Below, one piece after another: positions 1 through 64,000 of a stretch of DNA of 64,000 nt (within the stretch, counting starts at the first letter, position 1; each line of letters starts with the position of its first letter). Made by a program: the position numbers and the translations under genes. The stretch is taken from contig JAJFLP010000088.1 in the NCBI GenBank assembly GCA_021772635.1, positions 1 through 64,000 on the forward strand. Reading direction: 5' to 3'. The DNA is from Verrucomicrobiota bacterium. GTDB taxonomy: Bacteria; Verrucomicrobiota; Lentisphaeria; JABSQK01; JAJFLO01. The notes under the pieces are model-generated. The model saw nothing but the letters and a program-made list of their open reading frames with translations. It was not told where the DNA came from and did not search any database.

Positions 1-62
1 TCTGCTCAAATAAACCGATTGGCTTGACTTCACATCTTAGTGAATGAAAATTCACTTTCACC
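1..62. repeat. Dispersed repeat R4, copy 1
   Basis: This stretch is closely similar to 31374-31435: both begin with tctgctcaaataa and continue through ccgatt, acatct and agtgaatga. Both copies are intergenic. Function is unknown. Confidence 0.6.
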
Positions 63-319
63 GTGGCGCCTTCTCCAATCGTCTTATTATGAACGAGTTA
101 AGTTCTCTCGCGACGAATCGCGTGAATTAATCAGGCTAGCCGGGGCTATTCTCGCCCGACTGCATCTGGCGTCTCACGGACTTTTCGACAAGGTCTGACG
201 AATTAGATTTCCTTACAGAGCGCCGTACCTTTATTATTAAAGATCGTTTACGATTACGCCCGACAGTTGTGACAATCGACACGCTGTGTGGTTTATCTGA
301 GAGGCACGAACTGCTATAA
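40..319 (+). pseudogene. Possible frameshifted remnant of a gene upstream of holA
   Basis: No intact gene is visible here. One frame is open from GTG 40 to TGA 196-198 and ends with a helix-like stretch containing RLAGAILARLHLASHG. The neighbouring frame then stays open to TAA 317-319, immediately before the holA start. Read together with a +1 shift near 196 they give about 90 residues. The ARLH stretch vaguely resembles lipopolysaccharide-kinase-like proteins, but this is too weak to name. The 5' side is cut by repeat R4. It could equally be non-coding. Confidence 0.25.
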
Positions 320-1474
320 TTGAGCAGGGAAAACTATTTAATTCAGCGATTAAAATCCTTTTGGCCTGTGTATTCAATATACTTAATAACCGGCGACGAC
401 GATGCTCGAATTCGTGCGGAAGCGAAGAAGCGGATCGAGCAGCTCAGCAAAACATCAGGGGACCAGTTCGCCCTCGAAGTCCACAAAGAATCCGATGACC
501 TTCTTCCTCAGCAGGTGATCGACGACGTTGTCATTTCCCTCTTGACCCCACCATTTTTAACTCCGCAGAAATTGATCTGGTTGCAGAATATTTCGTTTCT
601 ATCAGACGAGGGCGGTGACGCCGCGTTGCAAAAGCGCATACCATTAGCGTTAGCCTTCGCGAAGTTAGCGGAAACGATTGGCACCCACGATTCTGGAGAC
701 ATCATGTTGATTATCAGCGGCCCAGGTGCGGATCCGAAGAAGCGATTGTACAAGGCATGCAAAGAAAAGGGGAACGTCACATTTCTGACACAACCGAATT
801 TGCGAAAGAAACGTTGGCGGCAGGAAGTCAGTCAATTAATAGACGCGGAAGTTTCCGAGCATGGTATGCAACTTTCACGCGAGTCCAAAGAGTATCTGAT
901 CGATGTCGTAGGTGTTGACACAGGAAGAATAAAGAGCGAGGTTGAAAAGTTACACTGCTACGCTGGTAGTCAGGTAACCTTCGAGCAGGTGCGGGAGATT
1001 TGCGTGGGTAACCGTGAGGCGAATTACTTTGCGTTATCGAACGCTTTCGGCGAACGAAATATCAATTCGGTATTTAAGACGATCGCGCAATTGGTCGATC
1101 GGACGAAGGAATCTGAGTACATGATAATCGGACAAATCAGATTCTTAGCCGGTTTCTTTAACGAAATGCTGCAGGCTAAGTTGCTGATGACGTACCTGAA
1201 GATTCGATCTGGAGCAAATTTAACGCAAAGGGTCAAGGCGCTTGGAGCCCAAATTAAGCCGGAACTGAAAGGTGTTTCGATTTTATCAAAACCCGACTGG
1301 CAGGTTAAGAATGTTGCGGCCCAGGCATCCCGGTATTCCGGTCCCGAATTGGTACGGGCGATCGGTTTACTGGCGAAAGCCGACAAGAATCTTGTTTCAT
1401 CAACACTATCATCTCGTATGATCTTAGAGATGCTGGCAATTCAGATTGTCGGAAGTCCCCGAAAAGATCACTGA
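320..1474 (+). CDS. holA: DNA polymerase III delta subunit (HolA)
   Basis: HolA is the clamp-loader subunit that opens the beta sliding clamp during replisome loading in the cytoplasm. The 384-residue length fits the family. The N-terminus carries the characteristic PVYSIYLITGDDD stretch of the delta AAA+-like domain, which lacks a Walker A motif. An acidic helix region follows, and the C-terminal third (from about residue 220, ANYFALSNAFGERN) matches the helical collar domain typical of delta. The start is TTG at 320, directly after the TAA of the preceding open frame. No ATG gives a better N-terminus, so the start is moderately certain. The gene stands alone, followed by repeat R1. Confidence 0.85.
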   Translation: MSRENYLIQRLKSFWPVYSIYLITGDDDARIRAEAKKRIEQLSKTSGDQFALEVHKESDDLLPQQVIDDVVISLLTPPFLTPQKLIWLQNISFLSDEGGDAALQKRIPLALAFAKLAETIGTHDSGDIMLIISGPGADPKKRLYKACKEKGNVTFLTQPNLRKKRWRQEVSQLIDAEVSEHGMQLSRESKEYLIDVVGVDTGRIKSEVEKLHCYAGSQVTFEQVREICVGNREANYFALSNAFGERNINSVFKTIAQLVDRTKESEYMIIGQIRFLAGFFNEMLQAKLLMTYLKIRSGANLTQRVKALGAQIKPELKGVSILSKPDWQVKNVAAQASRYSGPELVRAIGLLAKADKNLVSSTLSSRMILEMLAIQIVGSPRKDH

Positions 1475-1493
1475 CCTATCGTTAGCTCGTGGC

Positions 1494-1586
1494 CTTTACT
1501 GATCGCGTTAGAGTTTTCGAATTATCGTTCGATATCTCATGCGTGGTAGTTTGAAGTCGTCCAAAAATTGTACTGCTTGCAGTATA
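1494..1586 (+). repeat. Modular intergenic repeat R1, short form
   Basis: This is the short form of the R1 family, with no inserted modules. The left end is degenerate (TTTACTGATCGCG). The inner palindrome is ATCGTTCGATATC, followed by TTGAAGTCGTCC and the right end TGTACTGCTTGCAGTATA. Confidence 0.75.
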
Positions 1587-1632
1587 TCCCAAAAATCGCA
1601 GTGTCTTCGAAATCCGCCGGGGAAAATGGAAC

Positions 1633-4600
1633 TTGATCGCTTCGCCGAAATTCAATAAATCGAAGACTTTCAGTCTATTTTTTTTTCTGATAGTCGGTTC
1701 GAGCGTATTGAGTCATGAAGGATCACCTTGTGCCACGACAGGGTTGCTCCCGATCAATGAGAATATGAATACCCGGATCGGGCCGCCTCCCGAATTTTTG
1801 GCGCAGCGTCAGCGCTCGCATATCGCTACGAATGCAACGATAGAGGTCACCTACACCGGTTTCTCGGCCGAGGGCCAGGCTGCTGTTCAGTATGCTGTTG
1901 ATATTTGGGCGTCACAGATTGCATCTCCAGTCGCGATAGAGATAATGGCTGTATTCGAACCACTGGTGGGCAATGTGCTGGGACGCGGGGGCTCGAATTT
2001 ATTGTACCGTGATTTCCCGAACGCGCCGCAGGCAGATACCTTTTACTCTTCAGCCCTCGCCAATAAGCTTGCGGGCGTCGATCTGTACCCCGACCGGCAC
2101 GATATCAACTTGGTGATCGATAGCGAGCGAAGTTGGTATTTCGGGACCGACGGCAATCCGTCGACGGGAACCTTTGATCTCGTAACAGTTGTTCTCCACG
2201 AAATCGGACATGGGTTGGGCTTCGCGGCATCAGTGGATGTTTCTGGATCCACCGGCTCGCTTAGCGTGCCTCCGCATATATTTGACCGTTTCGTTGCCAA
2301 CGGTTCCGGCACAGCGGTTGTTGACCTTGCGAATCCATCGACTGCCCTTGCTGACGAATTTATCAGCGACGATTTGTTCTTCACAGGAACTGCCGCAATA
2401 GCGGCGAACGGCGGGATCGATACACCGAAGTTATATGCACCAGCTCAATTCAATAAGGGCTCCAGTATTTCTCATTGGGATGAGGACACGTATCCGGTCC
2501 TTAATCCGAATTCGTTAATGACGCCGCAGCTTGGCATGGCGGAGGCAATTCATAGTCCGGGAAGCCTAACACTCGGAGCGTTTGAGGATATGGGGTGGGG
2601 ACTTGGGGTCACTGAGGCGACGGCGCAGTTCCATACACGAAACGAGTGGTTCGCGAATGTCCCGTTGAAATTCACGGATTTTTCCGTAGCAGCCGTTTCG
2701 TGGGCCTGGGATTTCGACGATGATGGTGGTGTCGATTCTACTGATCAGAATCCGACCTATACGTTCACGACCACAGGAAATCATACCGTGAAATTAACGA
2801 TCAACGGTAATTCCTCCCTGACACAGACGCAGATGATCGTCGTACTTCCCGAACCCGTAATACCATATACCAACGACTTCAATTCCGACGGTGGCGGTTT
2901 TTACTCTAAAGTGTTGCAATTTACGGATAACTCTGGAGATAAGAAGTGGGAGTGGGGCAGCGGAACGTCTGGTACGCTTTCCGGGGTTTTTAAGACTATC
3001 GAGGGTGATGGGAATTGGATGACGGGTTTGGCTGACGGACACGGATTTAATACGACTTACACGCTTGAAACACCGCCGTTCAGGTTTACGAATGGATCCG
3101 GCGCGTACGTCTTGACTTTTGAGTACCGAGCCGCGACCGGCGCGGATGCCGGGATGAATTTAGAGGTATCTACGGATGGTGGAACGACTTGGTCGTTGTT
3201 ACCCGATGACGCAGAAAAGGCGTCCGGCTGGTATAACACTGGCACCGTTGGCGGGCTTGACAACCAGCCAGGGTGGACTGGGATGAATACGACGGTTTTT
3301 GAGGCTTCCTACGACGTGAGTGAGTTTGTTGGGATCGCTGATATACGATTCCGGCACGTATTCGGCGCGTTGGGTTCATCGAGCGCAGGCGTTCAGATCG
3401 ACAATTTCGCGATATCCTTTACCCCTGCGGCGGCGGATTTCCAGGTTCTGGATGAATGGGTTGCCAATCGACCGCTCCGGTTTACTGACGCCTCAGTAAA
3501 ACCGACTTCATGGCGCTGGGATTTCGATAATAATGGCACGGTCGATGCTATCACCCAGAACCCGGTTCACCATTTCAATGCGCCGGGCGTATATACATCG
3601 AAGCTAACCATAAACAACGACCCGACCCTCACCTCTATCAGTACTGTAACAATTCTACCCGAACCATTGATCCCATATGCCAATAATTTTGATGACGACG
3701 GCGGCGGATTCCTCCCGAGTGTTTTATCAGGGAGCGGCGGAAACTGGGAGAGAGGTACTGGTGTCGGGAAGCCTAATTTCAACGGGGACTTCAGTATAAT
3801 TGAAGGTACGGCGAGTTGGATGACGAACTTGACGGGGGGGCACGGTTTCAACACCCAGTACGTCCTTGAAACCCCGGCATTTTCACTCGACGGCGGTGCC
3901 GGCGACTATTTTATCCAGTTCGATTACCGAGGCGCGGTCGGTACTACGGATGAATCCGGAACGGATCGTGAAGGTATGAACCTTGAATATTCGACCGACG
4001 GTGGTGATTCCTGGAACGTTCTGGGGGGAACACAAATCAGCGACCCGAACGCTGAATCCCATTGGTATACCCACGCGATGATACCGGGGTTAGATGATAT
4101 GGTTCCAGGGGATGATCCCGGCTGGTTTAAGGCGGAATTTACGATATTTAACGCGAAATATAAAATTAACTCTTTTATAGGCGAATCCGACATTCTTTTC
4201 CGCTTTAAGTTTGGTGCTACGAATTTCATTATTGACGGCTTCCAGGTCGATAACTTCATGATAACCGGCGCACCCCTGCCGCCAGCTATTTCGGTGCAGG
4301 CGGACAAGGTGATCAGCTCAGAGGGGGACGCCGAAACAGTCGCATTTAATGTTCGCCTTAACATCGCAAGCGCAGACACAGTCACAGTTTCTTATGCGAT
4401 CACCGGCGACGCAGAATTATCTACCGACTACAAAAACGACGTGACCGGAGATTTCAGCGCTGCCACAGGCGGCACGATTACATTTGCGGCCGGTCAGCAG
4501 TTGAAAACAGTGAAGTTTCAGGTTGAAAATGATACGGTTTATGAGCCGGATGATGAGACTGTCACGATCACGTTGTCGACTCCGAATATGGCGTCCATCC

Positions 4601-6159
4601 GATTATCACAGGCAACGCACGTGATAGTAGACGATGACGTGGCGAATCCGCCAGTCGTAACGACCACGGCGTCTGAGTTGGAGTATACGGAAAACGATGG
4701 ACCTGTCGTAATCGACGATGGCGTTACAGTGGCGGCGGGTGATGTTACAACCTTGACTGGTGCGAGCGTATCGGTATCGGTGAACCACGTTTCGACTGAA
4801 GATGTCCTGGAATTTTCGAACACGGCCGAAATAACCGGGAGTTTCAGTTCCGTTACCGGCGAATTGTTGTTGTCTGGGGATGACAGCGCTGCAGGTTACC
4901 AGGCGGCATTGAGGACGGTGACTTACAGGAATACGAGCGACAGCCCGAACGTGTCGCCACGGACAATAACCTTTTCTGTATCAGCCGGTTTGGGAACCGG
5001 CTCTGATACACGTGAGATTACCATCATCGCGGCGAACGATCTGCCGACAGCCTCGGACAGCGCAATTACGACGATCGAGGACTCCGCGTACTCGTTTACG
5101 ATTACGGACTTCAATTTCGATGACCCGGACATTGGTGATACCCTAAGCTCAGTCGAGATCACGACTGTGCCTGCCGGTGATGCGCTAAAGCTGAATGATA
5201 GTGTGGTTCAGGCGTTGGATATCATTTCCGGGGCCTCGATCGATAGCGGTCAACTGACGTTTCATCCGTCAGACAATGATTACGGATCGCCCTATGCAAC
5301 GTTTACGTTCCGGGTTTCCGATGGCGTCGCCTTTAGCAGCGCGGTTGCAACGATGACCGTTAATGTGACAGCCGGCAATGATCCGCCTAATAACACGACG
5401 GCTCCGAGTATAAGTGGTACACCGCGATTGAACGAAACACTGACTGCTGCAATGGGGGTCTGGAACGATAATACTGATTTAATTCCCGGAATGCTTACGT
5501 TCAGTTATCAATGGCAGCGTGCCGATGACGATTCAGGGACGAATACCAGTGATATAGGAGAGGCTAGCGCTGGGAATTACCAGTTGTCAACGGACGATAT
5601 AGGGAAGGCGCTTCGAGTAAATGTCACTGCAACTGATGACGGCGAGGGGACGCCGTTGAGTAGTGCTACGACAGCGGCCTCTCCCTATGTAACTGTCGAG
5701 ACGGTAAACGTCGACGTACAATTGTTCCCGGGATGGAATCTCGTCTCCACACCGATTACCTTGATTACTCCACAGATCACGTCGTTCCTTGCCGGAATAG
5801 CATTGGATTCGGTTGTCAATACCGGAGCTGTCTGGGTCTGGCAGGGCGATCGATTTGAGGTGGCCTCAAACTTTGAACCTGGTTACGGGTATTGGTTATA
5901 CAGTAGTGCAACTGAAAATCTTATTTTTACGGGGAATGTTCTTGCTGCTAATCAGCAATCATCGACTCTGTTGCGCGGTTGGAACCTGTTCGGGAGTAAG
6001 AATATACAGACCGTTAAGTATCCGGGCGCAGACGCTGTTGGCGGTGCTTGGGGATGGGATAACGAGAATAAGGGATATATCCTCACCGATAGCCTCGAGC
6101 CAGGGCGCGGTTTTTGGGTATACTTAAGATCACCGAGTACCGTTACGTTGATGCCGTAA
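1633..6159 (+). CDS. Secreted multidomain metalloprotease-like protein (PKD, Calx-beta, cadherin-like, C-terminal GWNL module)
   Basis: This is a 1508-residue exported protein. Residues 1-28 form a signal peptide. A putative zinc-peptidase domain follows, with HEIGHGLGF at 189-197; a later SISHWD and an NSLMTP Met-turn-like stretch could complete the site. Residues about 330-600 and 600-880 are two copies of a unit made of a PKD domain (WAWDFDDDG / WRWDFDNNG) and a jelly-roll domain ending in QIDNF/QVDNF. A Calx-beta domain lies near 885-985 and cadherin-like repeats near 1000-1300. The end (about 1365-1508) is two GWNL repeats, also found at the end of the protein at 61027. The TTG start at 1633 is chosen because the signal peptide begins there; the nearby ATG at 1626 is in another frame. 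The substrate is unknown, and cell-surface or extracellular location is inferred. Confidence 0.75.
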   Translation: MIASPKFNKSKTFSLFFFLIVGSSVLSHEGSPCATTGLLPINENMNTRIGPPPEFLAQRQRSHIATNATIEVTYTGFSAEGQAAVQYAVDIWASQIASPVAIEIMAVFEPLVGNVLGRGGSNLLYRDFPNAPQADTFYSSALANKLAGVDLYPDRHDINLVIDSERSWYFGTDGNPSTGTFDLVTVVLHEIGHGLGFAASVDVSGSTGSLSVPPHIFDRFVANGSGTAVVDLANPSTALADEFISDDLFFTGTAAIAANGGIDTPKLYAPAQFNKGSSISHWDEDTYPVLNPNSLMTPQLGMAEAIHSPGSLTLGAFEDMGWGLGVTEATAQFHTRNEWFANVPLKFTDFSVAAVSWAWDFDDDGGVDSTDQNPTYTFTTTGNHTVKLTINGNSSLTQTQMIVVLPEPVIPYTNDFNSDGGGFYSKVLQFTDNSGDKKWEWGSGTSGTLSGVFKTIEGDGNWMTGLADGHGFNTTYTLETPPFRFTNGSGAYVLTFEYRAATGADAGMNLEVSTDGGTTWSLLPDDAEKASGWYNTGTVGGLDNQPGWTGMNTTVFEASYDVSEFVGIADIRFRHVFGALGSSSAGVQIDNFAISFTPAAADFQVLDEWVANRPLRFTDASVKPTSWRWDFDNNGTVDAITQNPVHHFNAPGVYTSKLTINNDPTLTSISTVTILPEPLIPYANNFDDDGGGFLPSVLSGSGGNWERGTGVGKPNFNGDFSIIEGTASWMTNLTGGHGFNTQYVLETPAFSLDGGAGDYFIQFDYRGAVGTTDESGTDREGMNLEYSTDGGDSWNVLGGTQISDPNAESHWYTHAMIPGLDDMVPGDDPGWFKAEFTIFNAKYKINSFIGESDILFRFKFGATNFIIDGFQVDNFMITGAPLPPAISVQADKVISSEGDAETVAFNVRLNIASADTVTVSYAITGDAELSTDYKNDVTGDFSAATGGTITFAAGQQLKTVKFQVENDTVYEPDDETVTITLSTPNMASIRLSQATHVIVDDDVANPPVVTTTASELEYTENDGPVVIDDGVTVAAGDVTTLTGASVSVSVNHVSTEDVLEFSNTAEITGSFSSVTGELLLSGDDSAAGYQAALRTVTYRNTSDSPNVSPRTITFSVSAGLGTGSDTREITIIAANDLPTASDSAITTIEDSAYSFTITDFNFDDPDIGDTLSSVEITTVPAGDALKLNDSVVQALDIISGASIDSGQLTFHPSDNDYGSPYATFTFRVSDGVAFSSAVATMTVNVTAGNDPPNNTTAPSISGTPRLNETLTAAMGVWNDNTDLIPGMLTFSYQWQRADDDSGTNTSDIGEASAGNYQLSTDDIGKALRVNVTATDDGEGTPLSSATTAASPYVTVETVNVDVQLFPGWNLVSTPITLITPQITSFLAGIALDSVVNTGAVWVWQGDRFEVASNFEPGYGYWLYSSATENLIFTGNVLAANQQSSTLLRGWNLFGSKNIQTVKYPGADAVGGAWGWDNENKGYILTDSLEPGRGFWVYLRSPSTVTLMP

Positions 6160-6181
6160 TATTTCCTTGCAAGTACGCGGT

Positions 6182-6362
6182 TAGCCTGCATTATGCACAA
6201 ATTTCGTCATGAGATTGCGTAGCTTGCTTTAGATCAAAGAGTTATTGAAGTTGCCGGGACGAAAAAATATTGGAATATTTTGAGATCCGGCGTTCTTTGT
6301 AACTCGTTTATATGAAATAAGATACGCATTTGCAATAGAAAGTTTATGCATAATGCAGGCTA
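6182..6362 (+). mobile_element. MITE-like element R5, copy A
   Basis: A 181-bp element with inverted ends: TAGCCTGCATTATGCA at the left and TGCATAATGCAGGCTA at the right. It encodes nothing. Its centre (ttgccgggacgaaaaaat, then ttctttgtaactcg) recurs inverted in copy B at 45285-45459. It fits a non-autonomous transposable element; the mobilising enzyme is not in the window. Confidence 0.7.
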
Positions 6363-6399
6363 GGCCGGTGGTACTTAGTTCGAGAAAATAGCCTATTTC

Positions 6400-6431
6400 A
6401 ACCTTGAACCCAGAACCTTGAACCCAGAACC

Positions 6432-6438
<7 letters not shown>
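6400..6438. repeat. Short-word tandem repeat (aaccttgaacccag)
   Basis: About three units of a 14-bp word run directly into the GTG start of bioA and replace any obvious ribosome binding site. Confidence 0.7.
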
Positions 6439-8547
<2,109 letters not shown>

Positions 8548-8556
8548 GACTGAAAG

Positions 8557-8690
8557 TATACCGCAAGCGGTACGATTTTCGGTCCGGATTACCCGAGACT
8601 CTCGCTTATGCGGAGACGACTTCAAATTGATTTCGTAAGAGACTCCGAACGGTTTTTCGTCCCGCATGCGGGATGAAGAGGTCCGGTATA
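8557..8690 (-). repeat. Modular intergenic repeat R1 with inner module
   Basis: Inverted copy of R1 between bioD and bioB. It begins TATACCGCAAGCGGTAC and ends CCGGTATA. It carries one inserted hairpin module (gtccggattacccgagactc, then cttatgcggaga) at the GTCGTC site and a second palindrome, cccgcatgcggg, near the other site. The remaining DNA to bioB (8691-8890) shows nothing further that I recognise. Confidence 0.75.
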
Positions 8691-8890
8691 ATTATGACGT
8701 GACGGCCCACAAGGACTTGTATTGAAGTGTGGGGTTAATTGCGCCGGTGTCTTTAAAAAATGCGGCTGCATGCAGTTCTGGCTTCACCCGCATATCAGGT
8801 GGAGCTAGTTGTCCCATTAGGGCCGAGGTTGGAAGTTGAGTGATGCCTGGTTCCGGACAGGTCTTAAACTATCGTTGAGGGAAAAATACT

Positions 8891-9910
8891 ATGATTACCG
8901 AAACCGCCCCGACTACCGAGTCGTCGGAATTATCCCAGTGGGAGCGATTCGCGGAGGTCGCGCTACGAGGGGACCTATTACCGAAGAGCGAGGCGCTGTC
9001 CGTTATACAGGCTGATGACGACGAACTTCTCGCGATTTTACATGCTGCCTTTCGTGTCCGCAGACGATTTTACGGTAAGAAAGTAAAACTGAATTTGCTC
9101 ATTAACGCGAAAAGCGGTCACTGTCCGGAGGACTGCCACTATTGTTCACAGTCAATCATTTCCAAGGCTGATATCAGCAAATATCCGTCATGTGATAAGG
9201 GTACAATCGTGGACGGTGCACGGGACGCGATGGAGCGAAAAGCAGGGACATATTGTATCGTCGCCAGCGGTCGCGGCCCGACGAATCGGGAACTGGAACA
9301 TGTGATCGATGCCGTAAAAGAGATTAAAGAGACCATGCCGCTTAAGATTTGCGCATGCCTGGGGATTTTAAAAGATGGACAGGCGGCTAAATTGAAGGCC
9401 GCCGGCGTTGATCGGTACAACCACAATATTAATACCAGCGCCAGCAATTTTGACAAGATAACGACGACGCACACTTACGATGATAGGGTCGAAACGGTTG
9501 AAAAAGTTAAAGCCGTCGGGATCTCACCATGTTCTGGAATCATTGTCGGAATGGGCGAAACCGATGAACAGATTATCGAAATGGCGTACTCATTGCGCGA
9601 AATAGATGCTGACTCTATCCCCGTCAATTTTCTGTACCCTATTGACGGTACGCCGTTGGCCGGACGTAACGAACTCACTCCTCAGAAATGCCTTAAAGTT
9701 CTCGCGTTATTTCGCTTCATTTGTCCGACCAAAGAAATCCGGGCTTCCGGGGGAAGGGAATTGAATTTGCGGTCGTTACAAGCGCTCGCGTTGTATGCGG
9801 CCAATTCAATATTTATTGGGGACTATCTCACCACTGACGGTCAAGATGATTCGGAAGATCTTAAGATGATCGCTGACCTCGGCTTCGAAATCGAAGAGTG
9901 CGCGGTTTAG
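8891..9910 (+). CDS. bioB: Biotin synthase (BioB), radical SAM
   Basis: BioB inserts sulphur into dethiobiotin to make biotin. It uses a 4Fe-4S cluster, SAM and a sacrificial Fe-S cluster, and releases 5'-deoxyadenosine. The radical-SAM motif CPEDCHYC is at Cys78, Cys82 and Cys85. The sequences YNHNINTS and GIIVGMGET are typical of the family, and the 339-residue length fits. Start ATG 8891 has a purine-rich site (gaggga) 7 bases upstream. It is separated from bioD by 343 bp carrying R1, so it may have its own promoter. A near-perfect palindrome follows the stop. Confidence 0.95.
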   Translation: MITETAPTTESSELSQWERFAEVALRGDLLPKSEALSVIQADDDELLAILHAAFRVRRRFYGKKVKLNLLINAKSGHCPEDCHYCSQSIISKADISKYPSCDKGTIVDGARDAMERKAGTYCIVASGRGPTNRELEHVIDAVKEIKETMPLKICACLGILKDGQAAKLKAAGVDRYNHNINTSASNFDKITTTHTYDDRVETVEKVKAVGISPCSGIIVGMGETDEQIIEMAYSLREIDADSIPVNFLYPIDGTPLAGRNELTPQKCLKVLALFRFICPTKEIRASGGRELNLRSLQALALYAANSIFIGDYLTTDGQDDSEDLKMIADLGFEIEECAV

Positions 9911-9954
9911 ACTGATCTCATGGTTTAGCGCAACGGGGCAACTTTGTGCAGTAG

Positions 9955-10013
9955 CTAGTGTGCCGTCTCATAAATAACTCGAAATTCGAGTTATTTATGA
10001 GACAGCACACTAG
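9955..10013. repeat. 59-nt near-perfect palindrome
   Basis: Two 29-nt arms beginning CTAGTGTGC and reaching AACTCGAA, with a 1-nt centre and one mismatch. It lies 45 bp after bioB and could fold as a very strong hairpin, but no T-run follows, so terminator function is uncertain. Its right edge shares bases with MITE R2. Confidence 0.8.
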
Positions 10014-10144
10014 TTTCTGTCCTGAAATAGAAAAGTAGCGCGGTCATTCCTGACTGCGTAGGTGTTTTTTACTCAGCCAAGAATGGCCGAGCTACTTTTG
10101 ACTCGCCAGATCAACACGAATCGGCTATTTCAGGACAAGAACTA
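10011..10144 (+). mobile_element. MITE-like element R2, copy 1
   Basis: A 134-bp element with inverted ends TAGTTTCTGTCCTGAAATAG and CTATTTCAGGACAAGAACTA (right end slightly diverged). The inner part contains aaaagtagcgcggtcattcc and gagctactttt and is matched at 27784-27957. It is non-coding and lies between bioB and bioF. Confidence 0.75.
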
Positions 10145-10260
10145 GGTACGATTTCAACACTCCTAAACTCGCTTGACCCTAGTCCAGTTTTCTATTGATT
10201 GAAGCGTCAAAATGACGCATCGATACTCCGTAAAAGGTCGGAGAGCTGGATGAAGGTGGT

Positions 10261-10290
10261 CGCAAATCGCAAATCGCAAATCGCAAATCC
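10261..10290. repeat. Heptamer tandem repeat (CGCAAAT)4
   Basis: Four exact copies of a 7-bp word end 6 bp before the GTG start of bioF, in the position of the 5' untranslated region. Confidence 0.85.
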
Positions 10291-10296
10291 TTCCCT

Positions 10297-11481
10297 GTGT
10301 CATCTATCCCAAAGCCCGAACGACGGTCCCGATTCGACTGGATCGCCGACGAACTTACTGAATTACGGAACCAGTCACTTTATCGCTCGCTTCGAGACGC
10401 AACACCGTTGAAGAACGGGAAGTTACTTTGCGACGGGCGTGAAGTTTTAAACTTGTGTTCCAATAACTATCTCGGAATCAGCGACGATCTTGACCCTTTA
10501 TCAGTCGCAAACGCTAGTGAGATGGTCGGAGCAACTGCCTCTCGACTTATCGTCGGAAATCATCCGTCCTTCGGGAAGCTTGAACAAACGATAGCTGAAC
10601 TGAAAGGTGCAGAAGCTGCTTTGGTATTCAGCACCGGGTATATGGCGAATATCGGCGTCATTCCGGCGATCTCGGGATCCGGGGATATCGTCTACAGCGA
10701 TCGATTGAATCACGCGAGTATAATCGACGGTATTCGCTTGAGCGGCGCGAAACTTGTGCGCTATCGTCACAACAACCCGGATGACCTCAAGCGACTACTG
10801 GAAAAGGAAACTTCGTATAGACGAAAGTTGATCGTTACGGAGAGTCTGTTTAGTATGGATGGCGATATCGCACCGTTGGAGCGGATCGTCGATTTGAAAA
10901 ATACCTACGGTGCTACCTTAATGGTCGACGAAGCTCACAGTAGCGGTGTTTATGGAGAGTATGGTGCCGGACTTGTAAACGAACTTCAGCTCGTTGACGA
11001 TGTCGAAGTACAAATGGGAACGTTTAGCAAGGCGTACGGATGTTTCGGCGCATACGTGGCCGGCGATCAACGACTGATAGATTATCTAGTTAACAAGGCG
11101 CGAAGTTTTATTTATACGACCGGATTGCCACCGATTATCAACGCGTTGAATACGCAAGCGGTCGAGATCGCGAAGAAGGATAATTGGCGGCGAATTCAGC
11201 TTCACGAAAATGCGCTTTTTTTTCGCGGCCAATTGCGAAAGTCTAATCTGGACGTCGGGCAGAGTCAGTCGCAAATCGTTCCACTGATGGTCGGGGATGA
11301 TGAGAAATCGATGGTGATCAGCCAGAGGTTGTTCGATAACGGGATTGCAGCGGTTGCTATTCGTCCGCCGACAGTCCCCAAGAACTCCTCGCGACTAAGA
11401 TTTTCCCTCATGGCGACGCACGATCGTAGCGACCTTGAACGAGCGGTAGAAATTATTGCAGAGACGGTTGGGGATGTCTGA
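10297..11481 (+). CDS. bioF: 8-amino-7-oxononanoate synthase (BioF) or related alpha-oxoamine synthase
   Basis: BioF condenses pimeloyl thioester with alanine to give 8-amino-7-oxononanoate, the first committed ring-forming step of biotin synthesis. This PLP fold-type I enzyme of 394 residues shows NLCSNNYLG, VDEAHSSGVYG and the PLP lysine in GTFSKAYGCFG (Lys245). The family includes 2-amino-3-ketobutyrate CoA ligase, which is hard to separate by motif. The biotin gene context favours BioF. Start GTG 10297 follows a heptamer repeat with no clear ribosome binding site. No bioC, bioH or bioW is in the window, so the pimeloyl donor route is unknown. Confidence 0.85.
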   Translation: MSSIPKPERRSRFDWIADELTELRNQSLYRSLRDATPLKNGKLLCDGREVLNLCSNNYLGISDDLDPLSVANASEMVGATASRLIVGNHPSFGKLEQTIAELKGAEAALVFSTGYMANIGVIPAISGSGDIVYSDRLNHASIIDGIRLSGAKLVRYRHNNPDDLKRLLEKETSYRRKLIVTESLFSMDGDIAPLERIVDLKNTYGATLMVDEAHSSGVYGEYGAGLVNELQLVDDVEVQMGTFSKAYGCFGAYVAGDQRLIDYLVNKARSFIYTTGLPPIINALNTQAVEIAKKDNWRRIQLHENALFFRGQLRKSNLDVGQSQSQIVPLMVGDDEKSMVISQRLFDNGIAAVAIRPPTVPKNSSRLRFSLMATHDRSDLERAVEIIAETVGDV

Positions 11482-11527
11482 CTGCTTGCAACTTGGCATC
11501 AAAGCGGTCTTTAGACTTGAGGCAATG

Positions 11528-11620
11528 TATACCGAACGCCTTAGAGTTTTTGAAAAATCGTTCGACATCTCTTACGTATTTTGTTTGAAGTCATCCGGAA
11601 ATTTTACTGCTTGCAGTATA
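11528..11620 (+). repeat. Modular intergenic repeat R1, short form
   Basis: The left end is TATACCGAACGCCTT, the inner palindrome region is aatcgttcgacatc, and the right end is TTTACTGCTTGCAGTATA. No inserted modules. It ends 20 bp before the EF-hand gene and may contribute to its leader. Confidence 0.8.
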
Positions 11621-11640
11621 ACTGAGAAAGGGAGATACTT

Positions 11641-12345
11641 ATGACAACTATTAGTAATTTGTTAGGGGCAACATTGGTTGTTTTCGCTGTTTTCGCAATT
11701 AACCCAGATCTGTACGCACAGCGTGACCGAAGCCCGTATAGCCCGCCGCGTATGGATAGAAATAACGACGGCCGTATTGATGCTCGAGAATATCGTACAC
11801 ATAGGCGGAGCGAACCGCAACGGATTATACCGATTAATGCGCCTGGCGGAAATCGCGCGGATCTCGACGGCGACGGTTCCGTCTCCGACGAAGAAAGAAA
11901 GTTGAGCCGTATGAACTTGGATGCACGAACGCTCCCCGATAATTCTGGAGATTCAGAGACCGAGTTAAGCGTTGACGCCGACGCAGGCGTAGAGGAAGCG
12001 TTGGAGGAGGTAAAAAAGAAGGATCGACGTAAACCATTGATGGACCGGAACAATGACGGTGTCGTCGAAGAGTGGGAACGCCAGTCTTATCAGTCGCGTC
12101 GCCCAGTTCGTATTGATTCAGGTGACTTCAAAGGTGCGAAAGAGTATGATTCCAACGCCGATAAGCATCTCGATCGGCACGAACGGCAAGAGATGTTCAA
12201 AGATGAACTCCGAAAAATCAAAAACGCCGGTCCACGTGATGCCAATAATAAATTTCTGCGCCAGTTCGATCTTGACGATGATGGCAAAATTGATAGGGAC
12301 GAGTCGGACGCATTGAAGGATGTCATAAATGGAGGGCGGAAGTGA
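11641..12345 (+). CDS. Secreted EF-hand calcium-binding protein
   Basis: A 234-residue protein with a signal peptide (residues 1 to about 27, ending LYAQ). It has at least five EF-hand calcium loops of the form DxDxDG: DRNNDGRIDARE, DLDGDGSVSDEE, DRNNDGVVEEWE, DSNADKHLDRHE and DLDDDGKIDRDE. Spacing is irregular, unlike calmodulin pairs, and resembles short exported EF-hand proteins of environmental bacteria. It probably binds Ca2+ in the periplasm or outside the cell; the partner is unknown. Start ATG has a ribosome site gaaaggga 7 bases upstream. It is transcribed alone, flanked by R1 copies on both sides. Confidence 0.8.
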   Translation: MTTISNLLGATLVVFAVFAINPDLYAQRDRSPYSPPRMDRNNDGRIDAREYRTHRRSEPQRIIPINAPGGNRADLDGDGSVSDEERKLSRMNLDARTLPDNSGDSETELSVDADAGVEEALEEVKKKDRRKPLMDRNNDGVVEEWERQSYQSRRPVRIDSGDFKGAKEYDSNADKHLDRHERQEMFKDELRKIKNAGPRDANNKFLRQFDLDDDGKIDRDESDALKDVINGGRK

Positions 12346-12395
12346 TTAGATTACGTGTCACGTGATGAGTCCCAAGGCTTAAGGTCCGTCAAATA

Positions 12396-12571
12396 TATAC
12401 CGAACGCCTTCGAATTTTTTAACCGGCCATCATGTCTCGCCATAGTCCCGATCTCCCGTAGAATCGGGACGAAGGCGGAAGCCACCTGGGCGACGGCTGT
12501 TCGAAATATCGTTCGATATCCGTTAGGCAATGAATTCAAAGTCGTCCAAAAATTGTACTGCATGCAGTATA
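12396..12571 (+). repeat. Modular intergenic repeat R1 with outer module
   Basis: Begins TATACCGAACGCCTTCGAATT and ends TACTGCATGCAGTATA. It carries a long insert after the TTTTTT of the left arm, containing the inverted pair agtcccgat / atcgggac, and none at the GTCGTC site. Confidence 0.8.
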
Positions 12572-12628
12572 TATGTGCGCAGTCTATCCAAGATAGTAAG
12601 TCAAGGTGCCCATTTAACGAAATCGTTT

Positions 12629-13882
12629 TTACCGAGAGAACAGGTCGCGCGCGACTTTCTTCACATTCTCTATTATTTCTTCTTCACCGTCTATATTGCG
12701 ATTTTGCATCAGAAGTTCACCGTCACAAATTACAGTGTCCACGACGGAGCCGTTGGCGGAGTAAACGGCATCGGATATCAGATTGTGCCCCGGCGATAAT
12801 GTCGGGTCGGTGAGATCAACGAGTATCAGATCCGCGAGCTTTCCTTCTTCAACTGAGCCGCAGTTGAGACCTAATATTTGTGCCCCGTTTCGGGTTGCGC
12901 ATTCAAATATCTCAGTCGCAGGTGCCGCAGTTGGCTCCAGGGTTCTTAGCTTCTCCCCAAGCGCAACGAATTTCATTTCTTCGAATAGATCAAGGTTGTT
13001 ATTGGAGCCTACGCCATCCGTTCCGATTCCAATCGTGATATTCCCGTTTTGAACTTCCGTGAACGGAAACGCACCCGATGCCAGCTTCATGTTCGCGCAC
13101 GGGTTGGTAACAACCTTGACGTTGTACTCTCCGAGAATCTCAATTTCTTTAGCATTCAGCCAAATCGCATGGGCGATTACCAGATTCGGACCGAGAAATC
13201 CAAGTTTTTCCAGATATTCAACCGGTCTGACGCTGTGCTGGTCGATACAATCCTCTACCTCCTTCGCGGTTTCGGACACATGTGTGTGTATCAGTAAATC
13301 ATGAGTATCCGCGAATGCCTTGATCCAACGTAGACTGTCTTCGCTGACAGTGTATATCGCGTGCGGTGCCAAAGTAAATTTGATTCGATTGGATACGGTG
13401 TCCCGTTTTGCGAAAATTGCTTCGCTCATTTCCTGTTGCTCTTGTGCCTTGTCAGTGTCAAACAGATCAATAAATACACCGCCTACAAACGCGCGTATCC
13501 CCATCTCGTCAACGGCCTTCGCGGTCCCGTCCCAATGCCAGTACATATCGTTAAAGCATGTGGTCCCGGATTTAATCATTTCCAGGCACGCGAGCTTGGT
13601 CCCCCAATAAACGTCGGTCTCAGTTAATTTAGCTTCGACAGGCCAGATCTTATTATTCAGCCAGTCGTACAATTCCATATCATCGCCGTAACCTCTGAAT
13701 AACGTCATTGCGGCGTGAGTATGCCCGTTTATTAGCCCCGGTAAAATCGCTTTACCCGATGCGTCGATAATTGTATGACCCGCGGAATCAATATCGGCCG
13801 CGATTTCGGCGATCAGATTTCCGTTAATCAATACATCCGTCGCTGTTCCGTTCAGTTGTCCGTTTTTGATTAGAATTGACAT
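12629..13882 (-). CDS. mtaD: Amidohydrolase, MTA/SAH (5'-deoxyadenosine) deaminase family
   Basis: This cytoplasmic metal-dependent deaminase family hydrolyses the adenine amino group of S-adenosylhomocysteine, methylthioadenosine or 5'-deoxyadenosine. The 417-residue protein has the amidohydrolase metal motif NGHTH (His54, His56), FRGYGDDMELYDWL, APHAIYTVS, IHTHVSET, IAHAIW and GIGTDGVGSNN. These together are characteristic of MtaD-type enzymes. It is followed on the same strand (341 bp further, past the upstream gap) by a phosphorylase of the same salvage pathway. Next to bioA and bioB, a role in clearing 5'-deoxyadenosine from radical-SAM chemistry is plausible, as known for the archaeal homologue DadD. 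Exact substrate preference cannot be read from sequence. Confidence 0.85.
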   Translation of the reverse strand: MSILIKNGQLNGTATDVLINGNLIAEIAADIDSAGHTIIDASGKAILPGLINGHTHAAMTLFRGYGDDMELYDWLNNKIWPVEAKLTETDVYWGTKLACLEMIKSGTTCFNDMYWHWDGTAKAVDEMGIRAFVGGVFIDLFDTDKAQEQQEMSEAIFAKRDTVSNRIKFTLAPHAIYTVSEDSLRWIKAFADTHDLLIHTHVSETAKEVEDCIDQHSVRPVEYLEKLGFLGPNLVIAHAIWLNAKEIEILGEYNVKVVTNPCANMKLASGAFPFTEVQNGNITIGIGTDGVGSNNNLDLFEEMKFVALGEKLRTLEPTAAPATEIFECATRNGAQILGLNCGSVEEGKLADLILVDLTDPTLSPGHNLISDAVYSANGSVVDTVICDGELLMQNRNIDGEEEIIENVKKVARDLFSR

Positions 13883-13889
13883 GTTCTTT

Positions 13890-13926
13890 GGATTGATGAT
13901 TGAATGATTGAATGATTGACGATTGG
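13890..13926. repeat. Short-word tandem repeat (gattgaat)
   Basis: Several units of gattgaat/gattgac lie just upstream of the start codon of the minus-strand deaminase gene. Confidence 0.7.
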
Positions 13927-13950
13927 TAGATTTGTATAATTAATGATAAC

Positions 13951-14114
13951 TATACTGCAAGCAGTACAATTTCGGGTCCGGATTATCCGGGCACTCTCGC
14001 TTATGCGGAGACGACTTTGAATTCATTACCTAAGGGATATCGAATAATATTTTTTAACCGGTGTTCTGCCGGCCAGCAGAACGCCGAGTCGAAAACATGA
14101 AGACGTTCGGTATA
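13951..14114 (-). repeat. Modular intergenic repeat R1 with both modules
   Basis: Inverted copy beginning TATACTGCAAGCAGTAC and ending TTCGGTATA. It contains the inner module (gtccggattatccggg, then cttatgcggaga) at the GTCGTC site and the outer module with the hairpin gttctgccggccagcagaac. Confidence 0.8.
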
Positions 14115-14151
14115 ACTATCAGTTTCAGTGACTGTAAATGGTTGGAATTTA

Positions 14152-14228
14152 TCACCTATCACGCAACATGTACCACGCACAACACGCAACACGTACCACG
14201 CAACACGTACCACGCAACACGTATCACC
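14152..14228. repeat. Short-word tandem repeat (acgcaacacgtacc)
   Basis: About five units of a 14-bp word, some shortened. The array runs up to and over the stop codon (14224-14226) of the minus-strand phosphorylase gene. Confidence 0.8.
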
Positions 14229-14919
14229 CTATTCCTTCTATAATAGCCTGAAGAAATGCTTCTACGGTTGCCAGGTTTTCGTCCTGTTTCCGGATGATTT
14301 CTTTGATCGACAACGGTTCATCGATGATCCCGTTTGCGTAATTGTCCACCATGCATATCGACGCGTACTTGAGATCAAGCTCTTTTGCGAGGATCGCTTC
14401 CTTTGCCATTGTCATACCGACGACATCGCCGATTTGACTGGCAAACCTGATTTCCGCTGGTGTTTCCAGAATCGGGCCCTGCACCTGGAAATACACGCCT
14501 TTCGTGATCACGTCTAATTTTCGCTGCCTGGCAATCTCAACGATAAACTCTCGAAGCCCTTTATCTAATCCTGGAACCGTGAATTTGAGCTCGGTCTCGA
14601 AGAATGTGGGGATATTAAAAAGATTAAAATAATCGTCCGGGACTAACAGGCTTCCAGGTAAAATCTCTTTTTTCAGTGAGCCGGTAGAGTTTATCGAGAT
14701 AATGTCGGAGACGTTGCTGTCACGTATCGCCGCGATGTTCGCTTTGTAGTTGATCGCGTGAGGTGGCGTATCGCCATTGATCCCGTGGCGCTGTACGAAA
14801 ATAAAACGCGGGTGTTTGTATGCGGTTACCTGACCGTATTTCGATTCGATTAATTCGCGTTCGAGGTCATTAAATAACGATGACTTTAACAAGCTCGTAC
14901 CGCCGATAATTGCGATCAT
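14224..14919 (-). CDS. Purine nucleoside phosphorylase, MTA/MTI phosphorylase family
   Basis: This family cleaves the glycosidic bond of 5'-methylthioadenosine, 5'-methylthioinosine or related 5'-deoxynucleosides with phosphate. The 231-residue protein starts IAIIGGTSL. It has the QRHG motif followed by PPHAINYKANI, the phosphate/ribose motif NSTGSLKKEILPGSLLVPDD, and the base-site region ETPAEIRF and DVVGMTMAKEA. It is shorter than human MTAP and closer in pattern to short archaeal/bacterial MTIP-type enzymes. Placed beside a deaminase that would produce inosine-type nucleosides, MTI or 5'-deoxyinosine is a reasonable substrate (inference). An R1 copy separates the two genes. Confidence 0.8.
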   Translation of the reverse strand: MIAIIGGTSLLKSSLFNDLERELIESKYGQVTAYKHPRFIFVQRHGINGDTPPHAINYKANIAAIRDSNVSDIISINSTGSLKKEILPGSLLVPDDYFNLFNIPTFFETELKFTVPGLDKGLREFIVEIARQRKLDVITKGVYFQVQGPILETPAEIRFASQIGDVVGMTMAKEAILAKELDLKYASICMVDNYANGIIDEPLSIKEIIRKQDENLATVEAFLQAIIEGIG

Positions 14920-14954
14920 GATTAAACTGACTTTGAATTGGATAATAGGGTGAC

Positions 14955-15063
14955 TATACTGATCGTCTTCGAGTTTTTGACCAGGCGTTCTGCTGGCCAG
15001 CAGAATCCCGGTTAAAAAATTTCGTTCGGAATCTTCTGGGTGGTTATACTGCTTGCAGTTTAT
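14955..15063 (+). repeat. Modular intergenic repeat R1 with outer module
   Basis: Begins TATACTGATCGTCTTCGAG and carries the hairpin gttctgctggccagcagaat. The middle is shortened and the right end reads TATACTGCTTGCAGTTTAT. Confidence 0.75.
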
Positions 15064-15070
15064 TTAGTCG

Positions 15071-15850
15071 TTACCTTGTCAACCAGCCTCCGACAGACTG
15101 GATCGGTCGGGGGGTATCCGTTTTGCTAATCCAGCCGGCGACTGCCAATTTCCCTGCAGAATTATGACGCACGACCGGTAAATCCGTTTCGTGCCGATAA
15201 ACCCCATTTACAATCCGTAAAGAATCTTGTTTGTAACCGACGGCCACGAAGTCGTGCTGCAGTTTTCGTCCTCTGTTCTCCCCGGCCGCGATATCACTCG
15301 TAAGATCGAAGCCCAGTATCGCCAGGTTTAGAATAAGCGCGCTCGGGAGTTTTAACAGCGGGGTAAATTCGATGTCTGCTCGATTTGCTACGATGGTGAT
15401 TTTCAGAGTCCCTATTTGATTGATGTAGTCGGTAGATAGCGGCTGCTTTGTAAACCATCCTCTCCATTCCTCGCCATCGAGCACGAAGCCAGGCGTATAA
15501 ACTCTACCGTTTTCCCACGATTCTGCGTATTTACGCTGTCGATCCGAATACTCTTTTACGGCGAACGGGTCGCGCCAACCGATATAGTCCCAGTAATTGA
15601 CGTGGAATGCGATCGGGATGACCGTCCGCCAAAGCCTGGGATCCTGCTCAAGCTTCCCGAACCACTTTTCCGCTGGCGGGCAACTGCTGCAGCCCTCAGA
15701 TGTATAAAGCTCGAGTAGATGGACCTGTGCGTCCCCGCTGTTGAAGACGAGAGGTGGGCATTCGGCAACGATCTCCTCACTTGCGCCACACAGGCAAGCT
15801 ATGGAGAGATTGAGTAGTATAAAAGGGAGAATTATTAGTTTTGTACACAC
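15071..15850 (-). CDS. Secreted DUF1223 family protein (thioredoxin-like fold)
   Basis: A 259-residue protein with an N-terminal signal sequence (about 23 residues, ending CLCGA). It matches DUF1223 by the pattern VHLLELYTSEGCSSCPPAE near residues 43-62, followed by AFHVNYWDYIGWRDPFA. The family has a thioredoxin-like fold, and the CSSCPP motif sits where a redox-active CxxC would be. Its biochemical role is not established. It is probably periplasmic. It is separated by R1 from the phosphorylase gene transcribed in the same direction, with no functional link visible. Confidence 0.8.
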   Translation of the reverse strand: MCTKLIILPFILLNLSIACLCGASEEIVAECPPLVFNSGDAQVHLLELYTSEGCSSCPPAEKWFGKLEQDPRLWRTVIPIAFHVNYWDYIGWRDPFAVKEYSDRQRKYAESWENGRVYTPGFVLDGEEWRGWFTKQPLSTDYINQIGTLKITIVANRADIEFTPLLKLPSALILNLAILGFDLTSDIAAGENRGRKLQHDFVAVGYKQDSLRIVNGVYRHETDLPVVRHNSAGKLAVAGWISKTDTPRPIQSVGGWLTR

Positions 15851-15855
15851 AGCGA

Positions 15856-15950
15856 GTAAAAGTATACCACAATCATAGAATTATCGACCAAGTATTGTCC
15901 CTTGTGTCCTGTCTGGCTGCGCGCGACATGATGCCGATTAAAAAAACACT
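15856..15950 (+). repeat. Degenerate R1 fragment
   Basis: Starts gtataccacaatc and contains tatcgaccaagtattgtc, then gacatgatgccgattaaaaa. This matches the outer module of the R1 copy at 17151-17350. The right half of R1 is absent. Confidence 0.55.
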
Positions 15951-16063
15951 CCCCGTATTCTCCTGCATTACCGGAATTTTGGCTGCTTGGAGGCAAAAAC
16001 GGTTTTCGATATAAAAATATGCTCGCTTGCTTAAAAACTATGGTATCAGATTGTATGATAATA

Positions 16064-16076
16064 TCAGATAATCTGA
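16064..16076. promoter_or_regulatory. Palindrome upstream of antitoxin gene, candidate operator
   Basis: TCAGATAATCTGA is a perfect palindrome around one central base, 28 bp before the antitoxin start. An AT-rich TATGATAAT (16054-16062) just upstream could be the -10 box. Phd-type antitoxins usually autoregulate through such sites (family knowledge). Confidence 0.45.
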
Positions 16077-16103
16077 ATATTCAGGATAATAAGGGGAATG
16101 AAA

Positions 16104-16367
16104 ATGAAAACGTTGACAGCCACTAACGTCTCTCGAAATTTTAGCCGTGTTCTTGACGAAGTAACACATCGAGGTGAGGAAATAACTATAACGCGTAATA
16201 AACAGCCGGTGGCGAAGCTGGTTCCCGGCGTGCCCCGAATGTCCGCTCTTGAAGCACTTTCCGACATTTATCAAACCATCGATCCAGACGAAGGTAGGGA
16301 GTGGATCGAAGATATAGGCGAGATGAACGATTTGTTAAGCGACGGAATAAAAGACCCATGGGAGTAA
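16104..16367 (+). CDS. Phd/YefM-type antitoxin
   Basis: A protein of 87 residues from this start. It matches the Phd/YefM fold by TLTATNVSRNFSRVLDEV at the N-terminus, then GEEITITRNKQPVAKLVP, the standard DNA-binding/dimer part of these antitoxins. The C-terminal half is acidic, as expected for a toxin-wrapping tail. The first ATG at 16098 lies only 1 base from the ribosome site aagggg, so ATG 16104 is preferred. The partner PIN toxin gene starts inside the last codons but is broken, so this looks like an orphan antitoxin. Confidence 0.75.
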   Translation: MKTLTATNVSRNFSRVLDEVTHRGEEITITRNKQPVAKLVPGVPRMSALEALSDIYQTIDPDEGREWIEDIGEMNDLLSDGIKDPWE

Positions 16368-16507
16368 TCCTCGATACATCTATCTGAATTGAACTTGAAA
16401 GAGGACAAATCGCTTCAGCCGATATCGCACAAATTACGGGTGATGATCCTGTCTTCACGGCACCGCCCGTAATTGCTGAACTGGAATATGGTGGCTATTC
16501 GATTTAA
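16358..16507 (+). pseudogene. PIN-domain (VapC-type) toxin, nonsense-interrupted and truncated
   Basis: Starting at ATG 16358, which overlaps the antitoxin end by 10 bp, the frame reads MGVILDTSI, TGA, then IELERGQIASADIAQ and on to APPVIAELEYGGYSI before TAA. LDTSI(W)IELERG is the classic first catalytic block of PIN-domain toxins, with the TGA standing where Trp or a similar residue is usual. AELEYG matches the second conserved acidic region. The remaining two thirds, with the later Asp residues, are absent. A decayed endoribonuclease toxin is the best reading. Confidence 0.75.
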
Positions 16508-16537
16508 GGTCGGTTCGAAACCTGGACTACTTGACGC

Positions 16538-17128
16538 TTACGTCTCGACGGGTTCAGTATCGAGCGTCGACTGAGATTTCTGCGATTTCCGGATCAGCTT
16601 CGGTGCAACTATAATCACTGCGGTTCCGACGACGGCTACCGCCGCGACTGGGAATAGGACTGCGAGAATTGAGGTAAATACCGCCCCACACGCTTCACCC
16701 GTAGAAACTAGAAAATTTCCGCTGCCTCCGCTTGTTGCTGTCGACATTCCGCGCACCAATACCGTTCCTGCCTGCACCACTCCAGCGGTGCCGCCGCCCG
16801 CAATTAATGCGAGCGTCCATTGTAAGAACGGAGACATATCCTTAATGATCGACGCCGACGCGACAGTTCCCGCAGCGACCGCGACCGGAGTAGCGATCGT
16901 GTCCATAAAATTATCCAGCCACGGGATGTAGTAAATGAGAATTTCGAGGACGGTGGCGGACGCCAACGTGATCAGAGCGGGGTCGGTTGCGATCCACTCG
17001 AACTGCGGGGACAAAACCAGGTGACCGCTGCGTGCCGCGAGGCTCATAATGAGGAACGGAACGAAAACTCTGAATCCACATGCCGCGCTCAAGCAAATTC
17101 CGAGGATAATACTCAATACAGGTTCCAT
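16538..17128 (-). CDS. DUF4126 family integral membrane protein
   Basis: A 196-residue hydrophobic protein with about five membrane-spanning or re-entrant segments. It begins SIILGICLSAACGFRVFVPFL, and RVFVPFL after an AAxG stretch is typical of DUF4126. Later features are YIPWLDNFMDTIATP and a Gly/Ala-rich stretch (AGGGTAGVVQAGTV), then a basic tail. It acts in the inner membrane; function is unknown in the family. It is a single gene flanked by the broken toxin and an R1 copy. Confidence 0.75.
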   Translation of the reverse strand: MEPVLSIILGICLSAACGFRVFVPFLIMSLAARSGHLVLSPQFEWIATDPALITLASATVLEILIYYIPWLDNFMDTIATPVAVAAGTVASASIIKDMSPFLQWTLALIAGGGTAGVVQAGTVLVRGMSTATSGGSGNFLVSTGEACGAVFTSILAVLFPVAAVAVVGTAVIIVAPKLIRKSQKSQSTLDTEPVET

Positions 17129-17150
17129 AGTGAAGCCCCTTAGGGTTATA

Positions 17151-17350
17151 TATACCGAACGTCTTCGAGTTTTCGACCAAGCGTTGTCCGTGTAACTTCC
17201 GCCGTTGCCTAGGTCGGCTAGTGCCTCCGCTGAAGCTATGGCGCTCTCGCGAAAGCGGATGACGCGACATGATGCCGGTTAAAAAATATCGTTCGATATC
17301 TCATGCGTGGTAACTTGAAGTCGTCCAAAAATTGTACTGCTTGCGGTATA
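17151..17350 (+). repeat. Modular intergenic repeat R1 with long outer module
   Basis: Begins TATACCGAACGTCTTCGAG and ends GTACTGCTTGCGGTATA. The outer insert is about 120 bp, ending gacatgatgccggttaaaaa, and there is no module at the GTCGTC site. Confidence 0.8.
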
Positions 17351-17381
17351 ATCAAAATTCTCGACAGATCGATAGGAGTAA

Positions 17382-17795
17382 TTATACGAATTCGGCCTTA
17401 TTCAGTTCGATTTCGGCGATATGGAACAGTTTCCTGTCGGATGTGATAAACGTATCGGCTTTAGATAGAATACCCGATGCCAATTGTATGCAGTCAAGCG
17501 TTTTGATTTGGTGGTTTTGTATGAGTCGCAATGCTTGTTCTTCGAGATCGTCATTCCACACAACTTTAGAATAGTAAATAATGTCACTATCAACTTCCTT
17601 TCGAATTCTGGAAGCCTCTTCAAGCTGAATCGATTTTTCCCTTATTCGTCGTTCGATAGCTGAGTTAATTTCCAGCAAATAAACAGGAGCGACAATGATT
17701 TCCGAGATTCCTTCGAGCAATTGATCGAATAATTCATTCCCCGGCTCAAGGATATATTTTTTCATCATCGAGGAAGTATCGATAAATGCCTTCAA
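17382..17795 (-). CDS. PIN-domain toxin (VapC-like endoribonuclease)
   Basis: A 137-residue PIN protein starting MKAFIDTSSMMKKYI, with the first catalytic Asp at residue 6. VYLLEINSAIERR supplies the second acidic position. LDCIQLAS near residue 100 and FITSDRKL near 118 supply the last two Asp residues. All four acidic positions therefore look intact, so the nuclease should be active. Family members cut tRNA or rRNA when freed from antitoxin. It overlaps the antitoxin gene by 4 bp (ATGA-type overlap), as in typical vapBC operons. Confidence 0.85.
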   Translation of the reverse strand: MKAFIDTSSMMKKYILEPGNELFDQLLEGISEIIVAPVYLLEINSAIERRIREKSIQLEEASRIRKEVDSDIIYYSKVVWNDDLEEQALRLIQNHQIKTLDCIQLASGILSKADTFITSDRKLFHIAEIELNKAEFV

Positions 17796-18025
17796 TGTGA
17801 TTCCTCTCTTCGATTTTTTACGATCGTCTCGGCCATTGATTCGCCCTTGAGATCGATTTTATTTATCTTTCTCTTCCAACCCGGTCGAGAGACGTTTTCG
17901 TTGTGAGGCATAATATCCGCGACAGGGACATTTCGCTCCATTAGGACTACTTTTTTTCCGGCCTTTACCTCTCTTAAATACTTCGATAAATTATGGGAAA
18001 ATTCCCGGATATTAACAGATGTCAT
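17792..18025 (-). CDS. Antitoxin of the PIN toxin (Phd/YefM-like)
   Basis: A 77-residue protein: VNIREFSHNLSKYLREVKAGKK then VVLMERNVPVADIMP is the Phd/YefM-type DNA-binding half. The basic/acidic C-terminal tail should bind the toxin. It lies upstream of and overlaps the PIN toxin. A consensus promoter with a palindrome between -35 and -10 (18063-18091) precedes it, fitting autoregulation by the toxin-antitoxin complex. Confidence 0.85.
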   Translation of the reverse strand: MTSVNIREFSHNLSKYLREVKAGKKVVLMERNVPVADIMPHNENVSRPGWKRKINKIDLKGESMAETIVKNRREESH

Positions 18026-18062
18026 TTTGACTCTCTCTTTATGATTTTAAGTTTATTTGTAT

Positions 18063-18091
18063 AACATATGTACAACATGTTGTTATGTCAA
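18063..18091 (-). promoter_or_regulatory. Promoter/operator of the PIN toxin-antitoxin operon
   Basis: On the minus strand: -35 TTGACA (18086-18091), a 17-bp spacer, and -10 TATGTT (18063-18068). The spacer holds the 12-bp perfect palindrome ACAACATGTTGT (18072-18083), placed to let the antitoxin complex block polymerase. Confidence 0.7.
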
Positions 18092-18259
18092 TATTTTTGT
18101 ATAGATTGCAAGTAAAAGGATTCACGGCGAGAGAAAAGAATATAGTGAAACGGTACTACGTCCGAGAAATACGAATTCGTAGGTACGTACTCAAACTCAC
18201 CAACGCCGCCCTGTGCTGGAATACACGTAAAATGTAAGGGAATTTAAGACACAGGACAA

Positions 18260-19015
18260 ATGTCTTTTGACGTGGCAATGCGGATACACAGGGAGCTAAA
18301 TAAATTCGTCGAAAGGGAAAACCGTGATCGGCAGTACTATATAAAATGAAACGATTCTCGGTCGGTAAAGGACTTGGTCGAGTCGGAGGGCGTTCCTGAT
18401 ACTGAGATTGGTCGTATTCTTGTCAATGATCGATCCGTTGATTTAGAATTTTGCTTGCGTGATACATATAGAATCGATATTCACCTCGTTTCAGAAGCTG
18501 TCGACATTCGTTCAGTTTTCCACTTCGGACGTGCACTGGTCCACGACGTCCGATTTATCGCCGACGTGAACCTCGGAAAGCTTTCAAGGAATCTTAGTTT
18601 GCTCGGACTCGACTGCCAGTATTCCAATGTTTACAATGACGCAGAGCTCGCCGAGATCACTTCAATGGAGGAGCGAATTCTTGTAACGCGGGATCGCGGG
18701 TTATTGAAGCGCGCCGACGTGGCCCACTGTATTTTTATTCATTCTACCCAGCCTGCGGAACAGGCACGAGAAGTAGTTAAACGAATCGACGGTCGAGAAT
18801 CCGTCGAGCCGTTTTCGCGGTGCCTGAGCTGTACTGGGCTTTTAGAAATCGTAGAGAAACCCTCCATCCGCAATCTAGTTCCGGCCGATATGTACGCGAA
18901 TATCCACAAATATAGCCGGTGCCAGGTGTGCTCGAAAATTTATTGGAAAGGTGCGCACTGGGAGAAACTGAAAAGCATTGTCCGAGACATTACCGGGAAG
19001 TCATATTTTACGTAA
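18260..19015 (+). CDS. Mut7-C RNase-domain protein with N-terminal ubiquitin-like domain, interrupted by an in-frame TGA
   Basis: The intact part (from TTG 18374, 213 residues) has the tail of the ubiquitin-like domain (VPDTEIGRILVNDRS). The PIN-like Mut7-C nuclease domain follows (FIADVNLGKLSRNLSLLGLD, then ILVTRDRGLL), and then a four-Cys zinc ribbon (CLSC ... CQVC). The same frame upstream from ATG 18260 (site agga) encodes the missing start of the ubiquitin-like domain (MRIHRELNKFVER). It reaches SRSVKDLVESEGVP after one TGA at 18347-18349. The gene is therefore either a nonsense mutant, contains a base error, or restarts downstream. The full length would be about 250 residues, normal for the family. 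Confidence 0.75.
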
Positions 19016-19021
19016 CGAGCT

Positions 19022-19909
19022 TCACATCACCCAACCGATTGAGAATGCGACACTGTAGAGGAGTAAAAGTTTTCCAGTATTCGCCAGCGTTTTGTTAAGC
19101 ACAGGGCCGGTTGTATCAGATAGGACTGTTTTGATCGCGGGAATGGCAGCGAGCATAACGAAGCTCGCCGCGAGTGAATATCGATTTCGCGATGACGTTA
19201 ATGACAGGATAATTGGAATGAGACCAGCCACAATGACGGCGATGACGAACTCTAGTCTCGCGAAACGACGTCCGAATCGAACAGCTAAAGTACGTTTTCC
19301 TGTCGACCGATCTTCGTCAATATCCCTCAAATTATTAACGGTAAGCATTGCTACTGACAGCAGACCCGGAGCGAAACCTGCAACGATAACGACCGAATTG
19401 ATCTCGAGGGTTTGTACGTAATACGTGCCGCCAAGAGCGACGGGGCCGAAAAAGATTAAGGTGAAAATATCGCCGAGTCCGTGGTAGCCGAGTGGAAATG
19501 GACCGCCGGTGTAGAGGATTCCGGACGCTATCGACAGAATCGCGATCATGATGATTGGCCAACCGCCACGCGGAAAGAGAGATAACCCCAGGACTCCGGC
19601 GATGATCATCAGGGCGATAAACGCCTGCTTCATCGCTTCCGGCGTGATCAACCCCGCTTGCGTAACGCGCGTTGGCCCGAGGCGATCCGGTGTATCAGTG
19701 CCTTTCACAAAGTCAAAATAGTCGTTGGCGAAGTTAGTCCCGATCTGGATCGTAAGAGCGACGAGAAGGCAAACGACAGCAGACGGCCAGTGCAGTTTTC
19801 CCGCTTCAAGCGCCATCGCGGTACCGATCACAACCGGCGATACGCCAGCCCATAGCGTACGCGGCCGAATTGCAACTATCCAAATACCCAACTTCGTAAA
19901 ACTGCTCAT
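19022..19909 (-). CDS. menA: 1,4-dihydroxy-2-naphthoate polyprenyltransferase (MenA), UbiA family
   Basis: MenA attaches the isoprenoid tail to dihydroxynaphthoate in the inner membrane, giving demethylmenaquinone. The 295-residue protein has IRPRTLWAGVSPVVIG at the N-terminus. The first Asp-rich motif is NFANDYFDFVKGTD and the second is NNLRDIDEDRSTGKRT. About eight hydrophobic segments are visible, all as in MenA. Other men genes are not in the window. It ends 7 bp from the convergent Mut7-C gene and lies 49 bp downstream of the kinase gene on the same strand. Confidence 0.9.
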   Translation of the reverse strand: MSSFTKLGIWIVAIRPRTLWAGVSPVVIGTAMALEAGKLHWPSAVVCLLVALTIQIGTNFANDYFDFVKGTDTPDRLGPTRVTQAGLITPEAMKQAFIALMIIAGVLGLSLFPRGGWPIIMIAILSIASGILYTGGPFPLGYHGLGDIFTLIFFGPVALGGTYYVQTLEINSVVIVAGFAPGLLSVAMLTVNNLRDIDEDRSTGKRTLAVRFGRRFARLEFVIAVIVAGLIPIILSLTSSRNRYSLAASFVMLAAIPAIKTVLSDTTGPVLNKTLANTGKLLLLYSVAFSIGWVM

Positions 19910-19958
19910 TGCTGGTCTCGATTTGTTCTCCCGCGTGGCCTTTTCGGATTGCCTTTAT

Positions 19959-22694
19959 CTAAGACTTCGATGCCCCAGCGACCGATACACTGCCTAATTT
20001 TGAGTGTAGAATCTGCATGATAACGAGAAAACAGGCATGGATTACTGCGGCGCCCGAGAAGAATGTTGGATCATCCAGACGGAATCCGTACGCGATCGCG
20101 ACGATTAATACGGCGACGAACCAGGAAATACTAAATCGATAGGCAGTCGGATTGCGAAAATCCCTTCGGCTTAAGATAACGTCCAATAATATCCAGAAAA
20201 TTAATACCACCAGGAACCTGAAGAACGAATTCGCGAGAACAGAATTCGTGACCATTAGATTTAGGACGAGCGCGTATAAATCACATAGCGTATAGGAAAT
20301 CGGAGAAATTACGGCTATGACGCACACGCCGTTCACAATCTGCGGCGGCAATACTTCGTCCGGTTGTTCTTTTTGCAGTAGAGCAATTCGTCGCTTTATC
20401 ACGAATGTTGCTGCGAGAAAGGTGGAAAACTGGATTATAACCGGGAGGAAAAATTTAATTATACCGACCAACTTAGGGTCTATTTCTGCCCAATGTGCCT
20501 TAAGAGACATGATCGTCGTAACCAGGGGATACGCCCAAAGCGCGAATAGCGCCCTTTTCGAGTTCTTAATCAGTTTATGTCGTTTCGCAGACGCATGCTT
20601 CTGTCTCCTCTCAATGAATCCATCGGCATATTGTTTTTGATTGATAGGCAGATAGTCTTTATGAATCCGACTGAATCTCTCCCATGCTTCGCTCGCTTTC
20701 TCGTAATCACCGTCCGTTTCGATTTTTACAGCAGCGTTATAGCGTTCAACGATCTCAAGTTTTATTAACTTAAGCTTTTCCTCGATTTGGCCAGAGGATA
20801 AGATTTCGACTTTCGTCGCGAGGCGCACGGTCAAAATAATTTCATCCCATTTATCGTTTTCAATCCATTCGGGAATAATCTCTTCGATTCTCTTGCTCAG
20901 CATATCACAAATTTTCGACAGGCGTTCGCTAAACTCGATGTCTCCAGGCGCAGGTGTGGCGTTCGCAATTTTTTCAGCTCGCTTGAAGCTTAAGAGTTCT
21001 TTGAGCGCCTCGAGTGCTCCCGCAAAATTCCCGGTTCGAATCTTTACCTCCGTCATTCTCAGGGTATTCGAACGTTCCTCCAATAGTGTTTTACACTTGC
21101 TAATCGCAGATTCACGACGGTTCTCTGTATCCGCGCCTTTAATTATCCACGGTTCGGTCGCTTCGAGTATCGCAAGGCTCTTTGTCAGGTAATTGGCAGA
21201 CATCGCGATTTTCGCCTGGAATAGTCCGTCACTTAGATTCTTCTTGAACTGTGTGAGCTCTTCGTGCAGCGCTACGTAGTCGTCTTTCCCGAACGCCGCT
21301 ATCAGAGAATCAACTGCTTTTTCCGATGCGCCAATGTCATATTCTCCTTTGGCACGCTCGAACTCGGTTTCCAGTTGTTTCCGTAAATCATCGATTAGTA
21401 TCGGATACGTATCGGGAAAGATTTCGCTGGCGGTTTGTTCGTCGATATCACGAAGTTTCGTAACGATGGCGACAGCGTTGTCTGTGTCGTAGTCCTTAAT
21501 AGCCGTCGCGAGCTCTTCGAAGATTTTTTGATTTTCCTGAATCAATAACCGTTTCTTCTCAAGGACATCGCCGCCGCAGTGCGAACAGAACTGACAACCG
21601 ACCTTAATTTCCTTTTCGCACATGGGGCACGATTCGAAACCGGACGCGCCGCAATAAATACAATAGCGATCCTCCATATGGTTGTTTTGATTGCATTTCT
21701 TGCATGCCCACAAGTCGGTGACTGCCGCCGATCCCGGTCGTCCGGCTGATGAACCGACCGCATTCGTTAGGGCGATATTCAATTCTTTGCCCGACCTATA
21801 CCGGTCATCAGGATTCTTCTCCATCAACTTATTGATAATCAGGGAGACACTTTCTGGAATGTCCGATGTTATTTCGCTAGCCGGTCGAAGTTCATCATTA
21901 AGATGTCGCGCAGCGATTGCTAAAGCCGACTCGCCGTCGAACGGATATTCGCCTGTCAGCGCATAATAGAACGTCGCGCCGAGACTATATAAATCGCTGC
22001 GGTTGTCAACGGGCGCACCGATCAATGATTCCGGGCAAATATAATATGGAGTCCCCATGACGATGTCGTCGTCGGAAGAGTCGTCAGACATCTGCGAGGT
22101 AAGTTGGGCTAATCCCAGGTCTGCAAGCTTTGCAACACCATCATCCGTCAGCATTATATTGTCCGGCTTGATGTCCCGGTGTACCATTTTCTGCTTGTCC
22201 CAGGCGAAATCGATCGCGTCGGCTATTTGCGCCATAATCTCCACGCCGCGGTCAAGTGGGAGTTTTCCTTTGTCATCCAGAACTTTCTGCAAAGTTTCGC
22301 CCTTTACGAATTCCATAGCGAAATAGTGGTACCCCTGTTCTTGCCCGACTGCATATGCCTGAACGATATTTGGGTGATTCAACTTTGCCGCGGATCGCGC
22401 TTCTCGAACGAAGTTATTTACGTATTCGTCGAGCCGAGCGTACTTTTCCTTGAGGATTTTCAACGCGGTCGCTCGATCGAGCGTTATCTGGTGCGCCAGA
22501 TAAACGGTTCCCATTCCACCACTTGCCAGCATCTTCTCAATCGCGAAATCATTTATCACCGACCGTGGAGCCAGGATCTCTTTGGGCGCCTCGGTTTGTT
22601 GCTGACAGTGGGTGCAGCTCACCGTCTGTCCGAAGGCGATACCATCAGATTCTGCGTCTATGATGCCGTTGCAATGTGAACAAAGAAATTTCAT
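19959..22694 (-). CDS. Eukaryote-like Ser/Thr protein kinase with zinc ribbons and C-terminal membrane domain
   Basis: A 911-residue protein. Residues 1-35 form a CxxC...CxxC zinc ribbon. Residues about 50-315 are the kinase, with ASGGMGTVYLA, the VAIK-type lysine in ALKILKEK (Lys79), HRDIKPDNIML (Asp174), DLGLA (Asp192) and GTPYYICPE. All catalytic residues are present, so it should be active. Residues about 330-380 hold two to three further CxxC zinc knuckles. A long helical region (about 385-720) with TPR-like or coiled-coil character follows, then five or six membrane helices (about 725-900). The kinase is therefore N-terminal and cytoplasmic, tethered by its C-terminus, unlike the PASTA kinases. 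Substrates are unknown. It may be co-transcribed with menA. Confidence 0.85.
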   Translation of the reverse strand: MKFLCSHCNGIIDAESDGIAFGQTVSCTHCQQQTEAPKEILAPRSVINDFAIEKMLASGGMGTVYLAHQITLDRATALKILKEKYARLDEYVNNFVREARSAAKLNHPNIVQAYAVGQEQGYHYFAMEFVKGETLQKVLDDKGKLPLDRGVEIMAQIADAIDFAWDKQKMVHRDIKPDNIMLTDDGVAKLADLGLAQLTSQMSDDSSDDDIVMGTPYYICPESLIGAPVDNRSDLYSLGATFYYALTGEYPFDGESALAIAARHLNDELRPASEITSDIPESVSLIINKLMEKNPDDRYRSGKELNIALTNAVGSSAGRPGSAAVTDLWACKKCNQNNHMEDRYCIYCGASGFESCPMCEKEIKVGCQFCSHCGGDVLEKKRLLIQENQKIFEELATAIKDYDTDNAVAIVTKLRDIDEQTASEIFPDTYPILIDDLRKQLETEFERAKGEYDIGASEKAVDSLIAAFGKDDYVALHEELTQFKKNLSDGLFQAKIAMSANYLTKSLAILEATEPWIIKGADTENRRESAISKCKTLLEERSNTLRMTEVKIRTGNFAGALEALKELLSFKRAEKIANATPAPGDIEFSERLSKICDMLSKRIEEIIPEWIENDKWDEIILTVRLATKVEILSSGQIEEKLKLIKLEIVERYNAAVKIETDGDYEKASEAWERFSRIHKDYLPINQKQYADGFIERRQKHASAKRHKLIKNSKRALFALWAYPLVTTIMSLKAHWAEIDPKLVGIIKFFLPVIIQFSTFLAATFVIKRRIALLQKEQPDEVLPPQIVNGVCVIAVISPISYTLCDLYALVLNLMVTNSVLANSFFRFLVVLIFWILLDVILSRRDFRNPTAYRFSISWFVAVLIVAIAYGFRLDDPTFFSGAAVIHACFLVIMQILHSKLGSVSVAGASKS

Positions 22695-22705
22695 TTAATT
22701 CCCAC

Positions 22706-22913
22706 TAGCGAGGTTTCGAAAAATCATTCGGAGTCTCTTACTCAATCACCTTGAAGTCGTCTCTCTCCGCACGAGCGGAGTCTCGGTAGTCCGGACCGCA
22801 CTCTCGGAGTTCGCTCGTGCGGACCGCATAAGTGTCCCGTATTGACGGGAACCACGCTCGTGCGGGAAGAGTCTCGGATAATCCGGACCAAAAATTGTAC
22901 CGCTTGCGGTATA
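22706..22913 (+). repeat. Modular intergenic repeat R1 with long inner module
   Basis: The left end is degenerate (gaggtttcgaaaaatc). The module array at the GTCGTC site is over 100 bp: repeated ccgcacgagcgg / cggagtctcgg / ccggacc hairpins. The right end is TTGTACCGCTTGCGGTATA. Confidence 0.7.
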
Positions 22914-23011
22914 ACGAGGTCTATTTAATGGAATACAGTAATCGAACAGGCCCCCGTTTCCCAGCACCATGATCGCATTGACTCGTCCGGGATGTTATAA
23001 ATCGGGTATAC

Positions 23012-23169
23012 TATACTGATCGCCTTCGAGTTTTCGACCAGGCGTCGTCTGTATGGCTATGTCGGTTAAAAATTATCGACCGACATCCTATACGCGGTGA
23101 CTTGCAAGTCGTCTCCGCATGAGCGGAGTCTCGGTCATCCGGACCGAAAATTGTGTCGCTTGCGGTATA
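23012..23169 (+). repeat. Modular intergenic repeat R1 with both modules
   Basis: Begins TATACTGATCGCCTTCGAG and has a short outer module (gaccaggcgtcgtctg). The inner module is ctccgcatgagcggagtctc, then atccggacc. The right end is GTGTCGCTTGCGGTATA. With 22706-22913 it forms a tandem pair filling the 529-bp gap. Confidence 0.75.
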
Positions 23170-23223
23170 TACTGGAGAAGTTGATCGTTTACTTAACCTC
23201 CTGCAAGCGGTCCTAAGTAAGGT

Positions 23224-24930
23224 CTATTTTTCCTTCGGTAACGAACTGGGATATACATAAACCCCGGTATATTCCCGTTTCCACCAGTTCCCCGTCGACT
23301 CCTTTTCGGCGCGATCGGTAAATCGATAGTCGTAGACAATCGCTCGGATATATTCCGGAGGCGCCTTGGTGAATGGGTTGTGTTCGAGTAAATCCAATAC
23401 CGGTCCCCGGCCTGATAGCAACGCGACTAGAAAACCCCGGAACCATTCGGTAGGTTTTCCGCCGCGCTGGTAGTTAAGCGCTTCGAACCACATTTGCCAG
23501 TCTACGCGCGGTTGATGCGGGGCCACCTGTGAGGGCAATCTTTGGAGATCACCGGGTTTCCATTTGAAGGCGTAGTCCCGCCAGTCCTTCCGGTTATCGC
23601 TACCCTGAATAATGATTTCAGGGCGCGATTCTGTCATATTCGCGAATAAGCCGTAACCGTTAACGGTCCGATATGGGGCAGTCCAGCTATATAATCGCTT
23701 CTCAATATCCGACAGCTTCAGTCGGAACACTCGCGGTTTCATTTGAATTACGCTCAGTGGGATTACCAATGCAGCAACGATTATCGCAGCAATAAAGTTG
23801 GTCAATGAACTTCGCACTGCGGTCGGTGGAAATTTGAACCACCGCATCGGTAAAATTCGTTTCCAATATTCATCATCCAGTAGAAGAACGGATAATGCAA
23901 TAGCGAGCAGGTTGAAGAAACAGTAGTTTCCGGTGGATATGATCAGCACCATCAGGAAATTGATTGCAAAGAATGCGACAAGCCGGAGCCGTCTCGGTCC
24001 GAATATCAAAAAGGGACTCAAAATTTCTATGATGAATACGCAGGCAACCGAGATTTTCTGCCAGTTCTCCGGGATTTGATGAGCGTACCAGGATAGTGCG
24101 TTCGGGATCGGCTGGGTTTCGTAATGATAATTCAAGGCCGTTAGATGACGCCAGGAAAGATCTCCACTGGTCAGCTTTACCAGTCCCGCGGAAAACATCA
24201 AGCGAAACAATAGCCAGAAACACAACCAGATCGCAATTCTTGAAGGCAGTCGTTCCCGAGAGAAACGCGGGAACCACTGATTCGGCGCTAGAAAAATCGC
24301 GAGAAACCCGACTTCAAGCAGCAACGTATCCCACTGAAATCCTAGGAAAGTTCGAGCGACCGTTGACAGGGATAAGTAGAACATCCAGAGCGCGATGAGC
24401 GAAGGAATAGGACACACTCCCGCGATAAGAAGTAACGATAGAAACGCCCCGCCAACGCTGAGGAAATGAAGGAACGTGTCGGTAGCGTTGAACCAACATA
24501 GAGTGGGGTAGGTCCAGTATCCGACAATCCCGAGCTTCTCCCATACGGCGGTCAAATACGGTTCGACGGGTAAAATACCGCTGCTCCCGATCAATCCATC
24601 GATTTGGACTTCCAATGATAGGAACGCCATCAGGTAAACTACGCCGAGAGCTCGTAAGAATATCCAGCGTCCGAGGTAGAACGTCGATTTGCGGGCTGTC
24701 GCGCCGCGCAGGAGTCTTCGATATCTCGAGCATTCCGTTTCGTGCGAGCCCAAGACCGATCGCCATCCGTCTACAAAAGGTGCGAGTAAGAGAGACGCTT
24801 TTCCCGAACTGTTGCGACTGGATTGGTCGGCGTCGCAACGAGAGTGTGTATTTGAACGAGGAGGTCTATTTCGCCGTAACCGGCATAGAATATTCGCTCG
24901 ATTCGGTAGGTCCATAAAAGTGAGACTCAT
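23224..24930 (-). CDS. Lipase maturation factor-like membrane protein
   Basis: The recognisable part starts near residue 85 (YLGRWIFLRALGVVYLMAF) and continues with LIGSSGILPV, FLGFQWDTLLLEVGFLA, FRLMFSAGLVKL and LTALNYHYETQPIPNALSWY. These are the conserved blocks of the lipase maturation factor family, a polytopic ER protein in animals with poorly known bacterial relatives. The total length of 568 residues and several membrane helices fit. The C-terminal soluble region (ending about residue 565) follows the usual family plan. The first 80 residues are basic and not family-like, so the true start may lie downstream of 24930; no convincing start with a ribosome site was found. Function in bacteria is unknown. 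Confidence 0.75.
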   Translation of the reverse strand: MSLTFMDLPNRANILCRLRRNRPPRSNTHSRCDADQSSRNSSGKASLLLAPFVDGWRSVLGSHETECSRYRRLLRGATARKSTFYLGRWIFLRALGVVYLMAFLSLEVQIDGLIGSSGILPVEPYLTAVWEKLGIVGYWTYPTLCWFNATDTFLHFLSVGGAFLSLLLIAGVCPIPSLIALWMFYLSLSTVARTFLGFQWDTLLLEVGFLAIFLAPNQWFPRFSRERLPSRIAIWLCFWLLFRLMFSAGLVKLTSGDLSWRHLTALNYHYETQPIPNALSWYAHQIPENWQKISVACVFIIEILSPFLIFGPRRLRLVAFFAINFLMVLIISTGNYCFFNLLAIALSVLLLDDEYWKRILPMRWFKFPPTAVRSSLTNFIAAIIVAALVIPLSVIQMKPRVFRLKLSDIEKRLYSWTAPYRTVNGYGLFANMTESRPEIIIQGSDNRKDWRDYAFKWKPGDLQRLPSQVAPHQPRVDWQMWFEALNYQRGGKPTEWFRGFLVALLSGRGPVLDLLEHNPFTKAPPEYIRAIVYDYRFTDRAEKESTGNWWKREYTGVYVYPSSLPKEK

Positions 24931-25015
24931 CCGCTTTCGCTAATGCTGCGGTGCGAAAGGCGGTTTAGGAATTGAGGGTTTATACCGGTTAACCGTTCAA
25001 TGGTTTAGGGTTAAA

Positions 25016-25222
25016 TATACTGCAAGCAGTACAATTTTGGGTCCGTATGGACGGACTCCGCTCATGCGGTCCGCACGAGCGGACTCCGAGAATACGGAGA
25101 GACGACTTTGAATTCATTACCTAAGATCTATGTTGAGCCTGGCGAAATCCGCCGCGGTGGAAACAATATTTAACCGACATTCTGCTGGCCGGCAGAACGC
25201 CTGGTCGAATACGTTCGGTATA
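25016..25222 (-). repeat. Modular intergenic repeat R1 with both modules
   Basis: Inverted copy: TATACTGCAAGCAGTAC at one end, CGTTCGGTATA at the other. It contains the gtccgcacgagcgg / actccgag hairpin array and the ttctgctggccggcagaacg hairpin. It is one of the longest copies. Confidence 0.8.
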
Positions 25223-25230
25223 TATAGCAC

Positions 25231-25395
25231 TAGGAGCCTGTCGGGCTTTAGCCGAATCGACTGCGAAAATGCCAAATTATCTCATTTTCTCCCGACATTT
25301 CGTTGAATATGTCCAATATTCGCCTTATTTCGGGGAAAAATGGGCTCAATTTATCTATTTTCTCGCTACGATCCCTAAAGTCCGACAGACTCCTA
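25231..25395. mobile_element. MITE-like element R3, full copy
   Basis: A 165-bp element with inverted ends: TAGGAGCCTGTCGGGCTTTAG at left and CTAAAGTCCGACAGACTCCTA at right (a few mismatches). It abuts R1 on its left. A truncated inverted copy lies at 41902-42010. On the minus strand it has an open stretch encoding KIDKLSPFFPEIRRILDIF, conserved in the second copy. Confidence 0.7.
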
Positions 25396-25446
25396 GCCTG
25401 AATTACAACTTATTATAAGCTGCTCAAGAACCGGACAGCGTGCAAT

Positions 25447-26514
25447 CTAGAAATCGATGAGTTCCACGTCGAATATCAAAGTTGCCTTTGGCGGGATGAC
25501 CGGGGGACGTCCTCGTTCTCCGTAGGCCAGGTTATAAGGAATAATAAGTATTCGTTTCTCCCCCTTCTTCATATCCAAAAAAGCTTCGTCCCAGCCCTTT
25601 ATCACCCGACCATCTCCGACCGGGAACGTGAATGGTTGGTTACGGTCCCGTGAGCTGTCGAATTTCTGGCCGGTTATCAGGGTGCCGGTATAATGCGCAG
25701 TGATCTGCGTTCCGCTACTGGGTTTATCGCCTGTCCCTTCTGCCGTAACGACGTATTTAAGCCCCGATTTCGTAGTGATCGCGTTCGGCCACTGTCTCTT
25801 GATTTCGGCTTTAATTTTTTCGGCAGCTTTCGAAGCTCGTTTAGAATTCATTTCATCGAGTCCGGCGAGGTATCCGTCGAACGCAGCCTGTCCAGTCTCG
25901 AACGCGGTAGCGTCGGCACCGATGCGTTTGATTGAAACGCTCTTGATCTCGTCATCCTTTTCGATAATATCCACCACGTCCTGGCCCTGCGCTACCTTGC
26001 CGAAAACTGTATGTTTCCCATCTAACCACGGTGTTGCCTTGTGTGTAATAAAGAACTGACTCCCATTAGTCCGCGGCCCGGAATTCGCCATCGACAATAT
26101 TCCCGGACCATCGTGTGTAAGTGTGCTGTCGAATTCGTCGGCGAATTTATATCCTGGTCCGCCTGTGCCGTTGCCGAGCGGGCAGCCACCCTGGATCATG
26201 AAGTCCTTGATAACGCGATGGAACTTTAACCCGTCATAGAATTTTAATCCTTGTCGTTCTTTTGTATCCATTTTTCCCTCGGCCAATCCAACGAAGTTAC
26301 TCACCGTTAGAGGCGTTTTGTCGTAGTACAGTTCTAGAAGGATTGTTCCTTTTGACGTATCAAATTCCGCGTACAGCCCATCCTTCAGTTTCTTATCCGC
26401 AGCCTCCGGGGTTTGTGCGCATGAACTGCTGAAAGATACCGCGGTAAGTATCACAACAAGCGAGTGAATCGATAACTTATGCATTGCTGACCGTAATATT
26501 TGTAGTAAAAACAT
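25447..26514 (-). CDS. Cyclophilin-FKBP fusion peptidyl-prolyl isomerase, exported
   Basis: A 355-residue protein that speeds prolyl cis-trans isomerisation. The N-terminus is a signal or lipoprotein signal (…VSFSSSCAQ, possible lipid-anchored Cys). Residues about 45-205 are a cyclophilin domain with [21 protein letters not shown] and [12 protein letters not shown], so the active-site Arg and Gln are present. Residues about 245-355 are an FKBP domain with [42 protein letters not shown] and [10 protein letters not shown]. Both catalytic domains appear intact, implying a dual isomerase acting on exported proteins in the periplasm. ATG 26514 has a strong site aaaggaaagg. It stands alone. Confidence 0.9.
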
Positions 26515-26813
26515 TGTCCTTTCCTTTTGTTAAATTTTTGTAACTCTTAAATTACTTTTGTCGTGAGTGACTGTTAATTTCGATACAGCTTTCGCCGCGG
26601 GAGATCACGGTTACGGAACCACCGGTCTCCCGGCGGCTCTAAATAGTAATTCACTGATGACCGGGTAACAACAGCGGGCACGGATTTTTCGGCCACGAAT
26701 TTGAAAAATGCTGCGATCCGGACTATTGTCAAGTACAGCCGAATCTCATCAATTAAACAGGGATTTGGAATAACGGGTTACATGATTATCGAACAAAGGG
26801 AGTCATTTCAATT

Positions 26814-27155
26814 ATGGTTAAGAGCACACCAGCAAACAATGATAAAATTACAGACGCATTAGAGTTGTTAAATGATGCAATGAAAGATAAGAAGGAAGAG
26901 GTACAAAAATTGATAAGTGATAAATACCATCATGTGAAGGAAGCGTTCAACGAGTCAGACCTGAGAAAGTCTATTGACAATGCCAAGAAAAGCACTGCCG
27001 AATCGACTGCCCGAGTATGTGAGGCCGGTGAGGAAAAGGTAAAGGAACTGGCAACCAGTGTTGATCAGAATGTCCACAACAATCCTTGGCCCTACATCGG
27101 CGGTACGGCAATTGTAGCGTTGCTTTTGGGATTAATCATCGGCAGAAAAGACTAA
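26814..27155 (+). CDS. DUF883-like (ElaB/YqjD) membrane-anchored protein
   Basis: A 113-residue protein with a long charged amphipathic helix region (residues 1-85) and one C-terminal membrane helix ending GLIIGRKD. The arrangement NNPWPYIGGTAIVALLLGLIIGR matches the ElaB/YqjD/DUF883 family, tail-anchored inner-membrane proteins reported to bind ribosomes in E. coli. The function here is unknown. It is followed 3 bp later by another small membrane protein, as yqjE follows yqjD in enterobacteria, so they probably form an operon. Confidence 0.7.
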   Translation: MVKSTPANNDKITDALELLNDAMKDKKEEVQKLISDKYHHVKEAFNESDLRKSIDNAKKSTAESTARVCEAGEEKVKELATSVDQNVHNNPWPYIGGTAIVALLLGLIIGRKD

Positions 27156-27158
27156 GTA

Positions 27159-27551
27159 ATGAATAAATTTGTCAAGGAGGCCGCCTCATTCGTTCTATTG
27201 CCCGTCTATAAACTGTACAAGCATACAGTCATTAAGGTGGCTAAGAACGAGGCCGTCTTGTACTATAAAAAAATCGTAATAACTGCCCGCCAAGCGTTTG
27301 TCGGAGTCATCTGCTTGCTCTGTTGGCTTGGATTACTTTTCTCCGGGTTTCTCATGATACATATCAGCGCGTTACTCTACGTTTCGATTGTAATGGGGCA
27401 GACAAAGCTCGCGTTGATTGGCTTACTGGTGCTCGGGGTTTTTTACTTGTCCGTTTCTTTGGCGGTTATTCTGAAATTTTGCTCCGAGAAAAGTTGGCTA
27501 AAGTATTCGAAATGCGATGAATATCTAGAAAAATTTACGCGCCCGTTTTAG
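27159..27551 (+). CDS. Small membrane protein, YqjE-like position
   Basis: A 130-residue protein. A basic N-terminal helix (about 1-45) precedes two long hydrophobic helices (about 48-70 and 80-105), then a charged tail. I do not recognise a specific family. The location directly after a YqjD-like gene and the two-helix plan recall YqjE/holin-like phage-superfamily proteins, but similarity is not demonstrable by eye. An R1 copy begins just after the stop. Confidence 0.6.
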   Translation: MNKFVKEAASFVLLPVYKLYKHTVIKVAKNEAVLYYKKIVITARQAFVGVICLLCWLGLLFSGFLMIHISALLYVSIVMGQTKLALIGLLVLGVFYLSVSLAVILKFCSEKSWLKYSKCDEYLEKFTRPF

Positions 27552-27554
27552 ATA

Positions 27555-27655
27555 TATACCGAACCTTTTCATCCCGCATGCGGGATGAAATATTGTTCGA
27601 TATCCCTTAGGTAATCAATTCAAAGTCGTCCCAAAATTGTACTGCTTGCAGTATA
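27555..27655 (+). repeat. Modular intergenic repeat R1, short form with central palindrome
   Basis: Begins TATACCGAACCTTTTCATC, 3 bp after the preceding stop codon. It holds the palindrome cccgcatgcggg at the outer site, then gttcgatatcccttaggtaa and the right end TACTGCTTGCAGTATA. Confidence 0.8.
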
Positions 27656-27783
27656 GATTGTTATTTGCCGGGCCCGCAATGCCCGTATCTCTCGCCTGAA
27701 AATCCTTTCCGTATTACCCGTCGTCGATCGACAATATCGAGATCGTCGAATAGACTCGATTGCAGGTCTATTAAGTACGTCTG

Positions 27784-27957
27784 ATTAGTTTCTGTCCTGA
27801 AATAGAAAAGTAACGCGGTCATTCCTGACTGCGTAAGTGTTTTTTACTCAGCTGCCGGCCTGCGCCTTAGCGAGGCCTGGCCCCGCGACCGCGGGGGCCG
27901 AGCTACTTTCGACTTGCCAGATCAACACGAATCGGCTATTTCAGGACAGAAACTAAT
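27784..27957 (+). mobile_element. MITE-like element R2, copy 2
   Basis: A 174-bp element with perfect inverted ends ATTAGTTTCTGTCCTGAAAT and ATTTCAGGACAGAAACTAAT. The outer parts match copy 1 (10011-10144). The centre differs, with a GC-rich insert (ctgccggcctgcgcc, then gcgaccgcgggggcc), so it varies in length between copies. Confidence 0.8.
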
Positions 27958-28034
27958 TAATGTCCTCCTTTTCTGCCTAATTGGTTTCAGTATTACGAGT
28001 AGAACTTATATGTCAATTCCGGGGAGATTATACG

Positions 28035-28778
28035 ATGGAGAACTGGTACGAAAACGCATTCTCAGCGGATTATATTCGGACTTATAAGCACCGGGATCAC
28101 TCAGAGGCACAAACGGCGGTAGATACGATTCTTAATCAGATTAATTTACCTGAAGATGCGGTCTGTCTGGATCTCTGTTGCGGATTTGGCCGTCATATGT
28201 CCTACCTGGCCAAAAGAGGGGTCGTCGCGTACGGAATAGATCTTTCCTCGGACTTGCTGCAGGTGGCGAATCGGCTGGAAGGAACGCGGGGTCGGCTCGT
28301 TCGAGCCGACATGCGCCGCATTGCGTTCCGTCGCTGTTTTGACTTCGTGTTTTCGTTCTTTTCCAGTTTCGGTTATTTCTCCGACGATTCCGAGAATATC
28401 CGTGTGCTCAAAGAGATCCGTAGCGTACTCAACCCTCACGGGGCCGTTCTAATAGATTATATTAACGCCGACTACGTAAGAGAAAATCTGGTCCCAGAAA
28501 GCTATGAGGAATTCCCGGATTTCATACTGGTCCAACGTCGTTGTATAATACCAGGTGACAATATGATAGAGAAACAACTCGAAATCGAAGACGCCAACGG
28601 TCGGCGCACTTACAAAGAGCGTCTAAAGCTGTATAGCCTGAATGATTTCGAGAAGTTTTTTGACCTCGCTGGCCTGCGCGTTACACAGACGTTCGGAGAT
28701 TATACCGGATCTGAGTTCAGCAAAACATCTAGTAGACTGATAATGATTGGAGAAAACAATGAAGTCGGTGCTACATGA
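28035..28778 (+). CDS. Class I SAM-dependent methyltransferase
   Basis: A 247-residue methyltransferase from ATG 28035, which follows the ribosome site ggggag; an upstream in-frame start at 27981 is less likely. Motif I is VCLDLCCGFGRHMSYLAKRG, with the acidic end of strand 2 in YGIDLS, motif IV region FDFVFSFFSSFGYF, and post-motif VLKEIRSVLNPHG. This resembles small-molecule methyltransferases; the substrate is unknown. It overlaps bshC by 20 bp, so a tie to bacillithiol metabolism or to the same regulation is likely but unproven. Confidence 0.85.
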   Translation: MENWYENAFSADYIRTYKHRDHSEAQTAVDTILNQINLPEDAVCLDLCCGFGRHMSYLAKRGVVAYGIDLSSDLLQVANRLEGTRGRLVRADMRRIAFRRCFDFVFSFFSSFGYFSDDSENIRVLKEIRSVLNPHGAVLIDYINADYVRENLVPESYEEFPDFILVQRRCIIPGDNMIEKQLEIEDANGRRTYKERLKLYSLNDFEKFFDLAGLRVTQTFGDYTGSEFSKTSSRLIMIGENNEVGAT

Positions 28779-30324
28779 TAAGCCATTAGTTGACCGAAGG
28801 TTGCTGTCGTCTGACTTAGCAAGGAAATTTCTTCGGTATGATCCTGTAGCGAAGGAAGCCATAGCAGAATGCTGTCGGGATGTTCTTAACCATAACAATT
28901 GGGATCGTATTCGGTTATCACGCAGGTTATGTGAGTATAACGAAGATATCGGGAACGACCCGTCGTCATTGAAGAATTGTGAGCGGTTAAGGAAGGAGAA
29001 TGCAACGGTTGTTGTAACCGGGCAGCAGGCGGGTATTCTTACCGGGCCATTGTATACGATTTACAAGATTATTACTGCCGTTAACCTCGCTCGCAAGTGC
29101 GAGGATGACTTGGGGACTCCGGTGATACCGGTGTTCTGGAATGCCACAGAGGATCACGACCTTGATGAAATTTCCGTCGTTCGATTTCCCGAGCGGAGGT
29201 GGAAAGCGAAATTCTCGAGCAATCAGACCGCGGTTGAACACCTACCGCAATCGCCGGAGTGTGCCGCGGTAGTACGCGAATATTTAGACGGAATCACACC
29301 CGTTAATCACCGCGATGAAATCGGCGAGTTACTCGAAATCGCGCAGGACAGATATTGTCTTTTCTCGTCAGCCCTTATCGCTCGCTTATTTGCAGGTACC
29401 GGGTTGGTTGTCGTTGAACCCAGGCTTTTCCGGGACGGGAACACCGAGTTTTTCGCAGCGTGCATCTCGCAACGTGGAGAGATCCTCGAGCGGCTGTCCA
29501 GGGCAGGACTGTCTTTGCAACAGTCGGAAGTTGACCCTACGTTCTATTCGCTCGATGGACTCACTGGATTGTTTTATATCAATCAAGACGGAGTGAGGCG
29601 GAGAATAATTGACAAGGGCAACCGACTGATTATTGACGGGAACCCGCAGGACGAATCTACAGTTCTAAAGCTCGTTAAAGATCATCCGGAGCGCTTTTCA
29701 ACCAGCGCGTTTCTCCGGCCCGTTTTTCAATCGATAAACCTGCCGAATATCGCGTATGTCGCGGGGCCCTCCGAGTACCGGTATCACTTACAGTTGCGTC
29801 CGCTGTACGAGCTGCTCAATGCGGTTATGCCGGTTATTCGCGTCAGGAATCACGCAACCATTGTTACAGCTAAAGAACAGAAGCTTGCGGCAAAACTGGG
29901 ATTTGAGGCGCAGGATTATTTTCGTGGTTCCGCCCATTTCTACAATCAGAAAAAATTACCTGACGCGCACGAACGCAAGTTGGATCTTGCAGAGTCACGC
30001 ATTGACGACCTGTCTACGGAATTGCTTGGCAGTCTATCCGATCTTCTTAGCGCAGCGGAGGCGAAATCGTTTTCTGATAATCTCAGACAGCATTTGTCTA
30101 AGCTCCGGAAAAAGCTTCGAAAAAACTATGCGATTCAGGAAAAGACCGACAATGCCAGAATTGACAGATTCTTTCGCACTGTATTTCCCGGGAATGAGAT
30201 GCAAGAGCGTGTAGTCAACGTATTTTACTTCCTCGAGCTTTGCGGTCTCGAATTTATATCTCAGCTTATCGAAATAATGGATCCGTTCGAAACAAAACAT
30301 TACATAATCTATACGACAGAGTAG
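28759..30324 (+). CDS. bshC: Bacillithiol biosynthesis cysteine-adding enzyme BshC
   Basis: BshC adds cysteine to GlcN-malate, the last step of bacillithiol synthesis in the cytoplasm. The protein (about 521 residues) has the hallmark VTGQQAGILTGPLYTIYKI, followed by PVIPVFWNATEDHDLDEI, and later YVAGPSEYRYHLQLRPLYE and a coiled-coil segment near residues 400-470, all as in the BshC family. ATG 28759 (site ggag, 7 bp) is preferred over TTG 28747. It overlaps the methyltransferase and is followed by a repeat and bshB1. Confidence 0.93.
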   Translation: MKSVLHDKPLVDRRLLSSDLARKFLRYDPVAKEAIAECCRDVLNHNNWDRIRLSRRLCEYNEDIGNDPSSLKNCERLRKENATVVVTGQQAGILTGPLYTIYKIITAVNLARKCEDDLGTPVIPVFWNATEDHDLDEISVVRFPERRWKAKFSSNQTAVEHLPQSPECAAVVREYLDGITPVNHRDEIGELLEIAQDRYCLFSSALIARLFAGTGLVVVEPRLFRDGNTEFFAACISQRGEILERLSRAGLSLQQSEVDPTFYSLDGLTGLFYINQDGVRRRIIDKGNRLIIDGNPQDESTVLKLVKDHPERFSTSAFLRPVFQSINLPNIAYVAGPSEYRYHLQLRPLYELLNAVMPVIRVRNHATIVTAKEQKLAAKLGFEAQDYFRGSAHFYNQKKLPDAHERKLDLAESRIDDLSTELLGSLSDLLSAAEAKSFSDNLRQHLSKLRKKLRKNYAIQEKTDNARIDRFFRTVFPGNEMQERVVNVFYFLELCGLEFISQLIEIMDPFETKHYIIYTTE

Positions 30325-30329
30325 CTATT

Positions 30330-30436
30330 GGATTGACGATTGGAATATTCCGGAATTCTTCCAAATGATTACCATAAAGAAAGTTTCGTTAAATATTAAC
30401 CGAGGCTGCGAAACGGGCCCGGACGATTGCTCCCTT
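30330..30436 (+). repeat. Dispersed repeat R6, copy 1
   Basis: The segment from ggattgacgattggaatatt to tattaaccg is nearly identical to 32723-32826. One copy follows bshC, the other follows bshA. Confidence 0.75.
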
Positions 30437-30609
30437 GAAACTTCGTGGAAATCTTCGGCATTCTGAGCCAGTTTCGTGTTGTAAAATGTGGGTTAAAAAG
30501 GAAACCCACTGGTGGGCTCCTCTGAAACTTGGCGGAAATCTTCGGCATTCTGAACCCGTTTCGTATTGTAAAATGTGGGTAAAAAAGAAAACCCCCTGGT
30601 GGGCTCCTA
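30436..30609 (+). repeat. 87-bp tandem duplication upstream of bshB1
   Basis: Two 87-bp units (30436-30522 and 30523-30609), each starting tgaaactt and ending gtgggctcct. They differ by a few bases, and the next unit boundary is the bshB1 start itself (tgaaactc). Since 87 is a multiple of 3 the frame stays open through both units into bshB1. Confidence 0.85.
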
Positions 30610-31316
30610 TGAAACTCGATTATTTATTATTAGCGGCGCATCCCGATGACGCTGAATTGTATTGTGGCGGTACACTAATTAAGATGCGTGAAAAGGGGTA
30701 TAACGTTGGTGTTCTCGACCTTACGAGGGGCGAAGCAGCAACCTCAGGTTCAGTCCAGGACCGGGACCGTGAGACCCAGGCTGCGAATGAGGTTCTACAG
30801 CTTGCATTCCGCGAAAATCTCGGACTTCCTGACAGCGGCCTCGAAGATACTCATGACGCGAGGAAGTTGATTGTCGATGTGATTCGCGAATATCGGGTTA
30901 AAATTCTCATCGCCCCCCTTGGTCCGTGCCGTCACCCCGACCACACTGCTGTTTACCAGTTAGCCAGAGCGGTTAGTTTCTTTTCCGGCGCCGGAAATTT
31001 CCCGTCGGATCACAGCCCATGGCGTCCGCTGCGAACTCTATTTCATCTTGAGTTTCGAGACCACACCCCCTCTTTCGTTACAGATATAACTAAACAATTC
31101 GACCAGAAACTTGAGGCTATTGAGGCGTATTCTACTCAATTTTACGTGGGTGAAGAAAGCGAAGAACGGACAGTCATCGGGTCGAAACGATTTCGGGATA
31201 TGATGATAAACAGGTTCAAGTACTATGGAAATCTGATCGGTTGCGACTATGGCGAGCCGTTTATTGTCGATGAGATCTTGGGTATTGATGATCCACTGCA
31301 GAATCTAATCGAGTAG
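30609..31316 (+). CDS. bshB1: Bacillithiol biosynthesis deacetylase BshB1 (LmbE/PIG-L family)
   Basis: BshB1 removes the acetyl group from GlcNAc-malate, a Zn-dependent step. The 235-residue protein from ATG 30609 starts MKLDYLLLAAHPDDAELYCGG, with the LmbE metal motif HPDDAE, then DLTRGEAATSGS, and the second metal His in PCRHPDHTAV. SFFSG and VGEESEERT are typical of BshB1. The frame is open upstream to 30435 through the 87-bp duplication, which would add two near-identical 29-residue units. The family start is at 30609. Confidence 0.92.
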   Translation: MKLDYLLLAAHPDDAELYCGGTLIKMREKGYNVGVLDLTRGEAATSGSVQDRDRETQAANEVLQLAFRENLGLPDSGLEDTHDARKLIVDVIREYRVKILIAPLGPCRHPDHTAVYQLARAVSFFSGAGNFPSDHSPWRPLRTLFHLEFRDHTPSFVTDITKQFDQKLEAIEAYSTQFYVGEESEERTVIGSKRFRDMMINRFKYYGNLIGCDYGEPFIVDEILGIDDPLQNLIE

Positions 31317-31373
31317 TTCCAGAAGAACTTCTAGCCTGAATAATTCATCAGTATTCTGCTACAAGCTCTAATC

Positions 31374-31435
31374 TCTGCTCAAATAAGCCGATTAGCTCAA
31401 CTTTACATCTCAGTGAATGAATATTAACTTTCGCC
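31374..31435 (+). repeat. Dispersed repeat R4, copy 2
   Basis: Similar over about 60 bp to positions 1-62 of the window, beginning tctgctcaaataagccg. Confidence 0.6.
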
Positions 31436-31445
31436 GCCTGTTTCT

Positions 31446-31504
31446 TAATCCCGATTCAGAATGTCCGAGACTCACGCTTATGCGGAGAGATCGCGGGCAG
31501 TATA
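31446..31504 (-). repeat. R1 fragment
   Basis: Contains tgtccgagactcacgctta, tgcggagaga and cagtata. These are pieces of the inner module and an R1 end, without a full core. Confidence 0.45.
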
Positions 31505-31526
31505 ACACTAAGTTCAGGGAATTTTT

Positions 31527-32648
31527 ATGAAAATCGGAATGATATGCTATCCGTCGATCGGCGGTTCCGGACTTGTCGCGACGGAACTGGGGAAAAGCCT
31601 CGCTGAATGTGGCCATCAGGTTCATTTTATCTCGTACACGGTGCCTTTTAAATTGGCGCCGTTCGCGAATAATATCTATTTCCACTCCGTTGACCCGATT
31701 AATTATCCACTGTTCAATCAGAACCTTTATACTTTCTCCTTAACCGCGAAGATAGTTGACGTGGTTGCTGATTACGAATTGGACGTTGTCCACGCTCACT
31801 ACTCGATCCCGCATTCTCTCTGCGCCCATCTTGCCCGTGAAATATCTACACGGGATTTCAAGATTATAACGACATTGCATGGCACAGATGTTACGATTGT
31901 CGGACAGAATAAACCGCTGTACTCGTTGAACAAGTACGGGATTGAGAAGAGCGATCTGGTAACAACCGTATCGAATTTTCAAAAAGATCACACAATCAAA
32001 TATTTCGGAATTTCGAATGAGATAGAAGTGATATATAATTTCGTCGACAGCGACGTATTTAAGCCCGGAAATGGATCACCGACGTCCTGTTTGGCGGTCC
32101 CGGGCGAGAAAATCATTATGCACGTTTCGAATTTTCGACCGCCTAAGAATCCGCTAGGTGTGATCGAAATATTCGCTCGCGTTCGCGAAAAACTGTCTGC
32201 CAAGTTGGTATTAGTGGGTGACGGACCTGGGCTCGGCGAGATAAAAAACAAATGCCGAGAGTATGATATCTGTGATCACGTTTGTTTTGTTGGTAAAGTC
32301 GACAACGTTGAAACCATAATCCCAATGGCGGATTGCGTTATACAACCGAGTTTTCGCGAGGCTTTCGGGATGGTGCTACTTGAGTCGATGGCCTGCCAAG
32401 TCCCCACGGTCAGCAGCGACGTCGATGGGATACTCGAGGTGGTTAGGCACAACGAAACCGGGTTTGTCGCCGGCCCAAAGCAGTACGATGAGTTAGCGAG
32501 TCATGTTGTCGAGATCTGTAGTGACAGTAACCTGGCGAAGAGGCTGGGAACGGCGGGGCGCGATCGTGCGATCGCTGAATTTGGGAAGGATAAGATCGTA
32601 TCCCGCTACCTGGACTGCTACGAAAGAGCGTTAAATAACGGATACTGA
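31527..32648 (+). CDS. bshA: N-acetyl-alpha-D-glucosaminyl L-malate synthase BshA (GT4)
   Basis: BshA transfers GlcNAc from UDP-GlcNAc to malate, the first step of bacillithiol synthesis. The 373-residue GT-B fold protein starts MKIGMICYPSIGGSGLVATE. It has HFISYTVPFKL, HAHYSIPHSL and ITTLHGTDVTIVG, and the GT4 C-terminal EAFGMVLLESMACQVPTV motif with the catalytic Glu pair. These blocks are specific to BshA within GT4. ATG 31527 has a site caggga. With bshC and bshB1 the pathway core is complete in this cluster. Confidence 0.94.
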   Translation: MKIGMICYPSIGGSGLVATELGKSLAECGHQVHFISYTVPFKLAPFANNIYFHSVDPINYPLFNQNLYTFSLTAKIVDVVADYELDVVHAHYSIPHSLCAHLAREISTRDFKIITTLHGTDVTIVGQNKPLYSLNKYGIEKSDLVTTVSNFQKDHTIKYFGISNEIEVIYNFVDSDVFKPGNGSPTSCLAVPGEKIIMHVSNFRPPKNPLGVIEIFARVREKLSAKLVLVGDGPGLGEIKNKCREYDICDHVCFVGKVDNVETIIPMADCVIQPSFREAFGMVLLESMACQVPTVSSDVDGILEVVRHNETGFVAGPKQYDELASHVVEICSDSNLAKRLGTAGRDRAIAEFGKDKIVSRYLDCYERALNNGY

Positions 32649-32722
32649 CGTCCGCGTCGGCACGAGGTTTCTGCTTTTACGCTCCTGTGAAACTTAAAGG
32701 ATTGTCGATTGATATGATTGCT

Positions 32723-32826
32723 GGATTGACGATTGGAATATTCCGGAATTCTTCCAAATGATTACCATAAAAAAGTTTCGTCACGTATTAACCGGGTCGG
32801 TACGGCCCGGCCGGTTGCTTCCATGA
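32723..32826 (+). repeat. Dispersed repeat R6, copy 2
   Basis: Nearly identical to 30330-30436 over about 65 bp, then diverging. It is preceded by a word repeat (attgtcgattgatatgattg) and by gctcctgtgaaactt, which resembles the end of the 87-bp unit. Confidence 0.75.
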
Positions 32827-32888
32827 GACGCGCTGATGTCGAGGCTGTAAACAATATTAGTGTTTCCGAATTCCATCGCTCGTAGCCA

Positions 32889-34076
32889 TTAACCGGCCCA
32901 TGGGACATCGTTGCGTGTGTAGCCACGGGTATTGAACCCGGAAAAAAATATATGGAGGAGGGGATGCTCGATGGGCTGTGCTGAATCATCGCATTCAAGA
33001 TTGGACTGGGCCGCGTACGTGGTATGAGCTGCGTTATGTACCAGTACGCGATACCAAGGTTGATCGCGATTCGGTTGGGTTTGGTTAGAGTGGAACCATA
33101 AACTATCTGCCTCACACGATGTGTCCGAATCGACAACAACCCCCCTGTATCCGTAAGTTTTGTGTTTCACTAGCTGACCCGCAGTGAATAGCTGTGCTTT
33201 TAAGTGCCAGCCATCAACGGTCTGCTCAATCGTGTGTCCGTGGCCAGTGGTTTCATTTGTTAGCGCCTGCAGGAGATCTAGTACGAAATACGCGTTGTCG
33301 CGGTCTCCCGTTTGTTGATACGCTCGGATCAGATTGCGCAATACCCGTTCTATAATTACTGTCGCATCGGCAAATTGGTGAAGTAATCGATAATGATCCA
33401 ATGATGACGCGTGTATCATTGAGAATATATCTTCCTCACCGAAAAACAGACCGCGGTCGAAGCAATCCACCCAGTAGAGCTTTCCGCCCGATCGCGTCCT
33501 TGCAAGAAAGTGTCCCGGGAAGTTGCATCCTTCTATGTTCAAACCTAATCGTTGCCCTACAAGCATATATAGGCTTGCAAGGCTGATCGGGATGCCCCGT
33601 TTCTCAGACAGCACGTAAACGAGATTGCTATTCTTCGGATTATAATAATCCGATCGTGTGCCCTGAATATTTTTCTTTTCAAACAAGAACTGTGCTAATT
33701 TGAACACGTCTTTAACTGCGTAGCAGTCCGTATACTCATCAGTTAAACGATCTAATTCAGCACCGAGCTTTACGGGGGAAGCGGATCCGAACTGAAAATC
33801 CGCTATAACGTCGTATGCCGCTTCGAGTTGCTCATGATCATTGTTTAAATCGAGCCAGCTCAACCAGTTCCGTTTGATTCGAAGCCGCCGGTGTTTTTCC
33901 AGTATGGGTGCCAAGTGCGCCCTTGCTGTATCATCGAGTATGTCTTCAAACTCGACCAGCCGACCCTCAAGCGAGTCACCGAACGAATCCAGTTCCTTGA
34001 GCACCGGTTCCCTGATCTCTGGAGATTCGTCGTCAAGTAACCTAATTAAGTACGGAATTTCTCTGGTTTCCAGCAT
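32889..34076 (-). CDS. SirB1 transglutaminase-like protein fused to a YccV/HspQ-type domain
   Basis: A 395-residue protein. Residues about 1-75 are helical. Residues about 80-260 are the SirB1/Transglut_core2 domain: NSNLVYVLSEKRGIPISLASLY, the GCNFPGHFLAR block with its conserved Cys and His, and VDCFDRG. Residues about 290-395 are a YccV (hemimethylated-DNA-binding, HspQ-like) domain: FTAGQLVKHKTYGYRGVVVD, then QPWYRVLVH and YAAQSNLE. The SirB1-YccV order is the one known in eukaryotic F-box protein FBXO21. The bacterial fusion may act in proteostasis, but its function is not established. It overlaps a possible small gene upstream. Confidence 0.8.
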   Translation of the reverse strand: MLETREIPYLIRLLDDESPEIREPVLKELDSFGDSLEGRLVEFEDILDDTARAHLAPILEKHRRLRIKRNWLSWLDLNNDHEQLEAAYDVIADFQFGSASPVKLGAELDRLTDEYTDCYAVKDVFKLAQFLFEKKNIQGTRSDYYNPKNSNLVYVLSEKRGIPISLASLYMLVGQRLGLNIEGCNFPGHFLARTRSGGKLYWVDCFDRGLFFGEEDIFSMIHASSLDHYRLLHQFADATVIIERVLRNLIRAYQQTGDRDNAYFVLDLLQALTNETTGHGHTIEQTVDGWHLKAQLFTAGQLVKHKTYGYRGVVVDSDTSCEADSLWFHSNQTQPNRDQPWYRVLVHNAAHTTYAAQSNLECDDSAQPIEHPLLHIFFSGFNTRGYTRNDVPWAG

Positions 34077-34299
34077 CGATCCTATCCTTTGTTTTAACGT
34101 ACACCAGCGGCGTATGCGGAATGCCGTGAAGCTTGAGAGTCCTGCTTTGAAACTCGATAGCTAATCGCATCGATGTTTTGCGCAAATCGGACTGCATGCA
34201 ACGTTTATCACGAATATCGTCCAACACACGGGATATTTGAAGGCGTATCGTAGAAAATCGGGGAAGTAACCGGTTTTTTAGAGGATCCATTTCTTGCAT
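34042..34299 (-). CDS. Possible small protein upstream of the SirB1-YccV gene
   Basis: An 85-residue open frame that starts ATGCAAGAAATGGATCC and overlaps the next gene by 35 bp. The sequence has a basic amphipathic helix part (IRLQISRVLDDIRDKR) and a beta-like end (GIPHTPLVYVK). I do not recognise it, and no clear ribosome site is visible. It occupies most of the 346-bp gap before the tRNA. It may be a real small gene or chance. Confidence 0.3.
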   Translation of the reverse strand: MQEMDPLKNRLLPRFSTIRLQISRVLDDIRDKRCMQSDLRKTSMRLAIEFQSRTLKLHGIPHTPLVYVKTKDRIDAGNQRNSVLN

Positions 34300-34422
34300 C
34301 GATTCCGATTATATATATTATAGACGACAAGTAGGGCTGTTTCGGAAAACACTTAACTTGATTCCCCGAAGAGGAATTCCGAACCAGCAACCGAAGGCGA
34401 TCAATATGTGTATTATTAGGAC

Positions 34423-34499
34423 GGGCGTTTAGTTCAGTTGGTTAGAACGCTACCTTCACACGGTAGAGGTCACTGGTTCGAGTCCAGTAACGCCCACCA
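34423..34499 (+). tRNA. tRNA-Val (anticodon CAC), CCA encoded
   Basis: A complete cloverleaf: acceptor GGGCGTT pairs with AACGCCC, and CCA follows the discriminator A at 34497-34499. The anticodon arm is CTACC-TTCACAC-GGTAG, giving anticodon CAC for GTG codons. The T-loop is GGTTCGAGTCC. A short hairpin (gccttcgc / gcgaaggc) follows directly. Confidence 0.95.
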
Positions 34500-34769
34500 G
34501 CCTTCGCCTGAACAATGCGAAGGCGTACGGTACCACGGTGAGCCGACCGACCAAAGGAAGGGAGACCCGCCGCTGAGAAGGCGGCAGTGACCTTGTGAAC
34601 GCGAACTCTCATGCAGCGGACGAGGCCAGGCTTATATCTGAGGCAACGACTTGGCGAGTCTGCCATTAACCTTATGAAATGATCGGAACGTGTCGGCTTC
34701 CAAGCGGGCAGTCGGGTACAGTCTAAGAGTATTCGTCGCGTTCGATAGCCTTATATGGGAGGATTAACA
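34500..34769 (+). other. GC-rich gap after tRNA with hairpins
   Basis: Contains the hairpin gccttcgc...gcgaaggc right after the tRNA and a second one, ccgcc-gctgagaa-ggcgg (34567-34584). It may be a tRNA processing/termination region or a structured leader of the Hpt gene. No known RNA family was recognised. Confidence 0.35.
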
Positions 34770-35114
34770 TTGGAAATATCAGATTCAAATTCAAAGAATG
34801 ACGATGGCCCTATCTATTCCACGTTTCACGATGAATCGGAAATGATAGCGATCGTTCGGGAGTATGTAAAGGCTCTTCCCGTTCGCGTACAGAGTATGCG
34901 TGATGCGTTACGGGACAAAGAGATAGAAACCCTACAGACGGTTGCCCACGGACTCCACGGATCCGGAGGGGGCTTTGGGTTTATGATCGTTAGCGAAATT
35001 TCGGCGAAGATCGAAAAAATAGCAGGGCAGGGCGACGAATTTGATGCTATCGAAGGTCACCTTGAAGACCTCTCACGGGTTGTCGAGAGAATCACTTGCG
35101 CCTATGGTGAATAG
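34770..35114 (+). CDS. Hpt domain (histidine phosphotransfer) protein
   Basis: A 114-residue single-domain phosphotransfer protein from TTG 34770, which has an ideal site gggagga; the ATG at 34755 would place the site inside the gene. The phosphorylatable His is in LQTVAHGLHGSGGGFGF, the expected AHxLxGS...G pattern on a helix. The four-helix plan fits. Hpt proteins shuttle phosphate between hybrid kinases and response regulators. It is encoded opposite a minus-strand hybrid kinase 300 bp away that has receiver domains but no Hpt domain of its own, so the two are likely partners (inference). Confidence 0.85.
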   Translation: MEISDSNSKNDDGPIYSTFHDESEMIAIVREYVKALPVRVQSMRDALRDKEIETLQTVAHGLHGSGGGFGFMIVSEISAKIEKIAGQGDEFDAIEGHLEDLSRVVERITCAYGE

Positions 35115-35183
35115 GGTGAGCCCAATCAGGCTCCTGTTCTGTGAAAACGGTACGCACACTGCAGACTGATCTACGGGGAGCTA

Positions 35184-35346
35184 TGTACACTGAAGGTCTT
35201 TATCCCGCATGCGGGATGAAATATCGTTCGATATCCCTTAGGTAATGAATTCAAAGTCGTCTCTCCGTATTCTCGGAGTCCGCTCGTGCGGACCGCATGG
35301 GCGGAGTCCGTCCGTCCGGACCAAAAATTGTACTGCTTCGCAGTAT
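35184..35346 (+). repeat. Modular intergenic repeat R1 with both modules
   Basis: The left end is degenerate (TGTACACTGAAGGTC). The palindrome cccgcatgcggg sits at the outer site. The GTCGTC site holds the array cggagtccgctcgtgcggac. The right end is TACTGCTTCGCAGTATA. It lies between the convergent Hpt and hybrid kinase genes. Confidence 0.75.
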
Positions 35347-35419
35347 AGCGGGTAATTCAGATTTCGAACGAACGAAAAGGTTGGCGGGACGAATCTGCCG
35401 GTCGAAGGTTCGCTTTGGT

Positions 35420-37711
35420 TCAAGTAGTGTCGAGTACTTCCGATAAAACCTCAGCCATTTCCGCAATGTCATACGGTTTCATAATTACACCCTTAAATCC
35501 GAACTCTTCATATTTTCCCATAACTGGATCGTTCGAGTAACCGCTTGATACGATAGCTATAAGATTTGGGTCAATCTTCAAAAGTTCTTCCATCGTTTCT
35601 TTTCCGCCCATGCCGCCAGGCACAGTTAAGTCCAATATCACGGCGTCGAACGGGTTCGTCTCCGCCTTCCGTTTTTTATAGATTGCAATAGCCGCTTCTC
35701 CATCCGCCGCGCATTCAACCGCGTAACCCAGACGTGGGAGCATTCTGGAGATTAAAAATCGTACCGTTTCCTCGTCATCCATGACCAAAATTCGACCTTC
35801 TCCGGTGGTGGGCGAACCAGTAGCAATCATTTCACTTTCGGCGGGCACTGGAGTATCGGTTGCTGGCAGGTACACAGAGAATGTGCTACCGGCTCCAGGG
35901 GTTGACTCGACGCTGATGAAACCATCGTGATTTCTTATTATGGAATAGCAAATCGCTAATCCCAATCCACTGCCGCCAGCTTTCGAAGTGAAGTACGGGT
36001 CGAATAACTTTGCTAAATGTTCCTCCTTGATCCCCGAACCGTGATCGATAATCGAAATTTTTATGTACCGGCCTTCGGTGAGTGGCAATTCCGTCGACGA
36101 ATCAATGAGGCGATTCTCCGCCGTAATTTTAATAGTGCCTCCATTCCGCATTGATTGCTCCGCGTTCGTCACCAGGTTATGCATAACCTGACTGATCTGT
36201 CCGTCATCGATCGCGACGGCCCATAAATCGTCGGGAATCGTCTCTTTCATGTTCACGCTTGATCCGCTGAGCGCCAAGTCCGCGGAGTCAACGATAACTT
36301 GGGAAATTGACATTGGCTTTTTAACCGGTGCGCCTCCGCAGGAAAACGTTAGTAGACGCTGCGTAAGATCCTTAGCACGTACAGACGCTTTTTCAGCAGC
36401 TAACAAATTTCGCAAATTCGGATCATTAGGACCGACAACTAATTTCATCATCGAAATATTTCCGATTATCCCAGTCAGAATGTTATTGAAATCGTGCGCG
36501 ATTCCACCGGCCAGAATGCCGAGGGATTCGAGCTTTTGCGCCTTAGAGAGTTCCGCTTCCATTTGACGCAGCCGCGTAATATCTCGAAACACCAGGACAG
36601 CACCAATAACTTGACCGTCTCTGGAACGGATCGGCGCACAGCTATCGGCTATTAGGAGTTCGTTCCCGTCTTTTTGTATCAACAGGACATGACCCGTAAG
36701 ATCTACAGCCTCCTTCCCTTCGAGCACTTCATCAATGGGATTTTTAGTTGGCTTCCGAGAGCTCTCGTTTTTCAACGGAAATATCTCGTGCACCAGTTTT
36801 CCCACCGCCTCATCACGTTGCCAACCGGTTAAATCCTCCGCCAGTTCGTTCATCAGAACTACGCGCCCATTCAGGTCTGTTGAAATAACACCATCGCCGA
36901 TCGACCGAAGCGTTACCTCTAGTAATTCCGTTTCCTCAGCCAATTTGCGTTCCGCCTGCTTTCTTTCCGTAATATCGCGGAGGAATCCGGTAAAAATACG
37001 TTTGCCCTGCTTCGTATATTCGCCGAACGAGATCTCGAACGGGAAAAGTCTCCCACTTTTATGTAGGCCTTCAAACGTACGCCCTGTCCACGGAATGCTT
37101 CGAGTCCCTGTCTTTATATAATTGCCTATAGATCGATGATGTCCCGCCCGCAGGTTTTCCGGCATTAATTTCTCGAGCGGCTCACCTACTAGTTCATCGC
37201 GGGTGTACCCAAAAATTTCTTCAATTGCTCGGTTCGCGAGAAGTATAACGCTGTCTGTGTCTATCGAAATGATTCCATCGGTTGCTGTTTCGGCGAGAAG
37301 ACGAAATTGTTCTTCGCTTTCTTTTACTCTTGATTCCATCGAACTTCTGTAAATCGCCATCTCGATTACTGTGCGAAGTTCGCGTTCATCGAAGGGCTTA
37401 AGCAGGTAACCGTGGGGTTCTGTTACCTTTGCACGGTCCAGTGTTGCTTTATCGGAGTATGCCGTGAGATAAATGACTGGAATATTCCATAGCTTCTTTA
37501 TCTCCGCGGCAACCTGAATGCCGTCCATTTCGCCTTTAAGCATGATATCCATCAAAACAAGTTCTGGTTCGATTTTCTTCGCGATCTCGATCGCCTTCGC
37601 ACCTGACGATGCGATCTCCGGCACATCGTAGCCCAGTGCAATTAGCTGATTCTGTAGGTCTTTGGCGACGATCGCTTCGTCTTCGACAACCAGTATTCGT
37701 AGATTTTCCAA
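35420..37711 (-). CDS. Hybrid sensor histidine kinase (REC-PAS-PAS-HK-REC)
   Basis: A 763-residue cytoplasmic signalling protein. Residues 1-125 are a receiver with phospho-Asp55 (LVLMDIML) and LLKPF. Two PAS domains follow at about 130-260 and 265-390 (DGIISIDTD / DGVISTDLN). The HisKA His is in LAGGIAHDFNNIL near residue 405. The ATPase domain is at about 450-630, with NLVTNAEQS, DHGSGI and GSGLGLA. The C-terminal receiver is at about 645-760, with phospho-Asp in VILDLTVPGG. No transmembrane segment is present, so it senses through PAS or through phosphate arriving at its first receiver. It lies 14 bp downstream of the Amt-kinase gene in the same operon. Confidence 0.92.
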   Translation of the reverse strand: MENLRILVVEDEAIVAKDLQNQLIALGYDVPEIASSGAKAIEIAKKIEPELVLMDIMLKGEMDGIQVAAEIKKLWNIPVIYLTAYSDKATLDRAKVTEPHGYLLKPFDERELRTVIEMAIYRSSMESRVKESEEQFRLLAETATDGIISIDTDSVILLANRAIEEIFGYTRDELVGEPLEKLMPENLRAGHHRSIGNYIKTGTRSIPWTGRTFEGLHKSGRLFPFEISFGEYTKQGKRIFTGFLRDITERKQAERKLAEETELLEVTLRSIGDGVISTDLNGRVVLMNELAEDLTGWQRDEAVGKLVHEIFPLKNESSRKPTKNPIDEVLEGKEAVDLTGHVLLIQKDGNELLIADSCAPIRSRDGQVIGAVLVFRDITRLRQMEAELSKAQKLESLGILAGGIAHDFNNILTGIIGNISMMKLVVGPNDPNLRNLLAAEKASVRAKDLTQRLLTFSCGGAPVKKPMSISQVIVDSADLALSGSSVNMKETIPDDLWAVAIDDGQISQVMHNLVTNAEQSMRNGGTIKITAENRLIDSSTELPLTEGRYIKISIIDHGSGIKEEHLAKLFDPYFTSKAGGSGLGLAICYSIIRNHDGFISVESTPGAGSTFSVYLPATDTPVPAESEMIATGSPTTGEGRILVMDDEETVRFLISRMLPRLGYAVECAADGEAAIAIYKKRKAETNPFDAVILDLTVPGGMGGKETMEELLKIDPNLIAIVSSGYSNDPVMGKYEEFGFKGVIMKPYDIAEMAEVLSEVLDTT

Positions 37712-37725
37712 GGTTCAATCCTAAT

Positions 37726-40593
37726 TTATTCAGTGCAAAAGGTGATAGTGAAAGTTGTACCACACGCGTCTTCGATTTCGAGGGCCCCAGCAATCTGATC
37801 GGTGAGGGTTGCTACCAATTGTGTCCCCAGCGTGCTTGTTTCGCCGATATCGAAGTTCTTCGGCATCCCGACGCCGTTATCCTGGACCCACAGTTTACAG
37901 TCCCCAGTCTGCGTAATACGTGCCCCGACCGTTATTTTTCCCGGTTCATTCTCAGGGAAGGCATACTTCAGTGCGTTCGTAACAAGTTCGTTAATAATTA
38001 ATCCGCAGGGGATCGCGTACTTTACATCAAAGAAAACATCGACGACGTCAACCTCATACCTAATCGACGCGGTGTCTACATTATACACGCGGTACAAATA
38101 AACAACGAGATTTTCCGCGTATTTCTTAAAGTCGATCCGCGCGAGGTCTTCAGTTTGATAAAGCTTTTCGTGAATCAGAGCCATCGACCTAACTCGATTC
38201 TGGCTTTCCTGGAAAAGCGTCTCGACCTCAGGATCTTGGATCTTAGCTGCCTGCATATTAAGCAGACTGGTGATCACCTGAAGATTATTTTTGACACGAT
38301 GATGAATTTCACTCAGAAGAACCACCTTTTCCTGGAGTGATGCAGTGATCGTTTCTTTCGCCTTATTGCGTGAGGTCACATCTTCCAGTGTTCCCACGTA
38401 TCCCGTGACAGCGTCATTTTCGCCCGTCACCGCCGTTATCCGGGAATGCACCCAGCGATTTTCTTCCCCGGTAGATGTTATTTGATAGTCCCGAGAAAAC
38501 TCTTCCACGTCGTCGAGCATCTTCTTGAATTCGTTGCGGACATCGTCTCGGTCGTCCGGGTGTACTGCGAGTAACCAACCGTCACCTTGACTCTCCTCAA
38601 AAGTGCGCTCCGTTATGACCTGCCATCGAGGGTTCGTATAAACACACTTTCCATCGATATCCCATTCACAAACGCCGACGGGGGAGAAGGCACTAAGGGA
38701 TCGAAATCTTTTTTCCGCCTCCTCCGCTACGCTGCGCATTTCATCGTGGTCTTGCAGTAGATTGAGGGTTGCAATCCTCGCTTCCTGAACTTCTTGAATT
38801 CGAGCGCGCAATGATTTCTGGGCATTCTTTAGGTTTTCGCGTTCTCGTTCCAACTCTGATAGATAATTCTCAGCGACCTTCTCCGCTTCTTTTCTAGCAG
38901 AGATGTCCCGTATCAAACCCGTGTAGACCAAATCGTTTCCGGCTGTCCCGCGTGTAATCGTCAATTCAAGGGGAATTTCAGCGTTATCCTTTCTTCTGCC
39001 GACCAACTCTCTGGTGTAAGAAGAATCGTCGTCATCAGGTTCCCGGAGGCCCGCCAAGTTGGTCAAATAGTTTGGAGCCACAGTTCCGGGAGCTATAAGA
39101 TTAATGGCCGGATGCCCAATGATTTCGTTGGCGGCGAATCCGAAGATCAACTCTGCACCCGGATTAAAACTCGTTAGCAGGCCGTCTTTGGTAAAGGTTA
39201 TGATCCCTTCGCTGAGATTTCGTACGATCGCTTCCGTATTAGTGATTGCTTTTTGTAGCGCTTCCATCAATCGGTTATAGCGTGACGCGATCTGTCCGAC
39301 TTCAGTAAACGGTTCCTCGGGAATTCGCACACTCAGATCTCTCGTTTTCGCTTGACTGTCCATCGTATACAGCAAGTCAAATAATTCAGATTTCGCACCG
39401 TGTTCGGAGACATTCAATCCAATATCCTCTTCTTCAGGAGTTACGCGGAAGGGTAGAAAAGAATCTATTAGACGAAACAGAATATAGGCGGTGGTGAAGG
39501 CCCATATGCCGCAGGCAGTTGCCCCTAGAACCTGAACTTGCAGTTGCGACCCCTGATCAAGTGCGGTGCCTAAATAATCGGGATTCCCGAACAGCGCAAC
39601 CGCGATCGTTCCCCAGATCCCGGCCCCCAGGTGAACCGGGACTGCATTAACGGCGTCGTCGATTTTGTAATATTCCAATATCCACTGAAGTGCGAGCATC
39701 GCACAGCCGCCAATGCCGCCTATTGTTACCGCTGAAATTGGCGAAACCGCGTGGCATGCGGCGGTAATCGCCACGAGTCCGGCGAGTGCTCCGTTCATCA
39801 ATAACGAAACGTCCGCGATCTTATTGATCCGCCAACCAATTGCCAAGCTTACGAGTGCACCGGAAGCGCCTGAGAGTACGGTATTGACGGCAATGACTGC
39901 TACGCGCGGCTCCATCGCCAGCGTGCTGCCGGCGTTAAAGCCGAACCATCCGATCCAAAGGAGGAGGACTCCAAGTACGGACATTGGTAAATTACTGCCG
40001 ATAAACCGTCGAGGTTTTTCACCTTCCAAAAAACGCCCGCGTCGTGGGCCAATAACGATCAACGCTGCCAGCGCGAACCATCCACCGACACTGTGTACCG
40101 CCGTTGATCCGGCGAAATCTACAAATCCTCGCACCGCGAGCCAGCCCGATGGTTCGCCCGCTCCGACGCCATTCCAAACCCAGTGGCCAAATATCGGGTA
40201 GATTACGCCCGAAATAATCACCGTTGCGAGTATATAGCCTCTAAATCTCATTCGTTCGGCGACCGCACCGGAGAAGATGGTTGCCGCTGTCGCGCAAAAC
40301 ATAATCTGAAACAAGAAGAATGCGGCGCGCCAACTATCTTCGTGGAAACCAGTCGCGAACCAGCCCGTGAAACCTACCCACCCATTCCTTGACGCCCCGA
40401 ACATCAAGGCGTAGCCGAACGCCCAGAATAGAAGCACGGATATAGCAAGGTCCGTCAGGTTTTTAGCCGCCACGTTTATATTGTTCTTAGAGCGAGTCAA
40501 CCCCGCTTCCAGGCACGTGAAGCCTGCCTGCATCAGTAAGATCAGCGCCGAACACAATAAGATCCAGCCGATGTCCATCGGTGACGTCGTCAT
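37726..40593 (-). CDS. Ammonium transporter-histidine kinase fusion (Amt-PAS-PAS-HisKA_2)
   Basis: A protein of about 955 residues from ATG 40593, which has the site caggagg. Residues 1 to about 410 are an Amt/Rh-type channel: AGFTCLEAGLTRSKNNINVAAKN, GHWVWNG, the first pore His in DFAGSTAVHSVGG, and the second in NAVPVHLGAGIWG. The pore His pair therefore appears intact. After a HAMP-like linker come two PAS domains (about 455-560 and 635-750) with a coiled coil between them. A HisKA_2/HWE-type kinase follows, with His in EIHHRVKNNLQV and an HATPase domain (INELVTNALKYA, DNGVGMP). Kuenenia Ks-Amt5 is a known fusion of this type that signals ammonium. It is likely a membrane ammonium sensor that passes phosphate to the neighbouring hybrid kinase receiver. 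Confidence 0.92.
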   Translation of the reverse strand: MTTSPMDIGWILLCSALILLMQAGFTCLEAGLTRSKNNINVAAKNLTDLAISVLLFWAFGYALMFGASRNGWVGFTGWFATGFHEDSWRAAFFLFQIMFCATAATIFSGAVAERMRFRGYILATVIISGVIYPIFGHWVWNGVGAGEPSGWLAVRGFVDFAGSTAVHSVGGWFALAALIVIGPRRGRFLEGEKPRRFIGSNLPMSVLGVLLLWIGWFGFNAGSTLAMEPRVAVIAVNTVLSGASGALVSLAIGWRINKIADVSLLMNGALAGLVAITAACHAVSPISAVTIGGIGGCAMLALQWILEYYKIDDAVNAVPVHLGAGIWGTIAVALFGNPDYLGTALDQGSQLQVQVLGATACGIWAFTTAYILFRLIDSFLPFRVTPEEEDIGLNVSEHGAKSELFDLLYTMDSQAKTRDLSVRIPEEPFTEVGQIASRYNRLMEALQKAITNTEAIVRNLSEGIITFTKDGLLTSFNPGAELIFGFAANEIIGHPAINLIAPGTVAPNYLTNLAGLREPDDDDSSYTRELVGRRKDNAEIPLELTITRGTAGNDLVYTGLIRDISARKEAEKVAENYLSELERERENLKNAQKSLRARIQEVQEARIATLNLLQDHDEMRSVAEEAEKRFRSLSAFSPVGVCEWDIDGKCVYTNPRWQVITERTFEESQGDGWLLAVHPDDRDDVRNEFKKMLDDVEEFSRDYQITSTGEENRWVHSRITAVTGENDAVTGYVGTLEDVTSRNKAKETITASLQEKVVLLSEIHHRVKNNLQVITSLLNMQAAKIQDPEVETLFQESQNRVRSMALIHEKLYQTEDLARIDFKKYAENLVVYLYRVYNVDTASIRYEVDVVDVFFDVKYAIPCGLIINELVTNALKYAFPENEPGKITVGARITQTGDCKLWVQDNGVGMPKNFDIGETSTLGTQLVATLTDQIAGALEIEDACGTTFTITFCTE

Positions 40594-40705
40594 AAGGGCC
40601 TCCTGCGAAAGTATATTTGCTAATTTATTTCCCGTAGCTACAAGGGGTTTCGCTCGGTTTACGCAGAACTCGGCTGATCGCACGCGATTCTATTTCGCAA
40701 CCCGC

Positions 40706-41851
40706 TCACGAATCCTGCTCCTTCTCTATATCTTTCAAATCATACCTCTCAGTCATTCCGTGCTCCGCCATGAGTCTATTGACTTCTTTCTTTAGCTCTA
40801 TCATCTTCGATTCCCGGCGCACGGCGAAACGATTGAATTTCTGTAGCGCTGCACGGGCCAGTTCAGAGTCCTCCAACGCCTGTTTCACTTCTTGCGCTGC
40901 CTTTAATCGTTCGTCCACTTCATATTGCAATTTCTGATTCGTACTCTCAAGTTCAACCGTACGGATTGCGAGCGAATTCTCTGCGTTCCTACGTTGTTCA
41001 ATCTCTAATTTTAAATCCTGATTGGCTTTGTCAGTCTCCTCCGCCAGTAACTCCGCAGTGCTGATACTCTGGCGGAGTCTGCGAATAACGATGAATAGTA
41101 GGCCCAGACCTATTCCGACAATAGAGATCATTAGTGTAACAGATTTCTTTATTGCGACTGAAACGTGCTTTTCCACAGCGTCTATCGGTAGAATAATTTC
41201 GAGTACACCGCGGACATCGCCTGTTTTCCAGTCCGTTTTCGGACTTTGGTCGTGTGTGTTATGACATTCGACGCAGCTGGCGCGCATTCGATCGGCGGTT
41301 GCGTAGCGTAGCGAGAGTTTTCCGTTTACGGTCTCGAAGCGCGAAACGGGAACCCCCGGATTTTTCCTCAGTTCGATAAGTGCATCTCTCTCAAATTTGT
41401 CGTGGGGGCCTCCATCTTTTCGCCACGGGAACGGGTAATTACTGTATAATCGTGATTTGGCGCTTCCCTTGTATTGGCCGATGCGCTCGCCGAGTTCCAT
41501 GCTCAGCGTGGCCGGAAGTGGTACCGCGTGGTCTTTCTCCAGATAATCGTGGGTTACGATGGTTTGAGGACCAAGCCGGGAAACGACTTCGGAGGTGTAT
41601 AAGGTCCTGAATTCCCGGAGAGCGGTAGAATGCAGAGTCGCGGATTCGATAGCGGCTTGTGTTTGGAGGGAATTCGTGAGTCTATAAAAGTGCCAAATAA
41701 TAGCAGCGGAGGATAGGATCGCGAGGAAACTGAGAAAAAGCAGGGAATATCGGTCGAGGAGCTGGTTAAAACTGCTCCGATTCTTGTCGACGGGGACTGC
41801 CGATTTCGTCGCCGTATGGATATCAGGAGTTCGATTGGCACTGGTTTTCAT
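40706..41851 (-). CDS. Membrane sensor with DUF3365 (c-haem-type) domain and coiled coil
   Basis: A 381-residue protein. One membrane helix is near residues 33-55. A periplasmic DUF3365 domain (about 60-230) includes FRTLYTSEVV, RLYSNYPFPWRK and the haem c motif CVECH (near residue 193). A second membrane helix lies near 238-258, then a long coiled coil (about 265-370). It lacks a kinase domain, so it resembles a receptor or signal-input half that acts on a partner. It is first in the minus-strand operon with the Amt-kinase and the hybrid kinase. A redox or gas signal through haem is inferred. Confidence 0.8.
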   Translation of the reverse strand: MKTSANRTPDIHTATKSAVPVDKNRSSFNQLLDRYSLLFLSFLAILSSAAIIWHFYRLTNSLQTQAAIESATLHSTALREFRTLYTSEVVSRLGPQTIVTHDYLEKDHAVPLPATLSMELGERIGQYKGSAKSRLYSNYPFPWRKDGGPHDKFERDALIELRKNPGVPVSRFETVNGKLSLRYATADRMRASCVECHNTHDQSPKTDWKTGDVRGVLEIILPIDAVEKHVSVAIKKSVTLMISIVGIGLGLLFIVIRRLRQSISTAELLAEETDKANQDLKLEIEQRRNAENSLAIRTVELESTNQKLQYEVDERLKAAQEVKQALEDSELARAALQKFNRFAVRRESKMIELKKEVNRLMAEHGMTERYDLKDIEKEQDS

Positions 41852-41901
41852 GATATAAACTCCGGGAGCTTCCCATCGTAAGGTTCGCTTAAATTCAGCC
41901 C

Positions 41902-42010
41902 AGGAGTCTGTCGGACGTTAGGGATCGTCGCGAGAAAATAGATAAATTGAGCCCATTTTTCCCTGAAATAAGGCGAATCTTGGACATATTCAACGAAATG
42001 TCGGGAGGGA
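41902..42010. mobile_element. MITE-like element R3, truncated inverted copy
   Basis: From aggagtctgtcggacgttagg to aacgaaatgtcgggag it matches the reverse complement of the inner right part of 25231-25395 with few changes, then stops. The open frame KIDKLSPFFPEIRRILDIF is kept. Confidence 0.7.
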
Positions 42011-42139
42011 ACGTTACGTTTATTGCGGTACGGCGTATGCCCATATACCGGATGCCTGGCGAGATTCCACTCCACCCAACGTCGATCGTCAACCTGTCTC
42101 GGCGCAGCTAAGCTTTAAGCAGTTGAAATTTTGAGTGTT

Positions 42140-42201
42140 TTTAATCTAACTGCGTATAAGATCTCGAACGATATTTCGATAACTCGAAGGCGTTCGGTAT
42201 A
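42140..42201 (-). repeat. R1 fragment (left half)
   Basis: Contains ctcgaacgatatttcgataa and cgaaggcgttcggtata. This is the left half of an inverted R1; the TGCTTGCAGTATA end is missing. Confidence 0.55.
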
Positions 42202-42314
42202 AATGCTGTTCGAAAAGGGGGTCGAATACGAAATTCAAAACAAGGTACAATTTTCGAATTACAAAATAATCCAACCTTAAGAATTTTCCGCCCGTTACTA
42301 TAACACTTAACAGG

Positions 42315-44918
42315 TCAATCCGGTAGCGCCTTATACGTTTCGTAATAATGTATTGCAAAACCGAGAAAATTCTCAATATCCCAAAAGGCGTCTGCAACCT
42401 CCTCCAACACTTCTTCCATTTCGCTTTTCGTCTTGCCGGCAAACGTTATCTTGCTCAGCATATTTTCCGTCGTATCGAATCCGGCGGCCAAGAGTTCTCC
42501 GCCGGACCTCTCCAGTAAAAACGGTGAGAATCCGTCAAATCTGCCGTCGCCGCGGATTACATCCCGTGCCGCACTTTCGACGTCTCCGAGATCCGTTTGC
42601 GTATCGTATCTGTGGGCGCCGAATACAGCAAACAACTTACCGAGCGACGAGTTAACATCGAGACGATCCCGTAAGTTTTGCGAGTGCGCAAGCCCGATCA
42701 GACTCGATCTCGGCGTATCAATACTTCGAACATGAAAACTATCGACTGTGCTGGACATACTGAACGGATTCTCCGAGTCGTCTTGAGAATTTCCGTTCCT
42801 TCCCTGCGAGACATAGATAAAACTTATGTCAGTAGGATCGTATTTGAAGGTCTCTACGCCGAGATATACTTTCTTGCCGACCTTATTCGCGTATCTGACT
42901 TCATCTTGCCCGTGCTTCACCATACCGTCCGCGCCACCCGCGAAGTTGCGGTAGTCCATGATGCCAATGTTGTCAACAATATCGATCAGATGTCGAGCGG
43001 CGTCCTGTGTTTTCCCATTGTACGATAGGACGTGTTTAAGATTTCCATCGTGATCTTTGGCTTCATCGAACCAGAACGGTATATCAATGCCATACACCAA
43101 ATCGCTTGCCCGTGCCTTCAGAAGATCCATAATCTTCTGATTCAGGTCGAAAAACTGACGCAAGATGCTGTGCCCGGCGGGGCCGTTGAATCCGAGGAGT
43201 TGATATGGTTCGTTATCCAGGTGAATGCCATAGAAGCGTTCGGCTTGGGATCCGTTATTATTGAAATCGACGAGTGCGCGAACTTGAGCTAGAACCCGCG
43301 GATGATGGTCCGTTAGAACGAATTCAGGATAGCCGTCGAGAGCGTGAGATTTGATCCCTCTATTTCGTGCCTCTTTGATGAATGCCCGCAGTTCCGCCGG
43401 TTTCATGATTTCGCATTCGACGTCGACGGTTAAATCATTTATGAACTTGTAAGGGATTTGCAGGAAAATCTCGTTGACCTTCATTTTCTGGCAGAATTCA
43501 AAGAACTCCGCCCGATAGTTTTCCAACGACAGAAGGGGATCAACTTTCCAAACCCACATTGCCCGAACGAGCGGTCGACTATCTCCAGCTACTCGTGGCG
43601 GAGTGTCCGACACCGGAACAGCTGTTTTTACGTTTCTCTTAAAGTTTATATCGTCGATAAATACCGTCCCGTGTCCCTCTTCGGTAAAGTTAAAGACGAG
43701 GCAACTCGCGTTGTAATTGTAAAGTTTGAAATACTCGTATGGAACAACGACTTCTTGCCACTCCGTGGTAATCGGCCCTTTCAGAAACCGACTGACGAGT
43801 CCCCCCGGCTTCGAGTCCTCTTTATCGAGCCAAATCGGATCGGCCATCTGAATCATGAATTCTTCACCACCGCTTTGCCCTTTAACCCAAAATGATAATG
43901 TTGCATGCTTCGAAACATCAATATGTGTAACTTCCCGCTCGTCATCCTCGTCATCGAACAGATGCAGCCAAAGCCCACAGTAACCACTGTCGACTTTGTT
44001 GTACTTAACTTTAAGCGACCTTCCACCCGGCCCGCGCCCGGTGTTGCGTAAGAGGTGCAGCGTTGCTTCGGAGCCGCCCGCCGCAAAGTGGTTATAGTAG
44101 CCGTTTTGATCGGTAACAAGGCCTTCATCGAAATTCCAGATTGGAATGAGGTCGCCGTTATAAGATTTCGGCGTTTTCTTAGATTTCGCTGACGACCCTG
44201 ATCCGGAAACGTGATCGGTCGATTCCGGCGTCTTAGCAGCAGACCGAATCCCCTCTGCTGTCTGTTTGAATTTTATATCGTCGATATAAATGATCCCCGT
44301 GCCTTGCTGGTCGAAATTAAATATCACGCGGCCTGCGTATGTTGTTGGGAGACCGAAATTTTCATACGGGATAATAACTTCCTGCCATTCCGTCGTAATC
44401 GGCCCTTCGATGTAGTCACTAACTACACCGCCTGGTCGGGAAGCATCATTATTTAATAACCCGCGATCCGCCAGCTCAATAGTCGCGTCTTCTCCTCCGG
44501 ATTCTCCTTTAATCCAAAAAGACAGTAGTGGATACGGCGATGTGTCGACCCCGCGCCGCGCATCTGGGCGGTCGTCTTCGTTATATAGATTAACTCGAAA
44601 TTCACACGCACCGGTCGCGGCATGGTCATACGCGATCTTAAGGCATCTGCCTGCCTTGCTGTGCCGGTCGCCGCGCTGCAAAAAATAACTGACCCTGGAT
44701 TCGCCGTCGCTATGTTGGGTATAAGATCCGCCCTGTTCAGTCAATATGCCGGAGTCGAAGTTCGCGATAGAGATACTTCCCGTATTTACGTTACCGAAAG
44801 AGCACGACTGGAAGATGATGCTGAGAGAGACTAGAACCGTACCGAAATTATACGCTTGCCAGTACTTAATTCGTCGAATTTGTCCCGTTCTTGAGAGTAA
44901 GCGTGATAGATAACTCAT
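42315..44918 (-). CDS. Exported protein: two carbohydrate-binding-like modules plus glycosidase-like TIM-barrel domain
   Basis: An 867-residue protein with an N-terminal signal, possibly a lipoprotein (IIFQSCSFG). Two homologous beta-sandwich modules lie at about residues 48-215 and 255-440. Each runs from a FDSG/FDEG start through LSFWIKG(E/Q)SGGE, GPITTEWQEV and IPYE/VPYE to IDDI(K/N)FK, the pattern of CIA30/CBM11-like sugar-binding domains. From about residue 460 comes a TIM-barrel-like domain with MWVWK, FIKEARNRGIKSHALDG, ERFYGIHLDNEPYQL (DxE acidic pair) and IPFWF. This domain recurs in the partial gene at 63310. It is likely a secreted sugar-chain-binding enzyme; the exact reaction is unknown. 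Confidence 0.7.
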   Translation of the reverse strand: MSYLSRLLSRTGQIRRIKYWQAYNFGTVLVSLSIIFQSCSFGNVNTGSISIANFDSGILTEQGGSYTQHSDGESRVSYFLQRGDRHSKAGRCLKIAYDHAATGACEFRVNLYNEDDRPDARRGVDTSPYPLLSFWIKGESGGEDATIELADRGLLNNDASRPGGVVSDYIEGPITTEWQEVIIPYENFGLPTTYAGRVIFNFDQQGTGIIYIDDIKFKQTAEGIRSAAKTPESTDHVSGSGSSAKSKKTPKSYNGDLIPIWNFDEGLVTDQNGYYNHFAAGGSEATLHLLRNTGRGPGGRSLKVKYNKVDSGYCGLWLHLFDDEDDEREVTHIDVSKHATLSFWVKGQSGGEEFMIQMADPIWLDKEDSKPGGLVSRFLKGPITTEWQEVVVPYEYFKLYNYNASCLVFNFTEEGHGTVFIDDINFKRNVKTAVPVSDTPPRVAGDSRPLVRAMWVWKVDPLLSLENYRAEFFEFCQKMKVNEIFLQIPYKFINDLTVDVECEIMKPAELRAFIKEARNRGIKSHALDGYPEFVLTDHHPRVLAQVRALVDFNNNGSQAERFYGIHLDNEPYQLLGFNGPAGHSILRQFFDLNQKIMDLLKARASDLVYGIDIPFWFDEAKDHDGNLKHVLSYNGKTQDAARHLIDIVDNIGIMDYRNFAGGADGMVKHGQDEVRYANKVGKKVYLGVETFKYDPTDISFIYVSQGRNGNSQDDSENPFSMSSTVDSFHVRSIDTPRSSLIGLAHSQNLRDRLDVNSSLGKLFAVFGAHRYDTQTDLGDVESAARDVIRGDGRFDGFSPFLLERSGGELLAAGFDTTENMLSKITFAGKTKSEMEEVLEEVADAFWDIENFLGFAIHYYETYKALPD

Positions 44919-45284
44919 CGTTCTATTTTCAACTTTCGTTTTGGTGGATCGTTCACTGAATTCATAGGCGATATCACGAAGAATTCGGTAAACGACACAC
45001 TGGATTAGATTGACTTCGGCTCGATAGTTTGAGATGAATTTCGAAGTTTTATAAACACCGCGAAAGCTGCCGCGCGGTGGATACGATTTCGTGCGGTCGA
45101 TTTAGCTGAACATTACGTCTCTTGCTGTCGCTGCCTTCATAAAATTTCGTGATGTCATTGTCGGAATCTCTCCGCGAAATACCCGACTTGGCCATCTGAA
45201 GGAATAACAAGTGATGTAAGAAATGAGAAAAGACCTGGACCAACCACAATTCCAATGAGAGAGGTCTATCTCCGGGAAGATATT

Positions 45285-45459
45285 TAGCTATGTATAAACT
45301 TTCTATTATGAACACATATCTTATTTTACCTAAATGAGTTACAAAGAACGTCGGATCTTAAAATATTCCAATATTTTTTCGCCCCGGCAACCTCCATAAC
45401 TCATTTAGATTAGGCCTGATACATGCTCGCAGTCGAAACTTTATGCATAGATCAGGCTA
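45285..45459 (-). mobile_element. MITE-like element R5, copy B
   Basis: The reverse complement starts TAGCCTGATCTATGCATAAA and carries the same centre as copy A (ttgccggggcgaaaaaatat, ttctttgtaactca), ending ATACATAGCTA. It is 175 bp long. It lies in the 852-bp gap between two minus-strand surface-protein genes, which has no other gene I can support. Confidence 0.75.
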
Positions 45460-45599
45460 GCCCCCGCCTAAACGAGCTATAATCCTATCTTTCCCCCCAC
45501 GATTACAGCGTTTCCAAACGGGGTGTAACTTGTTAGATGTCAAAATACGCAGCGATGTTCCGTGATCTACAGCGGGAGTATGAGCTAATGTCAGCACAA

Positions 45600-45773
45600 T
45601 AGCCTGATCTATGCATGAATTTTGTTGGGAGAAGTTGTAGAACTCTTGAGGTTAATGACTTGCGGGGGTTCTAAGGCTGACGGAATAGTGAACTATTTTA
45701 AAGTCTTAGGTTCTTTGTAAGTCATTAAGATCAGATGATATACGATTTCGCAGTAGAAATTCACGCATAGCTA
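45600..45773 (+). mobile_element. MITE-like element R5, copy C (overlaps a stop codon)
   Basis: Starts TAGCCTGATCTATGCATGAA and ends ACGCATAGCTA, 174 bp. The inner part is diverged but keeps ggttctttgtaagtcatt. Its last bases are the reverse complement of the TAG stop codon (45771-45773) of the minus-strand beta-barrel gene. Confidence 0.7.
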
Positions 45774-48092
45774 GAACCTGAGGGTTCCTTTGGCGAATAT
45801 CCCCCAATCACTCTTACTGATGTCCGGATATCGCGTGTATTCGAATCCAACTTTAGGTTCGAAACGAATGCCGATTTTACTTACCCATTGTTGCTCTAAC
45901 TCCATACCAGCGGTGACGCGCGTGTAGTCACCGTCTTTGTCACCGAGAATTACCCGCAACGGAAATCCCAAGGCAAGAAATTCTGTGCCTTCTGTGAAAC
46001 TGTTGTTGTAAAGGTCGTATACGAATACCCACGTTGGTTTGACGAGGAATTCATGGGCGTCGTAATTACCATCGCGAAAGCTGGATAAGAATCGGCGGTA
46101 CTGCGAATTATAATTGAATAGTATATCGAGGTGTCCGCCACGGAGTCCAAGGAACTCTGCGGTTAAATTGGGTTTATAGTCGAATCGGATCGTCTCTGTC
46201 TTGAACGCCCGTTCTCGGCGCTGCAAACCAATTTCGTAGTGGTCAGACCGGCGGCCCCTGAATCGCGTAGGGTTTTCAGTTTCTATAGGCTTCTTAAACA
46301 TGGAGAGCCGCAGGGAAATGCGCTGTTGATTAACCCGGTCGTCAAATAGAACATTCCCGACTTCCGTTCGATCGACTTCGCCTGACATGTTACCAGCGGT
46401 TAATTTGAGTGTATTAGTCCCGAAATACTGCGTAAGTACGGCATTAATATCGATCGTTTTGAACTCCTCTGTGGTAACGTCAAAATCTCTGCGTCGATCC
46501 CGGGATGTTACTTCACGATTAGACAATGTTGCTTCCAAGTTCAAATCTGTACGACCATTGATATAATAATTCTTTCCTACGAGCAGAGAAAGTCCCCGGA
46601 ATTCCCCGTCAAAAGTTTCCCGCGGATCTTCTGTATTGAAGTTGATCGTATCAATATCAACTTCTGTCCAAGTTAATCGAAAGTACGGTAACTCCTCATT
46701 GTTAAACCGAAGCAATAATTTTCCTTCGTATATCGCTTCTTCCCGTCGTCTCGGAGCATGCTTTGCGAAGTCCAGTAATCTAGATTTCTGACCTTGGAGA
46801 CTATCAATTCTTTCTTGAGCCGTGTCGAAATCCGCCTGTGTCAGCGCGTTGTCACGGCGTGCGGTAAAGAAAGTAATCCCCTCATTTATCGACGGAAGCC
46901 CCGTATTCAGAGATCGTTGTTGTAGATCCAGAAACGTGAGATGATCGTCTTCATCAATTGACGGTTTCCGAAATTCAATCGACTGCTCGTAGAATAAGGA
47001 GAACCCGTTTGTGGCGTAATTGTTATAGATCGGAATTCCATCCTTTCTGTCTCGGTGGAGTATCTTCAGAGAACGATTAAGGACCAGTACGAAGTCATCA
47101 TCGTAGGCTTCTGGATCCGCCTCCACTAACTCGACGGCCCGGTAGTACTTCGCGGCCGCTTGTTCGAATAAACCACGATAACCTGCGAGGTAGTCACCAT
47201 AGATTCGGTAGGCATAACCATTGGTCGGGTCGGTCTCAATCGCGGCTTCGAAAAGTGCGACCGCATACTCGCCGCTTCCTTCATCACGGCACTTGCCCGC
47301 GCCGCCTAAATAAATATTCGAAATTTCGCGTGGCACGAGTCCCCGCTCTTTCCCGATCTCTACCGCATCCATGGTATTATCGTACTCTATCTCACCGAGA
47401 TTGATGAATGCGTCGTCTTCCGTTGGCCCGTCAGTATCGTCTCGGTATCCCGCGGTTAAGCTCTGAAAATCGCTGTCTTGCGATGAGATTTGTAACTTCG
47501 TAATAGATTCTCCGGAAGGATCGCGAAACGCTAAGACCGGATCACTTATCTGGATGGTGTCAAAATTCTGATCGGGAGACTCGGGTTTGGAAAAGAGAAT
47601 TTTAACTATTTTTATCTGATTCCAGTCATCGTCTGTAAAATCGCGAGAATCGACGTCCGGTTTACTTTTGGTAAATCGTGAAACTGGGAAGACAAACTCC
47701 TGCCAACCCTGTGTAACAGTGTTCGCGTGCTCGCGGCGATATTCGACGTTCGCATCATCTGCGGTTGCGAGTCCAGCGAATATTCCTGGTCCACTCCCCG
47801 CGGTTGTCTTTGCTTTAAGCCGGATCTCCGCGAGTTCGTGTCCAGCTAGAACATTGGTTAGAGTGAACTGTGCTCCGGCGCCCCACGTCGCTTCGCTCCA
47901 GTCGATGTCGAACAATACTTCGTTGTTACGTTCGTACGCGACGGTACCGCGCACGCCCTCTCCGAAAATAACCCAACCGGCGTTCGGGCTATCTATGTTG
48001 AACAACTCCGTGACGTCATCTGCGTTACTTACGCCGGGGAAAAAAGCTGAGAGGAAGATTATTATTGCTAGTCTTTTTAGCATTGAAGGCAC
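45771..48092 (-). CDS. Outer-membrane beta-barrel protein with N-terminal sugar-binding-like module and TPR-like helices
   Basis: A 773-residue protein. The signal peptide is residues 1-24 (ending SNA). Residues about 28-190 form a beta-sandwich module (ATWGAGAQFTL, RLKAKTTAGS, IFAGLATADDAN, WQEFVFPVS, DDWNQIKIVKILFS) matching the 220-residue protein at 53743. Residues about 235-330 are TPR-like (AVALFEAAIETDPTNGYAYRIYGDY). From about 445 to the end, alternating hydrophobic/aromatic strands finish in TLRF with a terminal Phe, typical of outer-membrane barrels. Together these suggest a surface porin or assembly protein for carbohydrate handling or attachment. The stop codon lies in R5 copy C. 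Confidence 0.75.
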   Translation of the reverse strand: MPSMLKRLAIIIFLSAFFPGVSNADDVTELFNIDSPNAGWVIFGEGVRGTVAYERNNEVLFDIDWSEATWGAGAQFTLTNVLAGHELAEIRLKAKTTAGSGPGIFAGLATADDANVEYRREHANTVTQGWQEFVFPVSRFTKSKPDVDSRDFTDDDWNQIKIVKILFSKPESPDQNFDTIQISDPVLAFRDPSGESITKLQISSQDSDFQSLTAGYRDDTDGPTEDDAFINLGEIEYDNTMDAVEIGKERGLVPREISNIYLGGAGKCRDEGSGEYAVALFEAAIETDPTNGYAYRIYGDYLAGYRGLFEQAAAKYYRAVELVEADPEAYDDDFVLVLNRSLKILHRDRKDGIPIYNNYATNGFSLFYEQSIEFRKPSIDEDDHLTFLDLQQRSLNTGLPSINEGITFFTARRDNALTQADFDTAQERIDSLQGQKSRLLDFAKHAPRRREEAIYEGKLLLRFNNEELPYFRLTWTEVDIDTINFNTEDPRETFDGEFRGLSLLVGKNYYINGRTDLNLEATLSNREVTSRDRRRDFDVTTEEFKTIDINAVLTQYFGTNTLKLTAGNMSGEVDRTEVGNVLFDDRVNQQRISLRLSMFKKPIETENPTRFRGRRSDHYEIGLQRRERAFKTETIRFDYKPNLTAEFLGLRGGHLDILFNYNSQYRRFLSSFRDGNYDAHEFLVKPTWVFVYDLYNNSFTEGTEFLALGFPLRVILGDKDGDYTRVTAGMELEQQWVSKIGIRFEPKVGFEYTRYPDISKSDWGIFAKGTLRF

Positions 48093-48402
48093 GATTGGGT
48101 TCGTTTTTATTTAGTCATTAATGAAGCGAAAGTGTCCGACAAATCGACAAGATAGAGATATCATACTGGTATTTATCGTGAATTTCACGCGGCCTCAGAA
48201 TATAAAATTATACCTCTCGAAATCAAGTATAAACACCAGGTTCCGAAATATAGGCTGTAAAAAATAAGACTCCCGAAGAATTACGACACTCCGAAAACCT
48301 GAAGATGTTCGGTATAAATATTGTGGGGAGTCGATCGCGTGGTCTATCTTTAGGTTGTCTACAAATTCGACTGTCTGCAGTCTGCAATGTTAAACTAAGA
48401 CC
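48093..48402. other. Intergenic region with R1 fragment
   Basis: The divergent gap between the beta-barrel gene and the symporter. It contains an R1 left-half fragment in inverted orientation ending gaagatgttcggtata (about 48270-48314) and an R1-end-like gactgtctgcagtctgca near 48370. Nothing else was recognised. Confidence 0.5.
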
Positions 48403-48430
48403 TTGACACCTTATAGGGTTCAATTATAAT
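48403..48430 (+). promoter_or_regulatory. Sigma-70-type promoter for the symporter gene
   Basis: Perfect consensus boxes: TTGACA at 48403-48408, a 16-bp spacer, and TATAAT at 48425-48430. It lies about 200 bp before the symporter start, giving a leader of about 190 nt. Confidence 0.7.
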
Positions 48431-48627
48431 ATCCGCTTCCGCGACTGGTAGCACCGTCCTGATCGGTTATCGAATCGCGCGCAGCAAGCGAGTTTACTTA
48501 ACATCAACTCGCGACTTGAATATTTTCGTAATCAATCGTTTTACCGTGACTCCTCGCACGGTGCTCGTCAATACGTCAATCGACGTCGCTTCCCCGAATA
48601 CTTCTAACAATTATCGGTAAGTGAATC

Positions 48628-51129
48628 ATGGTTCAACTGACACCATTAGCAGGATGGGATTGGGCTGTTATCATTGTGTTTTTCATCGTCACAATGGGTA
48701 TTGGCCTATACTTCTCCAAGCGCGCGACCGGGAGCCTAACGGAATATTTCGTTGCCGGTCGTAAGATGACGTGGTGGCTTGCTGGTACCTCAATAGTCGC
48801 GACCTCGTTCGCCGCCGACACCCCCCTCGTTATCGCCGGTTGGATGCGTACAGTCGGGCTCGAACGAAATTGGTTTTGGTGGGGCGGTATTATGGGGATG
48901 ATGTTGTGTACCTTTTTCTTCGCTAGACTATGGCGACGCTCAAACTTAATTACGGACGTTGAGTTTAACGAGTTGAGGTACGGTGGTAGACCGGCTGCCG
49001 GGTTACGAATCTTTCACGCGAGTTACCGGTCCCTGATTCAAAACACACTGGTGATGGGCTGGGTAACCCTGGCGATGACGAAAATCATTGATGTGACCCT
49101 GGATATCCCCACGCTCGTATTCCTCAAAGGTCAGTTAGTGCCGACGCTGGTTGTAAAGGGTGCAGAGCTCTCTACATACATTGATATGGCAACAGTCATG
49201 CACTGGCCCATAATCGGAGAGGCTATTATTCCGGCGAAGGCAACTGGTATTATCGTCTGTTTATCGGTGGCGGCATTTTATAGTGCAATCAGCGGACTTT
49301 GGGGGGTGGTTGCGACTGACTTATTCCAGTTCACTTTCGCGATGACCGGGACGGTGATCCTTATGGTCATTGTACTCGTTGTTGCCAAGGGGCCCGTGAA
49401 TATGGTAGACCAGGCAAGAACGGCGGTCCGCGAGGGTAGAATCATTAATAAAATGCCGTTTCCCCGACGAAGCGTTGACGTCGCGAAGCTCGAGAAAATC
49501 GTCGGTAAGTCAGCTAAGAGCAGTGAATCGGAGAAATCGAAAACGGCGCTGGCCGGCGAGCTATCGTCGTCCGTGACCGACATTGTTCTGAACGATGTTT
49601 TTCACACCAGCGAGAATCTGCGGTCGTTGATTAACGCTGGGATATTTAAGATTACTGACCGGAAATCGAATTATCTTTTGTGGACCGCAGATGGTAGGAC
49701 TGAAGGTGACCTTCGAGTGCTTCTCGCCGAACTAAACATTGAATCGGTCGACGAATTTATTGAGGTTTGGGCGGAAGCGTACACGATCAGTGAGGTTAAG
49801 TTTTCAGATTCCGCAGCTGTCAAACGTATGATTACCGCTGGTATTATCGCATCCGATGATGAAAATAAAGTTAAGAACCGCCACCGACTCAATGTGGTTA
49901 GCCTACCAGATGCGGAAATTCGACGAAAACTTTCAGAGGCCGGGGTCACGGACACGAGCGAATTCTGGGCAGCCTGGCGTGGCGACCGCGTTGTCCCGGT
50001 TGCGAAGATCACCAATTTCTTGCCACCGTTCGATCTAAAGGGTGGTGGGTTAGTCGCGGTTTGGGCTCTTGTCGTTTTCCTTGGTCTTCAATGGTGGGCT
50101 GGTGGCGAGGGCGGCGGATTTCTCGCACAGCGGCTTTTTTCGTGTAAGGATGAAAAGCACTCGGTATTGGCAATGTTGTGGTTTAATCTTGCCCACTTTG
50201 TCATACGCCCTTGGCCATGGATCGTGGTCGGAATCGGGTCCCTGTTTCTGATACCAGACGTTACGGCTTATGGCGCGCATTACGACCAGGAGCATGCCTA
50301 CGCGATAATGCTGATGAAGTATCTCCCGATTGGCTTGAAGGGATTAATGGTCGCAGCGTTGATGGCTGCGTACATGTCCACTATATCGACGCATGTGAAT
50401 TTCGGTGCATCCTATGTTGTGAACGATCTCTATAATCGATTTTTATCGTCGAGTAATGACGAGGCGAAGCAAATTAGGATATCACAAATCGTATCAGTTT
50501 TATTGGCTGTTTTGGCCGGAATCTGCGCGTTCTTTATGAAGACTATTGACCAGGGGTGGTTTCTAATGTTCGAATTAATGTCAGGTGTAGGGTTTGTGGT
50601 GTTGCTCCGCTGGTATTGGTGGCGGATAAGTGCTTGGTCCGAGTTAGCCGCAATGTCGTCGTCGTTGCTGATGTATTTTCTACTGAATAAAACCCAATGC
50701 TTTCACGTCGTATTCTCCTGGATCGATGCCCCAGTCTATTTACTCAATGAATATCCTGTCCGCTTCACGATTAACCTGCTATTTACCAGCGTATTCTGGA
50801 TTATCGTGACATTCGTGACTCCGCCGGAAAAAGAAGCACATCTGATCGAATTCTATAAACGGGTACAGCCTGCAGGTTGGTGGGCGCCGATAGCAGAGAA
50901 AGCGGGTAACCCTAATCATCTCACGATCGGCTGGCTCGAATGGGCGTGTTGGGGGTTGGGCGTAAGCGGGCTGTTCGCGATGATTGCGTGTCTGGGAAAG
51001 GCGTGTCTTGGATTCTATTTCGAAAGTTTTATTTATTCGATATACTCGATATTTGCCACGGTCGCCCTATTCAAGCTCATCGGACGAATGGACTGGTCAG
51101 CTATAGAGATAGCGGAAGAACAAACTTAA
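48628..51129 (+). CDS. Sodium:solute symporter (SSS family) with a duplicated inserted domain
   Basis: An 833-residue inner-membrane transporter. The N-terminal SSS core includes GIGLYFSKRATGSLTEYFVAGRKM, WWLAGTSIVATSFAADTP and AAFYSAISGLWGVVATD. The second half resumes with FLGLQWWAGGEGGGFLAQRL, HFVIRPWPWIVVG and LMAAYMSTISTHVNFGASYVVNDLY, as in the larger SSS members of environmental bacteria. Between them, residues about 278-455 are an extra hydrophilic insert made of two similar units of about 60 residues (about 325-384 and 391-452). The substrate is unknown. ATG 48628 is preceded by ggtaag and a strong promoter. Confidence 0.88.
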   Translation: MVQLTPLAGWDWAVIIVFFIVTMGIGLYFSKRATGSLTEYFVAGRKMTWWLAGTSIVATSFAADTPLVIAGWMRTVGLERNWFWWGGIMGMMLCTFFFARLWRRSNLITDVEFNELRYGGRPAAGLRIFHASYRSLIQNTLVMGWVTLAMTKIIDVTLDIPTLVFLKGQLVPTLVVKGAELSTYIDMATVMHWPIIGEAIIPAKATGIIVCLSVAAFYSAISGLWGVVATDLFQFTFAMTGTVILMVIVLVVAKGPVNMVDQARTAVREGRIINKMPFPRRSVDVAKLEKIVGKSAKSSESEKSKTALAGELSSSVTDIVLNDVFHTSENLRSLINAGIFKITDRKSNYLLWTADGRTEGDLRVLLAELNIESVDEFIEVWAEAYTISEVKFSDSAAVKRMITAGIIASDDENKVKNRHRLNVVSLPDAEIRRKLSEAGVTDTSEFWAAWRGDRVVPVAKITNFLPPFDLKGGGLVAVWALVVFLGLQWWAGGEGGGFLAQRLFSCKDEKHSVLAMLWFNLAHFVIRPWPWIVVGIGSLFLIPDVTAYGAHYDQEHAYAIMLMKYLPIGLKGLMVAALMAAYMSTISTHVNFGASYVVNDLYNRFLSSSNDEAKQIRISQIVSVLLAVLAGICAFFMKTIDQGWFLMFELMSGVGFVVLLRWYWWRISAWSELAAMSSSLLMYFLLNKTQCFHVVFSWIDAPVYLLNEYPVRFTINLLFTSVFWIIVTFVTPPEKEAHLIEFYKRVQPAGWWAPIAEKAGNPNHLTIGWLEWACWGLGVSGLFAMIACLGKACLGFYFESFIYSIYSIFATVALFKLIGRMDWSAIEIAEEQT

Positions 51130-51604
51130 CCATCATCTGCCGTTCGTGAAATTCAGTAATTGAAAGTTCACGGTTTAAGGTTGGAAATCTGTGTCCGTCT
51201 CCCCCATCAAAACTAAATCGAAATCACACCCATCCCATCGAAAATGAGCCCGTGGGACGACTAATCGGAGTCGAAATCGCTATCGAAATCGTTGTTTAGT
51301 TTTTGTGCGAGTCAGTTGCTTATAGCCAAGGAACAAGGAGGAACGATCCCGATTTCGATTTCGAAAAAAAGAGTACACGGATCGATTCCCATAGGGTAGC
51401 AGGTGAAAATGCACACTGCTTGTTTTCTGAAAATTCCATATTTGAGGCTATCCATTGGCGAAATCTGCCGATTTTGGATCTCTATGGCATCACAGTAAAT
51501 CGAAAATTAAGTCCCTTAGTTTTTAACCCCGATACCTCGCCTGTCTCGTCGTAGTTCTGTTGTCCAGCAAAACGAGAGCGACGGCGGAAACTGTTGACCC
51601 ATTC
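51130..51604. other. Gap with A/T-word inverted repeats
   Basis: A 475-bp convergent gap. It contains aaatcgaaatc, tcgaaatcgctatcgaaatcg and, inverted, gatttcgatttcg, so long weak hairpins can form. No credible gene; an 83-codon open frame at 51303 lacks a ribosome site and family features. Confidence 0.4.
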
Positions 51605-52801
51605 CTACGCCATTAAGAGATTTTCCCAGATACGGTTGTACAGCGGCGATAGTTCCTCCGGTAACCGTTTCGTAAATTCAATTCGCCTAAAGTCCTGGTT
51701 CGTCGGATAGATAATTCTGTTCCGCGCGATTCTCCCCTTAATAAAACCATCAACTGCTTTTTGATTTGCTGTCGCGTAGGCAGTGGCATTCGAATTTCTC
51801 CCAGCGATTTCGGGACGATGTAGGTAATTAATGAACGCCTGTGCCGTAATACTGTGTTTGGCGGCTTTCGGAACGCACAGATTGTCGAACCACCCAGTCA
51901 CGCCCTCCGCGGGGATAAAGGGCTTAATCGATGGGCTCTGCCAACTCGCCTTGACTACTTCTCCATTCCAACCACTTGCAACGACAATTTCGTCTGAAAG
52001 CATCGCAGCTTTTTGCCCATCACCTGGATAAAACGCCCGTATATGTGGTTTCAACTTCATCAGAAGACCCCCGGCTTCACGGATTCGTCGCCGATCGTGG
52101 GTATTTACTGAGTATCCAAGGGAGCTGAGCGCTGCGGAAATTACCTCCTTCTTCTCGTTTGTAAAACCGATCCTCCCCGAATATCGTCTCGGTCCGCTGT
52201 CGAATATGAGACGCCAACTCCCGGTATTTGAATCGTCGCGCGTCGCCCTCATATTGCGCATCATGCACATTGTTCCCCAGCTCATTGCGACGGTGAACTT
52301 ATTGCCCGGATCAAAGTCTGTGTTTACGTAATGCGGTGTTAAGTTCTTGAAGTTCGGAATGTTGTCGAAATTTAACGGTGCCAGTAAGCCTTCCTCAATA
52401 TATGTCGGGACAAAACTGTGAGTTGGACAGATGCAGTCGTACGCGGTCCCCGGTTGTCGTACTGCATCCAGCAGTTTAGCATCCGTTGAATAGCTTTCGT
52501 AGAGAACTTTGACGCCGAACTCCCATTCGAATTCTGGAATTGTATCCGGGTGAAAAATCCCATCCCAGCAATAAATATGCAGGTGTCCGCCTTCTTTCCT
52601 AATTCCCTCCAAGACAGCGGAGTTTTCGGTTTCATCTGCGTGTGCCAGGTTCGGTATCCGCAGCACATCCATTAGCACTGCTGCGGAAACGCCGAGTGCC
52701 GATCCTCGTTTTAAGAACTCGCGTCTGGATATACGTAGCTCGACGAGTTTTTCGACTTCGATATCAAATTTTCCTCTCTGTTTTCGATCCAGAAATTTCA
52801 T
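51605..52801 (-). CDS. PotD-like polyamine-type periplasmic binding protein, Tat-exported
   Basis: A protein of about 398 residues from ATG 52801 (site aagga; the upstream start at 52852 is less likely). The N-terminal twin-arginine signal is ISRREFLKRGSALGVSAAVL, cut after a NLAHA-type site. The mature part begins GGHLHIYCWDGIFHPDTIPEFEWEFGVKV and has YDCICPTHSFVPTYIEEGLL, YPGDGQKAAM and VPKAAKHSITAQAFINYLHRPE, the pattern of PotD/PotF-type extracellular solute-binding proteins. No ABC permease or ATPase is nearby, so the transporter partner is elsewhere or absent. A 32-bp piece of this gene is duplicated at 53531-53562. Confidence 0.85.
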   Translation of the reverse strand: MKFLDRKQRGKFDIEVEKLVELRISRREFLKRGSALGVSAAVLMDVLRIPNLAHADETENSAVLEGIRKEGGHLHIYCWDGIFHPDTIPEFEWEFGVKVLYESYSTDAKLLDAVRQPGTAYDCICPTHSFVPTYIEEGLLAPLNFDNIPNFKNLTPHYVNTDFDPGNKFTVAMSWGTMCMMRNMRATRDDSNTGSWRLIFDSGPRRYSGRIGFTNEKKEVISAALSSLGYSVNTHDRRRIREAGGLLMKLKPHIRAFYPGDGQKAAMLSDEIVVASGWNGEVVKASWQSPSIKPFIPAEGVTGWFDNLCVPKAAKHSITAQAFINYLHRPEIAGRNSNATAYATANQKAVDGFIKGRIARNRIIYPTNQDFRRIEFTKRLPEELSPLYNRIWENLLMA

Positions 52802-52954
52802 CGTCAGTGATTCCTTGCTTAGAGTTATGTCCCGGCTGCCCGGACAGATCATCAGCAGAATTCTTGTTTCCCAGCTACGAAAGAATTCACACTTTTTACT
52901 TAATCGTTGTCATTAACAAATCCCGGATCGCTCTCGCGGCGATCAATATAAAGA

Positions 52955-53140
52955 TATACCGAACGTCTGTAGATTCTCGAAAATCGCTCGGAGTCTCTTA
53001 CGCAATCAATTTGAAGTCATCTCTCTCCGCACGAGCGGAGTCTCAGTAATCCGGACCGCACTCTCAGAGTCCGCTCGTGCGGACCGCATACGCCAGAGTC
53101 TCGGGTAATCCGGACCGAAAATTGTACCGGCTGCGGTATA
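52955..53140 (+). repeat. Modular intergenic repeat R1 with long inner module
   Basis: Begins TATACCGAACGTCTGTAGATT and ends TTGTACCGGCTGCGGTATA. The module array at the GTCATC site has two ccgcacgagcgg-type hairpins separated by ccggacc, almost the same arrangement as 22706-22913. Confidence 0.8.
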
Positions 53141-53432
53141 TTAATTGACAGTCGAAGTCTAAATCGCAAGCAACAAAATTTTTCTTGGGAATGGACGAAC
53201 TACACTACCGCGCGTGCTCCGGCGGCATTGGAAATGAGTTGTACATGGGAGCTTAAAACATACCAATGCAATTAATCTTTAAGAAATCAAACGAACCACC
53301 CGGCGACAAGCTCACGAGGCATCAATTTTGTGTGTGGGATCAGATTCTTGACAACCGACTTGCGGCACGGCTGGAATGAGATAGTTCGCCAACGGCGAGA
53401 CCCAATTCCAGCGAACTTTTCATTGGATTTCC

Positions 53433-53530
53433 TTCGTAATCGTACTCGAAATCATAATCGTAATCTCTTTCTAAATTTCACCTCGAAAAACTAGAAAGAT
53501 TATGATTACGAGTACGAGTAAGATTACGAA
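53433..53530. repeat. Long inverted repeat of short words
   Basis: Arms ttcgtaatcgtactcg...ctttcta (53433-53473) and tagaaag...gattacgaa (53492-53530) are complementary with small gaps around an 18-nt loop. A stable hairpin is expected. Its right arm directly abuts the duplicated binding-protein segment. Confidence 0.7.
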
Positions 53531-53562
53531 TCGGAATGTTGTCGAAATTTAACGGTGCCAGT
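53531..53562 (+). repeat. 32-bp exact duplicate of a segment inside the PotD-like gene
   Basis: Starts tcggaatgttgtcgaaattt and ends cggtgccagt, identical to 52354-52385 in the same plus-strand orientation. A plus-strand transcript here would be antisense to the binding-protein mRNA. The rest of the gap to 53742 shows nothing I recognise. Confidence 0.85.
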
Positions 53563-53742
53563 GTTGTCGATGCGCGATAGTCCGTCGAGAATTAACACAC
53601 TGGAGGGATCCGTATTCCGGAACAGCCGAGGGTGCGTCGACGCGGCTGAAAATCGGGCCGCTTGACTTGCAGTCTACAGTAGCTTGGTTACATTAATAAC
53701 GCATGACCACATACGGAAATCTAAAACAACGGGGTAGCGATC

Positions 53743-54405
53743 ATGATATTCGGCAGGTATAACCTACATGCTATTAACCAGAAATCGCGGTGCGAGCCGA
53801 ATCCAAGTAGTCGCTTGTGCTCGATTTCGTCGGCGAAGTTTGAAAAATCGACTGTTTACTATCTTACGTTCCTCGCGTTCGCCTTCGTCCTTAACCTCGG
53901 CGCTGTCGGCGGGGAACTTTTGATTGATCCAGACCATCGTCGCGGAGGATGGCAGGGATTCGGGACGGGTCTCGACGACGCGGGTTTTGATAAAGGGAAG
54001 AACGAGATCGTTCTTCAAGTAAATTGGGCACGCGCATCTTGGGGTGTCGGGGTCATGCACACCCTGGAAAATCCGGTCGACGGCCGCGCGATCTATGCGA
54101 TTCGCGTCAAAGTAAAGTCGCGAAAAGGAAGCAAAACGAAAATCTACGCAGGCCTGGCTACCAAGGAAGACGCAACCATGGAGTTGCCGCGGGAAAAATC
54201 CATCGCGGTAACGGACCAGTGGCAGATTATTGAGTTTCCGATATCCGAAATGATCTTCAAAAAGCCGGAATTAACTTCCCAGAAATTCGGGCCCGACGAT
54301 TGGGAGAAACTACAAATCGTCAAACTACTGTTCACCCGTCAGAATAATAATGATTCGAAGGATACAATCTATATAGCAAAGCCCAAGATTGTTTATAGCA
54401 AATAA
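53743..54405 (+). CDS. Exported single-module sugar-binding-like protein
   Basis: A 220-residue protein. A hydrophobic export segment (about residues 37-57, VYYLTFLAFAFVLNLGAVGG) precedes one beta-sandwich module of about 165 residues: ASWGVGVMHTLENP, AIRVKVKSRKGS, KIYAGLATKEDATMELPRE, WQIIEFPIS, DDWEKLQIVKLLF. It aligns through its whole length with the N-terminal module of the beta-barrel protein at 45771-48092. The true start may be downstream of 53743, nearer the hydrophobic segment. It may bind glycans at the surface or compete with the barrel protein; function is inferred. Confidence 0.65.
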   Translation: MIFGRYNLHAINQKSRCEPNPSSRLCSISSAKFEKSTVYYLTFLAFAFVLNLGAVGGELLIDPDHRRGGWQGFGTGLDDAGFDKGKNEIVLQVNWARASWGVGVMHTLENPVDGRAIYAIRVKVKSRKGSKTKIYAGLATKEDATMELPREKSIAVTDQWQIIEFPISEMIFKKPELTSQKFGPDDWEKLQIVKLLFTRQNNNDSKDTIYIAKPKIVYSK

Positions 54406-54676
54406 TATCGGCTTAAATTCGATGCTTCGTTATCGGCCCCGCGCTGCGTAGATAAATCTAAGTCGCCCTGTAATTGGGACCGCGTATAGTTTATCAATCC
54501 GCTCCCGTTAAGACATTGCTTCATTCCCCCAGTTTCGTCACCCCTCGGATTCCTTCCCTCAGTACACCCTGCCTAGAATGTGGATCTCGCACGGGTGCCA
54601 CAGCCCTGCTTTTATCTAATTTCCGAAACAACTTTGTTTGGCCAATTCATATCGTTCAAATAAAGCGATCGATCGG

Positions 54677-54704
54677 TTGAATTTTAAGTCGTTGCGTCTA
54701 TAAT
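54677..54704 (+). promoter_or_regulatory. Candidate sigma-70 promoter
   Basis: TTGAAT (54677-54682), a 16-bp spacer and TATAAT (54699-54704). It points toward the large secreted protein, leaving a leader of about 660 nt in which I see no convincing gene; an 80-codon frame at 54817 has no family features. Confidence 0.5.
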
Positions 54705-55372
54705 TTAACTTCCGCGACCAGAATTTATTTAGCGTCCGCGGGCGCGAATTTCCGTAACTGTTTTGTGGTAAAATGGTTGCAAATTTCTCGCATCCCCATC
54801 AGCTGAAACCATTCAAATGACGACAGTCCGGAACTCCGATGTTTTTGCGAATGCTTTGGCAGACCATTGCGAGTCAAATTTAGGCTGCGTGGGGTTGAAT
54901 CCGGAACAAAAATCCGGTCAGGTGTATGTATCGTCGTCGGTCCATCGTAGAGAAACTATGAGACTGGAGCTTCGGCGCGTGTCAGTGAACGCAAGGTCGC
55001 CCTGCGATTTCCCAGGAGTTCTGTCCCCAATATACTGTCTCCAGGGGTTCATTGGCTGAGAACGAAACTCGCCACTATTATCAGAAAAACTATTCAGTTG
55101 GATCTCTATTGATGCGGACCGACAATATGAAAATAAAGAGCCGCTTGCAAAAGTATCTTTGGCCGCGCGCCATTCTATTTCGGATTCACAGGTGGTTTTG
55201 TCGCACGGCGTGCGATGCAGTAGCATCGTATCTATTTGGTGAAACTTGCTGTGATTCGAAAGAGATTGGCGCCCAATGGGTTGCGACGCATGAGTGGCAT
55301 CTTCTCTCCGCAACCAGAGAGTATAGACCTTCGGGTATGTACATCTCCGGTTGCAAAGAGAATCTGCCGATC

Positions 55373-58300
55373 ATGCGTTCGCAACGCGGCTCAAATAGAC
55401 TTTTGCAAGTGGCTCTAAAGTTTGCCATACTTTCGCTAGTATACCTTTTAACGCCGCTTACGTTTGCTGATTTTACGACTCCATACGATGCGAATGTAGA
55501 TCGCGTGCCCTCCTATTCTCCTGCCGTGGCTATCTCAGAAGATGGCGGCGATCAAGTCTATCACCTCGCGTTTTACAAACGTTTCGGCGAACTTAACGAA
55601 CAGCAAGTGTACTATTCCCGCAGTACTCTTAATGGGATTTCCGGGAGCTGGTCCGATCCGACACCAATTTTTAATAGCGTTTCTGTCGCGGATAACACCG
55701 AAACACCGAGAGACGTAGCGATTGCTGCTAATGGTACTACTATTCTTATAGTGTGGCAGCAGCAAACAAAGATATTCGTTGCCCGCAGTAGTGACAGTGG
55801 GGTAACTTTTGGTAGTTCTTTTGAAGTATCTTCCGGAACAGCCAATTTTAGACGCTTGCCCGATATTAAGGTTGACGGCAATGGTCGATTCCATATGGTT
55901 TGGACGGAAAGCGTCGATGTTGGTATTACGACGAAGTATACAACCAGTGCCACTGGAACAGACGGTACGTGGAGCGCACCTGCAGATGCTCTTGATGCAG
56001 CTACCTTAAGAAGTACACTGGTTATAGACGATACCAACGATCGAATAGTAGTGGCGGCCCACCAAATTGCCACGACGCATCGAATTCAGACCAGGAGTAA
56101 ATCGAGAGATCCGAGTGCAAGCTGGGGGACAACGACGGGTATTGCGCTGGGTAGCGACAAAGACGCTTACATGCGGATGACGATCGATCAGAACGATGAT
56201 CGTATATACCTGATATACACCGATAATATTAGCGATAATCCTAATTCATCAGGTAATGATCCGATACTTGTAAGATCATCGCAAGATCAAGGGGCGACCT
56301 GGTCTTCGTCGGTAGAAATCGGGCAGGGGTATATGCCGGCAATTGCCGCGACGGCAGCGGACGAGTTAATCGCAGTGTGGTATGACCCGGATACGACGGA
56401 CGCTACCGTCGGGAATATTCGTTTCCGGCGGGCGACCTTGCCTGCCATAACTATTTCGGATTGGGCGACTGCTGAGGTTCGAAATACCGATCCAGCCCAC
56501 CAAATACACTTTCAAACCTCTTGGTCGAATATCGATTTTCTGCTTGGACTCCCCGGTGTAGTTTCAGAGAGTATTCGAACCACAGTCTTTTGGGTTGACG
56601 CGGCGTCAGGAGAAGAAGGCGTCGTCATGACCCAGGAACTCGCAGCCGACATCTGCAGCGCGTCCGTTTCAAGTTTCTCACTGGATGTGGCTGTATCGCC
56701 GTTTTCGGAGGCGACATTTTCGGTAAAGATCACAGCGCTCGCGGCGGGCCAGGCCATCGGTACCGATGCAGATCCGTGTGTTGCTGATTTCGGAGTCATT
56801 ACCGTTGCTGCGGATAACGGAACGTTCACGTCTACCCTGGGCACGATCTCGGTGACCTCCAGCCCCTTCACGTTCAACGGTTTCCTTGACACGGCCGGGA
56901 CAACAACTTTAACCGCATCGCTTGCGTCCGATTCGTCGATCAACGGATCAAGCAACTCTTTCGTCGTTCAAGACACAGAACCAGCCGAAAGCGAATTGGA
57001 TTTTCTCGTCTCCCAAATTGATAGTCAGACCAATCTCGTCGTCACCGTTTTTAACGAAGACGCACCAGACGATACTGCACACATTTACTCGAATGCGCTG
57101 GCGGTAATCGCTTTTGTTCATAAAGGAGTTTTAGCCGCATCCCCAGATTCAGCATACACCGATCGCGCGCGTAACATTTTGACGGCCCTCCAGTCCCTTC
57201 AGATCAGCAGCACGTTTGACACAACCCCGTCAATGGCAGGCAATGACGGTGGTTTCAGGGATGCTTACAATCCCAATGACCTTGACCCGACTTCCAGCGG
57301 ATTTCTTAATGTACCTGTCACTACCGGGAATAATGCATGGGTATTGATGGCGATTAATTATTACGCTGTTTATACCAGCGATAGCCAGTTCCTCGACATG
57401 GCGCGAAAACTTGGCGGTTTTCTGCAGGAACGGCAGGAAAGCGGCGGGGTCAATAACGGAGGCGTATATTCTCGCGATACGAATACCGAAACGTTCGTCA
57501 CCGAGCACCAGGCGCAAGCCTTTTCTGGATTATTTTACTTATCTGAGATCGATGATACCACCCCCGACCCATACGCGTCGGACGCGAATGACATAAAACT
57601 TTTTATGCTAAGCCGCCTGCTGGACACCGATCCAAATGATTCGTTGTCACTCCAGCGATTCGATATAGCCGAAGGGCGCAGCGATAATACATCGTTAGAC
57701 GCGCAAACCACCTCGTTTTTGACATTTCCCGGGCCGATTGTTAACGACGGCGCCAATGATATTGACGTATCGACCGCGCTGGATTTTGCATTTAATTATA
57801 TCGACAAGGAGCAGACTTTTCGCGGCAGGACAATTCAGGGAGCAACGTTCAGGCAGGACGACCCGGATCTCAATTGTCAAGCCGTCCAATTCGTATGGAT
57901 CGAAGGCTCCGCCCAACTAGCCTTGGCCGTTGCTGAACTGGATGATGCTGGGCAGGCAGCGACTGCAGATTTAACAGAGCGGAATACCCTCCTTGAAAAC
58001 ATCCGTAAGGTCCGCGACCCTTCTGGCGGGTATCCGACGCACCTAGGGGCTCAGAAGACTTGTGTTGCCCTTGACGTAGACGGTATAGAAAATGATCAGG
58101 AAACCGTGGGGGATAGCGAAATTAATGTTGCACCGACGGCGTGGTCATATATGAATAAGGTCGATCCGTTTCTCAACCCATATACGCTGGATCCTGTATT
58201 AATCGTGACGCAGACCGAAGTTTTTGACTCGATGTCGTCGGCAACGATTAAACTCACCGCAAGTTTACGTCAGGCGACCAGTGTGTCGGGCCAAAGTATC

Positions 58301-59359
58301 ACGTTTGCTATCACTGATGGTGGTGGAGGCCTTGGGGCAACCGGGGCCGGAACCGCAACTTCATTAACCGTGCAGACCGACTCTACTGGGGACGTTTCGA
58401 TTTTTTACGACTCCCCAGATTCGCCGGATATCGCCAAAATCACGGTCACGGCGGTTGGCTCCCAAGCGGCCGCCAAGGAAATCTACGTCCTGACCGGGTT
58501 CGTCGAAAACTTTGAACTTGGCGTGAATGCGGGAGGTACGTTGAAGCTTTTCGGGAATGCCCGCGATGAAGCGGTTGCCCTTATACAAAGTCAAGATGCG
58601 ACCATGCAACCTTTGAGTCGTCCGAGTAGCGGAAACTTTGTGGCGGCACTGGCGACAACGAGCGCGGGCTTTACTGCAGAGAACCCTTCTATAACACTTC
58701 GAAAGACCTTCACTTCTTCCATATCAAGCGGCGGTGCTGCGTCTAATGCAATCGACGCATCGAATTTCAACGCGATTTCGTATTGGGCACGAAATTCTGT
58801 GGCTACAATATCTCAGACCTATGTTCAATTGACTATAGGCGACGGAGGCGGCACGAACGGCCAAACGGGTAGTACTTGGCGGCAAACCGTTTTTACTGAT
58901 CTTTCTCAAAATTGGGCGCGTACCGTCGTAAACTTGGACGCCACTGGCTTTACCAGAATTATTTCAAATTCAACTGACGGGGGGGATTTCGACCGGAGTC
59001 AGATAACACGTGTCGAGATCGTCTATGTAAGTAATGGCTTCATCCAGGTCCAACAGACAATGTACGTTGACGATATAAATTTCTTCTCCAACGATATTAT
59101 TTTGATCGCTTATGTTGATCGGACATTCACACAGAGTGGAAGTAATCAAATTACACGAATTCTCGCAACGGTGACGAATAATGATCAGCTTAAAGATGGT
59201 GTTACCCTGAGTTTGTCATCAACAGGCACCGGAGCGGTCGCGTTTCCAAACGGAAACGTGACAGGCCAGGGAGGTAACCCAACGGGACAGGTGATATTTA
59301 CGTACACAGCACCAACCAGCTCACAGGTGGCAAAATTTACGGTCAATATTTCCAATTAG
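55373..59359 (+). CDS. Large secreted protein: sialidase-like BNR propeller, alpha/alpha-barrel-like and binding modules
   Basis: About 1328 residues from ATG 55373, which is followed by a signal peptide (LLQVALKFAILSLVYLLTPLTFA). The frame is open further upstream to 55052. Numbering from ATG 55373, residues about 30-380 are a BNR/sialidase-like propeller with Asp-box motifs (SSDSGVTF, SQDQGATW). Ig-like beta domains follow. Residues about 540-930 form a helical region with NNAWVLMAINYYAVYT, GGVYSRDTNTETFVTE and AVQFVWIEGSAQLALA, resembling six-hairpin glycosidases. Another Ig-like domain follows. The final 275 residues form the NFELGVNAGG...GDGGGTNGQTGSTW...VDDINFF module shared with the next two genes. 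Probably extracellular glycan-active; the reaction is unknown. Confidence 0.7.
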   Translation: MRSQRGSNRLLQVALKFAILSLVYLLTPLTFADFTTPYDANVDRVPSYSPAVAISEDGGDQVYHLAFYKRFGELNEQQVYYSRSTLNGISGSWSDPTPIFNSVSVADNTETPRDVAIAANGTTILIVWQQQTKIFVARSSDSGVTFGSSFEVSSGTANFRRLPDIKVDGNGRFHMVWTESVDVGITTKYTTSATGTDGTWSAPADALDAATLRSTLVIDDTNDRIVVAAHQIATTHRIQTRSKSRDPSASWGTTTGIALGSDKDAYMRMTIDQNDDRIYLIYTDNISDNPNSSGNDPILVRSSQDQGATWSSSVEIGQGYMPAIAATAADELIAVWYDPDTTDATVGNIRFRRATLPAITISDWATAEVRNTDPAHQIHFQTSWSNIDFLLGLPGVVSESIRTTVFWVDAASGEEGVVMTQELAADICSASVSSFSLDVAVSPFSEATFSVKITALAAGQAIGTDADPCVADFGVITVAADNGTFTSTLGTISVTSSPFTFNGFLDTAGTTTLTASLASDSSINGSSNSFVVQDTEPAESELDFLVSQIDSQTNLVVTVFNEDAPDDTAHIYSNALAVIAFVHKGVLAASPDSAYTDRARNILTALQSLQISSTFDTTPSMAGNDGGFRDAYNPNDLDPTSSGFLNVPVTTGNNAWVLMAINYYAVYTSDSQFLDMARKLGGFLQERQESGGVNNGGVYSRDTNTETFVTEHQAQAFSGLFYLSEIDDTTPDPYASDANDIKLFMLSRLLDTDPNDSLSLQRFDIAEGRSDNTSLDAQTTSFLTFPGPIVNDGANDIDVSTALDFAFNYIDKEQTFRGRTIQGATFRQDDPDLNCQAVQFVWIEGSAQLALAVAELDDAGQAATADLTERNTLLENIRKVRDPSGGYPTHLGAQKTCVALDVDGIENDQETVGDSEINVAPTAWSYMNKVDPFLNPYTLDPVLIVTQTEVFDSMSSATIKLTASLRQATSVSGQSITFAITDGGGGLGATGAGTATSLTVQTDSTGDVSIFYDSPDSPDIAKITVTAVGSQAAAKEIYVLTGFVENFELGVNAGGTLKLFGNARDEAVALIQSQDATMQPLSRPSSGNFVAALATTSAGFTAENPSITLRKTFTSSISSGGAASNAIDASNFNAISYWARNSVATISQTYVQLTIGDGGGTNGQTGSTWRQTVFTDLSQNWARTVVNLDATGFTRIISNSTDGGDFDRSQITRVEIVYVSNGFIQVQQTMYVDDINFFSNDIILIAYVDRTFTQSGSNQITRILATVTNNDQLKDGVTLSLSSTGTGAVAFPNGNVTGQGGNPTGQVIFTYTAPTSSQVAKFTVNISN

Positions 59360-59740
59360 ACGACGGTTCCATATTAACGACACCGTTCATGGGACCTCTG
59401 AGAAGGCCGTCCTAATCAGAACGTAGTCAATCGAATTGGAGCTTACAAAAATATTAAAAAACGAATCATCGAATTGGTTCACCTAGACAGTGAACGTAAC
59501 GCTTTTTAATTACATAAGAGTTATAAATAAAGAAGGAGGTCAATCAAGAGATTTAAGTCAACATAAACACAGCATGATGAATCGATTTAGTCAATTCGTC
59601 AAACCAATAATCGAGTGTGTGTTTAAGCGTTTTAGACGTAATAAAGCGCCCACATCCTCGGTCATTCTGAGAAACGCAGAATTCGCTGCGGTCCTCAAAA
59701 CAATTAATGGTACCAAAATATATAGGAGATAGAAAGAGTC
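59360..59740. other. Gap before the next secreted-protein gene
   Basis: A 381-bp gap. It holds an 80-codon open frame (GTG 59490 to TAG 59732) with a basic, unrecognised sequence, ending just before the next ribosome site ataggaga. No repeat family member was seen. Confidence 0.35.
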
Positions 59741-60814
59741 ATGAAAAAACACAAATTTCTACTGTTAAACTTATTATTGGGTTTCGTTTTATTCGGAGTT
59801 CAAAGCGCTTTAGCGCAGGGGATTAGCGATCCTGACACTCAGCCTGTCACCACGTTTTTGCTGGTCGACTTTGTCGATAACTTCGAAAACGGTGTTAATG
59901 CCGGTGGTGTCCTGAAGGTGTTTGGTAACGAAAATGTCCGCGACGACTCTGCCGATACAACAGCGGAATCTTCCGGACGGATGGGAACTGACACCGCGTT
60001 TCGGTTGAAGACAGCCGCTACCGGCTTCGGATTGGCCGCCGATGGCGAGAATTTCGTCGGTTTTTCAAAGGATATAAACGATATTCTTCTATCCGATGGA
60101 TCTCAAGCAAAGATCGACGCGAGCAGTTTCAACGCGCTCTCATATTTCTTTAAGCCGGTAAGCTCATTTGCCGGTACAGAGATCGAGGTTGGTATCCAGT
60201 TGGTGATCGGTGATGGCGGGGATACGACGCCCGCCAATACCACCGACAGCTTTACCGGTAGTACGTGGACCCAGACAGACGGCGTTCGGCTAGCAGGTAT
60301 TACCAATCCTGGCAATAACAACGGTTTCACGAGAGTGGTCACGAACTTGATCGGTAGCGTCGCTGGCGAGACGGCGGGATTCCAACGAGTCGTAGGACCG
60401 ACGGTTGGGACCGACCAGGAAACGTTGAATTCGACGCTGTTAGCAGATATTTCAGCTGTTAATATCGTGTTGTCAACGAATAACGATGGTACTGACGTTG
60501 CAAGCGTTGCTAGAGAGATACTGGTCGACGACATCAACTTCTTCGAGAACCTGACCGTTGAGCTGGCTGTTGTGAATAGCGTGTTCGCGAAAAGCGGATC
60601 CGGTTTTGTGTTCGACCTACTTGCCACAGCAAAGCAGAGCGGAGCCCTGGCGAATAATATAAATTTGACGGTTACAACGACCGGCGCAGGAACCTTAGCA
60701 CTCCCCAACGGCGGTGAGACAGGTGTTGGTGGTAATCCAACTGGTCAGGTAGCGATACAATATACTGTTTCCAGCATTGCCGAAATTGCTGAGATTAAGG
60801 TTGAAGTTCAGTAA
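59741..60814 (+). CDS. Secreted beta-sandwich (sugar-binding-like) protein with C-terminal Ig-like domain
   Basis: A 357-residue protein. The signal peptide is residues 1-26 (ending ALAQ). The module runs DFVDNFENGVNAGGVLKVFGNENV, then SFNALSYFFKP, QLVIGDGGDTT, SFTGSTWTQ and LVDDINFFENL. The final 80 residues form an Ig-like domain ending in GGNPTGQVAIQYTV. Both parts align with the C-terminal 275 residues of the preceding large protein, including the GGNPTGQV stretch, so it is a free-standing copy of that region. ATG 59741 has the site aggaga, 10 bases upstream. Its role is probably glycan binding or surface attachment (inference). Confidence 0.7.
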   Translation: MKKHKFLLLNLLLGFVLFGVQSALAQGISDPDTQPVTTFLLVDFVDNFENGVNAGGVLKVFGNENVRDDSADTTAESSGRMGTDTAFRLKTAATGFGLAADGENFVGFSKDINDILLSDGSQAKIDASSFNALSYFFKPVSSFAGTEIEVGIQLVIGDGGDTTPANTTDSFTGSTWTQTDGVRLAGITNPGNNNGFTRVVTNLIGSVAGETAGFQRVVGPTVGTDQETLNSTLLADISAVNIVLSTNNDGTDVASVAREILVDDINFFENLTVELAVVNSVFAKSGSGFVFDLLATAKQSGALANNINLTVTTTGAGTLALPNGGETGVGGNPTGQVAIQYTVSSIAEIAEIKVEVQ

Positions 60815-61026
60815 ACTGCAGGCGACGACCATTTCCCGTGTTGGTGGATCCTATAATTGTTGTAAATAATTGTAGGGCCCTGAATTATCGGGGTTGATCG
60901 CGTTCGGGGAATCCACCGTAGCGCCGAGGTAAAACTCGATCGCTAGGTACGACCTCGGACGGACTGTAGTCCAATCCTGTTTCTGTTAACCTTGCTATTC
61001 ACCGTACGTGAATCCTACGTATATCG
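60815..61026. other. Gap without recognised features
   Basis: A 212-bp gap. A weak inverted pair (gccgaggt / acctcggac) is visible near 60925-60955; nothing else was recognised. Confidence 0.3.
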
Positions 61027-63066
61027 GTGAGAAGTGTAGAGGTACGTTCACAATTGTGTTCTTTAGTAAATAATTTATTCTTTCGATCTGTCCGAATACT
61101 GCAAGTAGTGCTGTCTTCTCTATGTATTTCCGCGGTTGTTTTTAGTTTATTTTCAATGACCGCGGAAACGACTTTGGCACAAGGCGCAGATCCAATGTCA
61201 TCAGCGTCTGCGTTGTTGTTGATCGACATCATAGATAATTTCGAATTCGGTCTATCAACAAATACCAGCTCGTACATTCAGTTCGGTGAGGATACGAGTC
61301 CGTTGGCGATTGTTAATGATGGCGTTAACGATAGTAATTCTGCAGTTCGTCTTGAGACTGGCGATAGCGGATTTACCAGCGACAACCAATTCATCGGTTT
61401 TAGCAAGGAATTCGCATTTCCGATCGATACGTCGGGATTCTCTCATATTGCCTACTTCGCACGCTCGCCCAATACGGATGATACGTCACGGTTCGTGGTT
61501 ATCGAACTGGTTGTTGGCGAAGGTGGACAGGAATCCGGACAGACCGGGAGCACCTGGACCCAACAGGGAAATACGCGCCACACACTCGCTGAATTGGGTG
61601 CCGATTATACCCGAGTATTGGTCCCGTTGGATACTGCTAGCGGTTTTTTCCGGACCGCCGGCAGCGGAGAATTAGTGCTCGATCTTTCGAATATTACGAG
61701 GATCAATATCGTGATGGTCCGAGGGTTTGGAGCGAATGCAACCTCGAAGAGAACGGTCGTTGTGGACGATATCGTCTTTCTTGATCTGAGCTCCCCGCAT
61801 TCGCTGTCTGTACAATCGGATCCGATCAGCGGTGTCGATGTATCAGGAACGGTCAACGGGACCACGCCGATTGCGGATATTCCTGTCGCCGATAGCGAAC
61901 AGGTCACGCTGGAGGTTGATCCCAACGTTTCGGTCGGTAATACGCAACATATTTTTTCCCGCTGGGAGATCAACGGTATCGAACAATCGCCGTTAGATAC
62001 AGTCGCGACGTTCACGATGTATCAAGATACCACTGCGGTCGCCGTGTACGCCGCCGCGGTTAAGCATACCTTGACGGTTTCGACCGCGCCGGATTCGAGC
62101 ACCCAAATCAACGGAAATCCCGCCGGAATTACGTCATACCAGGAGATGATCAGTGACGGAGCCGCGGTCACTCTGAATGCACCCGAACAGAGCCAAATAA
62201 GCGGTACCCCGCATTCGTTCATTCAATGGCGAATAAATGGTCAGGCACAGGACCTGCTGGTAAATACAGTAACTTTTCCGGTTACAACCGACACCACTGC
62301 AGTTGCGGAATACGATAGTCGGAACGTTGTTACAGTTTCCTCAACGCCGGTTGATAATCTCACGATTGCAGGCAATGACGCAGCGTTCTCAGGCACGACT
62401 GACTACGTGGTATTTGTCGATGACGGCACCGCGATGCAGCTGACTGCGCCGATGGATGTCCCGTCGTTGGGTATTAATTTCGTTCGGTGGACGGTTACTC
62501 GCGGTGCCGTGACGACCGCGGAGCCCGACGGAAACCGAACCGTTTCGATTACGAATATCAATGAAAATGTAGTTGCCCTTGCTGTTTTTGAATCAATCCT
62601 ATCCTTGTCCGACGGGTGGAATCTTTTATCAGTTCCCGTCGCGACCTCGGATTCTATCGACCAGCTCTTCCCAGGGACGGTAAACAGGCGTGCGGTATGG
62701 CGATGGGACAATGAAAAATTCCGGGTAGTCCCGGCCAATGATAATTTACAGGTATTCGATGGGCATTGGATATTCAGCAGCCAAGATGATTTGCAGATCA
62801 AGCCGGACGGCACCGTTCCCGGAACAACAACTGTAACGCTCCAACCCGGCTGGAATTTATTCGGCATCGCTGGCCATTCGCCGGGGCCTCCTCCGTTCGG
62901 CCGAAATGTAATCGGCGATATTTGGGGATGGGACGCCGACGGGCAGGCGTTCATAAAGATTGATAGCGAATTCCTTCCGATTCATAAAAAAGGCCGCCTA
63001 TTTCCAGGAAAAGGTTACTGGGTCTACCTACTCGACAGCCAATCGGTGAACCTGATCGGTGAATAG
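61027..63066 (+). CDS. Secreted protein: beta-sandwich module, repeat domains and C-terminal GWNL module
   Basis: A 679-residue protein. The N-terminal hydrophobic export segment ends TTLAQGADP. The first module (about 60-250) is the same family as in the two preceding genes (IIDNFEFGLSTN, VVGEGGQESGQTGSTWTQ, VVDDIVF). Residues about 255-505 are three beta repeats with SVQSDPISGVDVSGT / VSTAPDSSTQINGN / SSTPVDNLTIAGN, each followed by a HxFxxWxINGxxQ stretch, recalling InlB B/divergent repeat-like domains. The end (about 515-679) is two GWNL repeats (DGWNLLSVPV and QPGWNLFGIAG, each with a WGWD-type middle and GYW/GHW), shared with the protein at 1633-6159. It is a surface or extracellular protein of unknown function. 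The GTG start is uncertain. Confidence 0.65.
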   Translation: MRSVEVRSQLCSLVNNLFFRSVRILQVVLSSLCISAVVFSLFSMTAETTLAQGADPMSSASALLLIDIIDNFEFGLSTNTSSYIQFGEDTSPLAIVNDGVNDSNSAVRLETGDSGFTSDNQFIGFSKEFAFPIDTSGFSHIAYFARSPNTDDTSRFVVIELVVGEGGQESGQTGSTWTQQGNTRHTLAELGADYTRVLVPLDTASGFFRTAGSGELVLDLSNITRINIVMVRGFGANATSKRTVVVDDIVFLDLSSPHSLSVQSDPISGVDVSGTVNGTTPIADIPVADSEQVTLEVDPNVSVGNTQHIFSRWEINGIEQSPLDTVATFTMYQDTTAVAVYAAAVKHTLTVSTAPDSSTQINGNPAGITSYQEMISDGAAVTLNAPEQSQISGTPHSFIQWRINGQAQDLLVNTVTFPVTTDTTAVAEYDSRNVVTVSSTPVDNLTIAGNDAAFSGTTDYVVFVDDGTAMQLTAPMDVPSLGINFVRWTVTRGAVTTAEPDGNRTVSITNINENVVALAVFESILSLSDGWNLLSVPVATSDSIDQLFPGTVNRRAVWRWDNEKFRVVPANDNLQVFDGHWIFSSQDDLQIKPDGTVPGTTTVTLQPGWNLFGIAGHSPGPPPFGRNVIGDIWGWDADGQAFIKIDSEFLPIHKKGRLFPGKGYWVYLLDSQSVNLIGE

Positions 63067-63126
63067 AGTACTCTAAAGCGATTCGGAGACTCTTCCTTTC
63101 GTATCAATCTTGCTTTCCAAACTATT

Positions 63127-63280
63127 TATACTGATTGCCTTCGAGTTTTCCGCGATCGCCTAGCCATCCGCCACATGATCTATATTAACTCCAGTCAGGT
63201 TTTCGACAAGTTTTCTAAAATCTTTGCCTACCGTGATCCCGCGCCTGCGGGATCGAAAATTCGACTGCTTGCAGTCTATA
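63127..63280 (+). repeat. Modular intergenic repeat R1, diverged
   Basis: Begins TATACTGATTGCCTTCGAG and contains the palindrome tcccgcgcctgcgggatcg. It ends ATTCGACTGCTTGCAGTCTATA. It lies immediately before the last gene and may supply its leader. Confidence 0.7.
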
Positions 63281-63309
63281 TTCGACGCTTCGTACGAGAT
63301 ATCGCAATC

Positions 63310-64000
63310 TTGACAGTTTTTTCCATGTCTTTGTGCTGTGCTGGAAACGGCGATGCTTTGTGGATATGGGGGATGGGACCGAAAATTATCAACGGTTCCG
63401 GGGAGGCCGATCGGATAAACTTTTATAGCTTCTTAACGGCGCCGCACGGTGACCCCAGCGCCCGAATTACGACACTATTTACGTTCGTTTCCGCAAATAA
63501 TTACGACGACGTATGCTTAGATGAGATAGACAAATGCCGTGTGCATCATCCGACTAAGGTCCGCGAGTTCATTGCAGATGCACATAGTCGTGGCTTAGAG
63601 GTTCATTATCTCGACGGAGATCCGGTTTGGTCATTGTCCGCGCCGCACAATCGAGCGGCGGTCGGGTTGCTCAGCGCCGTTTTCGAATATAACGAGAATA
63701 GCGCAGTAGAAGAGCGCTTCGACGCGATTCAAATGGACGTCGAACCGTATGTCTTGGACACGAGTCATCCGCTGTCATGGGCGGCAGATACATTGGAAGT
63801 GTGGAATCAGTACCTTCTTAATCTTCGCGACTGGCAGTCCCGAGTTAATCGGCACAACGAGAAAACCGGAGATAACTTAAAACTTGGGGTCGCGATTCCA
63901 TTTTGGTGGCAAGCTGACGTACCTCCGACAGAGGTCGATCACCGCAAGATTCAGGACATCGTTGACTACATTGCGATTATGGCATACGACACCCGGTCTG
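63310..64000 (+). CDS. Exported glycosidase-like TIM-barrel protein, partial (runs off the window)
   Basis: The 3' end lies beyond the window. The frame starts with a short hydrophobic export segment (ILTVFSMSLCCAG), then ALWIWGMGP, KVREFIADAHSRGLEVHYLDG, ERFDAIQMDVEPYVL, LGVAIPFWW and IVDYIAIMAYD. These line up in order with the C-terminal domain of the 867-residue protein at 42315 (MWVWK, FIKEARNRGIKSHALDG, ERFYGIHLDNEPYQL, IPFWF, IDIVDNIGIMDY). The DxEPY acidic pair is likely catalytic (inference). Here no sugar-binding modules precede the barrel. The start is uncertain (TTG 63310 or ATG 63325); the frame is open further upstream into the R1 copy. Confidence 0.65.
   Translation, partial: MTVFSMSLCCAGNGDALWIWGMGPKIINGSGEADRINFYSFLTAPHGDPSARITTLFTFVSANNYDDVCLDEIDKCRVHHPTKVREFIADAHSRGLEVHYLDGDPVWSLSAPHNRAAVGLLSAVFEYNENSAVEERFDAIQMDVEPYVLDTSHPLSWAADTLEVWNQYLLNLRDWQSRVNRHNEKTGDNLKLGVAIPFWWQADVPPTEVDHRKIQDIVDYIAIMAYDTRS

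Follow-up and report, generated by a model that had tools for sequence, protein, structure and literature searches.

IS630/Tc1-mariner-type MITEs are short, non-coding, high-copy elements that duplicate a TA target. The BOX elements of Streptococcus pneumoniae and S. suis are composite repeats lying between genes, in which the ends are fixed and the copy number of an internal module varies from 0 to n; in S. suis the scaffolds boxA/C and boxE/F share one boxB module (PMC3049150). The GC clusters of yeast mitochondria are short GC-rich palindromic hairpins, for which merger of palindromes and shuffling were proposed and signs of co-conversion were noted (PMC4478555). REP/BIME and GTAG- or CGTC-tagged repeats are high-copy palindromes that occur in arrays, some families being inserted inside longer palindromes (PMC3733652). 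The element R1, a 93-nt non-coding sequence with hundreds of copies in an uncultured bacterium of Verrucomicrobiota/Lentisphaeria type, has BOX elements and yeast GC clusters as its closest known kinds, with BOX nearest in architecture. Like BOX, R1 has fixed end modules and variable internal ones (architecture was compared, not sequence); unlike BOX, it carries modules of at least six types, nested and found in both orientations, at some five acceptor points. The modules differ from GC clusters in their bacterial DNA-transposon scaffold, their fixed points and the absence of the AG target of GC42. The number of acceptor points, the nesting, the inversion and the independence of modules from scaffold set R1 apart from these known kinds.

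The 93-nt consensus of the R1 core (TATACCGAACGTCTTCGAGTTTTCGAAATATCGTTCGGAATCTCTTACGTGATTAGTTTAAAGTCGTCCAAAAATTGTACTGCTTGCAGTATA) was built from 1.21 Mb of the genome (~30%), in which 246 copies were found above threshold, a density biased upward because these contigs were picked for R1 matches. Large inserts were absent from the core alignment of 86 of these copies, and 218 of the 246 lay outside called ORFs; R1 is thus short, non-coding, high-copy and intergenic, as is expected of a MITE. The flanks of R1 insertions displayed a palindromic preference, ANN-TA-NNT, and the target-site duplication was found to be TA, with a single TA at empty sites when joined flanks were compared with uninterrupted paralogous sequence. 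Examples include a copy on contig C12, compared with several paralogous empty sites, and C17:28647; one R1 copy lies inside another repeat family having many empty copies, and another inside a diverged duplicate region. The TA duplication at empty sites identifies R1 as a miniature non-autonomous DNA transposon, MITE-like and TA-inserting. With genes taken as simple long ORFs, no strand bias and no bias towards co-directional, convergent or divergent gaps was found, and a terminator or promoter-like regulatory role was rejected, given the lack of positional bias relative to genes. Searches of viral contigs and plasmids found no R1.

R1 resembles IS630/Tc1-mariner MITEs in TA duplication, size and copy number, but its terminal inverted repeats are very short (~7 bp, TATACCG/CGGTATA, plus loose similarity, against the 10–30 bp of a MITE), and no IS630-type transposase (DDE_3, PF13358) was found in its own genome, the assembly of which is ~91% complete. 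R1 was therefore not filed as a member of this group, its target being TA but no cognate transposase having been found in this genome. The autonomous partner would be expected to have the ends TATACCGAACG...GCAGTATA. R1-like ends bracketed none of the DDE_3, DDE_Tnp_1 or Y1_Tnp loci of this genome and none of the DDE_3 loci of G002, a genome of the sister genus; similarly, the IS630 genes of G002 had no ends matching R1. The features of the window, that is, the whole stretch of 64,000 nucleotides analysed, are collected in Table 1. For one protein encoded there, the closest named relatives belong to an uncultured Lentisphaeria MAG and a Verrucomicrobia MAG, and the host is most likely a member of the PVC group.

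Table 1. R1 copies, modules and one other feature in the window, with positions counted from its first nucleotide.
Feature	Position	Strand	Description
R1, short form	1495..1586	+	module-free scaffold, by alignment
R1	8557..8692	-	CCCGCATGCGGG palindrome 8659-8674 at core 16; H module 8581-8614 at core 67; left end set by visual inspection
R1	11528..11620	+	module-free scaffold, by alignment
R1	12396..12571	+	insert of 83 bp at core 23, reading as the long core-25 module in reverse complement (inverted in place)
R1	13951..14114	-	TTCTGCCGGCCAGCAGAA module 14064-14081 at core 26; H module 13975-14009 at core 67
R1-like	14955..15062	+	TTCTGCTGGCCAGCAGAA module 14988-15005 at core 26
R1	17151..17350	+	108-bp nested module ending GATGCCGGTTAAA at core 25; core 67 empty
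R1 (copy first singled out)	22706..22913	+	left end decayed; nested hairpin array at core 67; right end and terminal hairpin intact
H array of the 22706 copy	22762..22888	+	nested hairpin module, 127 bp, exactly between AAGTCGTC (ends 22761) and CAAAAATTGTAC (starts 22889)
R1	23012..23169	+	34-bp module at core 26; 31-bp H module at core 67
R1, three modules	25016..25222	-	GGCGTTCTGCCGGCCAGCAGAATG near core 25; M42 at core 42; 60-bp H array at core 67
M42 of the 25016 copy	25127..25159	-	at the core 42 set point
R1	27555..27655	+	ATCCCGCATGCGGGAT palindrome 27571-27586; core 67 empty
tRNA gene	34423..34496		sole Rfam match in the window
R1	35186..35347	+	ATCCCGCATGCGGGAT 35202-35217; 60-bp H array at core 67; left end diverged
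R1	52955..53140	+	94-bp H array 53022-53115 at core 67
R1, divergent subfamily (AACTCCAGTCAGGTTTTCGACAAG...)	63180..63278 (outer coordinates approximate)	+	different palindrome, GATCCCGCGCCTGCGGGATC, 63235-63254 at the core-67 equivalent

For the 22706 copy the aligner gave a start of 22554, which is spurious (left end forced), and 22706 was retained. The sequence-only reading had placed hairpin arrays exactly between the two words that flank the array of this copy, and this was confirmed for six of the seven copies that it named (8557, 13951, 22706, 23012, 25016 and 52955), the seventh (35184) being placed there by direct reading and core alignment. At 1495, 11528, 12396, 17151 and 27555, (A)AGTCRTC passes into C+[A/G/C]AAA[A/T]TTGTAC without an array, with GTCGTC in four of these copies and GTCATC at 11528. 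The same reading reported a second set of modules after the left TTTT. This set is real at 13951, 14955, 17151, 23012 and 25016, and inverted at 12396, but CCCGCATGCGGG, which had been counted in it, occupies a slightly different point, core ~16, where it usually substitutes for the loop GAGTTTTC (8557, 35184); in 27555 the aligner placed the palindrome at 24.

Across the sampled copies, 181 of the 212 large internal insertions fell at 11 of the 75 scored positions, with 31 expected if uniform (the copies are related, and a p-value is indicative only). Four set points were located in the R1 core, at 15-16, 23-27, 42 and 67-69, and a fifth, in copies elsewhere in the genome, lies in the right-terminal hairpin, within its loop. 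The two sites proposed at first are therefore fixed, as claimed, but core 42 and the right-hairpin loop had been missed. Chance is excluded by this clustering together with the strict right-end word of R1, which gave 357 matches in the 3.97-Mb genome and 0 in the reversed control.

The modules are palindromes, often palindromes within palindromes. The core-16 module is ATCCCGCATGCGG, whereas those at core 25 comprise the TTCTGCTGGCCAGCAGAA type and two longer relatives. The core-42 module, M42, is GC-rich and 33-36 bp long, with 97 copies genome-wide, 44 of them identical over 31 nt. The core-67 modules form the nested H family, with ends TCTCCG...CGGAC and 91 copies in this genome, and the loop of the right hairpin can hold module Q (37 bp), some copies of which are empty while others contain an H array. 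H was also found inverted at point 25 and inverted inside Q. More generally, modules were found at different R1 points, in both orientations, and outside R1, notably in the GAACTC...GAGTTC repeat family. The idea that hairpin modules are acquired and lost by a scaffold at set points was supported, since boundaries stayed fixed over 246 aligned copies instead of scattering, near-identical scaffolds differed in their modules, and modules occurred apart from R1. Separately, a second composite repeat family, with the stem GTGAACTCCAACG...CGTTGGAGTTCAC and often flanked by GAAACTT and AAGTTTC, seems just as modular and has palindromic modules in common with R1 (L106, L107, C107:62455 and C4 near 21992). 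Additionally, the H array of an R1 copy at L043:13994-14367 is split by another element with the ends ATGTCACTAAGTT/AACTTAGTGACAT.

Identical boundaries would be explained simply if each set point derived from one ancestral insertion in one R1 lineage, followed by transposition and decay with no exchange. On the core tree (poorly resolved, 93 nt), M42 and H labels were slightly better clustered than shuffled ones and presence at core 25 was somewhat clustered, in line with this explanation; M42 needed 11 changes for 16 carriers, against 15.7 when shuffled, and a single M42 clade was not rejected by the AU test (p = 0.157). Nevertheless, M25a and M25b/c labels were clustered no better than shuffled, and the module identity of M42 and M25b (~0.92) was far above core identity (0.73-0.80), with a module-core correlation of ~0. 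For M25a the values were 84% for the module and 76% for the core. H at core 67 presented a module identity (0.72-0.78) not above that of the core (0.73-0.78), and the correlation between left and right core halves of R1 was r = 0.32. In one subfamily with cores 92-98% identical, the copies carried no module, M25a, H, M25b+H or M25a+M42+H. Inserts are probably swapped between R1 copies faster than R1 itself changes. The excess identity of M42 and M25b, the differing modules of near-identical cores and a linkage between core columns that weakens as they lie further apart (from an r2 of 0.093 to one of 0.014; p < 0.001 by permutation) make single insertion without exchange very unlikely.

The extra identity among M42 carriers was found to peak at the module and to fall to ~0 at both element ends. 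Similarly, chimeric elements were found to join inside H (C17:63528, C17:37620 and C4:8486), the first being a mini-element TATACTGCCCGCGATC-H-GAAAACCTGAAGACGTTCGGTATA and the second an S67-H-H(inverted)-S25 junction. The decay of identity from the module, the decay of linkage and the chimeras point to recombination between copies. R1 is thus probably a TA-inserting non-autonomous transposon with a handful of acceptor points for interchangeable palindromic modules, which are spread by short-tract recombination. Once present, a module would pass from one R1 copy to another, and to other palindromic repeats, through short-tract gene conversion or replication template switching at palindromes, and the same process could account both for modules inverted in place and for compensatory changes in the terminal hairpin. 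Template switching between the arms of an inverted repeat homogenises the arms and inverts the spacer (PMC8604942), and co-conversion tracts and shuffling were reported for yeast GC clusters (PMC4478555). The best reading of R1 is that of a selfish composite repeat for which a host function is not required. Against spread by short-tract recombination, some module sharing tracks core kinship, as observed for M42; the near-identity of M42 could stem partly from constraint; the H modules at core 67 are no more alike than their cores; and for H to have reached core 67, core 25, Q and the GAACTC family, a non-homologous first step beyond conversion is needed.

Homology does not account for the first arrival of H in three unrelated contexts, which leaves a place for transposition of the modules themselves. 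According to this alternative, the modules are tiny mobile hairpin elements, comparable to yeast mitochondrial GC clusters or to REPs moved by a Y1/HUH transposase, that transpose into palindrome centres, R1 being merely a good target. The ends of H are consistent across three unrelated acceptor points, all of which also exist in an empty form, and H, read in its own orientation, always follows TC, the preceding sequence varying by site (GTCGTC, TATTTC or GATCTC). The modules common to the GAACTC/GAGTTC family, the different palindrome at the core-67 equivalent of a sister-genus copy and the 11 Y1_Tnp matches in the genome also favour mobile modules. Nevertheless, the junctions of the modules showed no target duplication, M42 and the palindrome at core 16 take the place of scaffold bases instead of being cleanly inserted, and identity spills into the scaffold around modules, as conversion predicts. 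In addition, none of the ten Y1 loci examined was bracketed by module hairpins, the sequences nearby being ordinary R1 copies and other repeats. H also differs from REPs in having no constant GTAG/CGTC tag, as CGTC precedes it only at core 67 and is scaffold-derived; neither the constant tag nor the repeats flanking a Y1 gene (ten loci) that characterise REP/RAYT systems were found. We therefore regard autonomous movement of the modules as unlikely. It can be suggested, tentatively, that the modules are to bacteria what GC clusters are to yeast mitochondria: palindromes that spread by themselves, form a pool across the genome and might use several unrelated miniature transposons, and each other, as vehicles via defined acceptor points. 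Just upstream of one Y1 transposase gene lies a repeat (L099:1007-1381) containing CTACTGCGAGCA, which has ~50 matches in the sampled stretches; sequence similar to it constitutes the family that hosts one R1 insertion.

The modules were initially described as RNA hairpins, and R1 could be imagined as a functional RNA in which hairpin domains grow and shrink at loops. Folding is indeed strong (RNA z = -4.3 for the 22706 copy, DNA z = -5.3 for the 25016 copy), and pairing in the right-terminal hairpin reaches 96%, compensatory changes being present there. However, strong folds are expected of any palindrome, and compensatory changes can arise from template switching at palindromes (PMC8794818). 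RNAalifold gave no consensus core fold, mutual information picked out only the terminal hairpin, and the left stem CCGAACG/CGTTCGG displayed no covariation. Moreover, the modules lie in both orientations, R1 has no bias in position or strand relative to genes, and a search of the window against Rfam gave no match to R1, only the tRNA gene being matched. The RNA part of the initial description was accordingly abandoned, an RNA function being very improbable; a structured ncRNA class for R1 was rejected on the grounds that covariation is limited to the terminal hairpin. The modules behave as DNA palindromes, and shuffling at the DNA level is favoured over RNA function by the decay of identity and linkage, the chimeras, the restriction of covariation to the terminal hairpin and the absence of gene-orientation bias. 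As a caution, strong folds and covariation in repeats do not by themselves prove RNA function. The hundreds of R1 copies in one genome constitute a natural record of palindrome gain, nesting, inversion and swapping. With such a record, comparison of strains could tell whether modular bacterial repeats of the BOX sort expand through transposition of their modules or through template-switch recombination, and whether selection is required at all for compensatory changes in hairpins.

G002 was found to hold at least 212 right ends of R1, and the copies read there were nearly uniform 93-nt elements. The two module families searched, H and M42, were absent from G002 and from four other relatives. 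The presence of the scaffold in G002 without H and M42 means that the scaffold seems older than these two modules. One G002 copy carried a palindrome of its own, ATCCCGCCTGCTAGGCGGGAT, at the core-67 equivalent, so this point was used at least two times by different palindromes. The near-identity of the 93-nt copies of G002 (L136, L137, L139, L141, L143, L144 and other loci) suggests a recent burst of the element in that genome.
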